From Aliiroseovarius halocynthiae (lineage in GTDB: Bacteria; Pseudomonadota; Alphaproteobacteria; Rhodobacterales; Rhodobacteraceae), in contig NZ_ML660019.1 of the NCBI RefSeq assembly GCF_007004645.1, positions 1,722,671 to 1,786,670 of the forward strand: a stretch of 64,000 bases of DNA. Reading direction: 5' to 3'. Below are positions 1 to 64,000 of the stretch, piece after piece. Made by a program: the position numbers and the translations under genes. The notes under the pieces were generated by a model. It saw nothing but the letters and a program-made list of their open reading frames with translations, did not search any database and was not told the origin of the DNA. Positions within the stretch are counted from its first letter, which is position 1. The number at the start of each line of letters is the position of its first letter.

Positions 1-264
1 GTGGCCCGCCTGACCGCTGTGGCTGTTCCTGTGATGCTGCTGAAACCTTTCCGCAGCTTCTCGCGCGGGGTGATCCCGATCATGACCTGGGGCGGGTTGA
101 AAGGCGGGATCTCCGTTGCTTTGGCCCTGTCCCTGCCGGACAATGAATGGAAACCGCTGATCCTGACCGCGACCTATATCGTCGTGATCTTCTCGATCAT
201 CGTGCAAGGACTGACCGTCGCCCCTATGGCAAAACGCGTTGGTCGCGAACCGGAGCTGGTATGA
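1..264 (+). CDS. CPA1/NhaP-type cation:proton antiporter, C-terminal fragment
   Basis: Only the last 87 residues lie in the window; the gene must begin upstream, since the family is several hundred residues long, and the GTG at base 1 is an accident of the edge. The fragment contains WGGLKGGISVALALSLP, a conserved transmembrane segment of NhaP-type Na+(K+)/H+ antiporters, followed by a last hydrophobic helix and a short cytoplasmic tail. It would exchange monovalent cations for protons at the inner membrane. Its TGA overlaps the next gene's ATG (ATGA), so the two are probably co-transcribed. The ion specificity cannot be judged from this part. Confidence 0.85.
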   Translation: MARLTAVAVPVMLLKPFRSFSRGVIPIMTWGGLKGGISVALALSLPDNEWKPLILTATYIVVIFSIIVQGLTVAPMAKRVGREPELV

Positions 265-1100
265 TGCGCGACTATGCCGTCTATGATGTGTTTACGGACA
301 CGCCGTTTGGCGGCAACCAGCTGGCTGTGATCCCGGATGGCGAGGGAATGTCGGACACGCAGATGCAGACCATCGCGCGTGAGTTCAACTTTTCGGAAAC
401 CACATTCGTTCTGCCGCCCGAGGATCCGGCCCATACGGCCCGCATCCGAATCTTCACCCCAATGCGCGAGCTGCCCTTTGCAGGGCATCCCACCATCGGC
501 ACCGCAGTGATGCTGGCCGAAATGGGGTACGGCCCTGACATGGTTCTGGAATTGGGCGTCGGTCCCCTGCCTGCACACGCCGAAGCCGGTCAGGCCCGTT
601 TCGTGACCGAGGTGCCGTTGGAGCGCAAAGGTAAACCCGAAATCGACCTAGTCGCCCGTGCCATTGGCTGCACGCAAGATCAGATCGTGGCCCAGCCCGA
701 GATTGCCTCGCTGGGTGGGGATTTCGTCTATGCGCAGCTGGATAGCCGCGAGACGCTTTCGGCGTTGTCGCCCAATGTGGACGCCATGCGCGAAGGCACA
801 CAGCTTTTTCCCGGCAATCACGACTTTGCAGTCTATGCATGGGTCGAGGATGCAGACGGCACAGTTCATGCCCGGATGTTTGCCCCGTTGGACGGCATCC
901 CCGAGGACCCAGCCACCGGGTCAGCTGCGGCCCCGCTGGCCGCGCTTCTCTGCGCGGATCGCGGACAAAACCAAAGCCTGACCATCCATCAGGGCTATGA
1001 CATGGGCCGCCCATCGCAAATCCATCTGCAAGCAGGGCCGGGAAAAGTGACGGTCGCGGGATCGGCCGTGCGCATGATGTCAGGCAAGCTGATCCTTTAA
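261..1100 (+). CDS. PhzF family isomerase/epimerase-like protein
   Basis: The 279-residue product has the PhzF (diaminopimelate-epimerase-like) fold: an N-terminal [15 protein letters not shown] stretch, a candidate catalytic Glu at about residue 46 in [19 protein letters not shown] near residue 73, and [15 protein letters not shown] in the second half. Length matches the family. PhzF itself isomerises a phenazine precursor, but most bacterial members have no known substrate and no phenazine genes are present, so only the family is asserted. ATG 261 gives an ATGA overlap with the antiporter stop. The 3' end overlaps the convergent TetR gene by four bases. Confidence 0.88.
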
Positions 1101-1768
1101 CCTTGCCGACGCGGCGACATCACTGCCTCAAGGATCAAACGCGCCGAGGGTTCGAAACTGGGCGCGAAAGCATGGCTGGCAAAGGCCTCGCGCATGTCGT
1201 CTGGCAGGCCTTGGGGGTCGCGCTGTGCTGAGATGTCGAACTGTGCCGCCCCCAGCATGGTCATCGTAATGGTACGGGCCAAAGGCTCGGCCTGATCAGG
1301 ACCGACACCGGTAACGACCGCCAGATGTGCACCCCATTCGTGCCCCAGCGCAATCAGTCGGCGTTTGGCAGCAAACAGCGGCTCATCCGCCACGTTCGCC
1401 TCGATCACCGCGATCAGGCGCGCATATAGCGGCAGGAACAAAGGTGTGGTTTGCGCATTCAACGTCATAAGATGCGCCAATTGCGCGGCGCTGTCGCCGG
1501 GTCGAGCGCGATGCTTGAACTGCGTCACAACGGCGTCCATCGCTTCGATGAATAACAGCAGATACAACTCTTCCTTCGACCGCACATAAAGATACAGCGT
1601 TCCCTTGGCCAAGCCCGCCCGCTTCGCCAACGCGCCCATTGTTACACCGTCAAGGCCGACCTCATCGATCATGTCGCGGGCCGCTGACAGAATCATGGCC
1701 TGCCGCTCGGCTTTTTGGTCTTTGGACCGGGCGCGTTTCATACCGTGATCAACAGTCACCTTAGACAC
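1097..1768 (-). CDS. TetR/AcrR family transcriptional regulator
   Basis: The product is 223 residues from a GTG at 1768, or 214 from an ATG at 1741. The N-terminal TetR helix-turn-helix is clear: ILSAARDMIDEVGLDGVTMG followed by LAKRAGLAKGTLYLYVRSKE. The C-terminal ligand-binding half is divergent, so no ligand can be named. A purine-rich stretch abuts the GTG with tight spacing, so the start is uncertain. A perfect 13-bp palindrome lies 15 bp upstream of the GTG and is the likely autoregulatory operator. Target genes are unknown; the divergent neighbour is the Fur-type gene. Confidence 0.9.
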   Translation of the reverse strand: MSKVTVDHGMKRARSKDQKAERQAMILSAARDMIDEVGLDGVTMGALAKRAGLAKGTLYLYVRSKEELYLLLFIEAMDAVVTQFKHRARPGDSAAQLAHLMTLNAQTTPLFLPLYARLIAVIEANVADEPLFAAKRRLIALGHEWGAHLAVVTGVGPDQAEPLARTITMTMLGAAQFDISAQRDPQGLPDDMREAFASHAFAPSFEPSARLILEAVMSPRRQG

Positions 1769-1782
1769 CTTCCTTCAGGTAC

Positions 1783-1795
1783 TGACCGCCGGTCA
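1783..1795. promoter_or_regulatory. Palindromic operator candidate for the TetR regulator
   Basis: TGACCG-C-CGGTCA is a perfect 13-bp palindrome just upstream of the TetR start. Position and symmetry fit a TetR-dimer site; binding is inferred. Confidence 0.55.
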
Positions 1796-1923
1796 CTTGG
1801 CGATCCTGTGTATACTTAGAAAATACCGCGCGATAAGTCACCCCATTGCGCGGTGTCATCACCCCTTTGCCTGCCCGAATTTTCGCGGCATAAGGGGGCG
1901 GGCAATTCAGAACCGGGGGGCAT

Positions 1924-2343
1924 ATGTCAGGCGCATCCATTTTAAAACGTTGTGAAGATATGGGGCTGCGCATGACCGAGCAGCGCCGCGTAATTGCGCG
2001 TGTGCTGGAAGATGCCCATCACGACCACCCGGACGTTGAAGAACTGCACGCCCGCGCCGCCGCCGTCGACAGCCGAATTTCACTGGCGACAGTATATCGC
2101 ACTGTAAAACTGTTCGAAGAGGCCGGCATTCTGGTCAAGAACGAGTTTGGTGATGGGCGCGCGCGCTATGAAAGCGCGGATCGGGACCATCATGACCACC
2201 TGATCGACTTAAGCACCGGCGAGGTGATCGAATTTCTGGATCCCGAAATTGAAGCACTTCAAGAAAAGATTGCCGCCAAATTGGGCTATGATCTGAAGGG
2301 GCACCGGCTGGAACTTTATGGTGTGCGCAAGAAAGACGGGTAA
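1924..2343 (+). CDS. fur: Fur-family metal-responsive repressor (Fur/Mur type)
   Basis: This 139-residue Fur-family protein has a winged-helix DNA-binding half (GLRMTEQRRVIARVLED, then SLATVYRTVKLFEEAGI) and a metal-binding, dimerising half with HHDHLID at residues 89-95 and EIEALQEKIAAKLGY. The C-terminal CxxC structural zinc sites of E. coli Fur are absent, as in alphaproteobacterial Fur/Mur proteins, several of which respond to manganese rather than iron. The sequence looks closer to that group than to Irr. A run of six G precedes ATG 1924. Its regulon cannot be read from the window; whether it senses Fe or Mn is open. Confidence 0.88.
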   Translation: MSGASILKRCEDMGLRMTEQRRVIARVLEDAHHDHPDVEELHARAAAVDSRISLATVYRTVKLFEEAGILVKNEFGDGRARYESADRDHHDHLIDLSTGEVIEFLDPEIEALQEKIAAKLGYDLKGHRLELYGVRKKDG

Positions 2344-2449
2344 ACACACACACCCATCACATCTTTTGATCTGACCCATCAGCGAAATCCCACTTGCCGC
2401 GATTTCGCAAATCGGGTTCTGTCGCCTGACTGCGCAGACGGGATTGGAC

Positions 2450-3322
2450 ATGCAAAACATACGCGGCATCGTTTTTGTGATTTTCTCGATGGCGGTCTTC
2501 GCCGGAGAAGATGCGTTCATCAAATCGATGTCGCACGGAATCCCCGTGTCCGAGGTTCTGATTTTTCTGGGCATCGGCGGGATGGTGTCCTTTGCCACCC
2601 TGACCTTTCTGAAGCGTGGCACGCTTGCGCCCTTGGTGCATCGTGACATGCGCTCGCCGCTTATGTTGTGGCGCAACGCCTCCGAGGCCGTCGCCGCCAT
2701 GTTCTTCATCACCGCCTTGTCATTGGTGCCGCTGTCGACCGTCGCCGCCGTATTTCAGGCAACCCCGCTTGCAATCACCGCAGGGGCGGCGCTGTTTCTG
2801 GGCGAACATGTCGGCTGGCGTCGTTGGAGCGCCATTGGTGCTGGTTTTATCGGCGTTCTGGTCATCATTCGCCCCGGCAGCGATACGTTCCAACTGGCCG
2901 CCCTTCTGCCTTTGGGGGCCGTGATTACCATTGCCATACGGGATCTGCTGACCCGGCAGATGGACCCCTCGATTCCGTCGCTTAGCGTGGCCTTCTATGG
3001 CTTTGCAGCAGTCATCCCGGCTGGTCTTCTTTTGGCCCCGATCAACGATCCGTTTGTTATGCCGTCGGGCATCGAATGGGCGTATATGCTGGGCGCTGTG
3101 ATCTGTGGCGTCTCGGGATATTACGCCATTGTTCAGGCGATGCGGATCGCCGAAACCTCGATCATCATGCCATTTCGCTATATGCGCCTGATCTTCTCGA
3201 TGGCGCTTGGAATGTTGGTTTTCGCCGAACGTCCCGATTTCTGGACCTATGTCGGTGCCACCATCGTCATCGGCACAGGCGCTTACACGTTCTGGCGGGA
3301 ACAAAAGACACGCGCGCGCTAA
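2450..3322 (+). CDS. EamA/RhaT family transporter
   Basis: The product is about 290 residues, almost entirely hydrophobic, with roughly ten transmembrane segments in two five-helix EamA repeats (drug/metabolite transporter superfamily). It begins NIRGIVFVIFSMAVFAGEDA, and the second repeat starts around residue 150. ATG 2450 is preferred over a TTG at 2444 and follows GGGATTGG. Such proteins export metabolites or amino acids across the inner membrane, but the substrate cannot be inferred. The upstream gap has no clear promoter, and the downstream 83-bp leader belongs to enolase. Confidence 0.85.
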   Translation: MQNIRGIVFVIFSMAVFAGEDAFIKSMSHGIPVSEVLIFLGIGGMVSFATLTFLKRGTLAPLVHRDMRSPLMLWRNASEAVAAMFFITALSLVPLSTVAAVFQATPLAITAGAALFLGEHVGWRRWSAIGAGFIGVLVIIRPGSDTFQLAALLPLGAVITIAIRDLLTRQMDPSIPSLSVAFYGFAAVIPAGLLLAPINDPFVMPSGIEWAYMLGAVICGVSGYYAIVQAMRIAETSIIMPFRYMRLIFSMALGMLVFAERPDFWTYVGATIVIGTGAYTFWREQKTRAR

Positions 3323-3378
3323 CATTCCCCTGCCCTGTTGTCGTACCGCGCTGAACGCGCTAAAGACGCCCTAACTGA

Positions 3379-4680
<1,302 letters not shown>

Positions 4681-4704
4681 GGCAACCACCACATATAAAC
4701 ATCA

Positions 4705-4730
4705 AGGTCGGGGGTCCCCCGGCCTTTTTT
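4705..4730 (+). terminator. Rho-independent terminator of eno
   Basis: A ten-pair stem (AAGGTCGGGG with CCCCGGCCTT, one G-U pair) with a GTC-type loop is followed by a run of T, ending 50 bp after the eno stop. Confidence 0.85.
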
Positions 4731-4889
4731 CGTTGTGCACGGTTATGATAACTCCACCAGCCCCGTCACCCCTGAACTAGGAATGGATGGCATCAAAGAT
4801 GCGCAATATGTCACAGCTACCATCTCTGTGCTTGAACTAATACACCCATATTACCATGCTGCCTATGAAGCGCGAACAGAGGTAAAGAC

Positions 4890-5408
4890 ATGACACTTAT
4901 CAAAAATATCGCACAGTACCTCGTCCGACGGGCCGAGCGTCGGGTCGGGGTTCAATTCGACTATGTCCATGCGATCGCTGACACCAGTATTGGCCTGCTG
5001 TCACGATACAACAGGTTGTTCGGCTTTCTGGATCCACGCAAGCACCTTCCACCCCACGCCTATCACGCCGCGCGCCTGCGAGGGGCGCTGGCCGCAGATT
5101 GCGGCACCTGCGTCGAGGCCGAGATCAATCTGGCCATTTCTGCCGGGTGCGAGGCTCCTTGGATCAAAGGGGTTTTGTCGGGTAATGGAGATGGGCCCAT
5201 CGCGGATGTCATCGCATTGACAGATGCTGTGGTGCGGGACCGCACAGACCTGCCCGAAGCACGCGACGCAATCGCACGCGCATATGGGCAGGCCGGATTG
5301 ATCGAGTTAACTTTTGCCATGAACGGTGCTGCTTTGCTGCCCGGTGTCAAACGTGCGATGGGCTATGCCACGGCCTGTGACCTGTCGATGATGAAGAAAC
5401 TGGCATGA
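4890..5408 (+). CDS. AhpD/carboxymuconolactone-decarboxylase-like protein
   Basis: The 172-residue protein is predicted to be all-helical and carries a CxxC pair in ADCGTCVEAEINLA at about residues 69-82. The position resembles the redox-active cysteine pair of AhpD-like proteins, although the usual following histidine is replaced here. Homologues are annotated as carboxymuconolactone decarboxylase family or peroxidase-related; a thiol-redox role is an inference. The last codons overlap the cupin gene (ATGA at 5405), so the two form an operon. The 209 bp upstream, after the eno terminator, contain no other recognisable gene. Confidence 0.65.
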   Translation: MTLIKNIAQYLVRRAERRVGVQFDYVHAIADTSIGLLSRYNRLFGFLDPRKHLPPHAYHAARLRGALAADCGTCVEAEINLAISAGCEAPWIKGVLSGNGDGPIADVIALTDAVVRDRTDLPEARDAIARAYGQAGLIELTFAMNGAALLPGVKRAMGYATACDLSMMKKLA

Positions 5409-5830
5409 CCCCTGATCAGATCATCGCTCACCTGAGTCTTACCCCGCATCCCGAGGGCGGGCATTATCGTCAAACCTGGGTGGATTCAGACAGCAACGGG
5501 CGCCCGACCGGAACGTGCATTTACTTTCTATTGAAAGAAGGAGAGCGCAGCCATTGGCACATGGTTGACGCAACCGAAATTTGGCTTTTCCACGCGGGCG
5601 CACCATTGGTCTTGTCGTTGTCGGAAACAGACGGGGGGCCCATAGCGGACCACATACTCGGTCCGGATTTTGCGGATGGGCAATCACCCCAGATCATCGT
5701 GCCCAAGCACCATTGGCAGGCGGCGCGCACGACCGGCGAATACACGCTGGTAAGCTGCATTGTCTCGCCGGGCTTTCAGTTCGAGGGCTTCACCCTTGCC
5801 CCGCCCGGCTTTGACATTGCGCGCAGTTGA
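5405..5830 (+). CDS. Cupin_5 (DUF985) family protein
   Basis: A 141-residue single-domain cupin of the DUF985 type: LTPHPEGGHYRQTW at the N terminus, CIYFLLKEGERSHWHMVDATEIWLFH in the middle (two histidines and a glutamate that could bind metal), and a C-terminal VSPGFQFEGFTLAPPGFD. Length and motifs match the family, whose biochemical function is not settled. It starts inside the stop codon of the AhpD-like gene, so the two are translationally coupled. The adjacent gene on the right is convergent and begins immediately after the stop. Confidence 0.8.
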   Translation: MTPDQIIAHLSLTPHPEGGHYRQTWVDSDSNGRPTGTCIYFLLKEGERSHWHMVDATEIWLFHAGAPLVLSLSETDGGPIADHILGPDFADGQSPQIIVPKHHWQAARTTGEYTLVSCIVSPGFQFEGFTLAPPGFDIARS

Positions 5831-7477
5831 TTACGACCCGCCCAACAGCACCGCTGACACGGGCACCATCGCGACCGAGCTGATACGACTGCCGAGGCTC
5901 CATTCGACCAACGCACCAAGCGTCTGCGGAGCTGCGCGCCCCATCAGGATCACACCTACCTGCTGATCCGCCTTGAAGGCGGCATTGTCTAGAAACCGGC
6001 GGATCACGTCGTTGTTCTGCTTACCACCATCCAGTTCGCGAAAGACCAATCCAGCTGGCACTCCGATTTTCAGCGCATTTTTGTGGCCGGTATTTAGCCC
6101 CTCGGCCTGCGAGATCAGCCCATGCCCGGATGCGATCAGTATTTCCGAGATCTGACGCGACAGAGGCGCATTGGTCTGGAACCCGCTATTGGGGGGCATA
6201 TAGACGGCAACTCCTTGATCCAGAACAGGTTGCTGGACCTGCAGATTCACCTCGGCATCCGTTGGCGTGGCCCCGGGCGGCAGATCCGCCTGAATAACAA
6301 TCTCAGCCCCGGCCTGACGATAGAATTGAATAGCGGCATCCAAATCTGGCGCGTTCACATCTACGATGACACTGACCGGAAACGGAAACTGCGCAAGGCT
6401 GTCCAGCTGCGTGCGCTCGGGTCCCATATCGGCCAGAACAATCGCCATCAACGGCCGCCCTTCAATACCCGGCGCCGGGACGGCGTTACGTTCGATGGCC
6501 AAAGGCGAATCCGATAGATCCGGCAGGACAGCTTCCAACCCTGCGGCTGTAGTGTTCAGGCCCTGATCCTGTTCACCGTCGCCAATGCTGGGCAACCGGT
6601 TCTTCGTGACGTCGAGCGCTTTGTCTGCCAGAGGCCCAACCGACGTTCCCAACCCAGCGCGTAGGTCCGACGATACCTCGGGGTCAGTGACCGAAGGCAA
6701 CGTTTGTGGCGTAGGTTCAGGCGTGACTTCAGCCAGCACATCTTCGTCCGGGGACGCCTCGGGCTGCGCATCCAAAACCGGAACCTCGGCAACCGGTGTA
6801 TCTTCGGCGGGGATTTCCAGTTCGACAATCTCGGCTTCAACGGCAGGGATTTCGGCAGGAGTCGCCGGGATAATTGCATCGGCGACAATGGCCTCGTCCT
6901 TGATAACAGGAGCGATTTCAGGCTCTACCGCCACAGCGGGCTCTTCTGGGATCTGCACCTCTTCGATTGGCGCATCGGCAGCAACCTCACCCACCTCTAC
7001 GACCGGCTCATCGACCTCAACAATCACATCCGGCTGAGCCTGAGCCACGTCATCGGCCATGGAAGCTTCGGCAGCGGTTTCGATCTCGGGTTCCGAGATT
7101 ACTTCAGGCGCATCAGGCACAATCACATCGCCTGCATCTGATGCCTCTTCGCCCTCGGTCTCCGGCTGTTCAGCAGGCGTATCCAAGGTGTTCTCATCCA
7201 CTGATGAATCAGCATCGACCGGCTCTGGAGCAGGCGCCTCAACGACAGGATCGGCCTCGACTTCCGGCTCTGCCGATTGCGCATCCACAGCAACATCATC
7301 ATTTGGCGCCTGTGCAGTACCACCTTCGCTTTGAACCGGCGTATGCTCAGTTATTGGTTCAGTCACAACGGGGGCCGCATCCGTTTTCACAGGGGGCAAC
7401 ATCGGTGATACCAGCCCTATTCCAGCTGCCGACACCACACCGCCACAAATAACACCTGTCAGGAAGCCTTTTGCCAT
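5831..7477 (-). CDS. Divergent polysaccharide deacetylase with long acidic linker
   Basis: About 548 residues. A short N-terminal hydrophobic segment (GFLTGVICGGVVSAAGIGLV) anchors it in the inner membrane. Residues roughly 30-300 are a low-complexity stretch rich in Glu, Val, Pro, Ala and Asp. The last ~200 residues form the divergent polysaccharide deacetylase domain (RPLMAIVLADMGPE, IVIQADLPPG, ASGHGLISQAEGLNTGHKNA). NodB-like enzymes deacetylate glycans, but this divergent group often lacks the full catalytic set, so activity is unsure. ATG 7477 follows GGGGG at good spacing and is preferred over TTG 7492. It is divergent from trpG. Confidence 0.75.
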   Translation of the reverse strand: MAKGFLTGVICGGVVSAAGIGLVSPMLPPVKTDAAPVVTEPITEHTPVQSEGGTAQAPNDDVAVDAQSAEPEVEADPVVEAPAPEPVDADSSVDENTLDTPAEQPETEGEEASDAGDVIVPDAPEVISEPEIETAAEASMADDVAQAQPDVIVEVDEPVVEVGEVAADAPIEEVQIPEEPAVAVEPEIAPVIKDEAIVADAIIPATPAEIPAVEAEIVELEIPAEDTPVAEVPVLDAQPEASPDEDVLAEVTPEPTPQTLPSVTDPEVSSDLRAGLGTSVGPLADKALDVTKNRLPSIGDGEQDQGLNTTAAGLEAVLPDLSDSPLAIERNAVPAPGIEGRPLMAIVLADMGPERTQLDSLAQFPFPVSVIVDVNAPDLDAAIQFYRQAGAEIVIQADLPPGATPTDAEVNLQVQQPVLDQGVAVYMPPNSGFQTNAPLSRQISEILIASGHGLISQAEGLNTGHKNALKIGVPAGLVFRELDGGKQNNDVIRRFLDNAAFKADQQVGVILMGRAAPQTLGALVEWSLGSRISSVAMVPVSAVLLGGS

Positions 7478-7606
7478 GGCTATTACCCCCAAATACTCGA
7501 TTGATCCTGCGCCGCTCTTGACCCTCGGCGCTTGCTTGGATCATGTATAGCCGGACAGGGACATAACGTAACCCCTTCAGACACAACTTTGGCGAAAGGC
7601 CGCGAC

Positions 7607-8203
7607 ATGATCCTGCTGATCGATAACTATGACAGCTTTACCTACAACCTCGTCCATTACCTTGGCGAGCTTGGGGCCGATGTGGTCGTCCGCCGCAACG
7701 ACGCGCTGGATGTGCAGGAAGCAATGGGAATGGGCGCCGACGGAATCGTGTTGTCCCCCGGCCCGTGTGACCCGGCTCAGGCAGGCATTTGCCTGCCTTT
7801 GACCATGGCTGCGGCCGAGGCTGGCGTCCCGCTTCTTGGCGTCTGCCTAGGTCATCAAACGATTGGCAAAGCATTCGGCGGTGATGTGATCCGCGCATCT
7901 GAAATCGTGCATGGCAAGATGGGCTCGGTCCGCCACGAAGGCAAAGGTGTCTTCGCAGGCCTGCCCTCGCCCCTTCAGGCAACGCGCTATCACTCGTTGG
8001 TGGTAGATCGCGCCACCCTGCCCGACTGTCTGGACATCACGGCAGAGCTGGACAATGGCTTGATCATGGGCCTGCGCCATAAGGAACTTGAGATCGAAGG
8101 CGTTCAGTTCCACCCCGAAAGCATCCGGTCTGAACACGGCCATGCGATGCTGGAAAACTTCCTGAAGAAGACAGTTCAGAAAAATGTGGGGGTGCCGGCA
8201 TGA
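7607..8203 (+). CDS. trpG: Anthranilate synthase component II (glutamine amidotransferase)
   Basis: TrpG supplies ammonia from glutamine to TrpE for anthranilate synthesis in the tryptophan pathway. The 198-residue protein has the class I amidotransferase triad: Cys80 in LGVCLGHQ, and His and Glu in GVQFHPESI. It also has the oxyanion loop SPGPCDP and the N-terminal [16 protein letters not shown] 7607 was chosen because the family starts at [11 protein letters not shown]. trpE is not in the window. The stop overlaps trpD (ATGA). Confidence 0.97.
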
Positions 8204-9216
8204 GCGACGCGATGAAACCTCTGATCTACGCCGCCACGGAAGGCCCGCTGTCACGCGCCCAAGCCGAGGCTGCGTTCGAGGAACTGTTTGAAGGTCGCGC
8301 CACCCCTGCCCAGATTGGCGCGCTTCTGGCCGCAATGCGGGCACGTGGGGAAAGCGTTGCCGAATATTCAGCCGCAGCTGCCGTCATGCGCGCAAAATGC
8401 GCCAAGGTGAACGCGCCGGAAGGGGCGATGGACATCGTGGGCACAGGCGGCGACGGGATGGGCACACTGAATATCTCGACCGCGACGGCCTTTGTTGTGG
8501 CGGGCGCAGGCGTCACGGTCGCCAAACACGGCAACCGTAATCTGTCGTCGAAATCCGGCGCAGCGGATGCGTTGACAGAAATGGGCGTGAACGTGATGGT
8601 CGGCGCGGATGTGGCCGAACGCGCCATCAACGAGGTCGGCATCGGCTTCATGATGGCCCCGATGCACCACCCCGCAATGAAACACGTCATGCCCGTCCGT
8701 CAGGAAATGGGCTGTAAGACCATCTTCAACATCCTCGGCCCGCTGACAAACCCCGCTGGTGCCAAACGTCAGTTGACTGGCGCCTTCGCGGCCGACCTGA
8801 TCTTCCCGATGGCCGAGACCCTGCAAGCGCTGGGATCGGAAAAGGCGTGGCTGGTCCACGGTGCGGACGGGATGGACGAGATCTCGATCACCGGGGCGAC
8901 CTCGGTCGCGGCGCTGGAAGGCGGCAAGATCCATGCCCGCGAGATCCACCCAGAAGATGCAGGGCTGCCCGTGCACCCTCTGGCGTCCATTCTGGGCGGA
9001 GAACCCGCAGAAAACGCCGTCGCATTCCGCGCCCTGCTCGACGGGGATGCCTCGGCTTATCGCGACGCGGTTCTGTTCAACGCCGCCGCGGCCTTGGTCG
9101 TGGCCGACAAGGTGAGTGACTTGAAATCTGGCGTCGAAATCGCTGCGGAAAGCATCGATAGTGGCGCTGCGAAAGCGAAGATCGAAGCATTGGCCGCGCT
9201 GACTTCGGCGACATAA
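8200..9216 (+). CDS. trpD: Anthranilate phosphoribosyltransferase
   Basis: TrpD transfers the phosphoribosyl group of PRPP to anthranilate, the second step of tryptophan synthesis. The 338-residue length is typical. GTGGDG at residues 81-86 is the PRPP-binding loop, followed by [23 protein letters not shown] and [11 protein letters not shown]. Translation is coupled to trpG by an ATGA overlap. A 135-bp gap containing a strong hairpin separates it from trpC, so the operon may be partly segmented here. Confidence 0.97.
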
Positions 9217-9222
9217 GCACTA

Positions 9223-9244
9223 TGGCCGGTCGCCAGACCGGTCA
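9223..9244. other. Intercistronic hairpin between trpD and trpC
   Basis: TGGCCGGTC pairs with GACCGGTCA (nine pairs, one G-U) around a GCCA loop. No T-run follows, so an RNA stability or processing role is likelier than termination. The rest of the 9217-9351 gap shows no gene. Confidence 0.5.
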
Positions 9245-9351
9245 CGCGCCGACCGCCCCCATGGGCGGCGCGTTTCGCGCCCTCGCGGTCGACTTCCACC
9301 AAGAAACAAGTTCCACTTCCATCCGCCCCCTGCTCGCGCTAGAACCAGCGC

Positions 9352-10152
9352 ATGAGCACCGTTCTGGATAAAATCAAAGCCTACAAACTCGAACATGTGG
9401 CCGCGTGCAAAGCCGCCTGCCCCCTGTCCGAGGTCGAGGCCGCCGCCCGTGACGCAAGCCCCACCCGTGGCTTCGCGACTTCCCTAATGAAAGACGCCGA
9501 AAACGGCTATGGCATGATCGCTGAGGTCAAAAAAGCCAGCCCGTCCAAAGGCTTGATCCGCGAAGACTTTAACCCGCCCGAGATCGCAACCGCCTATGAG
9601 GCCGGCGGTGCATCTTGCCTGTCTGTCCTGACCGACGCACCGTCATTCCAAGGCGCAGACGAATTCCTTGTGGCTGCCCGCTCTGCCGTGTCGCTGCCCG
9701 CGCTGCGCAAGGATTTCATGTATGATACCTATCAGGTCGCCGAGGCGCGTGCCTTGGGCGCTGACTGCATCTTAATCATCATGGCTTCGGTTGAAGACTC
9801 GCAGGCGCAAGAGCTTGAAGATGCGGCTTTTTCCTGGGGCATGGATGTGCTGGTCGAGGTGCATGACGAGGAAGAGCTGGACCGCGCGACGATCCTGAAA
9901 TCACCGCTTTTGGGCGTCAATAACCGCAACCTGAAGACCTTCGAGACCACACTGGACACCACCCGCCGCCTGTCAAAACTGGCCGGGAAGGAACGCCATC
10001 TGGTCTGCGAAAGTGGCCTGTTCACGCCGCAAGATCTGGCCGATATGGCCACACATGGTGCGCGGTCATTCCTGATTGGCGAAAGCCTGATGCGTCAGGA
10101 TGATGTCGAGGCCGCAACCCGCGCCCTTCTGGCCAACCCGGTGCCCGCATGA
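9352..10152 (+). CDS. trpC: Indole-3-glycerol phosphate synthase
   Basis: TrpC closes the indole ring from carboxyphenylamino-deoxyribulose phosphate. The 266-residue TIM barrel shows the expected loops: [15 protein letters not shown] (catalytic lysines), [41 protein letters not shown] and [12 protein letters not shown], with the phosphate site [13 protein letters not shown] at the end. It follows trpD after a hairpin-containing gap. The stop overlaps an ATG at 10149 that would begin moaC if the reading frame were intact. Confidence 0.97.
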
Positions 10153-10630
10153 CGCCCCCCCCCTGACCCACTTCGACGCCGACGGACAGGCCCACATGGT
10201 CGATGTCTCGGGCAAGGCTGTGACGGATCGCGTCGCGCTGGCCGAAGGGTTTGTGCGCATGACGCCCCAGACACTCGCGCTGGTCACGTCAGGCACCGCC
10301 AAGAAAGGCGACGTTCTGGGCATTGCGCGTCTGGCGGGCATTATGGGGGCCAAGAAGACCTCGGACCTGATCCCACTGTGCCATCCGCTGCCAATCACCA
10401 AAGTTGCATTGGAACTTGAGCCGCAACCCGATCTGCCCGGTATACGCATCGCCGCAACTGTCAAAACCGGCGGGCAAACAGGCGTGGAAATGGAAGCGCT
10501 GACCGCTGTCTCAACCGCCTGCCTGACCGTCTATGACATGCTGAAAGCGGCCGAAAAGGGCATGGAAATCACGGGCATTCGCCTTCTGCGAAAAGAAGGC
10601 GGGAAATCGGGAACTTACGAGGCAGACTGA
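10149..10630 (+). CDS. moaC: Cyclic pyranopterin monophosphate synthase, start disrupted by a C9 tract
   Basis: MoaC makes cyclic pyranopterin monophosphate in molybdenum-cofactor synthesis. Conserved parts are present: [35 protein letters not shown] and [20 protein letters not shown]. The natural start appears to be ATG 10149, overlapping the trpC stop. From it, however, the frame runs through ACG and nine C into a TGA. The conserved frame begins with CTG at 10163, immediately after the C tract; the first in-frame ATG after trpC is 10196, which would lose the conserved LTHFD region. A C10 tract would restore a perfect MTPPPLTHFD start. The case is either a sequencing error, a frameshift or slippage. 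Confidence 0.9.
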
Positions 10631-11802
10631 TGATTACCGTGACCGAGGCTTTAGACGCGATTTTCAAGCTGGTCGGGCCTCTGGGCACCGAAAATGTCCG
10701 CTTGGCCGAGGCTGCCGGACGCGTGCTGGCAGCACCTGTCATCGCCACACGGATGCAGCCACCATTTGCCGCCTCTGCGATGGACGGCTACGCGCTGAAC
10801 GGGGTCGAGGCTGATCCCGAAGCCATGTTCCGCGTCATCGGTGAAAGCGCAGCCGGTCATGGGTTTGACGGCCGCGTCGGCCCGGGTGAATGCGTGCGTA
10901 TCTTCACCGGAGCGCCCCTTCCCGAGGGCACAAACCGTGTGATTATTCAGGAAGATACCGACCGCAAAGGCAACCTGATCACGCTGGCCCGTAAGCTGGA
11001 CAAAGGCCCGCATGTGCGCCCGGCCGGGGCCGATTTCAAACCCGGCGACACGATCCCCGCCCCTCGCGTCCTGACACCTGCCGATCTGGCACTTGCTGCT
11101 GCGATGAACGTGCCCAACTTGACCGTCACCCGCAAACCCGTGGTGGCGCTTCTGGCCACTGGGGACGAACTGGTCATGCCCGGCGAGGCCCCCGGCCCGG
11201 ATCAAATCATTGCCTCGAACAGCTTCGGTCTGAAAGCCCTGATCGACGCGAACGGAGGCCACGCCCGCATGCTGCCCATCGCACGCGACAATGCGGACAG
11301 TCTGCGCACGGCGTTCGAACTGGCAACAGATGCAGATCTGATCGTCACAATCGGCGGGGCTTCGGTCGGCGATCACGACATCGTTGCCGATGTTGCCGCC
11401 GAATTGGGCATGGATCAAAGCTTCTATAAGGTCCTGATGCGCCCCGGAAAGCCCTTGATGGCGGGACGGATGGGTGATGAAGCTATGATTGGGTTGCCGG
11501 GCAATCCCGTATCCTCGATGGTATGCGGCCACGTCTTTCTGATCCCTGCCCTGCGCGCCATGTTGGGACTTGGCGCCAGTGCCGCACCGCGCAAGACTGC
11601 GCGTTTGGCGCATGATGCAGCCCAGAATGGCCAGCGTGAACACTATATGCGCGCCCGAGTGGATGGCGATCAGATCACCATCTTTGACAGTCAGGACAGC
11701 GCGCTGCTGTCGGTATTGGCCCAAGCCAACGCACTTGCCATCCGCCCTGCGTCGGACCCTGCCCGCAGCGCCGGCGATGAAATCGCCTATCTTCAAATCT
11801 GA
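10630..11802 (+). CDS. moeA: Molybdopterin molybdenumtransferase
   Basis: MoeA inserts molybdate into adenylylated molybdopterin. The 390-residue protein has the family order: PFAASAMDGYAL near residue 50, RIFTGAPLPEG, a VIIQEDT segment, VALLATGDELV, TIGGASVGDHD, MRPGKPLMAGRMG and GLPGNPVSSMV, then the small C-terminal domain IV. It starts with TGATG overlap on moaC, so moaC-moeA are translationally coupled within the trp-mo operon. The lexA promoter begins right after the stop. Confidence 0.97.
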   Translation: MITVTEALDAIFKLVGPLGTENVRLAEAAGRVLAAPVIATRMQPPFAASAMDGYALNGVEADPEAMFRVIGESAAGHGFDGRVGPGECVRIFTGAPLPEGTNRVIIQEDTDRKGNLITLARKLDKGPHVRPAGADFKPGDTIPAPRVLTPADLALAAAMNVPNLTVTRKPVVALLATGDELVMPGEAPGPDQIIASNSFGLKALIDANGGHARMLPIARDNADSLRTAFELATDADLIVTIGGASVGDHDIVADVAAELGMDQSFYKVLMRPGKPLMAGRMGDEAMIGLPGNPVSSMVCGHVFLIPALRAMLGLGASAAPRKTARLAHDAAQNGQREHYMRARVDGDQITIFDSQDSALLSVLAQANALAIRPASDPARSAGDEIAYLQI

Positions 11803-11835
11803 CGGTGCATGCTTTGGCGGCTTCGGGCGCAACTG

Positions 11836-11875
11836 TTGACACAAATCAAGAACATGCGTAGAACATCCCTTGAAC
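11836..11875 (+). promoter_or_regulatory. lexA promoter with three GAAC half-sites (tandem LexA boxes)
   Basis: TTGACA (11836-11841) and TAGAAC (11859-11864) sit 17 bp apart. GAAC occurs at 11850, 11861 and 11872, giving GAAC-N7-GAAC-N7-GAAC; GAAC-N7-GAAC is the direct-repeat LexA box known from alphaproteobacteria. The middle half-site lies in the -10 element. Autoregulation is inferred. Confidence 0.8.
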
Positions 11876-11963
11876 GCTCTGCTAAAAGAGCCACGGAAGA
11901 AGGCTGCATACGACAGGTCTGGCGGCTGACTTCCCCCAAGTGAACGAGGATGGAGGAACGCAG

Positions 11964-12662
11964 ATGCTGACCCGCAAGCAGTTGGAACTTCTGGAATTTA
12001 TCCACAAGCGGATGCAGAAGGACGGGGTATCCCCATCTTTTGACGAGATGAAAGAGGCGCTGGACCTTCGTTCGAAATCCGGCATTCACCGCCTGATCAC
12101 CGCCTTGGAAGAACGTGGCTTTATCCGTCGTCTGGCGCACCGGGCCCGCGCGATCGAGATCGTCAAGCTGCCCGAAACCATGGACACTGGCGGGCGCGCA
12201 GGGTTTGAACCCCGCGTGGTCGAAGGCGGGCGTCCCGAAAGCACCCCCTCCAGTGCATTGCCATTGGAGGCGCTTGGCGTGAACGAACTGCCCCTTCTGG
12301 GCCGTATCGCCGCGGGTACTCCGATCGAAGCAATCACCGATGGTGCACAGCACGTATCAGTGCCTGGTGCGATGTTGGGGGCTGGTGGCCGCCACTATGC
12401 GCTTGAGGTTAAAGGGGATTCAATGGTCGACGCCGGGATCAACAATGGCGACGTTGTGGTGATCCGCGAAACCAACCAAGCCGATAATGGCGACATCGTC
12501 GTGGCACAGGTTGATGGGTATGAAGCGACCCTGAAACGTTTTCGCAAGAACGGCGACATGATTGCGCTTGAAGCTGCAAACCCTGCCTATGAGACCCGCC
12601 TTCTGCCGGAAGGTCAGGTGAAAGTGCAGGGCAAGCTGGTCGGGCTTATCCGCACGTATTGA
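11964..12662 (+). CDS. lexA: SOS repressor LexA
   Basis: LexA represses DNA-damage genes and cleaves itself when stimulated by RecA filaments. The 232-residue protein has a winged-helix N domain ([39 protein letters not shown]), a cleavage site AAG at residues 116-118, and the S24-type catalytic Ser153 in GDSMVDAG with Lys191 in EATLKRF. ATG 11964 follows GGAGG at 11952-11956 and matches the family start. Three GAAC half-sites overlap its promoter. It is followed by a strong terminator. Confidence 0.98.
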
Positions 12663-12687
12663 TCCCTATCACAGCCACAGAACGAAG

Positions 12688-12715
12688 AAAGCCCGGCCAT
12701 TGTGCCGGGCTTTTT
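12688..12715 (+). terminator. Rho-independent terminator of lexA
   Basis: AAAGCCCGGC pairs with GCCGGGCTTT around a six-base loop, followed by T residues; 26 bp after the lexA stop and facing the end of convergent phaR. Confidence 0.88.
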
Positions 12716-12737
12716 ATGTCGCTTTACGCATTGGACC

Positions 12738-13307
12738 TTAACTGAGCTTAGACAATTGCGACTGAAGTTCGGTCAACTGTTTTTTGATCTTGTCCAATTC
12801 GTCCGTGTCACCAGATTTATCCGAGGCTTCATTCGCATCACTGTCCTGCCCCGGACCGGAAGATCCAGAAAAGCCACCCATCATGGCCTTCATAAAGGCC
12901 TCTTGCTGCGCCTGCATGGCTTCGAACCCGGGCATTTTCGCCATCGGATTGCCCATCGTGCCAAAGTTTTCCATCATCTGCGACTGACCATCGCGCAGCA
13001 TTTCAAAGCTGGCCGCCAGAAACTGTGGAACGACGCTTTGGGCTTGCGTTGTGTAGGACCGAACCAGATCTGTCAGTACATCCACGGGCAAGACATTCTC
13101 GCCCCGGCTTTCATGTTCTGCAATGATTTGCAGCAGATACTGTCGCGTCAGATCATCACCCGATTTCAGGTCAATGATCTGCACCTCACGCCCATCGCGG
13201 ATGAACCCCGCAATGTCGTCCAAGGTGACGTAATCGGACGTCTCCGTATTATAGAGCCGCCGACTTGCATATCGCTTGATCAGCAGCGCGTCCTGAGACT
13301 TGTTCAT
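12738..13307 (-). CDS. phaR: Polyhydroxyalkanoate synthesis repressor PhaR
   Basis: PhaR binds both DNA and nascent PHA; in the absence of polymer it represses phasin and its own gene. The 189-residue product has the PHB/PHA accumulation regulator domain (LIKRYASRRLYNTETSDYVT, IAGFIRDGREVQIIDLKSGDDLTR) and the second domain (VRSYTTQAQSVVPQFLAASFEML). It ends in a Ser/Asp/Glu-rich, coiled-coil-like tail. GGAGGTAAT precedes ATG 13307. A TTCTGCACTGCAA element 24 bp upstream of the start is a likely autoregulatory site. Confidence 0.95.
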   Translation of the reverse strand: MNKSQDALLIKRYASRRLYNTETSDYVTLDDIAGFIRDGREVQIIDLKSGDDLTRQYLLQIIAEHESRGENVLPVDVLTDLVRSYTTQAQSVVPQFLAASFEMLRDGQSQMMENFGTMGNPMAKMPGFEAMQAQQEAFMKAMMGGFSGSSGPGQDSDANEASDKSGDTDELDKIKKQLTELQSQLSKLS

Positions 13308-13330
13308 ATTACCTCCCCGCAGATTTTCCT

Positions 13331-13343
13331 TTCTGCACTGCAA
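13331..13343. promoter_or_regulatory. PhaR-type site upstream of phaR
   Basis: TTCTGCACTGCAA contains CTGC-ACT-GCA, close to the CTGC-N3-GCAG pattern reported for PhaR of Paracoccus. The same 13-mer recurs at 43560-43572. Confidence 0.6.
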
Positions 13344-13404
13344 AAGCCTAACAGCGCCGGGCACAAAGGCAAGAGTTTTGCTCAAATTCAACACAACATG
13401 CCCA

Positions 13405-13437
13405 AACGGAAAAGGACGGGCCATTGACCCGTCCTTT
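13405..13437 (-). terminator. Terminator-like hairpin after phaP
   Basis: AAAGGACGGG (13411-13420) pairs perfectly with CCCGTCCTTT (13428-13437). On the minus strand the stem is followed by TTTTCCGTTT, about 45 bp after the phaP stop. Confidence 0.6.
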
Positions 13438-13480
13438 CAGGAATTGCCGGGGGGAGGAAAGCTCCGGCAGAATTTCCTGC

Positions 13481-13924
13481 TTATTTGGCAGTTGCCTTCT
13501 TGGTGGCTTTCGACACTTCGTCGGTGGCTTTCTTGACGGCAGCCTGAGCTTCTTCGCCCAGTTCTTTGCCAGCAGCCATCATCAGTTCAACGGTTTCAGC
13601 CTGAACTTTTTTTGCAACTTCGGCAAAAGCAGCCATGTTCTCGGCGGCCAGCTCAGCCTGAGCCGAAGCGAAGTCGGTCATGGCTTTGGTGTAGTCAGCG
13701 GCGTCTTCTTTGGCAGCAGCAACGTCGCCCATTTTGGCCAAAGTTTCTTTGGTCCATTTGGTCGAGATCTCGGCCGATTTGTCAGCAGCTTGCAAAGCAA
13801 CTTTGGTCATTTTCTCGCCCATAGCAGCTTGGTTTTTGAAAGCGTCTTGGGCAACCGACATGTCCACAGGGAAGTTGGCCATCATGTCCTGGAACATCTT
13901 GGTAAAATCTTGGGTCTTAGTCAT
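13481..13924 (-). CDS. phaP: Phasin (PHA granule-associated protein)
   Basis: A 147-residue, helical, Ala/Lys-rich protein starting MTKTQDFTKMFQDMMANFPV and ending in a lysine/alanine tail, typical of alphaproteobacterial phasins that coat polyhydroxyalkanoate granules and set their size. It lies between phaR and phaC, all on the minus strand. AGGAG precedes ATG 13924; longer in-frame starts upstream have no family support. Two CTGC-N3-GCAG elements 70-106 bp upstream indicate control by PhaR. Confidence 0.9.
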   Translation of the reverse strand: MTKTQDFTKMFQDMMANFPVDMSVAQDAFKNQAAMGEKMTKVALQAADKSAEISTKWTKETLAKMGDVAAAKEDAADYTKAMTDFASAQAELAAENMAAFAEVAKKVQAETVELMMAAGKELGEEAQAAVKKATDEVSKATKKATAK

Positions 13925-13993
13925 CGTATTACTCCTAGAGTATCGGGAGCGCTGGGAGGATGCGCTGTTTTGTTTCTGCACCCAATATGGATG

Positions 13994-14030
13994 CTGCAGC
14001 GCAGCAATTCAAGCTTTTTCTGCACTGCAG
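13994..14030. promoter_or_regulatory. Two PhaR-type sites upstream of phaP
   Basis: CTGC-AGC-GCAG at 13994-14004 and CTGC-ACT-GCAG at 14020-14030 are both exact matches to the CTGC-N3-GCAG pattern, 26 bp apart. PhaR binding is inferred from family knowledge. Confidence 0.7.
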
Positions 14031-14075
14031 CATGTAACACTTTTAAGTTGTTTGCTTCCAAACCCTTATGACCGC

Positions 14076-15881
14076 CTAATCGCGCGATTTTGCAATGACA
14101 TATGTACCGGGCGCAGGCGCCAGCGACTTATGGGACGAATCACCGGGCTGGCGCGCATCCACCTTTTTGCCCGACTTTTTTGCCAGCCATTTGTCCCAAC
14201 GCCCCCACCACGATCCCTCATGGAAGCTGGCAGCGGCATGCCAATCCTCGGGACTGTCAGGCCAGTCGTCGTTGGTATAGTGGCCGTATTTCTTCTTTGT
14301 CGGCGGGTTTACAATGCCCGCGATATGGCCGCTTTCAGACAGGATAAAGGTCTTGTCCTTGCCGGACATCTGCCGCATCCCAGCGTATGATGATTTCCAC
14401 GCCGCGATATGGTCCGTCTCGCAGGCGATGGCGCAGATCGGCGTATCTACATCTGGCAGTGACAGCGTTTCGCCCAGCAACTCGAACCCATCTTCTGCGA
14501 ATTCGTTGCCCACGCACAGCCCGCGCAAATACTCCACCGTCATTTTGGCAGGCAGATTGGTGCTGTCACCATTCCAATAGAGCAAATCAAATGCTGGTGG
14601 GGTCTTTCCCAACATGTAACTGTTGATCGCCGGACCATAGATCAGGTCATTCGGCCGCAAATAAGAAAAGGTGCGCGACATGAAGAAGCTATCCAAATAG
14701 CCGCGTTCCGTGACCTCTTCTTCAATTCCATCGACAAAATCGTCATCCAGAAACACGCCGACCTCGCCCTGATCCGAAAAATCGGTGAGCGTGGTAAAGA
14801 ATGTGGCCGAGTTAATAGACTTGTCCCCACGCTTCTTCATCAATGCCAACGTCAGGGACAGCGTGGTGCCCGCGATGCAATAGCCAACCACGTTCACTTT
14901 CTGCTGGCCGGTGATGTCTTTCACCTCGCGGATCGCAGCCATATAGCCGTCTTCCACATAGTCCCCCAACCCCACATCGCGATAGGATTCATCTGGGTTC
15001 ACCCAGCTGACGACAAACAGTGTATAGCCCTGATCGACGATCCATTTGATCAGACTGTTCTGTGCCTTCAGATCCATAATGTAGAATTTATTGATCCATG
15101 GTGGGAAAATGATCAGCGGCCGCGCGTGCACTTTTTCCGTGGTTGGGGCGTATTGAATCAACTCGATCATACGGTTGCGGAAGACCACCTCGCCCGGCGT
15201 GGTGGCGATGTTGCTACCCACCTCGAACGCGCTTTCATCTACGAGCTTTACCAGAAGTTCACCATCATTGGCTTCCAGATCCGACACGAGGTTTTCAAGC
15301 CCATCCACCAGCGACTGCCCGTTGGTTTCGATGGCGCGTTCCATCGCGTCGGGATTGGTGCCCAGAAAATTGGTCGGGCTCATCATGTCGATCATCTGCT
15401 GGGTAAAGAAATCCAGCCGCTTACGTTCCTCGGCATCCAGCCCCTCGACACCATCCATTGCCTCGGCCATTGCGCCCGATGTGATTTGATATTGCCGCTT
15501 CAGATAGTTGAAATAGGGATGGGTTTGCCAAAGGGGGTTGGTAAAGCGGCGATCCTTGGGGGAGTGATCTTCGGGCGCATTGAAATCGCCAGCCATCAGA
15601 GCAGACTGTGCTTCGACCGCGTGTTCCAGTGTCTTACCCCAAAAGGCCGCCTGCTGTTCGATCATTTTCGCGGGGTTCGCCATCATATCCGACCACATGG
15701 AACTGGCCGCTTTTAGATAAAATTCCTGCCCCGGCCCTTGCAGGCTGGATCGGACGGGTTTGCGGTGTGACATGATTTCGCCAAGGCGGGCAGACAACGC
15801 TTCTATCTTGGCGAGATTCGCGCCCAGTTCGCTTGCTTCCAGCGCCTCTGACGTCGAACTTTCCTTTTGATCTGTTGTCAT
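14076..15881 (-). CDS. phaC: Class I poly(3-hydroxyalkanoate) synthase
   Basis: PhaC polymerises (R)-3-hydroxyacyl-CoA into PHA on the granule surface. The 601-residue length fits class I. The lipase-like box GYCIAGT puts the nucleophile at Cys335. The other members of the triad are an Asp in CETDHIAAW and a His in SGHIAGIVNPP towards the C terminus. Conserved PLIIFPPWINKFYIMDL and PPAFDLLYWNGDSTNLPA are present. GGGGGGA precedes ATG 15881. It is divergent from phaZ, across a 111-bp shared region. Confidence 0.98.
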   Translation of the reverse strand: MTTDQKESSTSEALEASELGANLAKIEALSARLGEIMSHRKPVRSSLQGPGQEFYLKAASSMWSDMMANPAKMIEQQAAFWGKTLEHAVEAQSALMAGDFNAPEDHSPKDRRFTNPLWQTHPYFNYLKRQYQITSGAMAEAMDGVEGLDAEERKRLDFFTQQMIDMMSPTNFLGTNPDAMERAIETNGQSLVDGLENLVSDLEANDGELLVKLVDESAFEVGSNIATTPGEVVFRNRMIELIQYAPTTEKVHARPLIIFPPWINKFYIMDLKAQNSLIKWIVDQGYTLFVVSWVNPDESYRDVGLGDYVEDGYMAAIREVKDITGQQKVNVVGYCIAGTTLSLTLALMKKRGDKSINSATFFTTLTDFSDQGEVGVFLDDDFVDGIEEEVTERGYLDSFFMSRTFSYLRPNDLIYGPAINSYMLGKTPPAFDLLYWNGDSTNLPAKMTVEYLRGLCVGNEFAEDGFELLGETLSLPDVDTPICAIACETDHIAAWKSSYAGMRQMSGKDKTFILSESGHIAGIVNPPTKKKYGHYTNDDWPDSPEDWHAAASFHEGSWWGRWDKWLAKKSGKKVDARQPGDSSHKSLAPAPGTYVIAKSRD

Positions 15882-15992
15882 GAAATGATTTCCCCCCTAT
15901 CCTTTCGCTGTTGCAGCATATCAAAAACCGCATATGTTTATGACTATGCGAATGCAGAAACGAAAAAGCAAAGCCTAATTGAGGGGCAGCAC

Positions 15993-17294
15993 ATGCGTTA
16001 CATGGCGACCTACGACCTGATGGAGACCATCCGAAACACGAATCAGTGGCTTGGTGCGACGGCGGCTGCGATGGGGTCTTACCCCGCAACATCCTTGTTC
16101 CCCAGCCCGATTTTCCAGATGATGGCCGCGTGGGGTGAAGTGACGGAACGCAGCTTTCACCGCATGATTGTAAAGCCCGACTGGGGCATTACCAGCGTGG
16201 TGGCCGAAGATGGCCGCGACCACATGGTTGAGATTGAAAAACTGGTTGAACGCCCCTTCGGTGACCTGATCAAATTCAATGTTCTAGGTCGCCCGGAAAA
16301 GGCCCGCCGCGTGATGCTGGTTGCGCCGATGTCAGGCCACTATGCAACCTTGCTGCGCTCTACCGTTGCAAGCCTTCTTCCCGACGCTGAAGTTTATGTG
16401 ACCGACTGGCACAATGCCCGTGATATTCCGGTCAGCAAAGGCAAGTTCGACGTCGAGGATTACACCCTCTATCTTGTTGATTTCATGCGACACCTTGGTC
16501 CAGACGTCAACATCGTTGCGGTTTGCCAGCCTGCCCCGCTGACACTGGCTGCCACGGCCTATCTGGCCGAGATTGACCCCGAGGCGCAGCCCCAAACGAT
16601 GACCCTTATCGGGGGCCCGATTGACCCAGATGCTGCGGCCACTGACGTGACCGACTTTGGCCACCGCGTAACGATGGGGCAACTGGAAGAGACAGCAATC
16701 CAGCGTGTTGGTTTCAAATATGCTGGCGCAGGCCGTTTGGTTTACCCTGGCCTTCTGCAACTCGCGGGTTTCATGTCGATGAATGCCGAAACGCACTCGA
16801 AAGCATTTGCCGACCAGGTAATGCGCGCCGCTAAGGGTGAAGCGTCGGACCATGACAAACACAACCGGTTCTATGACGAATATCTTGCCGTGATGGATAT
16901 GACCGCCGAATTCTATCTGTCCACCGTCGAACGCATCTTCAAAAATGGCGAGATCGCGAAGAACCAATTTGTTGTCGATGGTCACAAGATCGATATTGGA
17001 AAGATCACAGATGTTGCGGTCAAAACCGTTGAAGGGTCCAACGATGACATCAGTGCGCCGGGCCAATGTGTCGCCGCACTGGACATGTTGACCGGCCTAT
17101 CCGACGACAAAAAGGCCAGCCATCTTGAGGAAGGCGCAGGCCATTACGGGATTTTCGCGGGCAAAAGCTGGCGTAACAATATCCGCCCGCTTGTGTTGGA
17201 GTTCATTGATCAGAACGCTGGGCGGCATGCCGCCCAAGCCGCCAAGAAAAAAGCGTCCAAGAAGAAGCCAGTTAAGATCAAAGCGGTCAGCTAA
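15993..17294 (+). CDS. phaZ: Intracellular polyhydroxyalkanoate depolymerase
   Basis: PhaZ degrades the stored polymer inside the cell. The 433-residue product belongs to the intracellular PHB depolymerase family: MRYMATYDLMETIRNTNQWL at the start, VMLVAPMSGHYATLLRSTV, YVTDWHNARDIPVSKGKFDV, and VAVCQPAPLTLAA with the presumed nucleophile Cys178. It ends in a lysine-rich tail that could bind granules or DNA. GAGGGG precedes ATG 15993. It is divergent from phaC, so the shared region probably regulates synthesis and breakdown together. A terminator follows. Confidence 0.95.
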   Translation: MRYMATYDLMETIRNTNQWLGATAAAMGSYPATSLFPSPIFQMMAAWGEVTERSFHRMIVKPDWGITSVVAEDGRDHMVEIEKLVERPFGDLIKFNVLGRPEKARRVMLVAPMSGHYATLLRSTVASLLPDAEVYVTDWHNARDIPVSKGKFDVEDYTLYLVDFMRHLGPDVNIVAVCQPAPLTLAATAYLAEIDPEAQPQTMTLIGGPIDPDAAATDVTDFGHRVTMGQLEETAIQRVGFKYAGAGRLVYPGLLQLAGFMSMNAETHSKAFADQVMRAAKGEASDHDKHNRFYDEYLAVMDMTAEFYLSTVERIFKNGEIAKNQFVVDGHKIDIGKITDVAVKTVEGSNDDISAPGQCVAALDMLTGLSDDKKASHLEEGAGHYGIFAGKSWRNNIRPLVLEFIDQNAGRHAAQAAKKKASKKKPVKIKAVS

Positions 17295-17313
17295 TACGAA
17301 AACCTTCGATACA

Positions 17314-17345
17314 AAAAGACGCGCCCGATGTGGCGCGTTTTTTTG
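17314..17345 (+). terminator. Rho-independent terminator of phaZ
   Basis: ACGCGCC pairs with GGCGCGT around CGATGT, flanked by an A-run and a seven-base T-run; 20 bp after the phaZ stop, facing the end of the convergent hydrolase gene. Confidence 0.85.
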
Positions 17346-17373
17346 TTCTTGGAAGGGGGGTGGACCATCGGGG

Positions 17374-18099
17374 TTAGGCGATGGCACGCTCTCGCAGCTG
17401 CAACGGCAATCCCATCCATGCGCGGAGACCGATATTCACATGTTCCGGCATTTCCAGTGTGGGCAGGTGGCCGGCCTCGGGCAGGATCACCAATTCGGCA
17501 TCTTGGATAAGCTCTGACATGGTTTCATGCCGCTTAGGCGGGGTCAGCGTGTCATGCGCCCCACACATAACCATCGTTGGAATTTTCAATCGCTGAAGTG
17601 CGCGCTGCGCGTCTGACCGGCGCTGAAGTGCGCGGGCCTGCCGGACAAACAACTCTGGCCCCAAATCCCGCGCCATTTGATACACCAGATCCATGATCTC
17701 TGACCGTTGCTCGGTTGGGGCAAGGCAATTCGGTGAAAACGCATCTGCCATCGCTTCGTCCAGTCGACCGGCAATGGCGCGCACGATCTGAGGCTCACGC
17801 CAACCGGCCTGTGCGGGCGTATCTGACAGCGGAGTAGTCGAAATCAACGCCAGCCGGTTCACCCGATCAGGTGCACGTCGTGCCATCTCCATCGCGACGA
17901 TGCCACCAAGGCTAAGCCCCGCCAGCGCAAAGCGTGTGGGCAATTGATCCAGCAACAGCGACGCCATCTCGCGCACAGTGTCGCCTTGCGTTGGAGCAGC
18001 CACGATCACGGTGTGATCGCGTGATAAATCATTGATTTGTGGGCCGAAAACCCGTGCATCGCACATCATTCCGGGGATCAGAACCAAGGGTTCCTTCAT
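17374..18099 (-). CDS. Alpha/beta hydrolase
   Basis: A 241-residue cytoplasmic alpha/beta hydrolase. LVLIPGMMCDARVF carries the oxyanion region, the nucleophile elbow is LAGLSLGGIVAME (serine near residue 82), an acid follows in MCGAHDTLTPP, and the histidine is in LPEAGHLPTLE. This matches the general family that includes pimeloyl-ester and lactone hydrolases; no substrate can be assigned. It is the last of four minus-strand genes starting with the glycosylase-like gene, with a 66-bp gap to the next hydrolase. Confidence 0.85.
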   Translation of the reverse strand: MKEPLVLIPGMMCDARVFGPQINDLSRDHTVIVAAPTQGDTVREMASLLLDQLPTRFALAGLSLGGIVAMEMARRAPDRVNRLALISTTPLSDTPAQAGWREPQIVRAIAGRLDEAMADAFSPNCLAPTEQRSEIMDLVYQMARDLGPELFVRQARALQRRSDAQRALQRLKIPTMVMCGAHDTLTPPKRHETMSELIQDAELVILPEAGHLPTLEMPEHVNIGLRAWMGLPLQLRERAIA

Positions 18100-18165
18100 G
18101 CCTGCCTCGTCTGTTTTTTTATCTTCGTTGGCAGAACTGTGGTCGCTGACCCGAATGGGCGCAAG

Positions 18166-19134
18166 TTATAACCCGCGCGCCCAGTCCAGAATTTTGGCAA
18201 CCGTGGGATCTGTGCCATCTGGGCTGACGATATCCCCGGCCAACACATGCGCGGAAGCGTCAAGGCCAGGTGCCGGCGTGACCACATGGCGATGCACGAT
18301 CCCACCCCAATCAGCGGCGACCTTTTCCGTCGCCTTTGCCGATACAACCTGATCTTCCTTGGCATAGATAAACAGCGCGGGCACGTCCACGATCCCATAG
18401 CCCGAATTTTCCGCCACCTTCACCATCGCTGCCATCGGCATCAAGGCAGTGGTGGGATAGCTTTCGGTCCAGAACTGCGCTTGCGCGTCGTTCATCGGGG
18501 TAAACCCACGGGTCGCACCGGTTACAACAGGCACCCAGTAACGTGCTGCTGGGAAGGTTAAAAGCGGCGCGGCAGCGTGGTTGATCCCAAAATTGGGCGA
18601 CATGAAGGTGATCCCCTTCACCCCTTCCGAGGCCGATTTGTCAAACATCCCCAGCGCTGCAATCGTCCCGCCGGTCGATGTCGCAACGATCAGCACCTCG
18701 TCCCCTAGGGCACGGCCGATTGCCATCGCTTCAGCAAAGTCGATCATCCAGTCATTGACAGTTGGGCCGTCCATCGCTTCGGCGCTTCGACCATGCCCGG
18801 CCAGACGTGCATTATAAAGGTTCGCCCCCAGCCCCTCGGCCACGCGGTGTTGGACGGGGCTGATTTCCTGATGGGTCGCCGAGAAACCGTGGATATAGAC
18901 AACAGACAAAGGCGTCTTCCGCCCCACTTCACCCGCCCAGATGATCTGTTTCTCGGTGCCCTCGATCAGGTCATCAAACACGGCTTCCCGCCGTGCCAGA
19001 TAGACTTCAGGATCCGGGCCGACGGCAGAGGCATCAAACTGAACCTCCAGATCAACTGGCTCGTACGGGCCGATGACAAACAGGGCTGCAACGACTGCGG
19101 ATACGCCCATTGCGGCGCGCAACGCCCCCCTCAT
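18166..19134 (-). CDS. Membrane-anchored alpha/beta hydrolase
   Basis: About 322 residues. An N-terminal hydrophobic helix (GALRAAMGVSAVVAALFVIG) suggests a membrane anchor or signal. The catalytic domain has VVYIHGFSATHQEISPV, NLYNARLAGHGRSAE, and an unusual nucleophile elbow IVATSTGGTIAALG (TSTGG instead of GxSxG), followed by AKEDQVVSAKA and a late His in DASAHVLAG. ATG 19134 overlaps the stop of the preceding hydrolase (ATGA); a longer start at 19188 would overlap that gene by 58 bp. Substrate unknown. Confidence 0.8.
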   Translation of the reverse strand: MRGALRAAMGVSAVVAALFVIGPYEPVDLEVQFDASAVGPDPEVYLARREAVFDDLIEGTEKQIIWAGEVGRKTPLSVVYIHGFSATHQEISPVQHRVAEGLGANLYNARLAGHGRSAEAMDGPTVNDWMIDFAEAMAIGRALGDEVLIVATSTGGTIAALGMFDKSASEGVKGITFMSPNFGINHAAAPLLTFPAARYWVPVVTGATRGFTPMNDAQAQFWTESYPTTALMPMAAMVKVAENSGYGIVDVPALFIYAKEDQVVSAKATEKVAADWGGIVHRHVVTPAPGLDASAHVLAGDIVSPDGTDPTVAKILDWARGL

Positions 19135-19880
19135 GCTGCACCTCGGGTCAGAACGACCTTCACCATTTTCTGGATCGTGCGCAGGCATTCATCATCCGAG
19201 AACCGATGATCCGCCCCTTTCACAAGAATCAGACGGATGTCATCGCCTTCGACATGCTCCAGCAATTTCACAGCCTGCGATGTCGGAACGGCGGTATCTT
19301 CGGTTCCTTGCAAAAAGCGCACCGGCATATCCAAGCGCAAAGGCGAGCGCAGCACCAGTTGATCGCGACCATCCTCGATCAAACGTTTGGTGATGATGTA
19401 ATCCTCGTCATAGTCGGACGGGATCGACACGGCCCCTTCGCGTTCCAACTCAGCCTTCTGGTCATCCGTGAACCCGGCCCAATACCCGTCCTCGGTAAAG
19501 TCTGGCGCGGCGGCGATGGTGACAAGCCCCATGATCCGCTCTGGCCGCGCACGTGACAGCAAAAGCGACTGCCAGCCGCCCATCGAGCTGCCGACCACCA
19601 GAATTGGCCCCTCGATCAGTTTATCCATCACTTCCAGCGTGTCTTCGTGCCAGTCGCCAATAGAACCGTCGATGAAGTCCCCCGAACTGACACCGTGACC
19701 GGAATAGTCAAAGCGCACAAACGCCCGGCCCTGCTCTTTCGCCCATGCCTTAAGCGCGACGGCCTTGGTGCCTTCCATGTCCGATTTCAGGCCGGACAGG
19801 AACAAGATCGTCGGCCCCTGCCCTTCGGTCTTCACATAAGCAATGCGACGCCCCTGCGCCGTGTCCAGATATGCGGTCAA
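19131..19880 (-). CDS. Alpha/beta hydrolase
   Basis: About 249 residues from TTG 19880, which is preceded by GAGGGATAGAGGA; upstream starts would run into the preceding gene. ILFLSGLKSDMEGTKA, FVRFDYSGHGVSSG, the nucleophile elbow LVVGSSMGGWQSLL, QGTEDTAVPTSQAV and GADHRFSDDE give a full Ser-Asp-His triad. It belongs to the broad serine aminopeptidase/esterase group. It lies 13 bp after the glycosylase-like gene and overlaps the next hydrolase by ATGA, so the three are one transcript. Confidence 0.85.
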   Translation of the reverse strand: MTAYLDTAQGRRIAYVKTEGQGPTILFLSGLKSDMEGTKAVALKAWAKEQGRAFVRFDYSGHGVSSGDFIDGSIGDWHEDTLEVMDKLIEGPILVVGSSMGGWQSLLLSRARPERIMGLVTIAAAPDFTEDGYWAGFTDDQKAELEREGAVSIPSDYDEDYIITKRLIEDGRDQLVLRSPLRLDMPVRFLQGTEDTAVPTSQAVKLLEHVEGDDIRLILVKGADHRFSDDECLRTIQKMVKVVLTRGAA

Positions 19881-19893
19881 TCCTCTATCCCTC

Positions 19894-20562
19894 TTAGTCG
19901 ATACTATATGCCAAAACGCGCGAGATTTCTGTGAAGCTGCGCCCGCTTTCTTCGTGCCAAGTGTTGAATGCATCCTGAACTGCGGCCTTGGCGGCTTTTG
20001 ATGTTGGGGCTTTATCGATCACGCCTTCCGCAACCAACCGTGCCACCACATCCCGTGTCATCATAAATCCATCGCGCCCCATCATGCGCAATGCATATGC
20101 GCCGGTATTTCCACCCAGCCGCGCGCCATTCGCTTTCAACCAATCCAAAAGCCCAAAATAGTCTTCTGCTGGCCATTCCCCGATCTTCCGTCCAAAACTG
20201 CCAGCCTCGGCGGCGACTGATTGAATGAAAACAGCGTTCTCTTGAATCGACCGAATTTTCGGCGCGCTGCGAATGACGCGGGTATCGCCAAGAAGCTGGT
20301 CAAACCAATCGTCAGACATCAATGCACAGCGACCAACATCAAAGCCGAAGAAAGCGTCTTCAATCCCGTCCCATTTGTTGACGATAACTTGCCAGGCCAA
20401 CCCTGCTTGAAAAATTCCTTTAGCGAAACACGCCAGCCAGGCGCTGTCATCCAGCGCCGCCAACTCGTCTGCGGATTTCGGTGCGTCGATGTCGCCCAAT
20501 ACCGCCCCGAAAGAGCCTTTGCGCTCGACCGCCATCATGAGAATGTCGTCAAATTTTTGCAT
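19894..20562 (-). CDS. DNA-3-methyladenine glycosylase I-like protein
   Basis: A 222-residue member of the Tag family of helix-hairpin-helix glycosylases that remove 3-methyladenine. Family landmarks are IFQAGLAWQVIVNKWDGIEDAF, IRSAPKIRSIQENAVFI, FGLLDWLKANGARLGGNTG and a C-terminal helix. The zinc-binding Cys/His residues of E. coli Tag are not evident, so this is a divergent member. GGAGGATCC precedes ATG 20562; a longer upstream frame would overlap thrS and was rejected. First gene of a run with three hydrolases. Confidence 0.75.
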   Translation of the reverse strand: MQKFDDILMMAVERKGSFGAVLGDIDAPKSADELAALDDSAWLACFAKGIFQAGLAWQVIVNKWDGIEDAFFGFDVGRCALMSDDWFDQLLGDTRVIRSAPKIRSIQENAVFIQSVAAEAGSFGRKIGEWPAEDYFGLLDWLKANGARLGGNTGAYALRMMGRDGFMMTRDVVARLVAEGVIDKAPTSKAAKAAVQDAFNTWHEESGRSFTEISRVLAYSID

Positions 20563-20722
20563 TGGATCCTCCTGCCCCGCATCTTGCCCCCGGCCTTCGT
20601 GAATGCAAGCCGATTTTCCAAAGGCAGGCGTTGACTTCGCAACGCATGCGCGTAAAAACACGCCCACACATAACCCGCAACCGGGCGTTCCGTGGGCGCC
20701 AAAACGACGAGGAGCTAGGCCA

Positions 20723-22669
20723 ATGAGCCAGATTTCCCTTACATTCCCCGATGGCAATGCGCGCGCGTACGACGCAGGCGTCACCCCTGCCGACGTCGCT
20801 GCCAGCATTTCCAACTCGCTGGCCAAGAAGGCTATCTCCGCCACAGTAAATGGGTCCCACTGGGACCTGCAATGGCCGATCACTGATGATGCGGACATCG
20901 CGATCCACACGATGAAAGACGCCGATCAGGCACTGGAATTGATCCGCCACGACTTTGCCCACGTGATGGCACGTGCCGTGCAAGAGATCTGGCCGGACGT
21001 CAAAGTCACCATCGGCCCGGTCATCGACAATGGCTGGTATTATGACTTCGACCGGGAAGAACCGTTCACGCCCGAAGATCTGGGCGCGATCGAAGCCAAG
21101 ATGAAAGAGATCATCAACAAGCGCGATCCGGTCACGACCGAAATCTGGGAACGTGACCGTGCGGTGAAATTCTACGAGGCCAACAACGAACCTTATAAGG
21201 TCGAGCTGATCGAAGCCATTCCGGGCGACGAGCCGCTGCGCATGTATTGGCATGGGCATTGGCAGGATCTCTGCCGTGGTCCGCACCTGCAGCACACGGG
21301 CCAACTGCCCGCTGACGCGTTCAAACTGATGAGCGTGGCAGGTGCCTATTGGCGTGGCGACAGCGACCGCGCGATGCTGCAGCGTATCTATGGCGTGGCC
21401 TTCCAGAACAAGGACGGGTTGAAGAAACACCTGCACATGTTGGAAGAGGCCGCCAAGCGCGACCACCGCAAGCTGGGCAAGGAAATGAACCTGTTCCACA
21501 TGCAGGAAGAGGCCCCCGGTCAGGTGTTCTGGCACCCGAACGGCTGGACCATTTATACCGAGCTGCAGGACTATATGCGCCGCCAGCAACGCAAGGGCGG
21601 CTATGTCGAGGTGAACACCCCGCAAGTAGTAGACCGCAAACTGTGGATCGCGTCGGGTCACTGGGACAAGTATCAAGAAAACATGTTCATCGTTGAGGTG
21701 GACGAAGATCACGCACGCGAAAAGGCCGTGAACGCGCTGAAGCCTATGAACTGCCCCTGCCACGTACAGGTGTTCAATCAGGGTCTCAAATCCTATCGCG
21801 ACCTGCCCTTGCGCATGGCCGAGTTCGGATCATGTGCGCGCTATGAACCGTCGGGGGCTCTGCACGGGATCATGCGGGTACGCGGGTTTACACAGGATGA
21901 CGGGCACATCTTCTGTACCGAGGATCAGATCACCGACGAAACCGCACGTTTCATCGAATTCCTGTCCAAGGTCTATGCAGATCTGGGCTTCCACAACTGG
22001 ACCATCAAGCTGTCGACCCGCCCGGAAAAGCGCATCGGTGAAGATGAAAGCTGGGACCGCGTGGAAAAGGCTCTTGGGGATGCCTGTAATGCAGCGGGCT
22101 ATGAATATGAGATCCTTGAGGGTGAAGGGGCATTTTATGGACCGAAGCTTGAATTCACCCTGACCGATGCCATCGGCCGCGACTGGCAATGTGGCACGCT
22201 GCAGGTGGACCCCTTCCTGCCGGAACGTCTGGACGCGACCTATGTCGGCGAAGACGGCGCCAAGCACCGCCCGGTCATGTTGCACCGCGCGACGCTGGGT
22301 TCGTTCGAACGGTTTATCGGCATTCTGATCGAAGAACACGCAGGCAAGCTGCCCTTCTGGTTGGCTCCGCGTCAGGTGGTTGTGGCCTCGATCGTGTCGG
22401 ATGCGGATGATTATGTGCACAAGGTCGTCGAGACCCTGAAAGCACAAGGCATCCGGGCAGAGGCCGACATCCGAAACGAGAAGATCAACTATAAGGTCCG
22501 CGAACACTCGGTCGGCAAAGTACCGGTCATTCTGGCTGTTGGCATGAACGAGGTCGAAGAGGGCACCGTGTCAATGCGTCGTCTGGGTGAAAAGCACTCG
22601 AAAGTGCTGCCACTGGACGAGGTTGCCACGGGTCTGGCCAAGGAAGCGACTGCTCCTGATCTGGCCTAA
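20723..22669 (+). CDS. thrS: Threonyl-tRNA synthetase
   Basis: Charges tRNA-Thr. The 648-residue protein has the TGS domain ([23 protein letters not shown]), the editing domain with [16 protein letters not shown] and [12 protein letters not shown], the class II catalytic core ([65 protein letters not shown]), and the anticodon-binding domain ([20 protein letters not shown]). AGGAGC precedes ATG 20723, and the family start matches. No T-box is seen. A strong terminator follows the gene. Confidence 0.99.
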
Positions 22670-22687
22670 GCGCCCAACACCCAAACG

Positions 22688-22723
22688 AAAGCGCCCTTTG
22701 ACCCGGTCAGAGGGCGCTTTTTT
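22688..22723 (+). terminator. Rho-independent terminator of thrS
   Basis: AAAGCGCCCT pairs with AGGGCGCTTT, with an inner TGACC/GGTCA pairing at the tip, followed by a T-run, 18 bp after the thrS stop. Confidence 0.9.
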
Positions 22724-23083
22724 GTGTGATCCGCTGTTACAATGGCTCACGAAAGACGTGAGCCCCCCTGTGCTGCCCCCCAGAAAACTGTAACATTACA
22801 GAATTTCGCCCGGCTTTCCTTGAAAGATGTGATCGCCGAGGCGGAGAATTTCGTTACAATCCATCACACCACGCCATGGGATAACCTTACGGAAATCCAA
22901 GTTTTACTGACCCTGCGCAATTTTCCCATCCGACCGAAACCTCACGCCCACGTTATAATCTGCTCGCGCTGACATGACAGGACCGTGATCTACGTTTTCG
23001 TGAGTGGAGACGGCCCAGTTCCCCGCTTAGCTTTTCCTTACCGCCAAACGGTGGATCGAATTACAAACCCGAAAGGAAATACG
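22724..23083 (+). promoter_or_regulatory. Repeat-rich leader of the bufferin operon
   Basis: This 360-bp gap lacks a convincing gene. It holds a perfect hairpin GGCTCACG/CGTGAGCC (22744-22764), the palindrome CTGTAA-CA-TTACAG (22788-22801), GTTACAAT twice (22736-22743 and 22853-22860), AGAATTTCG twice (22800-22808 and 22845-22853), and TATAAT at 22954-22959 with no good -35. AAAGGAAAT is the bufA ribosome site. These are candidate operators for an unidentified regulator. Confidence 0.55.
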
Positions 23084-23377
23084 ATGTCGAAAAAAACTGT
23101 AGCCATCCTGGGCGCCGTCACCGCTGCTGTTGCTGCTAACGCTGCTCCTGCTTTTGCTGAAGACAACGAAAAGTGCTTCGGCGTTTCGCTGGCCGGCCAG
23201 AATGACTGTGCAGCTGGTCCCGGTACCACCTGCGCCGGCTCGTCGACCGTCGACTATCAGGGCAACGCATGGAAACTGGTTCCGGCTGGCACCTGCGAAA
23301 CCATGGAAATCACCGATGCAGACGGCAAAAAGCACATGGGTTCGCTGGAAGCGACCGAAATGAACCTGCCCAGCTAA
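23084..23377 (+). CDS. bufA1: BufA1-type periplasmic bufferin precursor (DUF2282)
   Basis: A 97-residue secreted peptide. Residues 1-25 form a signal peptide ending APAFA, and the mature part is small and acidic. It carries four cysteines, C31, C42, C50 and C71, in the order [19 protein letters not shown] and GTCETM, the DUF2282/BufA1 arrangement. Bufferins are ribosomally made peptides whose cysteines are modified by an MNIO enzyme and which bind copper. The following MNIO, DUF2063 and DoxX genes confirm the context. A perfect hairpin separates it from bufB, which probably allows much higher expression of the precursor. Confidence 0.9.
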
Positions 23378-23411
23378 TCCTCAAGGATAAGCTGAACAGT
23401 CCCAAGAACAC

Positions 23412-23441
23412 TGCTTTGGCCAAATTCAATTGGCCAAAGCA
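23412..23441 (+). other. Perfect 12-bp hairpin between bufA1 and bufB
   Basis: TGCTTTGGCCAA pairs exactly with TTGGCCAAAGCA around ATTCAA. No T-run follows. The position, 34 bp after the precursor stop, fits partial attenuation or 3'-end protection of the bufA1 message. Confidence 0.75.
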
Positions 23442-23472
23442 CACTTAAGACATGAACACGAAGGGCTTTGAC

Positions 23473-24351
23473 ATGCTGGATCAACGCAACAATACAACGC
23501 TTCCCGATGGCGCTGGCGTTGGATATAAACCGCAGCATTTCCAAGACCTTCTGCATGCACCCGGTGCCGTCACCTGGCTGGAAATTCACGCCGAGAACTA
23601 TATGAGCGACGGTGGACGCCAGATCGCACAGCTTCGCCATCTGGCCGAGCACTTCCCGATCTCGGTTCATGGCGTGGGTGCTTCAATCGGTGGCGAAAGC
23701 CGGCTGGACCCAGAACATCTGGCCCGACTGAAAAAGCTGGTTGATTGGCTGAACCCGGCCAGTTTTTCAGAACATCTGGCATGGTCGACCCATGACAGCG
23801 CGTTTCTGAACGACCTGCTTCCCCTGCCCTATACAAACGAGACGCTGACCCGCGTCACCTCGCATATTAACGAGGTACAGGATCTGCTGGGCCGCAAGAT
23901 GCTTTTGGAAAACCCGTCCTCATATCTGGCCTTTTCCGAGTCCACGTGGTCCGAACCTGACTTCATCCGCGAGGTTGCCCGCCGCACCGGGTGTGGCCTG
24001 CTTCTGGACGTGAATAACGTGTTCATCTCGGCCACCAATCTCGAATTCAAGGCGCTGGACTATCTGGATGCCTACCCGTTGGAACTGGTCGAGGAAATCC
24101 ACCTTGCCGGACATGACGAAGACGCAGACGAGCTGGGCCGCAAGCTGTTGATCGACAGCCATGGCAAACCGGTGGACGAGCCTGTCTGGGCCCTGTTTGA
24201 CCACGTCATCGCCCGCACTGGCGCGCGCCCGGCCCTGATCGAATGGGATAATGACGTGCCAGAATGGGACGAGTTGGAAAACGAAGCAGCCCGTGCCATC
24301 GCACAGATGGAGCACGTCATCGCAGATCAAGCCCAACGGGTGTCAGCATGA
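23473..24351 (+). CDS. bufB: MNIO family (DUF692) bufferin maturase
   Basis: About 292 residues from ATG 23473, which follows GAAGGG; an ATG at 23452 is possible but lacks a ribosome site. This is a multinuclear non-haem iron-dependent oxidase of TIM-barrel type. Metal-binding motifs appear in order: WLEIHAENYM, SVHGVGASIGG, FSEHLAW, MLLENPSSYLAF, LLLDVNNVFISATNL, EIHLAGHDED, DSHGKPVDEPV and ALIEWDNDVPEW. Such enzymes oxidise cysteines of the precursor into heterocycles, here presumably in BufA1. Its stop overlaps bufC. Confidence 0.93.
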   Translation: MLDQRNNTTLPDGAGVGYKPQHFQDLLHAPGAVTWLEIHAENYMSDGGRQIAQLRHLAEHFPISVHGVGASIGGESRLDPEHLARLKKLVDWLNPASFSEHLAWSTHDSAFLNDLLPLPYTNETLTRVTSHINEVQDLLGRKMLLENPSSYLAFSESTWSEPDFIREVARRTGCGLLLDVNNVFISATNLEFKALDYLDAYPLELVEEIHLAGHDEDADELGRKLLIDSHGKPVDEPVWALFDHVIARTGARPALIEWDNDVPEWDELENEAARAIAQMEHVIADQAQRVSA

Positions 24352-25133
24352 CCCAAAGCTCGCTCATCAAGACACCATCGCGCACGACCGTCTCGCAAAG
24401 CGCGTTCCGCACCGCGATCCTGAACGCGCAGGCCGACGTGCCCGAAGGGTTGGTCAATCCCGATGGCCAGCAGGCATCAAAACGCTTCTCGGTCTATCGC
24501 AACAATGTAGTGCACAGTCTGTCTGAAGCGATGCTGACCGGCTTCCCGGTTTTGGCCAAGCTGCTGGGTGACGAGTTCTTTCGCGAGATGGCGAAGGTCT
24601 ATCTGCGGATCCATCCGCCAACATCGCAACTCATGATGCATTACGGCGCGGCCCTGCCCGGCTTTCTGGAAAGCTTCCCCGGTACGCTGCATTTGAAATA
24701 CCTGCCCGATGTAGCCCGGTTAGAGCTTGCCCTGCGCCGCGCTTATCACGCGGGCGATGCAGATCCCATTGATCCGGCAGCTTTAACCGAACTGGATCAG
24801 CACGAGCTGATGGAGGCGCATCTGACCCTCGCCCCGGCCTGCGAAGTATTGCAAGCCAAATGGCCAGCCAAGTCGATCTGGGACTTCAATATGGCCGACG
24901 GCCCGCAACCCAATGTCGGCGCCGAGGATATTCTGATTTCGCGGATTGGGTTCGAACCGCGCACCTATCTGCTGCCCGACGGCGCGGCCGAATTCATCAC
25001 GTCCCTTCTGAAGCGCCGCAGCTTCGGCACCTCGCTGGGGCTGGCCACGTCGAACACCCCGGATTTCGATTTGGCGGCCACGTTAACGATCTTGATCGCG
25101 GCACAGGCTATAACCGGCATAGACCGGAAATAA
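24348..25133 (+). CDS. bufC: BufC/HvfC-type MNIO partner protein (DUF2063)
   Basis: A 261-residue protein of the DUF2063 family, which regularly accompanies MNIO maturases and is thought to present the precursor peptide to them. The N-terminal domain has QSAFRTAILN, RFSVYRNNVVHSLSEAMLTGFPVLAKLLGDEFF and LPDVARLELALRRAYHA. A C-terminal domain ends TPDFDLAATLTILIAAQAI. It is coupled to bufB by an ATGA overlap, consistent with a one-to-one complex. An upstream start at 24264 inside bufB was rejected. Confidence 0.9.
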   Translation: MTQSSLIKTPSRTTVSQSAFRTAILNAQADVPEGLVNPDGQQASKRFSVYRNNVVHSLSEAMLTGFPVLAKLLGDEFFREMAKVYLRIHPPTSQLMMHYGAALPGFLESFPGTLHLKYLPDVARLELALRRAYHAGDADPIDPAALTELDQHELMEAHLTLAPACEVLQAKWPAKSIWDFNMADGPQPNVGAEDILISRIGFEPRTYLLPDGAAEFITSLLKRRSFGTSLGLATSNTPDFDLAATLTILIAAQAITGIDRK

Positions 25134-25154
25134 TGAAGAAGGAAGGACATCACC

Positions 25155-25703
25155 ATGCAAGCCTTGGTGCACATTCATAACCGGCTGGCCAGACTGGCTG
25201 ATCGCGCGGCACCCGAAGCCCTGCCCCTGTTGGCGCGCTTTACATTCGCCGCGACGCTTCTGGGATATTTCTGGGCCTCGGCGTTGACCAAGGTTGGACC
25301 GGGTCTTTTCGGGATCTTCAAACCATCGCTGGGCGCTTATGCTCAGATCTTCCCCAAAGCGATGGAGGCCGCCAGCTATAACGTCGGCGATCTTAGCTTC
25401 TTTCACTGGGCGGTCGTCTTTGCAGGCACCGTGGCCGAGTTCGTCCTGCCGTTGTTGATCGTGATCGGGTTGTTCACCCGTCTGGCGTCGCTGGGAATGA
25501 TCGGATTCGTTATCGTGCAAAGCCTAACAGACCTTTATGGGCATGGCGGTATCGAACATGCAGAAGCGCTGGGTGCGTGGTTCGACCGGATCCCTGACAG
25601 CCTTATTCTGGATCAACGCCTGCTCTGGGTGGTCATCCTGCTGATCCCCGTCCTGAAAGGTGCAGGTGCACTGTCTGTGGATCGTCTTATTAGACTTAAG
25701 TAA
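25155..25703 (+). CDS. DoxX family membrane protein
   Basis: A 182-residue inner-membrane protein with about four hydrophobic segments (LLARFTFAATLLGYFWASAL, WAVVFAGTVAEFVLPLLIVI, LGMIGFVIVQSLTDLYGHGG, LLWVVILLIPVLKGAGALSV), of the DoxX/DoxD type. DoxX genes are common fourth members of bufferin/gig operons, and a redox or electron-transfer role at the membrane is suspected but unproven. AAGGAAGGA lies upstream of ATG 25155, 21 bp after bufC. A strong terminator ends the operon. Confidence 0.85.
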   Translation: MQALVHIHNRLARLADRAAPEALPLLARFTFAATLLGYFWASALTKVGPGLFGIFKPSLGAYAQIFPKAMEAASYNVGDLSFFHWAVVFAGTVAEFVLPLLIVIGLFTRLASLGMIGFVIVQSLTDLYGHGGIEHAEALGAWFDRIPDSLILDQRLLWVVILLIPVLKGAGALSVDRLIRLK

Positions 25704-25724
25704 CGAGTGTTCTGTTGCTAGTAT

Positions 25725-25756
25725 GAAAGGGCGCCGGGGTGGGCGCCCTTTCTTTA
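25725..25756. terminator. Bidirectional terminator between the buf operon and the NCS2 permease
   Basis: GAAAGGGCGCC pairs with GGCGCCCTTTC around GGGGTG, with T residues on the right side. It lies between two convergent genes. Confidence 0.85.
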
Positions 25757-25765
25757 TTGTATGAC

Positions 25766-27112
25766 TTATGCGTCCAGATCGTCAGGCAGCAACAGGTTTA
25801 GGACGATGGACAGGAAAGCTGCCGGCAACAGACCCGACGTCAGCAGGATCTGCCATGTCCGCCCCATATGCTGAAGCGCTTCAGGTACCAACTGAAGGCC
25901 AAGCCCCATCGACAGCGACACGGCGAAAATGACCATGTTGCGACGGTTCCATGTCACTTCAGACAGCATGTTCAAACCGGCTGCGGCCACCATGCCAAAC
26001 ATCACAATCACACCGCCACCCAGCACGTTGATTGGCACGGTCGCCACGATCGACCCGATCTTGGGCACCAGTCCACAAATAATCAGGAACAGTGCCCCGA
26101 TGGTCACAACATGGCGGCTCATCATACCTGTCATGCTGATCAATCCGACATTCTGACTGAACGATGTATTGGGCAATCCGCCAAAGATGCCGGCAATCGC
26201 CGTGCCCAGACCGTCTGCATAGGTTGCACCCGAGACTTCCTGATCCGTAGCCTCTCGCCCTGCGCCACCTTTGGTGATGCCGGATGTGTCTCCGACAGTT
26301 TCGATGGCCGAAATCACGGCCATGAAGCACATGCCGATGATGATGGCACCATTAAAATCCATGCCCCATTTGAAGGGCATTGGCATGGCGAACCAAGACG
26401 CGCCTCCGACATTTCCGAAGTTAACCTGCCCCATCATAAGGGCAACGACGTAGCCCGCGATCAAGCCAATCAACACCGCAGCGACAGCCATGAAACCGCG
26501 GGTGAAGAACTTGATTGCCAGGGTGACAATGATCACAACCAGCGCCGGGATCCACATGGCAAGGCTGCCAAATTCAGGCTTACCCATCAAAGGTACGCCG
26601 CCCGCTGCATACTGAATGCCAACCTTCACAAGGGACAAACCGATCATCAACACGATCAGTCCCGTGACCAATGGCGGCAAAGCGAAGCGGATCTTACCGA
26701 TCACCGCGCCCAGCAAAAAGTGGAACACGCCACCGATCATCACACCGGTCATCAATCCGGCCATTCCGGCCACGCCCTGCCCGGCCACTGCCGGGATCAT
26801 CACGGGCAGAAAAGCAAAGCTCGTTCCCTGCACAATGGGCAAACGCGCGCCCACGGGGCCCATGCCAATTGTCTGGAACAACGTTGCAATACCTGCAAAC
26901 AACATCGACATTTGGATCATATACAGCATGACCGGAAAATCTGGCGAGTTTGATCCAAAGCCAAAACCCGCCGCCCCTGCGACGATGATGGCCGGTGTCA
27001 CATTCGAGGCAAACATCGCCAGAACATGTTGAATACCAAGCGGAACCGCCTGTCCCAATGGGGGCATATAGTTGGGGTCCCGCAGGGCCTCTGCGTTACT
27101 TATATCTGTCAT
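25766..27112 (-). CDS. NCS2 family nucleobase:cation symporter (xanthine/uric acid type)
   Basis: A 448-residue, 14-helix permease of the nucleobase-cation-symporter-2 family. PIVQGTSFAFLPVMI marks helix 3, SAIETVGDTSGI carries the conserved substrate-binding glutamate of helix 8, and GLPNTSFSQNVGLI is the NCS2 signature after helix 9. The xanthine/urate branch usually reads NT-FSQNVGL, so a purine such as xanthine or urate is the likeliest substrate. AGGGAAG precedes ATG 27112. Its leader (27113-27250) contains small hairpins, but no riboswitch was recognised by eye. Confidence 0.9.
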   Translation of the reverse strand: MTDISNAEALRDPNYMPPLGQAVPLGIQHVLAMFASNVTPAIIVAGAAGFGFGSNSPDFPVMLYMIQMSMLFAGIATLFQTIGMGPVGARLPIVQGTSFAFLPVMIPAVAGQGVAGMAGLMTGVMIGGVFHFLLGAVIGKIRFALPPLVTGLIVLMIGLSLVKVGIQYAAGGVPLMGKPEFGSLAMWIPALVVIIVTLAIKFFTRGFMAVAAVLIGLIAGYVVALMMGQVNFGNVGGASWFAMPMPFKWGMDFNGAIIIGMCFMAVISAIETVGDTSGITKGGAGREATDQEVSGATYADGLGTAIAGIFGGLPNTSFSQNVGLISMTGMMSRHVVTIGALFLIICGLVPKIGSIVATVPINVLGGGVIVMFGMVAAAGLNMLSEVTWNRRNMVIFAVSLSMGLGLQLVPEALQHMGRTWQILLTSGLLPAAFLSIVLNLLLPDDLDA

Positions 27113-27254
27113 TTCACTTCCCTGTTCGCTGGGGCTTTGCCCGTTTCTTCGAGCGGGTTTTCCGCTTCTTTTATGAAAGTGAGACTGGCCGGGATCGCCG
27201 CGTATTGCAAATTCTGATCACGCAGACGCAGAAAGCGCTGCGCTGCACGGCAGC

Positions 27255-27292
27255 AAAAAAGCGCCCATAGGATGTACCCATAGACGCTTTTT
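27255..27292 (-). terminator. Terminator after the small membrane protein gene
   Basis: AAAAAGCG (27256-27263) pairs with CGCTTTTT (27285-27292). The 21-base loop contains CCCATAG twice. On the minus strand a T-run follows, downstream of the gene at 27315. Confidence 0.6.
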
Positions 27293-27314
27293 CAACTCAC
27301 TTCTATCGATAGAG

Positions 27315-27674
27315 TTAGTGTGGGTCGGGCCGAAGGGCAGCCAATGCCAAGATGCCACCTAGCGCGGCCAACGCGATCGGGAACATGGTGAAGACACCAT
27401 ACCCAAATGCAAAATACATCCCAGCTGCCGAGGCAAGCATCAGCCCGCCGCCGATCTGTGCAACAGACCGTGCCATCGCGCCTCCTGCCAGCGCCAACAA
27501 CGGCGCGATCAAGGCAAACGCGCGTATGCGACCGGGGTTCTCGACCTGCTCAGCCAGATCCGGAACCTCGCCAAACCGGTCGATCACTTCCGTATACCCA
27601 TATCCAAAAAATCCGACGATCATGCCCAGCACACCTGCAATCACACCCAAAACCAACGCGGCATTACGCATCAT
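27315..27674 (-). CDS. Small four-helix membrane protein, function unknown
   Basis: A 119-residue protein with four hydrophobic segments: AALVLGVIAGVLGMIVGFFG, a short polar loop (VIDRFGEVPDLAEQVENPGR), then ALIAPLLALAGGAMA, GGLMLASAAGMYFAF and FPIALAALGGILALAAL. I do not recognise the family. GGAGATAT precedes ATGATG at 27674. It stands alone between the ArsC-like gene upstream and its own terminator downstream, so it is probably a single-gene unit or a short operon with the ArsC-like gene (33-bp gap). Confidence 0.75.
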   Translation of the reverse strand: MMRNAALVLGVIAGVLGMIVGFFGYGYTEVIDRFGEVPDLAEQVENPGRIRAFALIAPLLALAGGAMARSVAQIGGGLMLASAAGMYFAFGYGVFTMFPIALAALGGILALAALRPDPH

Positions 27675-27706
27675 ATATCTCCTGTTCTTTCATCCCAGAT
27701 AAGGGA

Positions 27707-28042
27707 TCACACGTCGTTCTCCAACCACTTCGCTTGCGTTTTTGCATCCCACCCCAACGTCAACTGGCCATCAGCCTCGATCACAGGGCGCTTCATCAAT
27801 GTGGGATGCGCCGCCAACAAAGCCACCGGGTCGGCGGCACGGCCGTCTTCAGACAACCCGCGCCACGTGGTCGAGCGCTTATTCACCAGTGCATCGCCGA
27901 ACGCATCGAAAAACCGGCTAAGATCGTCGCCTGCAACCCCATCGGCACGTACGTCGACATAGTCCAGATCACGCCCGGCATCCCCCAACGCCTTCACCGC
28001 CTTGCGGCAGGTATCACAATTCTTCAACCCCCAGATGCGCAT
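27707..28042 (-). CDS. ArsC/Spx (YffB) family thioredoxin-fold protein
   Basis: About 111 residues. It starts MRIWGLKNCDTCRKAVKAL, with a thioredoxin-fold CxxC (CDTC), and continues with VDVRADGVAGDDLSRFF, NKRSTTWRGLSED, HPTLMKRPVIE and ADGQLTLGWD, matching the YffB/Spx-like branch of arsenate-reductase-fold proteins. These act on thiols, but true arsenate reduction is not implied. ATG 28042 follows AGAGGTG; ATG 28057 has the weaker position. No ars genes are nearby. Confidence 0.85.
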   Translation of the reverse strand: MRIWGLKNCDTCRKAVKALGDAGRDLDYVDVRADGVAGDDLSRFFDAFGDALVNKRSTTWRGLSEDGRAADPVALLAAHPTLMKRPVIEADGQLTLGWDAKTQAKWLENDV

Positions 28043-28306
28043 CTTCACCTCTGTCATACTCCTGTCACGCGACACCCTGATGGTGCCAGTTGCGTCATTT
28101 ATGACCTCATAAGGCGTGAAACGAAAGGATGCAGAGTTCCGCTGCAAACAAGGCGCTTCCAAGGTTTTTCTTGCATTTCGCCGCCCCACGGCCCATGTCA
28201 AAGGGGTAAGACAGAACTATCTACCGCCTCCTTTCATGCAGTCGGACGATACCTGATTGCGAACGAAGGCCCGCAAAGTGCAGGGCTACATTAAGGAGAA
28301 GCGGAC

Positions 28307-28525
28307 ATGTCCGATAAACAAACCGGAACCGTGAAATGGTTCAACACCACCAAAGGCTATGGCTTCATCGCACCCGACAATGGCGGCAAAGACGTGTTTG
28401 TGCACATCTCGGCTGTTGAGCGTTCGGGCCTGACCGGTCTGGCCGACAACACCAAAGTGGCTTACGAGCTGCAAGAAGGCCGTGACGGTCGCCAGTCGGC
28501 GATTGATCTTGAGGTTCAGGGCTAA
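28307..28525 (+). CDS. Cold-shock-domain protein
   Basis: A 72-residue single CSD protein. GTVKWFNTTKGYGFIAP contains RNP1 (KGYGFI) and DVFVHISAVE contains RNP2 (VFVHIS). It binds single-stranded RNA or DNA and melts RNA structure. AAGGAGAAG precedes ATG 28307. The upstream 264-bp gap after the ArsC-like start may include a long leader, common for csp genes. A terminator lies 134 bp downstream, giving a long 3' region. Confidence 0.95.
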   Translation: MSDKQTGTVKWFNTTKGYGFIAPDNGGKDVFVHISAVERSGLTGLADNTKVAYELQEGRDGRQSAIDLEVQG

Positions 28526-28658
28526 TTAGAAGCAAACCCTGATACGATCATAAGCGTATTCACCGACCATTCGAGGCAGCGATTGCCCGTAATCGCGTTC
28601 GAATGAGAGTGGAATGCTGCAGATCGGATTTGCTTTGAGCCTACCGTTTAAAGTTGCG

Positions 28659-28688
28659 AAACCCCGCTGCGATTGCTGCGGGGTTTTT
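28659..28688 (+). terminator. Rho-independent terminator downstream of the csp gene
   Basis: AAACCCCGC pairs with GCGGGGTTT around a ten-base loop, followed by TTTTT. Confidence 0.8.
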
Positions 28689-28734
28689 CTTTGGGGAGTG
28701 TGAGACACCCTCGCGCGACATCTACAAAGGGCGG

Positions 28735-28805
28735 CGCCTGACCCTAGGTGGGTGCGAAGCGCCCTGTCACGCCGGAGGCGTGCCTCTGGCACGACGGGGA
28801 GGGTC
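28735..28805. repeat. Structured intergenic repeat, copy 1
   Basis: About 71 bp beginning CGCCTGACCCTAGGTGGG and ending GACGGGGAGGGTC, shared with 51469-51560. Terminal GACCCT/AGGGTC are inverted. Inside are CACGCC-GGA-GGCGTG, GTGCC-TCT-GGCAC and CCCTGTC/GACGGGG pairings. It sits in a 432-bp gene-free gap (28526-28957) behind the csp terminator. Confidence 0.7.
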
Positions 28806-28957
28806 GGGCGCTGCCCGTGCGTGGCACGGGCACAATCGAGAAACATCCGCTTTCACATGTCGGAACAAACCCTTTTTGCCCCAGACATCATCAACATTGA
28901 CCTCAGGTTGATTCCACATTTCTATGCTCCCAGATTTCCAAAGCAGGAGCATTCAGA

Positions 28958-29809
28958 TTGACATTAGATACCGAAGATCGGATCGGCCTTCTTGAGAAAG
29001 AGGTGTCGCGCTTAAATGAGGTCGAGCCCAAAGCCCTTAAATACTTTCAGGCCGCGGTTAGCTTAGCAATGGCAACGTCAGCAGTCATTATCACTATCAA
29101 CTTCTTTGACGGTAACAACGCAGACAGGGAACTGGAGCGACTTAGGGAAGAAATTAGCTTCATGCGAATGGAAGTCGAGCGAGCAAAAGGGCACTCACTG
29201 CCGACACATGTGCAGCTCGAACAACCAACTGGTTATGAAACTGAAGAAAAATACCCTCTGCGTGTGTCTGTGCATTACGACAATCATGAAATCGATGGCA
29301 GTCACGAAACTAAGTACACAGTCAGAGCAACGCTCTATCTAGGCTTGGTTTCTGCAGAAACCACTATATTGCGAGGGTTTCAGTACCAGTTGAGCGGGAA
29401 GCTCGCAGAGTTTTCAGAAGGGCGAATGCATCCAGGCTTTCGCGACATTCTGACAAAGAATGCAAACAAGCCCAGCGATGATCAAACGGATGAAGATAAA
29501 TATCTGTCGCGTATGAATAGCGCAGGTTACTCTGCTACAGGGGGCGAAGAAAATCAGCGCACATTGGTCAAAGACACGAAAACTCATAGATCTATTAGCA
29601 CAGACCAATCTCAGCTAACATGCGATGAAGCACTTGAACTCCAAGAAACCTTAGTCCGTGAAATTAATGCAGAGACTGGCATCAAGCAAAAGATTAGACT
29701 AGTTTTGGACTCAGGTCCCGCCCCCCGGAAACACGAAATTTCAATCAAAGCAACCGTGGACAAAGCCAACTGGATTGAGCGGCTAGGGTGCCCGGAAAAA
29801 AACAACTGA
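28958..29809 (+). CDS. Unrecognised membrane-anchored coiled-coil protein
   Basis: A 283-residue protein from a TTG start preceded by GCAGGAGC. Residues ~1-28 are charged and helical, ~30-50 form one transmembrane segment (AAVSLAMATSAVIITINFF), and ~52-75 look like a coiled coil (RELERLREEISFMRMEVERA). The remainder is a soluble domain with beta-rich stretches (VSVHYDNHEIDGSHETKYTV, GIKQKIRLVLD) and two cysteines. I recognise no family. Base composition is clearly more AT-rich than the neighbours, with many AAA, AAT and TTA-type codons, suggesting acquisition by transfer. The 173 bp after it (29810-29982) show nothing. Confidence 0.7.
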   Translation: MTLDTEDRIGLLEKEVSRLNEVEPKALKYFQAAVSLAMATSAVIITINFFDGNNADRELERLREEISFMRMEVERAKGHSLPTHVQLEQPTGYETEEKYPLRVSVHYDNHEIDGSHETKYTVRATLYLGLVSAETTILRGFQYQLSGKLAEFSEGRMHPGFRDILTKNANKPSDDQTDEDKYLSRMNSAGYSATGGEENQRTLVKDTKTHRSISTDQSQLTCDEALELQETLVREINAETGIKQKIRLVLDSGPAPRKHEISIKATVDKANWIERLGCPEKNN

Positions 29810-29982
29810 AGCGAATTCTGTTAGAACTTCTCTTTACCTATTAGCTTTGTGCAAGACACGAAATTCATCAAGTGAATTGCCAGATTGCAGAGCCAACGTG
29901 AAATCAGCACCGCATTGAAGGAAGGTACAAACATGTCGGCGACGTGGCAAAAACATAGCCACGTCGTCTAGCAGGTACTGCA

Positions 29983-30891
29983 TCACCCCTTCAACTCCGC
30001 TTCAAACTCGCGCCATTCGCCCTTCGACATGCCCGAGTTCTCCTGCGTGACCTCTTCGCCCTTCAGCATCCGGCGGACGCAATCCATTGCACGGCCGGAG
30101 AGGTTGGCGCCGCCAAGGCGGTAGTCCTCGAACGCGCCGTATGCGGCGGGGACCCAGTCGGCGACGACTTTGCAGATCGCGTCCGCATAGACGCGGATTT
30201 CGTATTGGGCATGGTGGTCGGCGCGCAGGCGCAGGAAGTGGAACAGGTTGTGCAAGTCCACCTTCCAGTACCATTGGGTATAGATGTTGGCGGGCAGGTT
30301 CATCCGCGCCAGTTCGCGGGCCAGACCGTCCTGCCCGTCATCTGAAATCATTTCTTCATAGTGATCATAGGCGCGGTTGCTGTCGGCCTTCAGAATCTCC
30401 AGAACCCGCGCAGCTTCCTCGCCTTGAAGCGCGGCACCCCGGCCTTGGTTGTTCACCACCGATTGCGCGGCGACATGTTCGGGGGCCGGGATATAGAACT
30501 CGCGGTCAAGGATCGAATAGCGCGCCGAGTATTCGTTCACATTCGCGGTCCGGTGACGGATCCACTGGCGGGCCACGAAGACGGGCAGTTTGACGTGCAG
30601 CTTGATCTCGCACATCTCGAACGGGGTCGAGTGCCAGTGGCGCATCAGATACCGGATCAGCCCTTCGTCATTCTGCACCGATTTGGTGCCCTTGCCGTAA
30701 GACACCCGCGCGGCCTGACAGATCGCGGCGTCGTCGCCCATATAGTCGATCACCCGGACAAACCCGTGATCCAGCACCTCATGCGCGGTATACAGGTGTT
30801 TTTCCATCCCCTCGCTGACCACACGGCGGGTCTGGGCGCTTTGGGCGCGTTGCTCTTCGATTTCCTGGATCTGCTCGGGGCTTAATGACAT
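29983..30891 (-). CDS. thyX: FAD-dependent thymidylate synthase
   Basis: ThyX methylates dUMP to dTMP using FAD and methylenetetrahydrofolate, replacing ThyA. The 302-residue protein has the signature [15 protein letters not shown] (RHRxxxxNxxSxR), preceded by [20 protein letters not shown], and [19 protein letters not shown] in the C-terminal half, where the conserved arginine and flavin-binding residues lie. GGGAAG precedes ATG 30891. It is divergent from gloA. No thyA was seen in the window. Confidence 0.97.
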
Positions 30892-31042
30892 TGCGAATCT
30901 TCCCTTGGTTGCCTGCCCCGCCACTATATCTAGGTGTCGCCCGTCAAAAAACACCGATATGCCGCAAGGGCAATCATTCTGCTTTTCAGACAGGCTGCGC
31001 CTGATATGGTAGCGCCAACACACACATTTTACAGGGACGCCA

Positions 31043-31471
31043 ATGACACTACGCTATCTGCACACGATGGTCCGGGTGAAGGATCTTGAGGCCAGCATGA
31101 AGTTCTATGAGCTTCTGGGGCTTGAGAAAACCCGGCAACATGATTCCGAAGAAGGTCGCTTTTCGCTGATCTTTATGGCCCCTCCCGGCCAGCCCGACTG
31201 CCCGGTCGAACTGACATATAACTGGGATGGCGACGACGAGCTGCCGTCGGACAGTCGGCATTTTGGGCACTTGGCCTATGAGGTCGACGATATTTACGCC
31301 ATGTGCCAGCACCTTCAGGACAACGGTGTTGTAATTAACCGCCCGCCGCGTGATGGCCGCATGGCCTTCGTTCGATCGCCTGACAATGTCTCGGTCGAGC
31401 TGCTTCAGGCTGGCGGATCTTTGGCACCACAAGAGCCGTGGGCCAGCATGGGCAACACCGGTCACTGGTGA
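31043..31471 (+). CDS. gloA: Lactoylglutathione lyase (glyoxalase I)
   Basis: GloA isomerises the methylglyoxal-glutathione hemithioacetal to S-lactoylglutathione. The 142-residue protein has two VOC modules and the four metal ligands expected: His in YLHTMVRV, Glu in VELTYNWD, His in GHLAYEVDD and Glu in SVELLQ. Length is standard. AGGGACG precedes ATG 31043. Its TGA overlaps the next gene's ATG (TGATG at 31469), so the downstream DUF1194 gene is translationally coupled. Confidence 0.95.
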
Positions 31472-32211
31472 TGTCCGTCTGGGGCGCAATTGGTCGGGTG
31501 GTGATGCGCAGTTTTACACGCGCATCACTTATCGCCATGGCAGCCCCGCATATCGCTTTTTCTCAACCCCAGTGCAGGCAGGCGCTTGCGCTGGGGTTGG
31601 ACGTTTCAGGATCGGTAGATCTGCAAGAATACCGGTTGCAGTTGGATGGTGTGGCCGCAGCGCTGCAAAGCCCGAAAGTCGTGGAAAAACTGTTGGCGTC
31701 AAAGGACACCTTCATTGAACTCAGCGTGTATGAATGGAGCGGCCCAGGGCATCAGCGCTTGTTACAGGGGTGGACAGCTGTGACATCACGCGAGGTGATC
31801 ACCGATATCGCCAATACATTGCGTGGCGTTGAACGCATCCCGGTGGATCCCTCGACAGGTTTGGGGCGGGCAATGCTCTATGGCGCAGATGCTTTAGCAC
31901 AACGCCCCGATTGCTGGTCCCACAGTTTGGATCTGTCCGGAGACGGGCAATCAAATTCCGGAATCCACCCGCAGGACGCACGCATCGACCCGGCGCTGGA
32001 CAATGTTGTGGTGAATGCGCTGGTCGTGGGGGCCAATGTCCCAGGACGCGATCTGACCGCCTATTTCGAGGCATATGTCCTGCATGGGATTGGAAGCTTC
32101 ACCATGCAGGCCAGCAACTTCAAGGAATTCGAAACCGCTATGATCAAGAAACTGCTGCGCGAAATGCAGGGTATCGTGGTGTCATACGCCCCGCCACCGG
32201 CAGATCAATAG
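31471..32211 (+). CDS. DUF1194 secreted VWA-like protein
   Basis: About 246 residues from ATG 31471, or 235 from ATG 31504, where a cleaner signal peptide begins (RSFTRASLIAMAAPHIAFSQ). The mature part is a von Willebrand A-like DUF1194 domain: ALALGLDVSGSVDLQEY gives the MIDAS DxSxS, then DSLDLSGDGQSNSG-like (SHSLDLSGDGQSNSGI) and VVVNALVVGANVPGRDLTAY. The function is unknown; a periplasmic metal-dependent binding role is plausible. It overlaps the convergent MarR-type gene by seven bases. Confidence 0.85.
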   Translation: MSVWGAIGRVVMRSFTRASLIAMAAPHIAFSQPQCRQALALGLDVSGSVDLQEYRLQLDGVAAALQSPKVVEKLLASKDTFIELSVYEWSGPGHQRLLQGWTAVTSREVITDIANTLRGVERIPVDPSTGLGRAMLYGADALAQRPDCWSHSLDLSGDGQSNSGIHPQDARIDPALDNVVVNALVVGANVPGRDLTAYFEAYVLHGIGSFTMQASNFKEFETAMIKKLLREMQGIVVSYAPPPADQ

Positions 32212-32702
32212 ATATAGCGGATTTGATCCGTCCAATACCGTTCAACGCGTTTCAATGCGGTGTTGATATCGTTGATCCCGTCAGAAGACAGTACATCGCG
32301 CGATTGCAGCCCGTCTGCGTGACGTTCAAACAGTCCCGCCACCGTGTCGCGAATCGAGCGGCCTTTTTCTGTAAGCCGGACCCGAACAGACCGCCGGTCA
32401 ATCTCGCAGCGTTGATGGTGCATATAGCCCATTTCAACCAGCTTTTTCAGATTATAGGACACGTTCGAGCCCTGATAGTATCCGCGGCTTTTAAGCTCGC
32501 CCGCGGTCACCTCGTTGTCGCCGATATTGAACAGAAGCAACGCCTGTACCGCGTTCACTTCCAACACACCGACGCGTTCAAATTCATCCTTGATCACATC
32601 CAGAAGCAGCCTGTGCAAACGTTCGACCAACGCCAGAGCTTCAAGATATTGCACGACGAAGCCGTGATTGACCGATTGCCCAATGGGGGAATGCATACTC
32701 AT
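32205..32702 (-). CDS. MarR-type winged-helix regulator (LdtR-like)
   Basis: A 165-residue regulator. A helical dimerisation region is followed by a winged helix: ELKSRGYYQGSNVSYNLKKLVEMGYMHHQRCEIDRRSVRVRL (recognition helix around SNVSYNLKKL). The sequence resembles LdtR, a MarR-family regulator of rhizobia-related bacteria linked to an L,D-transpeptidase gene; that role is an inference here. GGAGAGACGA precedes ATG 32702. No L,D-transpeptidase gene is adjacent; the neighbour across a 116-bp gap is sdhE, read in the same direction. Confidence 0.85.
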   Translation of the reverse strand: MSMHSPIGQSVNHGFVVQYLEALALVERLHRLLLDVIKDEFERVGVLEVNAVQALLLFNIGDNEVTAGELKSRGYYQGSNVSYNLKKLVEMGYMHHQRCEIDRRSVRVRLTEKGRSIRDTVAGLFERHADGLQSRDVLSSDGINDINTALKRVERYWTDQIRYIY

Positions 32703-32818
32703 TCGTCTCTCCGAACCATTAATGGAACGAACTTAGAGGCCGAAAGAAGAACATTCGGTTAAATATGTTGATAGTCCGCCGCGAAGATCGGAACAATTTT
32801 CAGAAAACAGCCTGATGT

Positions 32819-33127
32819 TCAGCGCGCTTGCATGTGCTCGGCAATCCGCGCAACCAGGTCTGACAGTCCGGCAGGTGCGTCCTGCTGGCCAGACACCCAT
32901 TGATACAAATCCTGATCGTTCTCACCAAGAAGCGCCTCGTACAAGTCCAGTTCGTCTGTGCGCATCCCGTCAAGATGATCATCGGCATATCGCGACAGGA
33001 TAATGTCCATTTCCTTGATCCCGCGCCGCATCGAACGCATCGCCAATCGTTTCACACGATGTTCGTGGGTTTCGCCCTCGCGGGCGCCGGGTGTTTCTTT
33101 CAACTGATCAAGGTGAATGCCGCTCAT
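32819..33127 (-). CDS. sdhE: Succinate dehydrogenase assembly factor SdhE/Sdh5
   Basis: A 102-residue protein promoting covalent attachment of FAD to the succinate dehydrogenase flavoprotein. MRSMRRGIKEMDIILSRYAD contains the conserved RRGxxExD patch that contacts SdhA, followed by ELDLYEALLGENDQDLYQWV. Length and motif order match the SdhE/YgfY family. The gene starts three bases after the stop of the XRE regulator gene, so the pair is co-transcribed; GGAAGGAT over the upstream stop serves as ribosome site. Confidence 0.9.
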   Translation of the reverse strand: MSGIHLDQLKETPGAREGETHEHRVKRLAMRSMRRGIKEMDIILSRYADDHLDGMRTDELDLYEALLGENDQDLYQWVSGQQDAPAGLSDLVARIAEHMQAR

Positions 33128-33130
33128 CTT

Positions 33131-33526
33131 TTATCCTTCCAACCGCTTGCGCAGGCGTTTCTCCAAGCGGCCCAACTGATCCGCCGAACGGTTCATCTGC
33201 ATTTTGATATCGCGGATTTCAAGCAGAAGATCGCGCACTTCCGGGGCATCGGCTCCATTCTGCGACGGCTCTTCAACCCCTTCCCCTTCGCCAGTCAAAA
33301 GCCAACGCATCGACACGTTCAGGACGCCCGACACCATCTGCAGTTTATTGGCGCGTGGTTCGGAAAGATCTTCTTCCCATCCACGCAATGTCTTCAGCTT
33401 GATACCCAGCCGTTTTGCCAAAGCGGATTGCGACATACTTTCGGCTTCGCGCGCGGCAGCAAGGCGATCCCCGAAGGTCGCGGCATCCTCGGAATACCAA
33501 TCACCGTTTGTTGCTGTCTGTTCCAT
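33131..33526 (-). CDS. XRE-family helix-turn-helix regulator
   Basis: A 131-residue cytoplasmic DNA-binding protein. The Cro/cI-type helix-turn-helix spans residues ~18-72 (FGDRLAAAREAESMSQSALA, IKLKTLRGWEEDLSEPRANK), followed by MVSGVLNVSMRWLLTGEGEG, typical of this group. A C-terminal helix (LLLEIRDIKMQMNRSADQLG) may dimerise. It is co-transcribed with sdhE and divergent from aspC. No operator was recognised in the 106 bp between. Confidence 0.88.
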   Translation of the reverse strand: MEQTATNGDWYSEDAATFGDRLAAAREAESMSQSALAKRLGIKLKTLRGWEEDLSEPRANKLQMVSGVLNVSMRWLLTGEGEGVEEPSQNGADAPEVRDLLLEIRDIKMQMNRSADQLGRLEKRLRKRLEG

Positions 33527-33569
33527 GCCTGTCTCTCCTCATACAATGTCGATACGTGGCACCTGTTGA

Positions 33570-34835
<1,266 letters not shown>

Positions 34836-34867
34836 AACGGCAGATAATTAGATTCGAAAGGCCTATT

Positions 34868-35269
34868 ATGTCCGCTGCGCTTCCAGACTATTATTTCCGC
34901 ATCCGCGAGAACGGCGCTTTTGTCTTTAAGGTGGACACGGAAAACCGGCAGCGCCGGATCGAGCTGGATCAGATTGCCGTTGTAAACGTCAAGAACGGCG
35001 AGGTGAAGCCAAGCGGCAATCACACGCTGTCAGACGAGGATACTGCGGCAATCACCGACTGGCTGGACAAGCGACAGGCGCAGCTACGGCAGCGTGATAT
35101 TGACGATATCCTACGGACGGTCGATCACCTGAACCTGACCACCCACTGGGCACAAGCCCGCGCGTCGGATGAGGATCTGGAACAGGTGACTGATGCACTG
35201 CTTCTGGCAATGCATGACCTGCGCACGATGCTGGTCCGCAAAAAGGCAGATCGCCTGATCAAAGACTAG
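34868..35269 (+). CDS. Conserved hypothetical cytoplasmic protein
   Basis: A 133-residue protein with no family I recognise. It begins SAALPDYYFRIRENGAFVFK, with beta-strand-like stretches (RRIELDQIAVVNVKNGEVKP), and the C-terminal half is helical and charged (WLDKRQAQLRQRDIDDILRT, LLLAMHDLRTMLVRKKADRL). No signal, membrane segment or cysteine pair is seen. AAAGG lies upstream of ATG 34868, 32 bp after aspC in the same direction, so co-transcription is likely. Composition resembles the neighbours. Confidence 0.75.
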   Translation: MSAALPDYYFRIRENGAFVFKVDTENRQRRIELDQIAVVNVKNGEVKPSGNHTLSDEDTAAITDWLDKRQAQLRQRDIDDILRTVDHLNLTTHWAQARASDEDLEQVTDALLLAMHDLRTMLVRKKADRLIKD

Positions 35270-35302
35270 CAGGAACAGGCTAGCAAACATGCCCCACCTG
35301 CA

Positions 35303-35349
35303 CCGGGGGTAAGGGGCGCCGCCCCTCGCCTCAAAGAGGCTCACCCCGG
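35303..35349. repeat. Three-way-junction-like inverted repeat
   Basis: CCGGGGGT (35303-35310) can pair with ACCCCGG (35343-35349), enclosing AGGGGC/GCCCCT (35312-35326) and GCCTC-AAA-GAGGC (35328-35340). It lies 34 bp after the 34868 gene stop and may act as its transcript end. Confidence 0.55.
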
Positions 35350-35350
35350 G

Positions 35351-35419
35351 ATATTTTCAACAAGAAAATGCGGCGCGCCTGCCACCTTCGCCGAGATATC
35401 TTTTTCTTGTTCCAAATAT
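35351..35419. repeat. Pair of inverted AT-rich 19-mers in the gap before the MATE gene
   Basis: ATATTTTCAACAAGAAAAT (35351-35369) and, on the other strand, ATATTTGGAACAAGAAAAA (35419-35401) match at 16 of 19 positions. CCTTCGCCGAG/CTCGCCGAAGG arms flank the second. The gap 35270-35497 holds no gene. Confidence 0.55.
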
Positions 35420-35497
35420 CCTCGCCGAAGGCATGGAATTCGCCGCGCAACAGCGCGGCCAGCGGACACCTAAACGCGCCCACACCGGTCGATTGGT

Positions 35498-36856
35498 TCA
35501 GCCCGCTGAGTTGATCCGCGAGGATTGCATCCAAAACCGCCACGACATGAAAGCCCCAGCGCAGATTAGCCCCAATAGCAGCCCCCACCAGACCCCGATC
35601 GCACCAAAACCGAATGTGATCGCAAGAAGGTATGACGATCCCATGCCAACCACCCAATAGCTGAGGCTTGCGATGATCATCGGAACGCGGGTGTCCTGCA
35701 CACCGCGAAGAAGCCCCATTGCGATGGCCTGCGCCCCATCAGCAAACTGGAACAAAGCCGCCACCACCAACAAGGATGTGCCAACGACCACGATCTGATC
35801 GCGCAGCGGTTCAGCCGGGTCCAGGAACAGCTGGATCAGCGGGGCCGGGAAAAACAGGAACAGAATGACCGTCAGCCCGCCAAACAATACGGAGGCCAAA
35901 GTCACAGCCAGCGCCCCGCGCCGAAGTCCGATTTCATCATGACGCCCCAGTGCGCGACCTGCACGCACCGTTGCCGTCATCGACAGACCCAGATGTACCA
36001 TGAAGAACAGAGCTGTGATCTGCAGCGCGATCCCATGAGCGGCCAGCTCAAGTGTGCCTATGAGACCCACAACGATGGTAGAAGCCGAGAACATTCCCAC
36101 TTCGGCAAGCGTCGTCATTCCGATTGGAATGCCTAGCTTCAACAGTGCCCACAACGCTTCCCAATCGGGCTTCCAAAGCCTTTGGAACAAAGCTTGTTCG
36201 GGGTTCAGGCGGGCTGCATAGATCGACAACACAAGACCTGCTGCGACCTGGATCGTGACGGATGCAATTGCTGCCCCTCGCACTCCAAGTTCAGGTGCAC
36301 CCCAATTCCCGAAGATCAGCGCATAGTTGATAACACCGTTCATCACGGCGGCAACAACCGTAGCCCACAGAACAATTCTGGCATGCTCAAGCGCTGATAA
36401 ATAGCTTCTCAGCGCCATAACAGCCAGCGCCGGGATCATTCCAAACCCGGCAATCCGCAGATAGCTTTGGGCAATATTGCTCAGCTCTGCATCCTGCCCC
36501 ATTGCGCGAAGCACAGGCGCTGAAAACCACATCAACGGCAGAACGGTTATTGCAAAACCAAGCGAGATCCAAAGCGCCATGCGGGTCAGGCGGCGCACGC
36601 GAACGTCATCCCCAGCCTCGTGGGCTTCGGCAACCATCGGCATCAACGCAAAGGCAGGGCCCGATCCCATGATCAGGAAGATGAAGAAGAAAGTGCCCGC
36701 CAGTGTGACCGCGGCCAGTTCGTCAACCCCGTACCAGCCCAGCATAATCGTATCGGTGATCTGCACCGAAAACTGCGCCAATTGCGAGGCCACCAGAGGC
36801 GTGCCAAGCACCAATATCGCCCGCATGTGCTGGGGAAGAGTCATTACCTGTGTCAT
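35498..36856 (-). CDS. MATE family multidrug/Na+ (H+) antiporter
   Basis: A 452-residue, 12-helix exporter of the MATE (NorM) family. The two six-helix halves begin ILVLGTPLVASQLAQFSVQI and ALLKLGIPIGMTTLAEVGMF. ITDTIMLGWYGVDELAAVTL, LRSYLSALEHARI and QAIAMGLLRGVQDTRVPMI match conserved MATE loops. It would export cationic compounds using a Na+ or H+ gradient. AGAGGTGGGAT precedes ATG 36856. It stands alone between the lytic transglycosylase upstream and a repeat-bearing gap downstream. Confidence 0.93.
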   Translation of the reverse strand: MTQVMTLPQHMRAILVLGTPLVASQLAQFSVQITDTIMLGWYGVDELAAVTLAGTFFFIFLIMGSGPAFALMPMVAEAHEAGDDVRVRRLTRMALWISLGFAITVLPLMWFSAPVLRAMGQDAELSNIAQSYLRIAGFGMIPALAVMALRSYLSALEHARIVLWATVVAAVMNGVINYALIFGNWGAPELGVRGAAIASVTIQVAAGLVLSIYAARLNPEQALFQRLWKPDWEALWALLKLGIPIGMTTLAEVGMFSASTIVVGLIGTLELAAHGIALQITALFFMVHLGLSMTATVRAGRALGRHDEIGLRRGALAVTLASVLFGGLTVILFLFFPAPLIQLFLDPAEPLRDQIVVVGTSLLVVAALFQFADGAQAIAMGLLRGVQDTRVPMIIASLSYWVVGMGSSYLLAITFGFGAIGVWWGLLLGLICAGAFMSWRFWMQSSRINSAG

Positions 36857-36907
36857 ATCCCACCTCTATTCCTGGTGGTCGGGCGGGGCAAGCACAGACT
36901 GACGATG

Positions 36908-38059
36908 CTATCGCAGCATTGCCAGCAGAGCTTTGGACGGTGTTCCCGTCACGGCCAACCCACGCGCGCGCTGGAAGGCTTCGATGGCGGCGAAGGTTTT
37001 TTTGCCTAAAACGCCGTCCGCCTCTCCGGCGTCAAAACCCGCGCGTGTCAGTCCACGCTGCAAGGCCTTTCGATCCGCCAATGTCAGCCCATGTTCATCC
37101 GGTCCAAACGTGGCACGTAGTGCGGGTCGCCCTGCAAGGCGATCAGACAGATGGCCCACACCGATGATATATTTCTGCGCATTGTTATAGCGGCCAATGA
37201 CCGAATAATTGTGATAGACTTCGAATACTGGGCCGCTATCCCCTGCGGGTTTGACCACACGACCACGACCCGAAGGCGCACGTCCCGTGATCTCGTCCCC
37301 CCATCGCTGCCCGCGTTTCCAACCAGATCTGCTGAGATAGGCTGCGGTCGAGGCCAGCGCATCCGTCGGATCATCCGACCAAATGTCGCGCTTGCCATCG
37401 CCCCGGAAATCCACCGCATATGCCAAATAAGATGTCGGGATGAATTGCGTATGCCCCATAGCGCCAGCCCAACTGCCGGTCATCCGGTCGGCTGAGACGT
37501 CACCACGCTCGAGGATCTTCAAGGCAGCCATCAACTGCCCCTCAAAGAACCGTCCGCGCCGACCATCATAGGCCAGCGTTGACAGGGCCGAGATCACCGG
37601 CACATCCCCGCGCCGCTCGCCATAACGGCTTTCTAGCCCCCAGACAGCGACGATCACCTCTTTCTCGACGCCGTATTTAGCTTCCAGCTGTTTCAGAAGG
37701 CTTGCATGTTTGCGCAGCATTGCGCGCCCTTTGTCGATCCGCGCATCTGAGGCGGCAATGGCAAGATAATCTTCGAAACTGCGAACAAATTCGGCTTGAT
37801 TGCGGTCACGTTCGACGACGCCCGGCAGGAAGCCTACGCCTCGAAAAGCACGGGTGACAATGGACGCGCTGATCCCCTGGGCACGCGCACGTGCTTTGGC
37901 CCCTTCCACCCACGCATCAAACCCCGCATTTGGCACAGCCCGCATTGACGATCCAGCCGCCCGCGTCGGTGCCGCCACAGCCCCTGCGCCACCTGATTGA
38001 CAGGCTGCCAAAGACAGTGCTGATAACCCGGCCAAAAGATAACGTCTGGAATAGTTCAT
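36908..38059 (-). CDS. Lytic murein transglycosylase (MltB type) with peptidoglycan-binding domain, lipoprotein
   Basis: A 383-residue enzyme cleaving peptidoglycan between MurNAc and GlcNAc. The N terminus is a lipoprotein signal (RRYLLAGLSALSLAAC, lipobox LAAC). The MltB/SLT_2 domain has the catalytic glutamate in VAVWGLESRYGERRGDVP, plus FEGQLMAALKIL, GSWAGAMGHTQFIPTSY and YLSRSGWKRGQ. A C-terminal PG_binding_1 domain follows (ALQRGLTRAGFDAGEADGVL, FQRARGL). AGGTGATTTT precedes ATG 38059. Confidence 0.93.
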   Translation of the reverse strand: MNYSRRYLLAGLSALSLAACQSGGAGAVAAPTRAAGSSMRAVPNAGFDAWVEGAKARARAQGISASIVTRAFRGVGFLPGVVERDRNQAEFVRSFEDYLAIAASDARIDKGRAMLRKHASLLKQLEAKYGVEKEVIVAVWGLESRYGERRGDVPVISALSTLAYDGRRGRFFEGQLMAALKILERGDVSADRMTGSWAGAMGHTQFIPTSYLAYAVDFRGDGKRDIWSDDPTDALASTAAYLSRSGWKRGQRWGDEITGRAPSGRGRVVKPAGDSGPVFEVYHNYSVIGRYNNAQKYIIGVGHLSDRLAGRPALRATFGPDEHGLTLADRKALQRGLTRAGFDAGEADGVLGKKTFAAIEAFQRARGLAVTGTPSKALLAMLR

Positions 38060-38150
38060 AAAATCACCTGTACTGCTTAATCTCGTGCGGCCCATTGGGA
38101 ATGCAGGCCCCTTTTGGCCCAGACTATCCCCCCTGTGTAAAAGTTTGAAC

Positions 38151-38175
38151 GAAAAAGGGACGCCGAAGCGCCCCT
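38151..38175 (-). terminator. Terminator of ppk2 with UUCG loop
   Basis: On the minus strand AGGGGCGC pairs with GCGTCCCT (one G-U) around a TTCG tetraloop, followed by TTTTT; 24 bp after the ppk2 stop. Confidence 0.85.
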
Positions 38176-38198
38176 AAGTCATTCTCTGCCGATGTTAA

Positions 38199-39146
38199 TT
38201 ATGCGCGGCGCTGATCGGGATGCAGGCTTGCCCCCAAAATATGCTCGGAATTATGGATCACCTGACTGGCGTGGCCCACAATCAACGGGTCGGGGGCACG
38301 AACGATGTCATGGTCCTTGTCGGGATAGTCTACGGTCGACAGGAAGTGACGCATGCATTCCAAACGCGCGCGTTTCTTGTCGTTCGACTTGATGATGGTC
38401 CACGGCGCATCGGCGGTGTGGGTGTAGAAGAACATTGCCTCTTTCGCTTCAGTATAGTCGTCCCATTTCGACAGCGATGCCAAATCGACCGGGCTCAGCT
38501 TCCAGCGCTTCAAAGGGTCATCCTTGCGGCTGTCGAAGCGGCGTTTCTGTTCTTCGCGCGTGACCGAGAACCAGTATTTGTACAGTCGAATACCGGACCG
38601 TGTCAGCATCCGCTCATATTCGGGCGTCTGGCGCATGAATTCCAGATACTCGGTCGGCGAACAAAACCCCATGACCCGCTCGACACCAGCGCGGTTGTAC
38701 CACGAGCGGTCATAGAAAACCATTTCACCTTCGGTCGGCAGCTGGCTGATATAGCGTTGATAAAACCACTGGCCGCGTTCTTCATCGGTGGGCTTGTTCA
38801 AGGCCACCACACGGGCCTCGCGCGGGTTCAGATGCTCCATAAAGCGTTTGATCGTGCCGCCCTTCCCGGCCGCATCACGGCCTTCGAACAACAGAACGAA
38901 CTTCTGACCCGTTTCACCAACCCAACGCTGCACCTTCAACAACTCAGCCTGCAAACGCGCCTTCTCGGCCTCGTATTCCTTGCGGCCCAGCTTGACATCA
39001 TAGGGGTACTTGCCGTTTTCGAATGTCTCGCGGATTTTGTCAGCACTGACCTTGGGAAACGGCTTTGCCGCGGGCACTGGCTTGGCTTCTGGGGCTGCCT
39101 TTACCGCTGTTTTCGGCGCACTGGTACGGGTCTGTGTAACGCTCAT
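38199..39146 (-). CDS. ppk2: Polyphosphate kinase 2
   Basis: A 315-residue class I PPK2 that transfers phosphate between polyphosphate and nucleotides. The Walker A is LLFEGRDAAGKGGTIKRFME, the Walker B-like motif is MVFYDRSWYNRAGVERVMGF, and the lid has EYERMLTRSGIRLYKYWFSV and DDPLKRWKLSP. A ~35-residue Ala/Pro/Lys-rich N-terminal extension precedes the domain. ATG 39146 has better spacing to AAGGAG than ATG 39152. It has its own terminator, so it is monocistronic. Substrate preference (ADP or GDP) cannot be told. Confidence 0.95.
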   Translation of the reverse strand: MSVTQTRTSAPKTAVKAAPEAKPVPAAKPFPKVSADKIRETFENGKYPYDVKLGRKEYEAEKARLQAELLKVQRWVGETGQKFVLLFEGRDAAGKGGTIKRFMEHLNPREARVVALNKPTDEERGQWFYQRYISQLPTEGEMVFYDRSWYNRAGVERVMGFCSPTEYLEFMRQTPEYERMLTRSGIRLYKYWFSVTREEQKRRFDSRKDDPLKRWKLSPVDLASLSKWDDYTEAKEAMFFYTHTADAPWTIIKSNDKKRARLECMRHFLSTVDYPDKDHDIVRAPDPLIVGHASQVIHNSEHILGASLHPDQRRA

Positions 39147-39308
39147 TCGCATCTCTCCTTCTTTGTTTGCTTTGCCCTTAGCAGCAGCGCCAAACAGGTG
39201 CTTTGATCCGCATCAATAAATTCCCAGTTGACGGGTCAAATCGCGCGTAGAGAAAGGAAAAGACCCACCAAAAGGCAGGCCTTTCCAGCGCGGAACCGTG
39301 CGGAAGAT

Positions 39309-41600
39309 TCAGTTCGGGCGATCCACCCGGATGGTCACATGAGCCGTGCCCCGCACGGGCTTGGGCCATTTCAACTGCGCCAGCTGGGCACTGCTGCCCT
39401 GATTGACCAAAACATGTGGATTGCTCCAGACTTGGGCGTTGGAGTTATCTCGCAGGTCGCCCTCGATCACGACTGAAGACACCGTACGCGCATTGCCACC
39501 GAAAGGAAGATAATCTGACGCATCCAAAGTCCATGTACTTGCGCCAGTATTCTGATTGAACTCCAACGTCACCGGAGAAATCGTACGTTGATCGATCCCT
39601 ACAAAAACGTTGTCCTGAAAGGTAACATCCCGCGTTCCCCACCCATTCAACGTGCCATGAGTTGTCGATACGCTTTCGATCCGGTCAATCCGTCCGTTCA
39701 GCGTGCGAAAGGTATTGTTGCAGACATGGAAGCCCGACAGATAGTGCCCGGTACCAAAGGGCTTGATTACAATCCAGTTAAACCACGATGCCACGTCGTT
39801 GGCTGTAAAGATATTATCCGTGACCGTCATGCCGCCAAAGGCAAGTTCGACACCGAAATTCGGGCTGGCGTCGTGTTCGTTGTTCCACTCGATGAAACAG
39901 TTGTCGACATAGTTGCCTGTCACAACAGTCTTATTATTCTCAAGCGTGAAGACCAGACCTGCCACACGTGGTCCATCGGTCACTTCGTCCCCTTGAAACA
40001 GGTGATTTCCTTGGATGATGTGACCCGCACCATGAAGCACCATAGACGTGCCCATACGCTGAAACCGCGTATCGCGAATTTTCGTATCATTTGCGTTCAC
40101 GTTCAACGCAACAGAAACCCGGTCTGTGGCAGGCATGCTTTGCTCTGCCGAGATAAACTGGCAGCGATCCACATGCAAATCCTGACATGCGCGCCCGGTC
40201 GAACTAATTCCGTGGTTTTTAGGTTTGATGAAGTGACAATCCTGAAACACCATATTTTCGCCATCACGTGCCAGCATGACCGCCGAGGCATGTGAATTGC
40301 ACTGAAACTCAACCTCAATCAAGTTCATGCGCCGCAGCTCAGCGAATCCTCCGAAATCCAGCACATACTGGTGGCGCGTAAACGTATAGGTCTGGCTAGC
40401 CCCAGCCCCCCACAGCGGGCGGCTCAGTGTGATTTCTTCTGCACCAACGTCTACTGATTTTACATAAACTTCACGACCGACCCCATTGCCAGTCACGATC
40501 GCCCCAGGTCGAACAGCTGAAATGCCCACAACATTGGTCAATTTCATTGGATTGGCAGGATTATATTGTGCAGCAGATGTCGTGACATCATCATCCCACG
40601 CAGAGCCCCCAATAACATAGAATTGCCCGTTGCGGATTGCGCGGCGAATTAGGAAACTGTCTGCCGTAGAATATGCGCTCTGCATATCGATGGGCTCGGT
40701 TACGTCGATACGCCGACCACACATGTCCAGAACCTTGTGATCAGCATAATGCAACAGAGCTTGAAACGCTTTTCGGAAGCCCAAAAGCTCGCTACCGAAT
40801 GCGTCGATGTAAGTGGGCAGATCAAAAGACCGTGTCAGCGACAAATAGACGTTGTCCGCCATCGTCATCGTACCCTCGAAGCGGATATCCGTATGCAGCG
40901 TCAGGTTTGCGCCGATGTGAAACACCCCATCGGGCACCAGAAGGGTACGCCCCCCCGAGGCAGCATCGGCGGCTTGGAACGCCGCGCGGTCATCTGTGAC
41001 GCCATCACCAACCGCCCCAAAATCCCGCACATCTACCCAGTCCATCATGTCGCGCAGATACGCCCCGGTAACGTCTTCAACGATGATATCGTCAATGCGC
41101 ACTGAAGCCCCGTTCGACCCCGTCATATCCAGCCCGATATGGGCATAGGCCACATCAGCACCCCAAACCATGTCGACGCTCGACCGGCTACCCGATCCGA
41201 TGATCGCCGATACTTCGACCACTTCGCCATATGACGTCAGCGCGACATCGGATCCAGTTTCGACATATCCGGCTGCGTGGCCTCCACCTGACAGGCTGGG
41301 TCGCGCGGCGATGCGCACCGAAGGCAGCGGCCCCGAAATCGCCTTGACCCGCGCACGCACCCGTAAATAGCACCCCTGCTCGAACGGGGTTTGGCCCATA
41401 TAGCGCAGGGTCTGCGTGTTCTGATCCTTGAACAGCTCTAGACAGCTGTCGAAATCCTGATCGGCCGGAACAATCGCCGCATTACCCGCCCCGTCATAGG
41501 TCAGAGTGCCGGGCGTGCCGTCCTCGCTTGACCAGACTGCCAGCCCATCCGCAAATTCAGGCGGCATGAACACCACCCCTTCGGTAATCGCCTTGTTCAT
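39309..41600 (-). CDS. Large right-handed beta-helix (GH28/pectate-lyase-like) protein
   Basis: A 763-residue protein. An N-terminal ~190-residue carbohydrate-binding-like jelly-roll region (VWSSEDGTPGTLTYDGAGNA) leads into VDVRDFGAVGDGVTDDRAAF at about residue 195, the classic start of pectate-lyase-superfamily beta-helices. Coil repeats follow, with Asn-rich turns (ENMVFQDCHF, GNHLFQG, VTGNYVDNCF, VTDNIFTAND), and a small C-terminal beta domain ends it. No N-terminal signal peptide is seen, so export, if any, uses another route. It may bind or cleave an exopolysaccharide; catalytic residues were not identified. Confidence 0.75.
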   Translation of the reverse strand: MNKAITEGVVFMPPEFADGLAVWSSEDGTPGTLTYDGAGNAAIVPADQDFDSCLELFKDQNTQTLRYMGQTPFEQGCYLRVRARVKAISGPLPSVRIAARPSLSGGGHAAGYVETGSDVALTSYGEVVEVSAIIGSGSRSSVDMVWGADVAYAHIGLDMTGSNGASVRIDDIIVEDVTGAYLRDMMDWVDVRDFGAVGDGVTDDRAAFQAADAASGGRTLLVPDGVFHIGANLTLHTDIRFEGTMTMADNVYLSLTRSFDLPTYIDAFGSELLGFRKAFQALLHYADHKVLDMCGRRIDVTEPIDMQSAYSTADSFLIRRAIRNGQFYVIGGSAWDDDVTTSAAQYNPANPMKLTNVVGISAVRPGAIVTGNGVGREVYVKSVDVGAEEITLSRPLWGAGASQTYTFTRHQYVLDFGGFAELRRMNLIEVEFQCNSHASAVMLARDGENMVFQDCHFIKPKNHGISSTGRACQDLHVDRCQFISAEQSMPATDRVSVALNVNANDTKIRDTRFQRMGTSMVLHGAGHIIQGNHLFQGDEVTDGPRVAGLVFTLENNKTVVTGNYVDNCFIEWNNEHDASPNFGVELAFGGMTVTDNIFTANDVASWFNWIVIKPFGTGHYLSGFHVCNNTFRTLNGRIDRIESVSTTHGTLNGWGTRDVTFQDNVFVGIDQRTISPVTLEFNQNTGASTWTLDASDYLPFGGNARTVSSVVIEGDLRDNSNAQVWSNPHVLVNQGSSAQLAQLKWPKPVRGTAHVTIRVDRPN

Positions 41601-41743
41601 AAGGTTCCCTTTCCGGTCGATATCCACGCAAAGCCCCGCGCAGACGCGACGAAGGCGCAGGTCGGGGCGAGAAACGCCAAAAGGGGTAAGTGGCTGGGGT
41701 TAATGGGCCATAAGACCGGCGTGCGTTGCGCCCACTGCCAAAG

Positions 41744-41775
41744 AAAAAACGGCGCCCAAAACGCTGGGCACCGTT
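41744..41775 (-). terminator. Terminator of lysS
   Basis: AACGG-C-GCCCA pairs with TGGGC-A-CCGTT (one mismatch) around AAACGC; on the minus strand a T6 run follows. It is 25 bp after the lysS stop. Confidence 0.8.
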
Positions 41776-41799
41776 AATAATTTCAAAGCCTTACAGGCC

Positions 41800-43461
41800 T
41801 TATTTCACCAGATCTCCGGCCAGAGCTGTGTCGATCAGAACCGCAGTCTCTTTTGCCCCATAAAGGGCTGCAAACCCACCAAACCGTGGGCCTTGGCTGG
41901 TGCCCAACAGCACCTCATACAATGCCTTGAACCAGTCGCGCAGGTTGTCGAACCCGTGCAACTTGCCCACCGCATAGACCACCGATTGCAGGAACTCATC
42001 CGAGCCGAAATCGACCTCGGGCAGCGGATCTTCATTGCCCATCATCTCATTCTTCTTCGCGATCAACGACAATGCCGCGTCGCCATCACGGAAACCATTG
42101 GCCAGTTCTTCAAGCGCGCCACGCTCTTGATCCGTGGGCAGGCGGAACTCTTTCGCGGGTTCCACGAAGTCCTTGTAGTAGGAAACAGCATAACCCGCTG
42201 CTGCATCCAGATCCGGGTGCGTCGAAGGGCTGGCATCGGGCGCATAGCGCTGAATGAAACCCCAAAGCTGCGCTTTGTCATCCGCATGTGCGACCGATGC
42301 CAGATTGAGCAGCATCGAGAACGGAACCACCATATTCGACACCGGCACGTCGCCGCCGTGGATATGCCACACCGGGTTGTTCAACTGCTGCTTCAGATCC
42401 TGCTTGTGATACGCATTCAGCTGCTGGTGATACTCGTCCATCGCCTTGGGGATCACATCGAAATGCATCCGTTTTGCGGTCTTGGGCTTCAGATACATGA
42501 AATAGGCCAAGCTCTCGGTCGACGCATAGGTCAGCCACTCGTCGATCGAAATCCCGTTGCCCGAGGTTTTCGAGATCTTCTGACCATTGGCATCCAAGAA
42601 CAGCTCATAGGTGAAATGTTCTGGCGCACGGTGGCCCAGAATGCGGCAGATCTTGTCATAGATTGGCGTATTGGTGCTGTGATCCTTACCATACATCTCG
42701 AAATCGACTTCCAGCGCCGCCCAGCGCGCGCCAAAGTCCGGCTTCCACTGCAACTTCACATTGCCGCCGGTGACGGGCAGCGTCCACTCACGGCCGTCCT
42801 CGTCATCAAAGGTGATCGTGTGATCCTCGGCGTTCACCTCTTTCATCGGGACATACAGAACACGACCGGTCTCCGGGTGGATCGGCAGGAAGATCGAATA
42901 GGTCTGGCGACGCTCTTCTCGCAGAGATTTCAGCATCACCTCCATGATATCGCCATACTTCTCGACCGCACGCTTCAGCACCTCGTCAAACTGGCCCGAG
43001 CCATAGAATTCAGTTGCCGAGTAGAAGTCGTACTCAAACCCAAACGTGTCCAAGAACCGACGCAGCATGGCATTGTTATGATGGCCAAAGCTTTCATGGG
43101 TGCCGAACGGATCCGGCACGCTGGTCAGCGGCTTTTGCAAGTGGTCATGAAGGCTTTCCGAGTTCGGAACGTTGCCCGGCACCTTGCGCATCCCGTCCAG
43201 ATCGTCCGAGAAGCAGACCAGCTTGGTCGGAATGTCCGAAATCACCTCGAAGGCCCGCTGGATCATCGTGGTGCGTGCGACTTCGCCAAAAGTGCCGATA
43301 TGGGGCAGACCCGACGGGCCATAGCCCGTTTCAAACAGCACATATCCCTTCTCAGGCGCGCCCTTCTGATAGCGTTTCAGCACCCGGCGCGCTTCTTCAA
43401 AGGGCCAGGCTTTTGACGCCATCGCGGCGTCACGCATTTCAGGGCTGATCTGATCAGTCAT
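41800..43461 (-). CDS. lysS: Lysyl-tRNA synthetase, class I
   Basis: A 553-residue class I (archaeal-type) LysRS, as found in alphaproteobacteria, unrelated to the class II enzyme of E. coli. [19 protein letters not shown] contains the HIGH-like motif (HIGT), and [18 protein letters not shown] has the KMSKS-like [14 protein letters not shown] precedes it, and the C-terminal half is the helical anticodon-binding cage. AAGGAAACAG precedes ATG 43461. It is divergent from the TerB-like gene. Confidence 0.97.
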
Positions 43462-43559
43462 CTGCTGTTTCCTTTATCACTCGGCGCATATCCGCGCCCT
43501 TTTGGGGCCTCGTGCCCCTAAGTCCCTCTCCCTATTGCCTAGGGGCATCGGGGTCAATA

Positions 43560-43572
43560 TTCTGCACTGCAA
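43560..43572. promoter_or_regulatory. PhaR-type 13-mer upstream of the TerB-like gene
   Basis: TTCTGCACTGCAA is identical to the element before phaR and shares TTCTGCACTGCA with the phaP site. It ends 16 bp before the GTG start of the TerB-like gene. Binding by PhaR is inferred. Confidence 0.5.
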
Positions 43573-43588
43573 CGAATAGGAGCCCAAC

Positions 43589-44011
43589 GTGCAAGACATT
43601 CCCCATTCCCTGACCCCACAAGACAGCCTGATTGCCGTGATGATGGCTGTGTCGGCGTCGGATGAACACATTACCTCGGCCGAGCTGTTGACCATCGAGC
43701 GGATCGTCAACCACCTGCCCGTCTTCGCCACCTATGACCCGGACCGTTTCAAAACCGTCTCGCAAACCGTGTTTGATCTTTTCGCGGTCGAAGACGGCTT
43801 GGACGCGCTGTTCGGGTTGGTCCGCGACAACCTGCCGGAAGATCTGTGGGAAACGGCCTATGCGCTGGCCTGCGATGTAGCCGCCGCTGATGGCGTACTG
43901 CAGGGACCCGAGCTGCGTATTCTGGAAGAGATCCGGTACGAGCTGAACATTGACCGCCTACACGCCGCAGCCATCGAACGCGGCGCACGGGCGCGGCACA
44001 TGACGTTGTAA
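43589..44011 (+). CDS. TerB-like (tellurite-resistance family) protein
   Basis: A 140-residue all-helical protein of the TerB/DjlA-N type: SLIAVMMAVSASDEHITSAE, LTIERIVNHLPVF, then AYALACDVAAADGVLQGPELR, with acidic loops that in TerB bind metal. Homologues carry the tellurite-resistance label, but the function here is unknown and no other ter genes are present. Start is GTG 43589 with TAGGAG seven bases upstream. A PhaR-type element lies just before it. Confidence 0.85.
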   Translation: MQDIPHSLTPQDSLIAVMMAVSASDEHITSAELLTIERIVNHLPVFATYDPDRFKTVSQTVFDLFAVEDGLDALFGLVRDNLPEDLWETAYALACDVAAADGVLQGPELRILEEIRYELNIDRLHAAAIERGARARHMTL

Positions 44012-44018
44012 GCCGGAT

Positions 44019-44041
44019 TGCCCGCCGGTTTTCGGCGGGCA
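44019..44041 (+). terminator. Hairpin after the TerB-like gene
   Basis: TGCCCGCCG pairs perfectly with CGGCGGGCA around GTTTT, eight bases after the stop, without a T-run. A second palindrome GATCGAG-A-CTCGATC lies at 44056-44070. Confidence 0.55.
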
Positions 44042-44113
44042 GCATGCGCTCGACAGATCGAGACTCGATCAGCCGCGCCGGCCTGACAGTCGTCGTCGAC
44101 AGGCAAGCTTCAG

Positions 44114-44605
44114 TCAAGCGGCTAGGTTCAGAAGGATCGCGCTTACCCACAGCCCCAGACCAAACACGCCATGTGTGATCACGCTTTTCAAGCGCATTTT
44201 CCAGGGATTGGGCAGTTTCGCGACGGCAATTCCCCAGCCAAACAAAGGCTGAAAGACCAGCCACGGCACCAGAACGGTCGCCAGCCCAAAGCTTAACCCT
44301 TGCCAGATCTGCGGCACTTTCACCGCAGACGGTCCAAACATCGCCAGAAAAGCCACTCCGAAAAGCGCCCCAAGCAAAATATGCGCACCCCATCCAAGCG
44401 GCGCCTCGAAGTGTGCAGTGTGCGCAGCGCGAATATCTTGATGTACAAATCCGACATCTGGAACCCTTGCGATCCAACGCCCTACCAAGCAATAAAACCC
44501 GTTGGTTGCACCCCAGCCTTGGCGCAAAACTGCGACCACATCCATGATTATCGTTGCACATAAGCCAAGGGTGCCTCCTGCGATCAGGGTCTCGACGAAA
44601 CTCAT
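44114..44605 (-). CDS. DUF2938 family membrane protein
   Basis: A 163-residue inner-membrane protein with four hydrophobic segments: ETLIAGGTLGLCATIIMDVV, GWGAHILLGALFGVAFLAMF, LSFGLATVLVPWLVFQPLFG and HGVFGLGLWVSAILLNLA. The conserved motifs (GATNGFYCLVGRWIARVPDG-like, and FQPLFGWGIAVAKLPNPWK) are those of DUF2938; its function is not known. ATG 44605 follows AAGGAAAG. It is divergent from a MerR regulator whose operator lies between the two, so this gene is the probable target. Confidence 0.85.
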   Translation of the reverse strand: MSFVETLIAGGTLGLCATIIMDVVAVLRQGWGATNGFYCLVGRWIARVPDVGFVHQDIRAAHTAHFEAPLGWGAHILLGALFGVAFLAMFGPSAVKVPQIWQGLSFGLATVLVPWLVFQPLFGWGIAVAKLPNPWKMRLKSVITHGVFGLGLWVSAILLNLAA

Positions 44606-44645
44606 AGGCTTTCCTTTCTTTGATGAATCCCGCACTATCCCTGCA

Positions 44646-44665
44646 ACTTGAAGTCAGGTTTAAGT
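44646..44665. promoter_or_regulatory. MerR-type operator between the DUF2938 and merR genes
   Basis: ACTTGAA-GTCAGG-TTTAAGT is a dyad with one mismatch, four bases before the merR ATG. A TTGACT -35-like box for the minus strand adjoins it. Confidence 0.55.
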
Positions 44666-44669
44666 CAAC

Positions 44670-45077
44670 ATGTATGTTCTGGACATTGCCGAGGTCGCCG
44701 AGCGCAGCGGCCTAACCGCATCAACTCTGCGGTATTATGAAAAGCGGGGGCTCATCGCTTCCGACAGCCGCAATGGGCTGCGGCGTCAATATGATGACAC
44801 TGTCTTGACCCAGCTCGCACTAATTAGATTGGGTCAAAAGGCAGGTTACTCTCTTGACGAAATCGCAGAGCTCTTTCGCCCTCGCGACGGCGTATTGAAG
44901 CTCAGCCCTTCTGAGCTACGCCGACAAGCTGACGACCTGCGCATGCAAGCAAAGGATTTGCACACGACAGCGGCCCTTTTGGATCATATTGCGGCCTGTA
45001 CCGCGCCATCGCATCTGGAGTGTCCGCGCTTCCAAAACCTGCTTAAGGCCACGCATTCCGCGCGACCTTTGACATGA
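44670..45077 (+). CDS. MerR family transcriptional regulator
   Basis: A 135-residue MerR-type activator. DIAEVAERSGLTASTLRYYE is the winged-helix start, followed by RQYDDTVLTQLALIRLGQKAGYSLDEIAELF and a coiled-coil dimer helix. The C-terminal CTAPSHLECP places two cysteines where MerR-like sensors bind metal or thiols, but the effector is unknown. There is no clear ribosome site, and the operator abuts the ATG, so the message may be leaderless. The 201 bp following (45078-45278) show only a weak GAGGT/ACCTC hairpin. Confidence 0.9.
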   Translation: MYVLDIAEVAERSGLTASTLRYYEKRGLIASDSRNGLRRQYDDTVLTQLALIRLGQKAGYSLDEIAELFRPRDGVLKLSPSELRRQADDLRMQAKDLHTTAALLDHIAACTAPSHLECPRFQNLLKATHSARPLT

Positions 45078-45278
45078 AAGTCTTTGATCGCCCGCTTGCG
45101 GCTACCAAGTCATCGCCTCGCCGACTATGCAACCGAATTGGACATGACATATCGGTGAACTGCACGCGATTGAAACGCGCCGTCACGCACACCATATCCA
45201 GCATCAACGCAGCACCCCCAGAGGTTTGAAGACCTCGACCTACTCATGCTGCTGAACGCATAACATTTAGGAAGATCC

Positions 45279-45977
45279 ATGCTGCAAGATTTCAAGATTA
45301 CCCAGCGCTGGCCTGCCACGCAGCCGGACGTCATCCAGCTCTATTCACTGCCCACGCCGAACGGTGTGAAAGTTTCAGCCATGTTGGAAGAAACTGGGCT
45401 GCCATACGAAGCGCATCGCGTCTCGATCATGGACGGCGATCAGTTCACACCCGAGTTCCTGTCGTTGAACCCCAACAATAAGATCCCCGCGATCATTGAT
45501 CCCAACGGGCCAGACGGCAAACCACTCCCCTTGTGGGAGACCGGTGCCATTTTGATTTATCTGGCTGAAAAATCAGGTAAGTTTCTGCCCACCGACGCGG
45601 CGAAACGCGCGGAAGTCATTCAATGGCTGATGTGGCAGATGGGCGGTTTTGGCCCAATGCTGGGTCAGTTTGGCTTCTTCTATGCGTTTGGCGGGAAAGA
45701 GATCGAAGACAAGCGTCCCATGGAACGGTATCGCGACGAAGCCAAGCGCCTGCTGGGTGTGTTGGACAAGCGACTGGAAGGGCGCGAGGTTGTGGCCGGT
45801 GACGAATATTCGATCGCAGACATCGCCATTTGGCCCTGGGTCCGCGCGCTGTTCACCGCGTATAATGCCAGTGACGTCTTGGAGCTTGAAAGCTTCCCGA
45901 ACGTGCTACGCTGGCACACGGCATGCGCGGATCGTCCAGCGTCAAAGATCGCAGTGGACATGCCACCGAAACCCTAA
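45279..45977 (+). CDS. Glutathione S-transferase (YfcG/YghU, Nu-class-like)
   Basis: A 232-residue GST. The thioredoxin-fold half reads QLYSLPTPNGVKVSAMLEET, NPNNKIPAIIDP and PLWETGAILIYLAEKSG, and the helical half has WLMWQMGGFGPMLGQFGFFY and YSIADIAIWPWVRAL. The TPNG and GPMLGQ motifs match the E. coli YfcG/YghU group, which has glutathione-dependent disulfide reductase activity. TAGGAAG precedes ATG 45279. It ends at a bidirectional terminator shared with the convergent carboxypeptidase gene. Confidence 0.9.
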   Translation: MLQDFKITQRWPATQPDVIQLYSLPTPNGVKVSAMLEETGLPYEAHRVSIMDGDQFTPEFLSLNPNNKIPAIIDPNGPDGKPLPLWETGAILIYLAEKSGKFLPTDAAKRAEVIQWLMWQMGGFGPMLGQFGFFYAFGGKEIEDKRPMERYRDEAKRLLGVLDKRLEGREVVAGDEYSIADIAIWPWVRALFTAYNASDVLELESFPNVLRWHTACADRPASKIAVDMPPKP

Positions 45978-46001
45978 AGCTGCGGGCTTTTCTTAAACAC
46001 C

Positions 46002-46026
46002 AAAGGGGCCACATGGCCCCTTTTTT
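46002..46026. terminator. Bidirectional terminator between the GST and carboxypeptidase genes
   Basis: AAAGGGGCC pairs with GGCCCCTTT around ACAT, with a T6 run; it overlaps the last bases of the minus-strand gene. Confidence 0.85.
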
Positions 46027-47509
46027 ACGTTCCGAACAGCACGGACCAGCGAGCGATCAGATCATGCTGCAAACGCCGTGATCGGCGGCTCCAAACACGT
46101 GCCCCTTTTGGCCGCTCGCGTGCGGCGCGTTGGATTGCAGCGCGGCGTTCCAAATCACCGGTAAAGATCGCGAAGGCCAGCTCGCGGCCGTTGGGTGCGG
46201 TGACGTACCCCGCCAAGGTCGACACGAAATTCAACGTGCCCGTCTTGGCACGGATCACATGATTGCCGCCGTTGGGCAGCAGCTCGGATTTCGGCGGGAT
46301 GTTTTTCAGCAGCGGGGCAAGGGCTCCGTCCGGCCCCAAAGATATCAGCGCCTTGACCATATCCCGTGCCGTCACGATCGACTGATCACTTAGCCCGCTA
46401 TGATCAACAAACCGCAGACGGTTGGTGCCCAGCACCTCATGCGCCCAGTCCGACATCATGGCTGCTGAGCCATCCAAATCCCGTGGCGCCCCACGCGACT
46501 TGACGCTTGCGGCAAGCCCGACCACCTCGGCCGTCAGGTTCGTCGAATACTTTAGCATTCCCTGCACAATATCCGAGGTTGGCACCGAAGAATGCGTGAC
46601 CAACGTCATGCCCGCCGCTTCCCCCGATTGCATCTCGGGCCGTGGCAGTTTTACCCCCTGCCCACGTGCAAGTACCTGAAACACCTCGCCAGCATAGATG
46701 TCAGGGCGCCTCACCGGCAGCCACCGCGACCCGCCCTTGCCCAGCGCGGCCTGCGCCACGGTCCAGCTGTCCACGCCCGCCGCGTCCTGATACGTGAAGA
46801 TGGGCGACTTGCGATCCACAACTTGCATGCGTGCAACTTTCACGGCTGGGCGCAATGTCTCGGATCGTGCGTCCATCGCCACGTTCCAGCTTTGTCCGTC
46901 GCGCTTCCATTCGAAATGGACCCGGTTGAAGTTCAAATTCAGCCCAGAGATCGAGGGGTTGTACCCCAAGTGATCTGGCTGACCTGAATCAATCACCCGC
47001 TGATACGGCAAATAGGTTCCGTTCACATAAAACCGTCCGGTGATGCCTTTCACGCCCTGCGCATGCAAATCCTTTGCCATCTGCGCCAGCGCATCCGTAT
47101 CCAAAGTTGGATCGGCTCCACCCCGAAGGATCAGGTCCCCCTGCACCAGTCCACCCTGCACAGGACCAGTCGCAACCAAACGCGTTTGAAACACGTGATT
47201 TGCGCCCAATGTGTCAAGCGCATAGGCCGCCGTAACTGCTTTGGCCACGCTTGCCGGCGGCAAAGGAAGCACGGGGTTGCGCACCTCAAGCACCTCACCC
47301 GTGCGGGCGTCCGCCACCATAAACCCGATCTTCCCCCCCAGCGCAGTTGCCGACACCAAAGCATCGACCGAAGGAAGACTTTTCTTGGCATAATCCCAAG
47401 GTTTTGGTTCTGGAAAAAGCGAGGTCGCAGGTGCGTTTGACCATGCGGGCGTTGAAACGCCTGCTCCGAGTCCAACCAAAAATGCGCGTCGTGAAAAGGT
47501 CATCGTCAT
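46025..47509 (-). CDS. dacB: D-alanyl-D-alanine carboxypeptidase/endopeptidase (PBP4, S13 family)
   Basis: A 494-residue periplasmic penicillin-binding protein that trims or cleaves peptidoglycan crosslinks. The N terminus, FSRRAFLVGLGAGVSTPAWS, is a Tat-like twin-arginine signal. Active-site motifs are SxxK in PPASVAKAVTA, SxN in LKYSTNLTAE and KTG in IRAKTGTLNFVS. The long insert between the first two motifs fits class C PBPs. The start carries ATGACGATG with no clear ribosome site. It is read away from nadD, across a 75-bp gap. Confidence 0.92.
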   Translation of the reverse strand: MTMTFSRRAFLVGLGAGVSTPAWSNAPATSLFPEPKPWDYAKKSLPSVDALVSATALGGKIGFMVADARTGEVLEVRNPVLPLPPASVAKAVTAAYALDTLGANHVFQTRLVATGPVQGGLVQGDLILRGGADPTLDTDALAQMAKDLHAQGVKGITGRFYVNGTYLPYQRVIDSGQPDHLGYNPSISGLNLNFNRVHFEWKRDGQSWNVAMDARSETLRPAVKVARMQVVDRKSPIFTYQDAAGVDSWTVAQAALGKGGSRWLPVRRPDIYAGEVFQVLARGQGVKLPRPEMQSGEAAGMTLVTHSSVPTSDIVQGMLKYSTNLTAEVVGLAASVKSRGAPRDLDGSAAMMSDWAHEVLGTNRLRFVDHSGLSDQSIVTARDMVKALISLGPDGALAPLLKNIPPKSELLPNGGNHVIRAKTGTLNFVSTLAGYVTAPNGRELAFAIFTGDLERRAAIQRAARERPKGARVWSRRSRRLQHDLIARWSVLFGT

Positions 47510-47584
47510 GGGGGCGAGTTAACCGTCTGGCCCCGGTGCAATCAAGTCAGAAACCCACCCACGGGCATGTTATTTCCGATCGGT

Positions 47585-48181
47585 CTACCAGTCCCCACGC
47601 GCGCGGATCTGGGAAGACGAGACATCCAGCATGGGCACATTCACCAAGGACCATGCAGGCGCGTGCGACATGCGCAATTTGCTGGCCTGTCGCCCCGGAA
47701 TCTGAGCCAACCGAAATCTGCGTGCCGCATTGGACATTCTGGCCGCCCCGCGATCCCCTGGCCGGGCCAAGATGCCCACGGGAACGTTCGACATAATCCA
47801 ATCCCAGCGCTCCCACCGATGGAAATCCGCCAAATTGTCGGCCCCCATCAGCCAAATGAATTGCACACCGGGATAAAGCGTGATCAGCCTCTCAAGCGTT
47901 TCAGCGGTATAGCGCGTGCCGGTATAGGCCTCGATCTGCGTGACCTTCACCCGCGGGTGCTGCATCACGTCGCGCGCATGATCCACGCGCTGCGCCAACG
48001 GTGCCGGCCCGTGTTCCTTCAATGGATTGCCGGGCGTCACCAGCCACCAGATCTGATCCAACCCGAACCGTTTCAGAGCTTCACGCGTGATGTGCACATG
48101 CCCTTCATGGGCGGGATCAAACGATCCCCCCAAAAGACCAATGACCTGACCGGGCCGCGCATATGGGAAGTTGTGACGCAT
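47585..48181 (-). CDS. nadD: Nicotinate-nucleotide adenylyltransferase
   Basis: NadD adenylates nicotinate mononucleotide in NAD synthesis. About 198 residues from ATG 48181 (a TTG at 48190 is possible). [20 protein letters not shown] has the nucleotide-binding GxFxPxHxGH, and SSSQIRARG is the C-terminal (I/S)SSTxIR-like signature. [16 protein letters not shown] and [18 protein letters not shown] are family-typical. It lies just after the aldo-keto reductase gene in the same direction, so the two are probably co-transcribed. Confidence 0.95.
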
Positions 48182-48196
48182 CGTAGACAAGGGGGC

Positions 48197-49228
48197 TTAG
48201 TCTGTTTCCGACGACGCGGCCCACAGGTTCGCGGTCTCTTCATTGATACAGGCGTCGATCTCGACCAGTTCATCATCTGTGAAATCAAGACGCGCTACTG
48301 CGCCAGCACAATCCACGACCTGTTCGGGCCGTGAGGCACCGATCAGCGCCGAGGTGATCCCCCCCTCGCGCAGAACCCATGCAAGCGCCATCTGTGCCAA
48401 AGTCTGCCCGCGCCGTTCAGCAATCGCTGCCAGCGCGCGCAGGCTTTCAACGACGGTATCGGACACCAGATCACGCGCCAGAGACTTGCCTTGGCTGGCG
48501 CGACTATCCGCCGGAATACCCTTCAGATATTTCCCGGTCAGAAGCCCCTGCGCCAGCGGTGTAAAGGCAATGGATCCCACGCCCAGCTCGGACAGGGTAT
48601 CTTTCAACCCGTCCCTCTCGACCCAACGGTTCAGCATATTATAGCTTGGCTGATGGATCAGGCAGGGCGTGCCCAGATCTTTCAAGATCGCCACAGCCTC
48701 GCGGGTGCGTTGACTGTTATAGCTTGAAATCCCCACATAAAGTGCCCGCCCCGAGCGCACAATATGATCCAACGCACCCATAGTTTCTTCAAGCGGCGTA
48801 TCTGGATCAAACCGGTGGCTATAGAAGATATCGACATAGTCCACGCCCATGCGTTTCAGGCTTTGATCACAGGATGCGATCAGATATTTTCGGCTGCCCC
48901 ATTCTCCGTAAGGGCCGGGCCACATGTCGTACCCCGCTTTGGAACTGATGATCAACTCATCACGAAACCCAGCGAAATCACTGCGCAGGATCTCTCCAAA
49001 CGCTTCTTCCGCGCTGCCTGCGGGCGGGCCGTAATTGTTGGCCAGATCGAAATGCGTAATCCCGTGATCAAACGCCGCCCGGCAAATCGCCTGCTTCGTC
49101 GCATGAGGAAAGTCATGTCCGAAATTGTGCCACAACCCCAAACTAATCGCGGGCAGCTTCAGCCCGGACGCGCCACAGCGCCGATACTCCATCTTTTCAT
49201 AGCGATCTTCAGCGGGATGATAGGTCAT
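48197..49228 (-). CDS. gpr: Aldo-keto reductase, L-glyceraldehyde 3-phosphate reductase type (YghZ/Gpr)
   Basis: A 343-residue NADP(H)-dependent oxidoreductase, closely matching the E. coli YghZ pattern: PAISLGLWHNFGHDF, GITHFDLANNYGPPAGSAEE (catalytic Asp and Tyr), LIISSKAGYDMWPGPYG with the catalytic lysine, DIFYSHRFDPDTP with the histidine, LIHQPSYNMLNRWVE and IAFTPLAQGLLTGKYL. It detoxifies L-glyceraldehyde 3-phosphate and other aldehydes. AAGGAGCAG precedes ATG 49228. It is divergent from ettA. Confidence 0.92.
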   Translation of the reverse strand: MTYHPAEDRYEKMEYRRCGASGLKLPAISLGLWHNFGHDFPHATKQAICRAAFDHGITHFDLANNYGPPAGSAEEAFGEILRSDFAGFRDELIISSKAGYDMWPGPYGEWGSRKYLIASCDQSLKRMGVDYVDIFYSHRFDPDTPLEETMGALDHIVRSGRALYVGISSYNSQRTREAVAILKDLGTPCLIHQPSYNMLNRWVERDGLKDTLSELGVGSIAFTPLAQGLLTGKYLKGIPADSRASQGKSLARDLVSDTVVESLRALAAIAERRGQTLAQMALAWVLREGGITSALIGASRPEQVVDCAGAVARLDFTDDELVEIDACINEETANLWAASSETD

Positions 49229-49303
49229 AACTGCTCCTTCGGGATTGCCCTGCGCCCTTTGTCTGGCTAAGACAACCGGAAGTCAAACACGAGGACGCGC
49301 AAC

Positions 49304-50959
49304 ATGGCCGCATATCAGTACGTTTACCACATGGACGGGGTGTCCAAGACCTATCCCGGTGGCAAGAAATGCTTTGAGAATATCCGCCTCAGCTTCCTGC
49401 CCGGCGTGAAGATCGGCGTTGTTGGTGTGAACGGCACCGGTAAATCGACGCTGATGCGCATCATGGCGGGCATCGACAAGGAATTTCAGGGCGAGGCATG
49501 GGCCGCTGAGGGGGCCAAAGTCGGCTATCTGCCGCAAGAGCCCGAGCTGGACGCGTCGTTGGATGTGCGCGGCAACGTCATGCAGGGCGTGGCCGAGAAA
49601 AAAGCCATCCTTGAGCGCTATAACGAACTGGCCATGAACTACTCGGACGAAACCGCCGAGGAAATGGCAAAGCTGCAAGACGAGATCGATGCACAGAACC
49701 TGTGGGATCTGGACGCGCAGATTGATGTGTCGATGGAGGCACTGCGCTGCCCCCCCGATGACGCCGACGTCACGACCCTGTCGGGTGGTGAAAAACGCCG
49801 CGTCGCGCTGTGCAAGCTGCTTCTGGAAGCGCCTGACATGCTGCTTTTGGACGAACCGACCAACCACTTGGACGCTGAAACCATCGCGTGGCTGCAACAG
49901 CACCTGATCGACTATAAGGGCACCATCCTGATCGTCACTCACGACCGTTACTTCTTGGATGACATCACCGGCTGGATCCTTGAACTCGACCGCGGATCGG
50001 GCATCCCTTACGAGGGCAACTACTCGGCGTGGCTGGAACAGAAAGCCAAACGGCTGGAACAGGAAGCCCGCGAAGACAAATCCAAACAGAAAACGCTGGA
50101 GCGCGAACTGGAATGGATGCGTCAAGGCCAAAAAGCCCGTCAGGCCAAATCCAAAGCCCGTATCGCTGCCTATAACGAAATGGCCGGCCAGTCCGAGCGT
50201 GACAAAGTCGGCCGTGCCCAGATCGTCATCCCCAACGGCCCCCGAATGGGATCTAAGGTGATCGAGGTCGAAGGCCTGAAGAAAGCCATGGGCGACAAGC
50301 TGTTGATTGAAGGGCTGGATTTCAGCCTGCCCCCCGGCGGTATCGTCGGCGTCATCGGCCCCAACGGCGCGGGTAAATCGACGCTCTTTAAGATGCTGAC
50401 CGGTCAGGAACAGCCCGATGAAGGCACTGTGGAACTCGGCGACACCGTGAAACTGTCCTATGTGGACCAGTCGCGCGACGACCTGAACGATGGCGACACC
50501 GTCTGGGAAGCCATTTCAGGCGGGGCCGAGATCATCGAACTGGGCGACGCGCAGGTGAACTCCCGCGCATATTGCTCCAGCTTCAACTTCAAAGGCGGCG
50601 ACCAGCAGAAGAAGCTGAACCTGCTGTCAGGCGGTGAACGCAACCGTGTGCACATGGCGCGTCTGTTGAAAGAGGGCGGCAACGTGCTGCTGCTCGACGA
50701 ACCGACCAACGACTTGGACGTGGAAACCCTGCGCGCACTCGAAGACGCACTGGTGGATTTCGCCGGCTGCGCCGTCGTCATCTCGCACGACCGCTTCTTC
50801 CTTGACCGTATCTGCACCCACATCCTGGCCTTCGAAGGCGACGCCCATGTGGAATGGTTCGAAGGCAACTTCGAGGATTACGAAGAGGACAAAAAGCGCA
50901 GGCTGGGCCCGGACGCGCTGGAGCCCAAGCGCTTGAAGCATAAGAAGTTTACGAGATGA
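49304..50959 (+). CDS. ettA: Energy-dependent translational throttle protein EttA (ABC-F)
   Basis: A 551-residue ABC-F ATPase with two nucleotide-binding domains and no membrane part. EttA binds the ribosomal E site and senses the ATP/ADP ratio. Walker A motifs are VGVNGTGKSTLMRIMAG and IGPNGAGKSTLFKMLTG, signatures LSGGEKRRVALC and LSGGERNRVHMA, and Walker B motifs LLLDEPTNHLDAET and LLLDEPTNDLDVET. The linker between the domains is charged (LEREL, MRQGQKARQAKSKARI). GAGG lies before ATG 49304. A terminator follows. Confidence 0.97.
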   Translation: MAAYQYVYHMDGVSKTYPGGKKCFENIRLSFLPGVKIGVVGVNGTGKSTLMRIMAGIDKEFQGEAWAAEGAKVGYLPQEPELDASLDVRGNVMQGVAEKKAILERYNELAMNYSDETAEEMAKLQDEIDAQNLWDLDAQIDVSMEALRCPPDDADVTTLSGGEKRRVALCKLLLEAPDMLLLDEPTNHLDAETIAWLQQHLIDYKGTILIVTHDRYFLDDITGWILELDRGSGIPYEGNYSAWLEQKAKRLEQEAREDKSKQKTLERELEWMRQGQKARQAKSKARIAAYNEMAGQSERDKVGRAQIVIPNGPRMGSKVIEVEGLKKAMGDKLLIEGLDFSLPPGGIVGVIGPNGAGKSTLFKMLTGQEQPDEGTVELGDTVKLSYVDQSRDDLNDGDTVWEAISGGAEIIELGDAQVNSRAYCSSFNFKGGDQQKKLNLLSGGERNRVHMARLLKEGGNVLLLDEPTNDLDVETLRALEDALVDFAGCAVVISHDRFFLDRICTHILAFEGDAHVEWFEGNFEDYEEDKKRRLGPDALEPKRLKHKKFTR

Positions 50960-50961
50960 AC

Positions 50962-50988
50962 AAAGGGCCCCAATTTCGGGGCCTTTTT
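50962..50988 (+). terminator. Rho-independent terminator of ettA
   Basis: GGCCCC pairs with GGGGCC around AATTTC, extended by A-T pairs, with a T-run; immediately after the ettA stop. Confidence 0.85.
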
Positions 50989-51003
50989 TATCAGCGCGAG
51001 GCA

Positions 51004-51025
51004 GCGGATTTGACTTCAAATCCGC
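51004..51025. repeat. Perfect 10-bp inverted repeat in the gap after ettA
   Basis: GCGGATTTGA-CT-TCAAATCCGC is a perfect dyad. The gap from 50989 to 51323 otherwise holds no gene that I can support. The dyad resembles an anticodon stem-loop, but no tRNA can be folded around it. Confidence 0.5.
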
Positions 51026-51323
51026 GTTCGCGCACCCTTGAATTGACGAACAACACTAACCATCTAGTAGTTGTTCGAGTCGCGGCGGCCCTGTGGGCTG
51101 CCCTCTCGAAAAGCGCTTAGCGGTGCTATGTCGAAACCTTTGCGGGAAGTAGGCTAAGGCGGTCCGACAGGACTCGCGGCGGAGCTGCGAATAATCTGAG
51201 CGGGTGGCTGCCGACCGAGCAACCAATCGGCCGAACGGTTACTCGAACTGCTAGCAAGGGCAGTATAATCCACTGAGTGTTCTTTAACGCTCGTGCGCAT
51301 GAGCATCGCTAAGGACAATTCCA

Positions 51324-51419
51324 ATGCGATTTTCATACAAAATAGAGGGGCGAGTGTCATATGGCGACGTTATCGGAACCATTGCTCTCTTGCTGACAAT
51401 ACTAGGATTCTTCCTTTAA
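51324..51419 (+). CDS. Putative 31-residue membrane peptide
   Basis: An ORF of 31 codons: MRFSYKIEGRVSYGDVIG followed by a hydrophobic stretch, TIALLLTILGFFL, to the stop. AAGGAC lies ten bases before the ATG, and a GC-rich terminator hairpin begins five bases after the stop. Composition is more AT-rich than the neighbours. I know no family for it; a single-pass inner-membrane peptide with its N terminus inside is the simplest reading. It could also be the remnant of a longer gene. Confidence 0.5.
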   Translation: MRFSYKIEGRVSYGDVIGTIALLLTILGFFL

Positions 51420-51423
51420 CGTC

Positions 51424-51443
51424 GGGCGGTCTTCGGGCCGCCC
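51424..51443 (+). terminator. Terminator after the 31-residue ORF
   Basis: GGGCGG pairs with CCGCCC around an eight-base loop, followed by CTCTTCTTTTC. Confidence 0.6.
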
Positions 51444-51468
51444 CTCTTCTTTTCACCCATAGGACATC

Positions 51469-51560
51469 GCCTGACCCTAGGTGGGCGGAACGCCCTGTCA
51501 CGCCGAAGGCGTGCCTCCAGCAAAATTGCTTTGCGTGCCTCTGGAACGACGGGGAGGGTC
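51469..51560. repeat. Structured intergenic repeat, copy 2
   Basis: Shares CGCCTGACCCTAGGTGGG, CGCCCTGTCACGCCG, GGCGTGCCT and ACGACGGGGAGGGTC with copy 1 at 28735-28805. It carries about 20 extra bases (51519-51540) that duplicate GCGTGCCT. It sits behind a terminator, as copy 1 does. Confidence 0.7.
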
Positions 51561-51647
51561 ATCTCTCGGCAATTGCCAAGCAATCACCTGCCGATCAGCG
51601 GGGCGTTGTCCGGTCTGTCGACCGGACGAAAGGGCAATAGGCAAACG

Positions 51648-52064
51648 CTACCCCTTCTCCACTGCCACCGGCTGACCCTCTTCATCCAACGCGACAAACA
51701 CAAACACGCCCTCGGTCACCTTGTGTTTGGACCGGCCGCGATCGCGTTCCGACCACGCCTCCAGCGTGATGGACATTGACGTGGTACCGACCTTCGTGAC
51801 CTCGCCATAAAGGCACAGCACATCCCCCACTTTGACCGGAGAGATGAATTTCATCGCGTCCACCGCAACGGTCGCCACACGCCCGCCTGCGTATTCCGCG
51901 GCCAAGACGCCACCTGCAATATCCATTTGGGACAGGACCCAGCCGCCGAAGATGTCGCCTGCCACGTTGGTGTCCTTGGGCATGGCAAGCGTGCGCAGGA
52001 TGATGTCGCCTTCGGGGGCGGATTGAGTATCAGACATCTTGGTGGACATTGGGGCCTCGTTCAT
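51648..52064 (-). CDS. Acyl-CoA thioesterase (YciA-like hotdog)
   Basis: A 138-residue single-hotdog thioesterase. ILRTLAMPKDTNVAGDIFGG contains the family asparagine/aspartate region, followed by GWVLSQMDIAGGVLAAEYAGGRVATVAVDAMKF and VKVGDVLCLYGEV. Such enzymes hydrolyse short to medium acyl-CoAs in the cytoplasm. AAGGGAAG precedes ATG 52064; ATG 52049 is an alternative. It is last in a minus-strand run after hpaF and hpaR; the 63-bp gap leaves co-transcription possible. The 87 bp between repeat copy 2 and its stop show nothing. Confidence 0.9.
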   Translation of the reverse strand: MNEAPMSTKMSDTQSAPEGDIILRTLAMPKDTNVAGDIFGGWVLSQMDIAGGVLAAEYAGGRVATVAVDAMKFISPVKVGDVLCLYGEVTKVGTTSMSITLEAWSERDRGRSKHKVTEGVFVFVALDEEGQPVAVEKG

Positions 52065-52127
52065 TGCTTCCCTTTGGGTAAGCTGCACCAAGGCCCCGCG
52101 CAAGGAGGTCCTTACGTTATGCCCCTA

Positions 52128-52559
52128 TCAGGCCGCGCGTGCGACGTCGTATAGCTCGTTCAACAGATCCAGAAGCGTTTCCATCTTCTCGGCCCCGAAC
52201 TTCTCTTCCAAATCCTCATAGATGCCAGCCGCTTTTTGCGACATCGCGGTGTACCGCCGGCAGCCTTCCGTGGTGATCTGCACACGTCGGCGGCGTGCGT
52301 CGGTGTCCTCGATCCGCTCGATCAACCCGCGTTCGGTCAGGGTTTTCAGGATGCGCGACAAGCTGGGGGGCATCAAAACGCAGCGCTCGGCCAATTCGGT
52401 GGCGCAGCAGGGTTTGCCTTCTGCCAGAACGCGGATGACGCGCCATTGCTGGACGGTCAGGCCGATGTCATCCAGCTCCTGCCGGAAGGGCTTGAGGGTC
52501 GCCTCACGGGCGTGGAGGAGCGCCAGAGGCAGCGCGCGATCGAGTTTCTTCAGTGTCAT
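52128..52559 (-). CDS. hpaR: MarR-type regulator of homoprotocatechuate degradation
   Basis: A 143-residue MarR-family repressor of the HpaR branch: MTLKKLDRALPLALLHAREA, LDDIGLTVQQWRVIRVLAEG and the winged helix CCATELAERCVLMPPSLSRILKTLTERGLIERIED. HpaR controls the 4-hydroxyphenylacetate/homoprotocatechuate meta-cleavage pathway. AAGGAC precedes ATG 52559, which lies 56 bp inside the end of the isomerase gene, a longer overlap than usual. The rest of the hpa pathway is not in the window. Confidence 0.85.
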   Translation of the reverse strand: MTLKKLDRALPLALLHAREATLKPFRQELDDIGLTVQQWRVIRVLAEGKPCCATELAERCVLMPPSLSRILKTLTERGLIERIEDTDARRRRVQITTEGCRRYTAMSQKAAGIYEDLEEKFGAEKMETLLDLLNELYDVARAA

Positions 52560-52953
52560 CTTGGGTCCTTTCGCGGATAACCGCGTGGATCGTGCTCCAG
52601 CTTTTGCGGCTAAAGCGGGTTTCAATTTCCTGAACCTCAAGGCTTAGAATAAAGGGCGTATCGCCCAACTGCGGGCGCAGCGCGTCCTCAACCGCGCTGT
52701 AAAGGGTGTCGGCGATGGCCTCGCGCGTGGCCTCGTCCCGTCCCTGCCCAAGCCTTAGGATCATATCGACGAAGTGATACCCGCCTGCCCCGTCTCCGAT
52801 GGCATCAACATCGGCTTCAAACCCACGCACGCGGATACCGCCGATGGGGCATTGCCCCGTGGCGACCAAAGCGGCGCGCATGGTTTCGGCCAGCACAGGC
52901 AAGTTTGCCTGTTGGCCCAGCCCGTTGCTGTATTCAAATGACAAATGCGGCAT
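52504..52953 (-). CDS. hpaF: 5-carboxymethyl-2-hydroxymuconate delta-isomerase
   Basis: A 149-residue tautomerase-like enzyme acting after ring opening of homoprotocatechuate. It begins MPHLSFEYSNGL, so Pro2 becomes the N-terminal catalytic proline after Met removal; IGGIRVRGFEADVDAIGDG and HFVDMILRLGQGRDEATREA follow. AAGGAG precedes ATG 52953. The last ~20 residues are low-complexity and overlap the start of hpaR. It is paired with the pathway regulator only; its partners must lie elsewhere. Confidence 0.88.
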   Translation of the reverse strand: MPHLSFEYSNGLGQQANLPVLAETMRAALVATGQCPIGGIRVRGFEADVDAIGDGAGGYHFVDMILRLGQGRDEATREAIADTLYSAVEDALRPQLGDTPFILSLEVQEIETRFSRKSWSTIHAVIRERTQDDTEETRSRAASGAPPRP

Positions 52954-53027
52954 GTTCACTCCTTAACACTGGTAATAAATACCGGACGTTGGGAAATTGC
53001 AAATCATTGCAGGTGCAACAAGTTGTC

Positions 53028-54260
53028 TCAGGTGTTAAGTACCCCCGCTGCGACCCACGCGTCAAACTCGGCCAGCACCCGATCCGAGAATGCCGCGTCG
53101 TTGATATGGCTGTCCAACTCAATCAGGGTCACATTGTCCGGGCAATGCGCGCGGATCTCATCAACGAAAGCCGCCAGCCCGTCGGCATCGTGCAGCGGGC
53201 CACCCGGGCGGTCCCATTCATTGCCGCCTTCAAGAGGTAGAATTAGGTTCACTGGGCCATTTGCGAGGGCCAGCTGAATGCACATGGCCTGCGCCATCTC
53301 GCGCCGCTGCTCAGGCGTCATCATAACCGAAGACAGCAGCCGGTTATGGGCGTGCACTTCTTGGCCCTTCAGCTTCGGCGGGGCGTCCTGCCAGCCGATA
53401 AAATCCACAAGGTCATAGCAGCCGATGGATACCATCTGCGGCGTTCCAGACGCGCCCGCATTGGTCATCCGGTCCGGGCCCGCCGAGATAGTGGACCCCA
53501 TGATGTGATTGCCAAGTTCCTGCGGGGCGAAATCCAGAACGGCCGCAAAAGCACCTCCGCCCGCAAGGCTTTCGAACGCCCTTCCGCCCATGCCTGTTGC
53601 GTGGAAGACGGCGACCTCGAACCCGCGTTTTTCCAGCGCCGGTTTCAGGCTGACCATATAGCGCAGCACAGTTTTACCGAAGCTGGTCATACCGATGAGT
53701 GGCTTTTGAAAGTCCGGTTTCTCGACCGCGCGGGCGGCACCCAGAACGGCACCAGCGGCTTGTGACAACGACGCTTTGCAGATCGAGTTCAACCCATAAA
53801 GCCCGCCCGCCCACAGGATCATCTGCACGTCCGCTGGCAAGCGCTCTGGCGGGATCAAGGGCGAGAAACTAACGGTGGACACGACGTATTTCGGCACCCC
53901 AATCGGCAATGCCTGACACAGATCCAACGCCGCATCCGTGCCCATGGTTCCACCCAGCACGATCAACCCGTCGAACACGCCTTCACGATAGAGCTTCAAC
54001 GCCAGAGCGGCAGACCCCTGCGCCATGATCTGCATGGCCGTGTTCTCGTCCCCGCTGTCGATGGCGGCTTGGATAGACGACCCACCCGCCTCGGCCACGT
54101 CATGTTTGGAATAGTCGCACGGCGCGCTTGGATCGCCCAGAACCGAGATGTCCATCGTGGCCACGCCACCACCCTGCGCCCGGATCACATCGGCGATATA
54201 GTTCAGCTCGTCATCTTTGGTGTCATAGGTCCCGACGACCAGAATTACCTTATCGCTCAT
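53028..54260 (-). CDS. UPF0261 / Tm-1-like ATP-binding protein
   Basis: A 410-residue protein of the UPF0261 family, related to the N-terminal part of plant Tm-1. VILVVGTYDTKDDELNYIAD opens the first domain, with GLIVLGGTMGTDAALDLCQA, IGMTSFGKTVLRYM, FHATGMGGRAFESLAG and ILPLEGGNEWDRPGGPLHDADG. The enzymatic role is undetermined; such genes often sit in catabolic operons. ATG 54260 overlaps the aldehyde dehydrogenase stop (ATGA), so it is the last gene of the tctC-tctB-tctA-aldH unit. Confidence 0.9.
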   Translation of the reverse strand: MSDKVILVVGTYDTKDDELNYIADVIRAQGGGVATMDISVLGDPSAPCDYSKHDVAEAGGSSIQAAIDSGDENTAMQIMAQGSAALALKLYREGVFDGLIVLGGTMGTDAALDLCQALPIGVPKYVVSTVSFSPLIPPERLPADVQMILWAGGLYGLNSICKASLSQAAGAVLGAARAVEKPDFQKPLIGMTSFGKTVLRYMVSLKPALEKRGFEVAVFHATGMGGRAFESLAGGGAFAAVLDFAPQELGNHIMGSTISAGPDRMTNAGASGTPQMVSIGCYDLVDFIGWQDAPPKLKGQEVHAHNRLLSSVMMTPEQRREMAQAMCIQLALANGPVNLILPLEGGNEWDRPGGPLHDADGLAAFVDEIRAHCPDNVTLIELDSHINDAAFSDRVLAEFDAWVAAGVLNT

Positions 54261-55741
54261 AGCTGCATCCATGCTGTCTTGAGGTCGAAATACTTGTCGA
54301 ACGCGTGCATCGATTTGTCATGGCCGTTGCCCGATTGCTTGACGCCGCCCAAGGGCACCGTGCCATCCGCGCCGCCATAGGTGTTCACGTGCACGACGCC
54401 TGCCTGAATGTCGCGCACCATGTTATGCGCGCGTGACAGGTTCGACGTCCAAACCCCTGCGGCCAAACCAAATTTCGTGGAGTTGGCCATGGCAACGGCT
54501 TCTTCGTCTGACTTGAACGACGTGACGGCCAGCACCGGACCGAACACTTCGTTCTGGGCCACATTGTCTTGCGGCTTCACGCCTTTCAGAACGGTCGGCT
54601 CCATGAAATAGCCACCTGTGTCTTCCATGATACGCGAGCCACCCAGCGCAATCTCGGCACCTTCTTCGACGGCCTTGGTGACGAAGTTCAGGTTGCCTTC
54701 CAATTGGGTCAGGTTGTTAACGGCACCGATATTGGTGTTCAGATCCAGGGGGTTGCCTACCTTCATCGCAGCTGCATGACGAGACAGCGCCTCGACAAAC
54801 TCGTCATGAATGTTCTCTTCTACCAGCAACCGAGACCCGGCCACGCAGACCTGCCCCGCGTTGCGGAAGATCCCAGCGGCGGAAACCTTTGCCGCCTGTT
54901 CCAGATCTGGGGCGTCGGCAAAGACCACGTTGGGGGACTTGCCGCCCAGCTCCAGATAGCAGCGTTTCAGATTCGAGCGTGCCGAGTATTCCAACAACCT
55001 GCGCCCCACCCCGCCAGACCCGGTAAAGACCAACACGTCCACATCCATCGACAAGGCCAGCGCCTCGCCGGTGACGGACCCCGCCCCGGTGACGACGTTC
55101 AAAACGCCATCCGGCAGGCCAGCCTCAGCCGCCAGTTCGGCCAGCCTGAGCAATGTTAAAGAGGCCGTTTCCGCCGGTTTCAACACCACCGAGTTCCCCG
55201 CTGCCAACGCAGGCGCCAATTTCCACGCGCCAATCATCAACGGGAAGTTCCACGGTACGATCGCGCCGACAACGCCCACGGGTTCCTTATGCACCAAACC
55301 CAGCACATTGCCCGCCGTCGGAGCAATCTCACCATAGACCTTGTCCAACGCCTCGGCATAGTAGCGGAAGGTTCCCGCCGCTGAACCCGGCTCGGCCTTT
55401 AGGGCCATACCGATCTCGGTCCCGTTATCGCGCACGCCCAGAACCGCCAGTTCCAGAGCATTCTGCTCGATCAGATCCGCCAGCTTGTGCAGCACCTTCT
55501 TGCGATGCGCCGGGGCCGCGCGCGACCAACGCCCGTCGTCAAAGGCTCGACGTGCCGCCGCAACGGCCCGATCAACATCCGCAGCGGATGCCCGCTCAAT
55601 CGTGGTCAGTCTTTGCCCGTCAATCGGCGAGAGAACGTCTTGCGCTTCGCCCTCAGCGTCTTGCCACGCTCCGTCAATATATAGTTTCTGCGGCGCGACA
55701 GGATTGCGGGAAAGCTCGTTGATGCGTGACTGGTCTGCCAT
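54257..55741 (-). CDS. NAD(P)-dependent aldehyde dehydrogenase
   Basis: A 494-residue aldehyde dehydrogenase. VGAIVPWNFPLMIGAWKLAP and LKPAETASLTLLRLAEL bind NAD(P), YLELGGKSPNVVFADA contains the general-base glutamate, and NAGQVCVAGSRLLVEE holds the catalytic cysteine. It most resembles broad or gamma-glutamyl-aminobutyraldehyde-type enzymes, fitting the amine-related genes nearby. It follows tctA, whose reading frame runs 136 bp into it. ATG 55741 has only a weak GAAAGAC ribosome site, so translation may depend on coupling to tctA. Confidence 0.93.
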   Translation of the reverse strand: MADQSRINELSRNPVAPQKLYIDGAWQDAEGEAQDVLSPIDGQRLTTIERASAADVDRAVAAARRAFDDGRWSRAAPAHRKKVLHKLADLIEQNALELAVLGVRDNGTEIGMALKAEPGSAAGTFRYYAEALDKVYGEIAPTAGNVLGLVHKEPVGVVGAIVPWNFPLMIGAWKLAPALAAGNSVVLKPAETASLTLLRLAELAAEAGLPDGVLNVVTGAGSVTGEALALSMDVDVLVFTGSGGVGRRLLEYSARSNLKRCYLELGGKSPNVVFADAPDLEQAAKVSAAGIFRNAGQVCVAGSRLLVEENIHDEFVEALSRHAAAMKVGNPLDLNTNIGAVNNLTQLEGNLNFVTKAVEEGAEIALGGSRIMEDTGGYFMEPTVLKGVKPQDNVAQNEVFGPVLAVTSFKSDEEAVAMANSTKFGLAAGVWTSNLSRAHNMVRDIQAGVVHVNTYGGADGTVPLGGVKQSGNGHDKSMHAFDKYFDLKTAWMQL

Positions 55742-57246
55742 TCGTCAGTCTTTCTTTCTTTATAGTCCAGCCAGACCCGGCGGAAATGCAGGAGCAGGAC
55801 AAGGACAATCATTCCGAACAGGATCGCCGCGATCGGGCGATCAATGAAATCAAGCGGGGTCTTCACGCGCGCCATCGCGCTGCGCAGTTTCACTTCCATA
55901 ATGCCGCCCAGAACCATGCCCAACACGATGGGCACGACGGGCAGTTGCATGCGTTTCATGATGAAGCCAAAGATGCCGAAACCGGCGGCGATGATACAGT
56001 CCGTCAGCGAGTTGCGAAGCGAATAGACCCCCACGAAGCTGAGGATCAGGATGCAGACGCCAAGGAACCGGTTGGGGATTTTCACCACCTTGATCAGCTG
56101 GTTTGTCGCGACCAACAGGAAGGCCACCACCAGCACGTTCAGGATCAATAGCGCAAGATAAAGCGCCACCACAAAATCCATATCGTTTTGGAAGAGCTGC
56201 GGGCCGGGGATCACATTGTGGACATAGAAAACGGACAGCATCATCGCCGTCAACGCCTCGCCCGGGATGCCCAGTGCCAGAAGCGGCACCATGGCGGCGC
56301 CGGGAACGGCGTTGTTCGCGGTCTCCGCCGCGATCAGTCCCTCGGAAGAGCCATGCCCGAAATCCTCGGGCCGTTTCGACGACTTCTGCGCGTAGGTATA
56401 GGACATGAATTGCGCGGTGAACTCGCCCACGCCAGGGATCATGCCCATCACCACACCAAACGTGGCCGAGATGCCCGCGATGCGCGGATGGCGGGCCAAC
56501 TCGCGGAAACCCTGAAAGAAGCTGCCTTTTAACTTGGTCAGGCGCACTTTTTCGTCGTCGCCGTGAAGAAGTGTGAAGGCTTGGCTCAGTGCAAACAGGC
56601 CCAGAACGACAACGATCAGATTAACTCCGCCCGACAGCCAGCTTTGGTCAAACGTATAGCGTTTTGAATAGCTCGCCGGGTGCAGGCCGATCGTGTTCAG
56701 CCAGATGCCAAAGCACGCCATAGCGGCGGCAATCAGCGTGTGTTTGCGGTGCGCGGTTACGACAAGGATGATGCCCAGAAGCGCCGCCAAGAAGATCTCT
56801 CGCGAGCCAAACATCGGGGCGATTTTCGCCAGAATGGGCGCGAAGAAGATCAGGCAGACGACCGAGAAGATGCCGCCAAAGAAAGACGAGCTATAGGCCA
56901 ATGACAACGCACGCCGCGCCTCGCCCCGCGTTGTCATCGGGTATCCGTCATAGGTTGTCAGCGCATTCACCGCCGTGCCCGGCGTGTTGATCAGGATCGC
57001 AGGTATCGACCCGCCATACATCGAGCTGCCATAGATGCCCAACAGCACGGTCAGGCCCACAATGGGGTCCATACTGAAGGTGGCGGGCAAGAGGATTGCG
57101 ATGGCCACAGCCGGGCCAACGCCGGGGATCGCACCAATCAGAACGCCGCCGACAGAGCCAACAAGCAGCGCGAGCACCACATCCCAGCGCGCCAGAACCG
57201 AGGAGCTGGCCTGCACCTGTGCAAGGAAATCGTAGATCAGGTCCAT
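55606..57246 (-). CDS. tctA: Tripartite tricarboxylate transporter, large permease TctA (extended C terminus)
   Basis: A 546-residue, ~12-helix subunit of a TTT transporter. Family motifs are GAIPGVGPAVAIAILLP, GIYGSSMYGGSIPAILINTPG, MGMIPGVGEFTAQFMSYTYA, LIAAETANNAVPGAAMVPLL and LGIPGEALTAMML. Normal members end near 500 residues; here the frame continues 136 bp into the aldehyde dehydrogenase gene, giving a basic tail. An (AAAG)3 tract (55750-55761) lies exactly at the junction: a fourth unit would bring a TGA into frame just before the aldH ATG. Confidence 0.93.
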   Translation of the reverse strand: MDLIYDFLAQVQASSSVLARWDVVLALLVGSVGGVLIGAIPGVGPAVAIAILLPATFSMDPIVGLTVLLGIYGSSMYGGSIPAILINTPGTAVNALTTYDGYPMTTRGEARRALSLAYSSSFFGGIFSVVCLIFFAPILAKIAPMFGSREIFLAALLGIILVVTAHRKHTLIAAAMACFGIWLNTIGLHPASYSKRYTFDQSWLSGGVNLIVVVLGLFALSQAFTLLHGDDEKVRLTKLKGSFFQGFRELARHPRIAGISATFGVVMGMIPGVGEFTAQFMSYTYAQKSSKRPEDFGHGSSEGLIAAETANNAVPGAAMVPLLALGIPGEALTAMMLSVFYVHNVIPGPQLFQNDMDFVVALYLALLILNVLVVAFLLVATNQLIKVVKIPNRFLGVCILILSFVGVYSLRNSLTDCIIAAGFGIFGFIMKRMQLPVVPIVLGMVLGGIMEVKLRSAMARVKTPLDFIDRPIAAILFGMIVLVLLLHFRRVWLDYKERKTDEWQTSHASTSFPAILSRRRNYILTERGKTLRAKRKTFSRRLTGKD

Positions 57247-57253
57247 GCTGCCC

Positions 57254-57943
57254 TCAGAAATTCAGGATGAAGAACGAACGCAGCGCGCCCGGAAGATATT
57301 CATAAATCGTCGCGCCGGGGATCTTCACTTGCAGGAAGCTTTTGAAGATTAGAACGACCAGAACAGCGAAGATGCCCGCACTCCACATCATCAGGCGAGA
57401 GCGATAGCCAACGCGCCATGTCAGGATCAACGAGAACGCGATGGTGACCGGCAGATAGCCAATCAGCGGCACCAAAAGCACATAGGCCAGGAACCAACCG
57501 GCCCATTCGAAGACAGACGCCCAAATCTTGGCTTCGCGCCGGTCGGTCCAATGTTGGTACAGCCATGTCACGCGGATAATCGCGACCAGAAACACAAAGG
57601 GGGCCGCGGCAATGGGGCCAAGCCAGAGCGCCAACCCAATCGCCAGCACAGCCCAAGACAGGCTTTCGGCCCATTGGAACCAATCCGCTTCGCGCATCCA
57701 ACGCGGCAAAAGGCGGGGCTTGCGTGGCAAATGCCAGAAATGCAGCGCGGTGAACACCACCATGCCCCCCACACCAATCGCTGGCCAAAACCGAGGCTGC
57801 GCGAAGAAGTCTTTGCCTTTCAGCCACTTGGTTTGATCTTCAATGGCTGCCAACAAAAGCGTGGCACAGATCAAAAACAAGGCCGCGAACAACACCTGAC
57901 CGCGCTGTGGCCGGTCGGGATGTTCTGTGATTTCGTCGCTCAT
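57254..57943 (-). CDS. tctB: Tripartite tricarboxylate transporter, small permease TctB
   Basis: A 229-residue membrane protein: a polar N terminus, then about four hydrophobic segments (VLFAALFLICATLLLAAIED, VGGMVVFTALHFWHL, SWAVLAIGLALWLGPIAAAP, LVPLIGYLPVTIAFSLILTW). It is larger than many TctB proteins but occupies the canonical place between TctC and TctA, with seven bases to tctA. GGAAAG lies before ATG 57943. It forms the membrane complex with TctA, which carries the substrate path. Confidence 0.85.
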   Translation of the reverse strand: MSDEITEHPDRPQRGQVLFAALFLICATLLLAAIEDQTKWLKGKDFFAQPRFWPAIGVGGMVVFTALHFWHLPRKPRLLPRWMREADWFQWAESLSWAVLAIGLALWLGPIAAAPFVFLVAIIRVTWLYQHWTDRREAKIWASVFEWAGWFLAYVLLVPLIGYLPVTIAFSLILTWRVGYRSRLMMWSAGIFAVLVVLIFKSFLQVKIPGATIYEYLPGALRSFFILNF

Positions 57944-58020
57944 ATCGGGCGCTTTCCGGGGCTTTTGCGTCACACGGGGCCAGCCAAAGCCAGCCCCGCG
58001 AAAGATCGTGTCAGCTTAGG

Positions 58021-58962
58021 TTATTCAAGGATACCGCTAATGACAGCGCCGGTTTCCTGATCCGCCGCAATCCGCGCGGCCGAGGCGTCGGCGTCCATCC
58101 AGTAAACCAGTGCCCCGGTTTCCTTGGCGACGGCCTGCGCACGCTCGCTCATCACGGTTTTCGCGGCGACTGCTGCGATTTTCTCGCGCACGTCAGCCGG
58201 CGTGTCCTTGGTCACAAACAGACCGTTCCACAGGGCGATGTTCAGCTGTTGGTCCAACTCGCCGATGGTGGGCGTATCCGGCACAAGGCTGATACGCTCG
58301 TCCGTGACGGCCATCAGGACTTTGACATCCTCCAAGCAGGGCAGGATCAGTTGCAGCGTGGTGTTGATCACATCCGCATCGCCCGAGGCCAGCGTATTAC
58401 AGTCAAGCGCATCAAATGCGGCGTCCGAGCCCCACTCGAAACCGGCATTCTTTGCGTAAGCCTTTGTCACCTGCGTCGGTGTCAGCACGTCGCCAAAATG
58501 GCCCAGCGCCACGTCGTTTTCCTTGGCATAGGCGGCCAGCTCTTCCATCGAGCTATAGGGCGCATCGCCCGAGGTCGCGACCACGAAGGGATAGGTCAGG
58601 AAGATGCCGATCGGGTCGAACTTGGCCGGGGCCAACTCGTCGATACCGATCTCGTGGCCGATCACGGGCACGGCGGGAACGAAGCTGCCAATTGTGTAAC
58701 CGTCAGCCGGAGCCGTTGCCACGTCGATCGCGCCGGGGAACGGACCACCGCCGCCGCCGGGTTTGTTCACAACAGCCGCCGAGACTCCGTACTCGGCCTG
58801 AAAATCCTCGGCAATCATGCGGGTCAGCACGTCTTCCAGATCACCGGGAGGCCACGGGACGATGAAGCTGACCGGCTTTTCCGGATATTCGGCCATGGCA
58901 GGTGCGGCGACCATGGTTGCGGTTACGGCCAGCGCGCCAGCCAGAATGGATTTGGTGTTCAT
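58021..58962 (-). CDS. tctC: Tripartite tricarboxylate transporter, periplasmic binding protein TctC
   Basis: A 313-residue solute-binding protein with a signal peptide (SILAGALAVTATMVAAPAMA). YPEKPVSFIVPWPPGDLEDV opens the mature part, with VVNKPGGGGGPFPGAIDVA and ADGYTIGSF, the usual TctC/Bug loops. The family binds carboxylates, but the ligand is unknown. Cys residues in DALDCNTL and ILPCLEDV could form a disulfide. GGGAGAC precedes ATG 58962. First gene of the operon, facing a palindromic region shared with iclR. Confidence 0.92.
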   Translation of the reverse strand: MNTKSILAGALAVTATMVAAPAMAEYPEKPVSFIVPWPPGDLEDVLTRMIAEDFQAEYGVSAAVVNKPGGGGGPFPGAIDVATAPADGYTIGSFVPAVPVIGHEIGIDELAPAKFDPIGIFLTYPFVVATSGDAPYSSMEELAAYAKENDVALGHFGDVLTPTQVTKAYAKNAGFEWGSDAAFDALDCNTLASGDADVINTTLQLILPCLEDVKVLMAVTDERISLVPDTPTIGELDQQLNIALWNGLFVTKDTPADVREKIAAVAAKTVMSERAQAVAKETGALVYWMDADASAARIAADQETGAVISGILE

Positions 58963-59000
58963 GACGGTCTCCCTATTGCGTCAGGTCTGATCTTCAAGCC

Positions 59001-59061
59001 GGTTCATTATTTGAACCATTGGTTTTAAAATAGATTGACAGATGCGGGTAATTCCTGTCAA
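59001..59061. promoter_or_regulatory. Operator region between tctC and iclR
   Basis: GGTTCA-N5-TGAACC (59001-59017) is a perfect dyad. AACC-ATT-GGTT (59014-59024) overlaps it, and TTGACAG-N13-CTGTCAA (59035-59061) is a second perfect dyad whose left arm is a TTGACA -35-like box. They are candidate IclR sites controlling both directions. Confidence 0.6.
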
Positions 59062-59136
59062 CAAAACAATGAACATGTGAACAGAAAATCGCGGCACCCC
59101 CCGTATGGGCACCGCGCAAAACACAAGAGACACCGA

Positions 59137-59943
59137 ATGGGAACCGCCTCTAAGGCACTGTCGTTGCTAAATTATTTCAGCCGATCCACGCCACAGATTG
59201 GGCTAAGCGACATTGCGCGACTGTCCGGAATGAACAAGGCTACGGTGCATCGCCTTATGAGCGAACTGGCCTCGCATGGATTCGTTGAACAAGTGGGCGC
59301 AGGCCGTGAATATCGTCTCGGCCCTGCCTTTCTGCGCCTTGCAGCGCTGCGTGAAAAAGCAGTGCCGATGCGCGAATTGGTCATGGCAGAGCTGAAAACA
59401 CTCAGCGAAGTGACCGGAGAAACTGCACATATGTCGCTGCTGAACGGTGATGTCCTGTCCAACCTTGCCTATAGCTATGCGCATCTGCATGGCACCATGG
59501 TGATGATGGAAGATGCCGAGGTGCTTGAGCTGCATTCAACCGGATCCGGATTGGCTGTACTTGCATTTTCGCCCACGTCATTTGTGGACACAGTGCTGAA
59601 CAAACCCTTGGTGGCTCGCACATCCGAGACCATCACCGACCCCAAGGCCATTCGGGCCCAACTGCCACAAATCCGTCGTGTTGGGATGGCCCAATCCATT
59701 GGCGGCTTCGAACAAGATGTTCATTCCCATGCTGCACCAATATTCGATGCCACATCGCATTGTATCGGCGCGATGGCAGTTGCGGCACCTGTATCACGCA
59801 TGACCGACACATTGCGCACCACCATTCAAACCGAACTTGCCCATGCGGCACGGCGCACGACGCGCGTGCTGGGTGGCTTCCCCCCTGACACGTTCCCCCT
59901 TCCTGATCTCGCAGCCCCTGCTGCAGAAAGCGAGCTGACATGA
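59137..59943 (+). CDS. IclR family transcriptional regulator
   Basis: A 268-residue regulator. The winged helix is TASKALSLLNYFSRSTPQIG with DIARLSGMNKATVHRLMSELASHGFVEQ. The effector-binding GAF-like domain has LSEVTGETAHMSLLNGDVLS, LAVLAFSPTSFVD and VGMAQSIGGFEQDVHSHAAP with CIGAMAVAAPVSRM. It probably senses an intermediate of the adjacent pathway and controls the divergent tct operon. ATG 59137 matches the family start; upstream frames do not. Its stop overlaps the aminotransferase gene (ATGA). Confidence 0.92.
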   Translation: MGTASKALSLLNYFSRSTPQIGLSDIARLSGMNKATVHRLMSELASHGFVEQVGAGREYRLGPAFLRLAALREKAVPMRELVMAELKTLSEVTGETAHMSLLNGDVLSNLAYSYAHLHGTMVMMEDAEVLELHSTGSGLAVLAFSPTSFVDTVLNKPLVARTSETITDPKAIRAQLPQIRRVGMAQSIGGFEQDVHSHAAPIFDATSHCIGAMAVAAPVSRMTDTLRTTIQTELAHAARRTTRVLGGFPPDTFPLPDLAAPAAESELT

Positions 59944-61292
59944 AAGATTCCAACTTCCTGAAAGAGAAAAACGCCCGGTCGCTTTGGCATCCCATGGCGC
60001 ATCCTGCCGATAGTCTGAACAATCCTCCGACCATCATCGCCGGCGCGTCTGGTGTGAAAATCACCGATGTGGATGGTCACGAAGTTGTCGACGCGGTTGG
60101 CGGGCTTTGGAACGTCAACCTTGGCTTCTCGAACCAGCCTATCAAGGACGCCATCGCCGCCCAGCTGGACACCCTGCCCTACTATTCCACGTTCCGCGGC
60201 ACCACGAATGACAAGGTGATCGAACTGTCAGAGATCCTGCGTGATTTCTTCGCTCCTGACGGGCTGACGCGTGCATTCTATACGTCGGGTGGATCAGACA
60301 GTGTGGAAACGGCGCTCCGTCTGGCGCGTCAGTATCACAAGGTGAAGGGAAACACGGGCCGCACCAAGTTTCTGAGCCTAAAGAAGGGCTATCACGGCAC
60401 GCATATGGGTGGCGCATCAGTAAACGGAAACGCCAATTTCCGCACCCAATATGAGCCCCTTCTGCCCGGATGCTATCACATCCCCGCGCCCTATACCTAT
60501 CGCAACCCATTCAACGAGACGGATCCCGAGCGTCTGGCCCAGCTGTGTCTGCAGGCGATGGAAGACGAGATCGCGTTCCAAGGTGCGAACACAATCGCCG
60601 CCATGATCATGGAGCCCATTCTGGGCGCTGGCGGTGTCATCCCGCCCCATAAAAGCTTCATGCCCGGCGTGCGCGAGATCTGCTCGCGCCACGGCATTCT
60701 GTTGATCGCGGACGAGGTTATTACCGCCTTCGGCCGCACCGGCGGCTGGACTGGTAGTCGGTACTGGGGCGTGCAGCCTGATTTCATGTGCACGGCGAAA
60801 GCGATCACCAATGGCTATTTCCCCTTTGGTGCCGTGATGATCGCGGATCATGTGGTTGAAACCTTTGAAAGGGACACGACTGGTGCTGCCAATATCGGTC
60901 ATGGCTATACCTATTCGGGCCACCCCGTCGGGGCCGCCGCCGCCGTGGCCTGCATGGCCGAAACCCAACGCCTGAAGGTGAACAAAAACGCAGCCGCGCG
61001 CGGGGCCGAGCTGTTCGCAGGTCTGCAGGAGATTGCCGCCGCCAACGACATCGTGGGCGATGTGCGTGGCGGGCACGGGCTGATGTGCGCGTTAGAGCTG
61101 GTGTCGGACCGCGCCACGAAAGCGCCTATCGACAAGAAGGCCATCGGCACCCTGCAAGAGGTCGCCTATCAGAACGGCGCGATGGTACGCGTATCCGGCC
61201 CGAACGTCATCATGTCACCTCCGCTGGTGCTAAGTTCGGACGATGTGCAGACGATTTTGAACGCGTTGAAAGCTGGTTTTGCTGCGCTTTAA
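59940..61292 (+). CDS. Class III (omega) aminotransferase
   Basis: A 450-residue PLP-dependent aminotransferase using terminal amines or omega-amino acids, probably with pyruvate. LWHPMAHPADSLNNPP opens it, then GLWNVNLGFSNQPIKDAI, FYTSGGSDSVETALRLARQY, FLSLKKGYHGTHMGGASVNG and LLIADEVITAFGRTGGWTGS with the PLP aspartate; the Schiff-base lysine is in CTAKAITNGYFPFGAVM. Relatives act on putrescine, beta-alanine or taurine; which applies is not clear. It is translationally coupled to iclR and ends at a bidirectional terminator. Confidence 0.93.
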   Translation: MKDSNFLKEKNARSLWHPMAHPADSLNNPPTIIAGASGVKITDVDGHEVVDAVGGLWNVNLGFSNQPIKDAIAAQLDTLPYYSTFRGTTNDKVIELSEILRDFFAPDGLTRAFYTSGGSDSVETALRLARQYHKVKGNTGRTKFLSLKKGYHGTHMGGASVNGNANFRTQYEPLLPGCYHIPAPYTYRNPFNETDPERLAQLCLQAMEDEIAFQGANTIAAMIMEPILGAGGVIPPHKSFMPGVREICSRHGILLIADEVITAFGRTGGWTGSRYWGVQPDFMCTAKAITNGYFPFGAVMIADHVVETFERDTTGAANIGHGYTYSGHPVGAAAAVACMAETQRLKVNKNAAARGAELFAGLQEIAAANDIVGDVRGGHGLMCALELVSDRATKAPIDKKAIGTLQEVAYQNGAMVRVSGPNVIMSPPLVLSSDDVQTILNALKAGFAAL

Positions 61293-61310
61293 GTCATTCC
61301 AATCAACGAC

Positions 61311-61336
61311 AAGGCCGCCCAATCGGGCGGCCTTTA
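61311..61336. terminator. Bidirectional terminator between the aminotransferase and VOC genes
   Basis: AAGGCCGCCC pairs with GGGCGGCCTT around AATC, then TTAT; its right arm overlaps the stop of the convergent VOC gene. Confidence 0.8.
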
Positions 61337-61702
61337 TCTGTGCTGGTCGATCAGTATCGGGTACCCGTCAGGATCGGTGACCATGAAACTTCCCGGCCCT
61401 TCCTCGCCGCCCTGCTCTTGCGTCACCTCAACCCCAGAGGCGGCCAACTTCGCCTTTATCGCGCGCACATCATCAAACGGGTCGACATTCGTGGCGTTCT
61501 GGTCCCAACCGGGATTGAAAGTCAGCATCGCGCCCTCAAACATCCCCTGAAACAGCCCCACCAACGTGTCGCCGTTCTTCATAATTAGGTAGTTATGCTC
61601 TTCCGTGCCCGCATAAGCGGTGAAGCCCAGCGCTTCATAGAACACGCGTGATGCCGCCAAATCCTTGACGCCAAGACTGACCGAGAATGCTCCGAGTTGC
61701 AT
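61334..61702 (-). CDS. VOC family (glyoxalase/bleomycin-resistance fold) protein
   Basis: A 122-residue vicinal-oxygen-chelate protein with two beta-alpha-beta-beta-beta modules: FSVSLGVKDLAASRVFYEAL and VDPFDDVRAIKAKLAASGVE with FMVTDPDGYPILIDQH at the end. Metal ligands of true glyoxalases are not complete, so a lyase role is unsupported. AAAGGAGGATC is a strong ribosome site upstream of ATG 61702. It lies 53 bp after the ferredoxin gene in the same direction and may be the last gene of the P450 block. Confidence 0.85.
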   Translation of the reverse strand: MQLGAFSVSLGVKDLAASRVFYEALGFTAYAGTEEHNYLIMKNGDTLVGLFQGMFEGAMLTFNPGWDQNATNVDPFDDVRAIKAKLAASGVEVTQEQGGEEGPGSFMVTDPDGYPILIDQHR

Positions 61703-61755
61703 GATGTGATCCTCCTTTTTCAGATCACCTTATCACACTCGGCGGGACAAGACTG

Positions 61756-62067
61756 TCAGACAGGTACAATCAGGCGGATCCCATCCAAATCGTCTGAGGC
61801 CTCGATCTGGCACGACAGGCGCGAGGCATCGGTCACTTCGCCATCTGCCATGTCCAGCATTGCTTCTTCGAAGTCGCCTTTCTCGCCGGCTTTCGCCAGC
61901 CAGTCACCGTCCACATGCACATGGCAGGTCGCGCAGGACAGCGAGCCCCCGCATTCACCTTGAACACCCGCGATATTATGCGCTTGGGCGGCTTCCATCA
62001 GGTTCACGCCCGTCTGGACATCAGCCACAACTTCCTCGCCCCCAGGCAGGACCCAGGTTACTTTCAT
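61756..62067 (-). CDS. [2Fe-2S] ferredoxin (adrenodoxin/putidaredoxin type)
   Basis: A 103-residue ferredoxin. GECGGSLSCATCHVHV gives C-x5-C-x2-C (Cys39, 45, 48), and the fourth ligand is in SRLSCQIEASDDLDG. This is the vertebrate-type/putidaredoxin pattern that donates electrons to class I bacterial P450s. AAGGAGAT precedes ATG 62067. It lies downstream of the glutamine-synthetase-like and P450 genes on the same strand, so it is probably the P450 partner. No ferredoxin reductase is in the window. The 135 bp upstream (62068-62202) show nothing. Confidence 0.93.
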   Translation of the reverse strand: MKVTWVLPGGEEVVADVQTGVNLMEAAQAHNIAGVQGECGGSLSCATCHVHVDGDWLAKAGEKGDFEEAMLDMADGEVTDASRLSCQIEASDDLDGIRLIVPV

Positions 62068-62202
62068 CTCGTATCTCCTTGTTTTATCGTTTTGATCAAA
62101 GTCGATTGAGCAGGATCAGAATTCGCTGCCTCTCAATCAGCTAGGTGCTGATTTCGAACGCGATTTCTGATGCGCATTTGTTTCGGTGAAATCGACAATG
62201 AT

Positions 62203-63492
62203 CTAGACGAAGTTCACATAGAAATCGCGCAGCCCATCGCCTTCCAGATCACGGGTCTTGATGACCTCTTTGCGCTTCATGAAAATGTGGTTATCGACCA
62301 GCAGGCGCCCGACGCGATCGCCCAGAACGGTGTCGGCCTCTAGGTCCTTCATGGCAGCTTTCAGGTTCACTGCGGTGCCATCCTTGGCCTCGGTCCGATC
62401 AAACCCGTCACCACCTTCGATGGGGCCCATTGGATAGTTGTTTTCAAGCCCCAAAAGCGACGCCTGCAGCACTGCAGCCACCGCCGTATAGGGGTTCGCT
62501 GTCGCGTCCGCCATTCGGTGTTCAAGCCGCGACTTCGCGCCGCCTTCGCCAGAAATCCGCGTGGTGACGTTTCGGTGATCCCCGCCCCAGTTGCGCCAGT
62601 ACCCGGACAGCGATCCCGGCTGCAAACGCTGATACGAATTCGTCGTCGGAGCGACCAGTCCTGCCAGCCCCTTATGGTGATGCATCAGGCCTGAAATACA
62701 GCCGCGCGCCAGATCGTTCATGTGATCGGGTCCGCCCACGGGTCCATTGTCCAGCGCATTGCCGCCAGACCGATCCCGGAAGCTATAGTTGATGTGCATG
62801 CCTGACCCGCCCGCTTCGGCAATCGGTTTGGGCATGAAGGTCAGGACCAGCCCGTGTTCCAGCGCCACTTCGCGGGCCATCTGGCGGAACAGCACAATGT
62901 CATCCACATGTTTCAGCACCTCATCAAAGGTCAGCGTGAACTCGAACTGAGGGCTGTCATATTCGCCCGTCATCATTTCAAGGTTAAAGCCCAGCTTCTC
63001 AGCCCGTTCCCAGATGTCGTCGGTGAAGCGCAGTGGATCGGTGAAGGGGCCAGTGCCATAAACCACACCGCCCGGCGCGTCATAGGGCACAAGGCGGCCA
63101 ATTTCATTGGCCATCAGGGCAAAGCATTCCAGCTCGATCCCAACCATCGGGGTCAATCCGCGCTCTTCCCATGCCGCAACCGCGCGCTTCAGCGCTTGCC
63201 GTCCGCACAACTCCAATGGCGCGCCGTCTTGGTCATACAGGTCACCGATGACAATCTGCGTCGAGGCCTCCCATCCCTCGCGAATGTCTTCCGCCCGCCA
63301 GCGCAGCTCCATATCCGGCAGACCTTCCTTCATCATCGCGCCGGGCGCATCCAGAAGGTCCTTGTCGTAATGCACACCATAGGTCGAGCGGCAAAACCGC
63401 GTCTCGCTGGTGCCAATCTTTGACCCGGGCAGATACTTGCCGCGCAGAATACTCAGGTGATCGAGCCAAAGGGCCCGCAAACGGTCTTTCAT
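62203..63492 (-). CDS. Glutamine-synthetase-like gamma-glutamylamide ligase
   Basis: A 429-residue member of the glutamine synthetase superfamily, more like the gamma-glutamylpolyamine or methylamide ligases than housekeeping GlnA. VGIELECFALMANEIGRLVP and GEYDSPQFEFTLTFDEVLKH carry metal-binding glutamates, GGSGMHINYSFRD the ATP/ammonium region, LVAPTTNSYQRLQPGSLSG and the arginine/glutamate loop AKSRLEHRMADATANPYTAV follow. It would join glutamate to an amine. GGGAGG precedes ATG 63492. It follows the P450 gene by 42 bp. Confidence 0.9.
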   Translation of the reverse strand: MKDRLRALWLDHLSILRGKYLPGSKIGTSETRFCRSTYGVHYDKDLLDAPGAMMKEGLPDMELRWRAEDIREGWEASTQIVIGDLYDQDGAPLELCGRQALKRAVAAWEERGLTPMVGIELECFALMANEIGRLVPYDAPGGVVYGTGPFTDPLRFTDDIWERAEKLGFNLEMMTGEYDSPQFEFTLTFDEVLKHVDDIVLFRQMAREVALEHGLVLTFMPKPIAEAGGSGMHINYSFRDRSGGNALDNGPVGGPDHMNDLARGCISGLMHHHKGLAGLVAPTTNSYQRLQPGSLSGYWRNWGGDHRNVTTRISGEGGAKSRLEHRMADATANPYTAVAAVLQASLLGLENNYPMGPIEGGDGFDRTEAKDGTAVNLKAAMKDLEADTVLGDRVGRLLVDNHIFMKRKEVIKTRDLEGDGLRDFYVNFV

Positions 63493-63534
63493 CAATCCTC
63501 CCTGCCCGGTTTTCCGGGTCGTCCCCTTTTGGGG

Positions 63535-64000
63535 TTACTTGGCCTGCATCGTCACAGGCAATTCCTTGATCCCACCCACAAAGTTCGAGCGCAGGAATTT
63601 GTGGTCCCCGGCAGGTTCCACCATTTTCACGCGTTTCGCCAGTTCTTCGAACAGAACCCGGACCTCAAGCCGCGCCAGATGCATACCCAAACAGACATGC
63701 GGGCCGCCCTGCCCAAAGGACATATGGCGGTTGGGGCTTCGGTACAGATCAACGCGGTTGGGGGCGTCGAACACGTTCTCATCGCGGTTGGCTGAGGACC
63801 ACCAGTAAAGCACCTTGTCGCCTTCGCGGATCAGCTTCCCGTGCATCTCGTGATCGCGGGTGGCGGTGCGGCGGAAGTAAAGCGCGGGTGTGGCCCAGCG
63901 GATAATCTCGTCCGGCGCAGTGGCCCAGATATCGCCGTCGTCCTGCATTTGACCTAGCAATTCTTGCTGATGCGCCATCGCCTGAATACCTGCCGCGATC
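63535..64000 (-). CDS. Cytochrome P450, C-terminal part (cut by the window edge)
   Basis: The last ~155 residues of a P450; the frame stays open to base 64000 (IAAGIQAMAHQQEL), so an ATG at 63978 is internal. The K-helix ExxR is in PDEIIRWATPALYFRRTATR, and the haem loop is MSFGQGGPHVCLGMHLARLE with the cysteine ligand. The FGxGGPHxCxG form resembles CYP124/125-like enzymes. It would hydroxylate a small substrate with electrons from the ferredoxin two genes downstream. Confidence 0.93.
   Translation of the reverse strand, partial: IAAGIQAMAHQQELLGQMQDDGDIWATAPDEIIRWATPALYFRRTATRDHEMHGKLIREGDKVLYWWSSANRDENVFDAPNRVDLYRSPNRHMSFGQGGPHVCLGMHLARLEVRVLFEELAKRVKMVEPAGDHKFLRSNFVGGIKELPVTMQAK

Follow-up and report, generated by a model that had tools for sequence, protein, structure and literature searches.

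A canonical Buf1-type bufferin operon of Aliiroseovarius halocynthiae and its apparent control by an undescribed DNA site in place of the Caulobacter sigma-F system

Among the closest described systems is the sigma-F-dependent gene set CC3254-CC3255-CC3256-CC3257 of Caulobacter vibrioides, which holds the same families as the locus considered here, in the order DUF2282, DUF692 (MNIO), DUF2063 and DoxX, and in that organism sigma-F and its negative regulator are encoded adjacent, according to the accessible part of the report (PMC3511200). DUF2282 is the family called Buf1 by Antoine et al. (2025; PMC12452194), whose accessible text gives Buf1 bufferins four conserved cysteines and a core set of precursor, MNIO, DUF2063 protein and DoxX, as in our locus; the legend to Fig. 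3 in the same source has the central cysteines modified and the outer two joined in a disulphide. Fontiphorin, oxazolin and gonophorin, the EGKCG captophorins, also depend on an MNIO and a DUF2063 partner acting on precursor cysteines, with 5-thiooxazole as the reported product, but they carry Lys-Cys repeats where our precursor has the four-cysteine DUF2282 domain (PMC13097082, accessible sections). The characterised relatives covered by these sources carry a thiooxazole derived from Cys, and copper is the metal they bind (PMC12452194, PMC13097082). Methanobactin (MbnABC) likewise arises from an MNIO and a partner working on precursor cysteines.

The stretch analysed here, 64,000 nucleotides of Aliiroseovarius halocynthiae and referred to below as the window, contains at 23084-25703 what is, judged by sequence, a canonical Buf1-type bufferin operon of four genes on the plus strand (Table 1). 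The genes follow one another as DUF2282 precursor, MNIO maturase, DUF2063 partner and DoxX, each lying where an earlier note on this DNA had placed it, and the set is not a product of chance, because its gene order is kept in relatives. That note's reading of the four genes as a complete bufferin operon is borne out by family matches, ligand alignment and cysteine spacing, and the encoded proteins form a further member of a known family. Across the host genome, MNIO, DUF2282 and DoxX were each matched once.

Table 1. Features of the bufferin locus and its upstream neighbour, in window positions.
Feature	Position	Strand	Basis
thrS (threonyl-tRNA synthetase), conserved upstream neighbour, outside the operon	20723..22669	+	Pfam; upstream of bufA in 40 of 60 relatives' loci (fetched stretches)
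Likely thrS terminator, stem-loop then T run	22688..22720	+	inverted repeat 22688-22703/22705-22720
Second, upstream palindrome TCACG-N5-CGTGA	22747..22761	+	counterparts in many loci of the genus, judged by eye in the alignment
Conserved promoter element: the palindrome TnACG-N4-CGTGA twice in tandem, followed by TGG	22975..23010	+	footprinting by alignment; scoring tests
Tentative -35 (TGGAGA) and -10 (TAGCTT), 17-nt spacer	23005..23033	+	inferred from alignment
bufA, Buf1 precursor, 97 aa	23084..23377	+	Pfam DUF2282
RNA hairpin with a 12-bp stem between bufA and bufB	23412..23441	+	fold scan; covariation; control count
bufB, MNIO bufferin maturase	23473..24351 (longer ORF from 23452)	+	Pfam, NCBIfam, ligand alignment
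bufC, DUF2063 partner of 261 aa, sharing 4 nt with bufB	24348..25133	+	Pfam
doxX, DoxX-family membrane protein, 182 aa	25155..25703	+	Pfam; alignment
Likely operon terminator, 11-bp stem then TTTATT	25725..25752	+	terminator scan

The precursor matches DUF2282 far above the family cut-off (E 2.8e-25; 88.5 bits, cut-off 22.4). Its cysteines stand at residues 31, 42, 50 and 71, and this 10-7-20 spacing, which had been read as that of BufA1, recurs in 57 of the 61 precursors compared. The N terminus is hydrophobic and includes an AFA motif (read by eye); from this AxA motif, residues 1-25 are likely to be a signal peptide cut after AFA, which would leave a mature peptide of 72 residues with a predicted mass of 7.4 kDa and pI of 4.2. 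The maturase is matched by PF05114 (E 1.3e-103) and by the NCBIfam model MNIO_BufB (NF050167; 376 bits, cut-off 310), and scores under the cut-offs of the HvfB (239.5 bits, cut-off 360), MbnB, ApyH and ChrH models. We place its start at the methionine of MLDQ... (23473) because several relatives begin with MLD, and this start is probably the correct one. The iron ligands of TglH, given in the accessible part of PMC10880893 as His71, His107, Glu151, Asp184, Asn187, His216, Asp229, His231 and Glu258, align with residues 73, 108, 153, 186, 189, 217, 235, 237 and 264 of the window protein, and all nine positions are identical in 60 of 60 MNIO sequences (the window and 59 of the 60 loci of relatives, the truncated L051 being left out), in agreement with the earlier claim that every hallmark motif is present. 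Asp266, two residues past the last ligand, is also invariant in the 60 sequences, and it may be the counterpart of FonB-Asp249, the catalytic base proposed in the accessible text of PMC13097082.

The same models bear on the idea that the peptide serves to take up copper in the manner of methanobactin, rather than to sequester it. Cysteine heterocycles made by an MNIO are indeed common to methanobactin, and the window enzyme does match MbnB weakly, but it reaches just 60.8 bits against a cut-off of 325, far below threshold, whereas the BufB model is exceeded; the precursor and partner are DUF2282 and DUF2063 proteins, the operon has no transporter gene, and for related pathways the reported inducers are excess copper, gold or oxidative stress (PMC13097082, accessible sections). 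We therefore give acquisition very little credence.

The partner BufC matches DUF2063 (E 7.2e-24), and the NCBIfam HvfC model under its cut-off only. The DoxX match is marginal (24.7 bits, cut-off 23.6), and an alignment of 22 DoxX sequences, the window's and those of 21 loci with a match, holds 16 invariant columns; the columns conserved in at least 90% of these sequences include His130, Asp144 and Asp153. Three stretches of the window DoxX, residues 50-61, 126-137 and 143-152, are additional to what the class relatives L084 and L086 have, and they would face the periplasm if the N terminus is cytoplasmic. A search by sequence turned up no solved structure for BufA, for the DUF2063 partner or for DoxX. 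Of what had been declared open for this operon, the chemistry and the metal are less so than was thought, the accessible accounts of relatives pointing to a Cys-derived thiooxazole and to copper (PMC12452194, PMC13097082). It could nonetheless be argued that the system is a bufferin by descent whose main job concerns another metal (gold, cadmium or chromate) or oxidative or sulphur stress, with DoxX acting in a redox or thiol system: sigma-F targets of Caulobacter respond to chromate and cadmium (PMC3511200), doxX has been suggested to point to other stresses (PMC12452194), in both cases as far as the accessible text goes, and no copper-specific Pfam family was noticed among the 47 window ORFs scanned. 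Against this, the family and residues in the window are canonical, and the bufferins and fontiphorin reported in the available sections of PMC12452194 and PMC13097082 bind copper, so that we hold a principal role outside copper to be unlikely.

The operon is also not rare: a DUF2282 match occurs in 71 of 121 genomes (the host's own and 120 relatives), including 20 of the 21 genomes of the genus, own counted. Linkage to thrS was found in 18 of the 19 loci from the genus (the remaining one starts at a contig end), in 22 of 32 other loci of the family, and in 0 of 9 from the rest of the class. The sole genus genome without bufA (G012) is also without an MNIO match; there thrS is followed by an ArsC-like gene, and operon and promoter element are missing together. 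In one locus (L057, 2993-3491; G027:C18) two DUF2282 matches lie a few hundred bases apart, a tandem precursor arrangement. Elsewhere in the window, a 119-aa protein at 27315-27674 without a Pfam match adjoins an ArsC-family gene, and several relatives have similar proteins at this position; 12738-17291 holds ordinary PHB granule genes (a PHB accumulation regulator, PhaC and a PHB depolymerase). The terminator scan did not report the thrS stem-loop at 22688..22720; the site it placed after doxX is one of 4 terminator-like sites in the scanned stretch, where shuffles lead one to expect 3.2.

The less ordinary parts of the locus, a promoter element and an intercistronic hairpin, were absent from the earlier note's list. 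In the genus alignment of the gap before bufA, one block is far better conserved than its surroundings. The genus pattern was scored on other loci as well, and 29 chosen loci gave the consensus TnACG-N4-CGTGA-nn-cACG-N4-CGTGA-n-TGG, with its two palindromes 15 bp apart. The element starts 106-168 nt before bufA across loci, and about 110 nt before it in the window. The promoter scan did not report the tentative -35/-10 pair at 23005..23033. Farther upstream, a GTTACAAT....TCAC motif is repeated at window 22736-22750 and 22853-22867 and is partly conserved in the genus; it could be a second regulator site.

Each half of the element could fold into a 5-bp stem with a 4-nt loop, and two small RNA hairpins in the leader would thus be conceivable. 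This candidate was rejected and is in our judgment very improbable: 79.3% of the element's cells pair across relatives, which equals the shuffled mean of 79.3%, unlike the intercistronic hairpin described below. As the pair counts lend no support to RNA pairing in the element, a DNA-binding dimer is the simplest reading, and the element is most likely bound by a putative dimeric transcription factor at or beside the -35 region. No regulator gene lies inside the operon, and in ORF lists read by eye no regulator gene shared near the operon was found among 12 loci and 6 further ones, in five of which the element is weak or absent; single loci have what we take to be regulator-like ORFs (LysR-like in L053, AraC-like in L054). 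Our literature search found no description of the element or of bufferin control in the Roseobacter group, and the words "promoter" and "operator" each occur 0 times, and element and hairpin go undescribed, in the text of PMC12452194 as far as it was accessible; the control region is in this sense a variant without a description in the literature searched.

How this element relates to the sigma-F control of Caulobacter was judged through NrsF, the anti-sigma partner of sigma-F and the sole component of that system searched. NrsF was matched in 22 of the 121 genomes (21 over the cut-off); the host genome gave no match at E 0.001, and the Caulobacter control genome does match. When a pattern derived from the genus was scored on the 32 family loci outside it, with a threshold of at least 16 of 27 matches, the element was present in 20 of 24 NrsF-negative loci and in 0 of 8 NrsF-positive ones (Fisher p 4.7e-5, a value that overstates independence, as element and NrsF partly follow the tree and descent is uncorrected). 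Shuffles reach a score of at least 16 in about 2.5% of cases and of 18 in 0.03%. The four NrsF-negative loci below the threshold are L057, L062, L063 and L071, and L065 passes at 16 yet does not stand out clearly from shuffles of its own sequence (p 0.055).

What stands before bufA in the NrsF genomes is GTAAC-N15..18-CG(A/T), which we take to be the sigma-F promoter motif. It was found in 11 of 11 NrsF-positive loci (8 of the family and 3 of the wider class), where shuffles lead one to expect 0.235 of 11, and in 2 of the 49 other loci, a count that is not blind, the pattern having been fixed after GTAAC was seen in several of the same loci. In one of the two exceptions, L075, the match overlaps the element itself. 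The whole thrS-bufA gap of the window has no match to the pattern, with a lone GTAAC at 22790, 294 nt upstream of bufA. The window genome thus differs from Caulobacter both in having no NrsF match and in the element that precedes bufA. Both labels cluster on a tree built from 49 of 60 MNIO sequences, where the element requires at least 6 changes and NrsF at least 5. L059 (G030), which has NrsF and a sigma-F-like site, falls with moderate support within the thrS-linked loci that carry the element, and this position suggests at least one separate exchange of control. L059 and L077 (G059), NrsF loci that branch inside or beside element loci in the tree, would be apt for studying such an exchange.

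The element occupies the place that the sigma-F-like site has in NrsF genomes, and it may be asked whether it is itself the promoter of another alternative sigma factor rather than an operator. Its distance of 106-168 nt from bufA and a first half that begins with TnAC, as the -35 site of an ECF factor might, lend some weight to this. The usual spacer of ECF promoters is, however, shorter than the distance from TnAC to the last CGTGA, and the element is built of two symmetric palindromes, spaced by 15 bp, between which bases of the would-be spacer are conserved. We regard such a promoter as rather improbable, and continue to prefer a dimeric transcription factor. In the bacterial group of the host, the bufferin set appears, from these comparisons, to be switched by an undescribed DNA site instead of the sigma-F system known in Caulobacter.

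An exact 17-base core pattern gave 76 matches in a contig scan of the whole collection (described as 84,980 species), of which 37 sit 100-134 bp before a bufA, and the remaining 39 come from a scatter of unrelated taxa. The records behind these 37 are, we presume, Rhodobacterales, mostly of the Roseobacter group, save one labelled Enemella evansiae. Mechanical ORFs of at least 150 aa cover 32 of the 39 matches away from bufA, and ORF cover alone decides nothing, because 11 of the 37 bufA sites also fall in such ORFs. Five Methylocystis records share one core match inside an ORF. Five Psychrobacter records (L141, L152, L155, L168 and L186) share one exact intergenic core match (6559-6582 in L141, 2232-2255 in L152), which in L152 precedes an M48-protease-like ORF, ORFs being listed in two of the five records; no bufA match was found at the site, no tRNA in L141, L152 or L168, and no Rfam match in L141 or L152.

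A profile of the 36 positions of the element (R1) was searched in 12 genomes, 9 with bufA and 3 without, the best 150 candidates being scored in each. Its best match was the bufA promoter in all nine bufA-bearing genomes (E 3e-7 to 2e-5), an outcome by construction, as the sequences of most searched genomes are in the profile. Among the 150 candidates per genome, none of the nine has a second site near the bufA promoter's score, the next best being at E 0.005 (G004), and the three genomes without bufA have best values of 0.002, 0.08 and 0.09. As candidates for other strong regulon targets, the next-best matches in a gamma-carbonic-anhydrase-like ORF (orthologous, in L102 and L106) and in a long ORF (L117) were rejected and taken as chance; that of L105 lies in no ORF of at least 80 aa.

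The hairpin between bufA and bufB has no T run after it on the plus strand. Across 17 same-genus sequences, chosen for bearing the hairpin, 94.6% of cells pair, 7 of the 12 pairs change on both sides, and the covariation score was equalled by 0 of 500 shuffles; the 17 are the 20 genus sequences minus L049 (identical to L045 there) and L033 and L048 (with longer gaps and different best stems). In the unselected count, a perfect stem of at least 9 bp was found in 13 of the 20 loci of the genus, in 16 of the 32 other loci of the family and in 0 of the 9 class loci, where shuffles lead one to expect 0.05, 0.15 and 0.02, respectively. The hairpin may have a role in message stability.

We posit, at a probability of roughly 0.8, that the locus serves Buf1-type buffering of periplasmic copper under a putative dimeric regulator instead of sigma-F. 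The genes and their families are observed; modification, metal and export are proposed by analogy with the relatives. BufA would be made with a Sec signal peptide, and in the cytoplasm BufB, as a multi-iron oxidase, and BufC, presenting the substrate, would oxidise Cys 42 and Cys 50 to thiooxazoles. After export, Cys 31 and Cys 71 would form a disulphide, and the mature peptide would bind excess copper in the periplasm, with DoxX assisting from the inner membrane. The tandem palindromic element would be bound by the putative dimeric factor at or next to the -35 region, and the bufA-bufB hairpin would probably protect or process the message for the precursor, which would then be produced in greater amount than the enzyme.

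A wider proposal, for which we would offer even odds, is that the Roseobacter group has exchanged sigma-F and NrsF for a putative dedicated regulator whose main target is the bufA promoter and which maybe answers to a different signal than in Caulobacter, with the hairpin after bufA setting the ratio of precursor to enzyme. The hairpin offers a testable reason for differing amounts of precursor and maturase from one operon. The element, which stands before bufA in many marine genera and never together with NrsF in the loci tested, could serve as DNA bait for finding the regulator, and hence the natural signal to which these bufferins respond.
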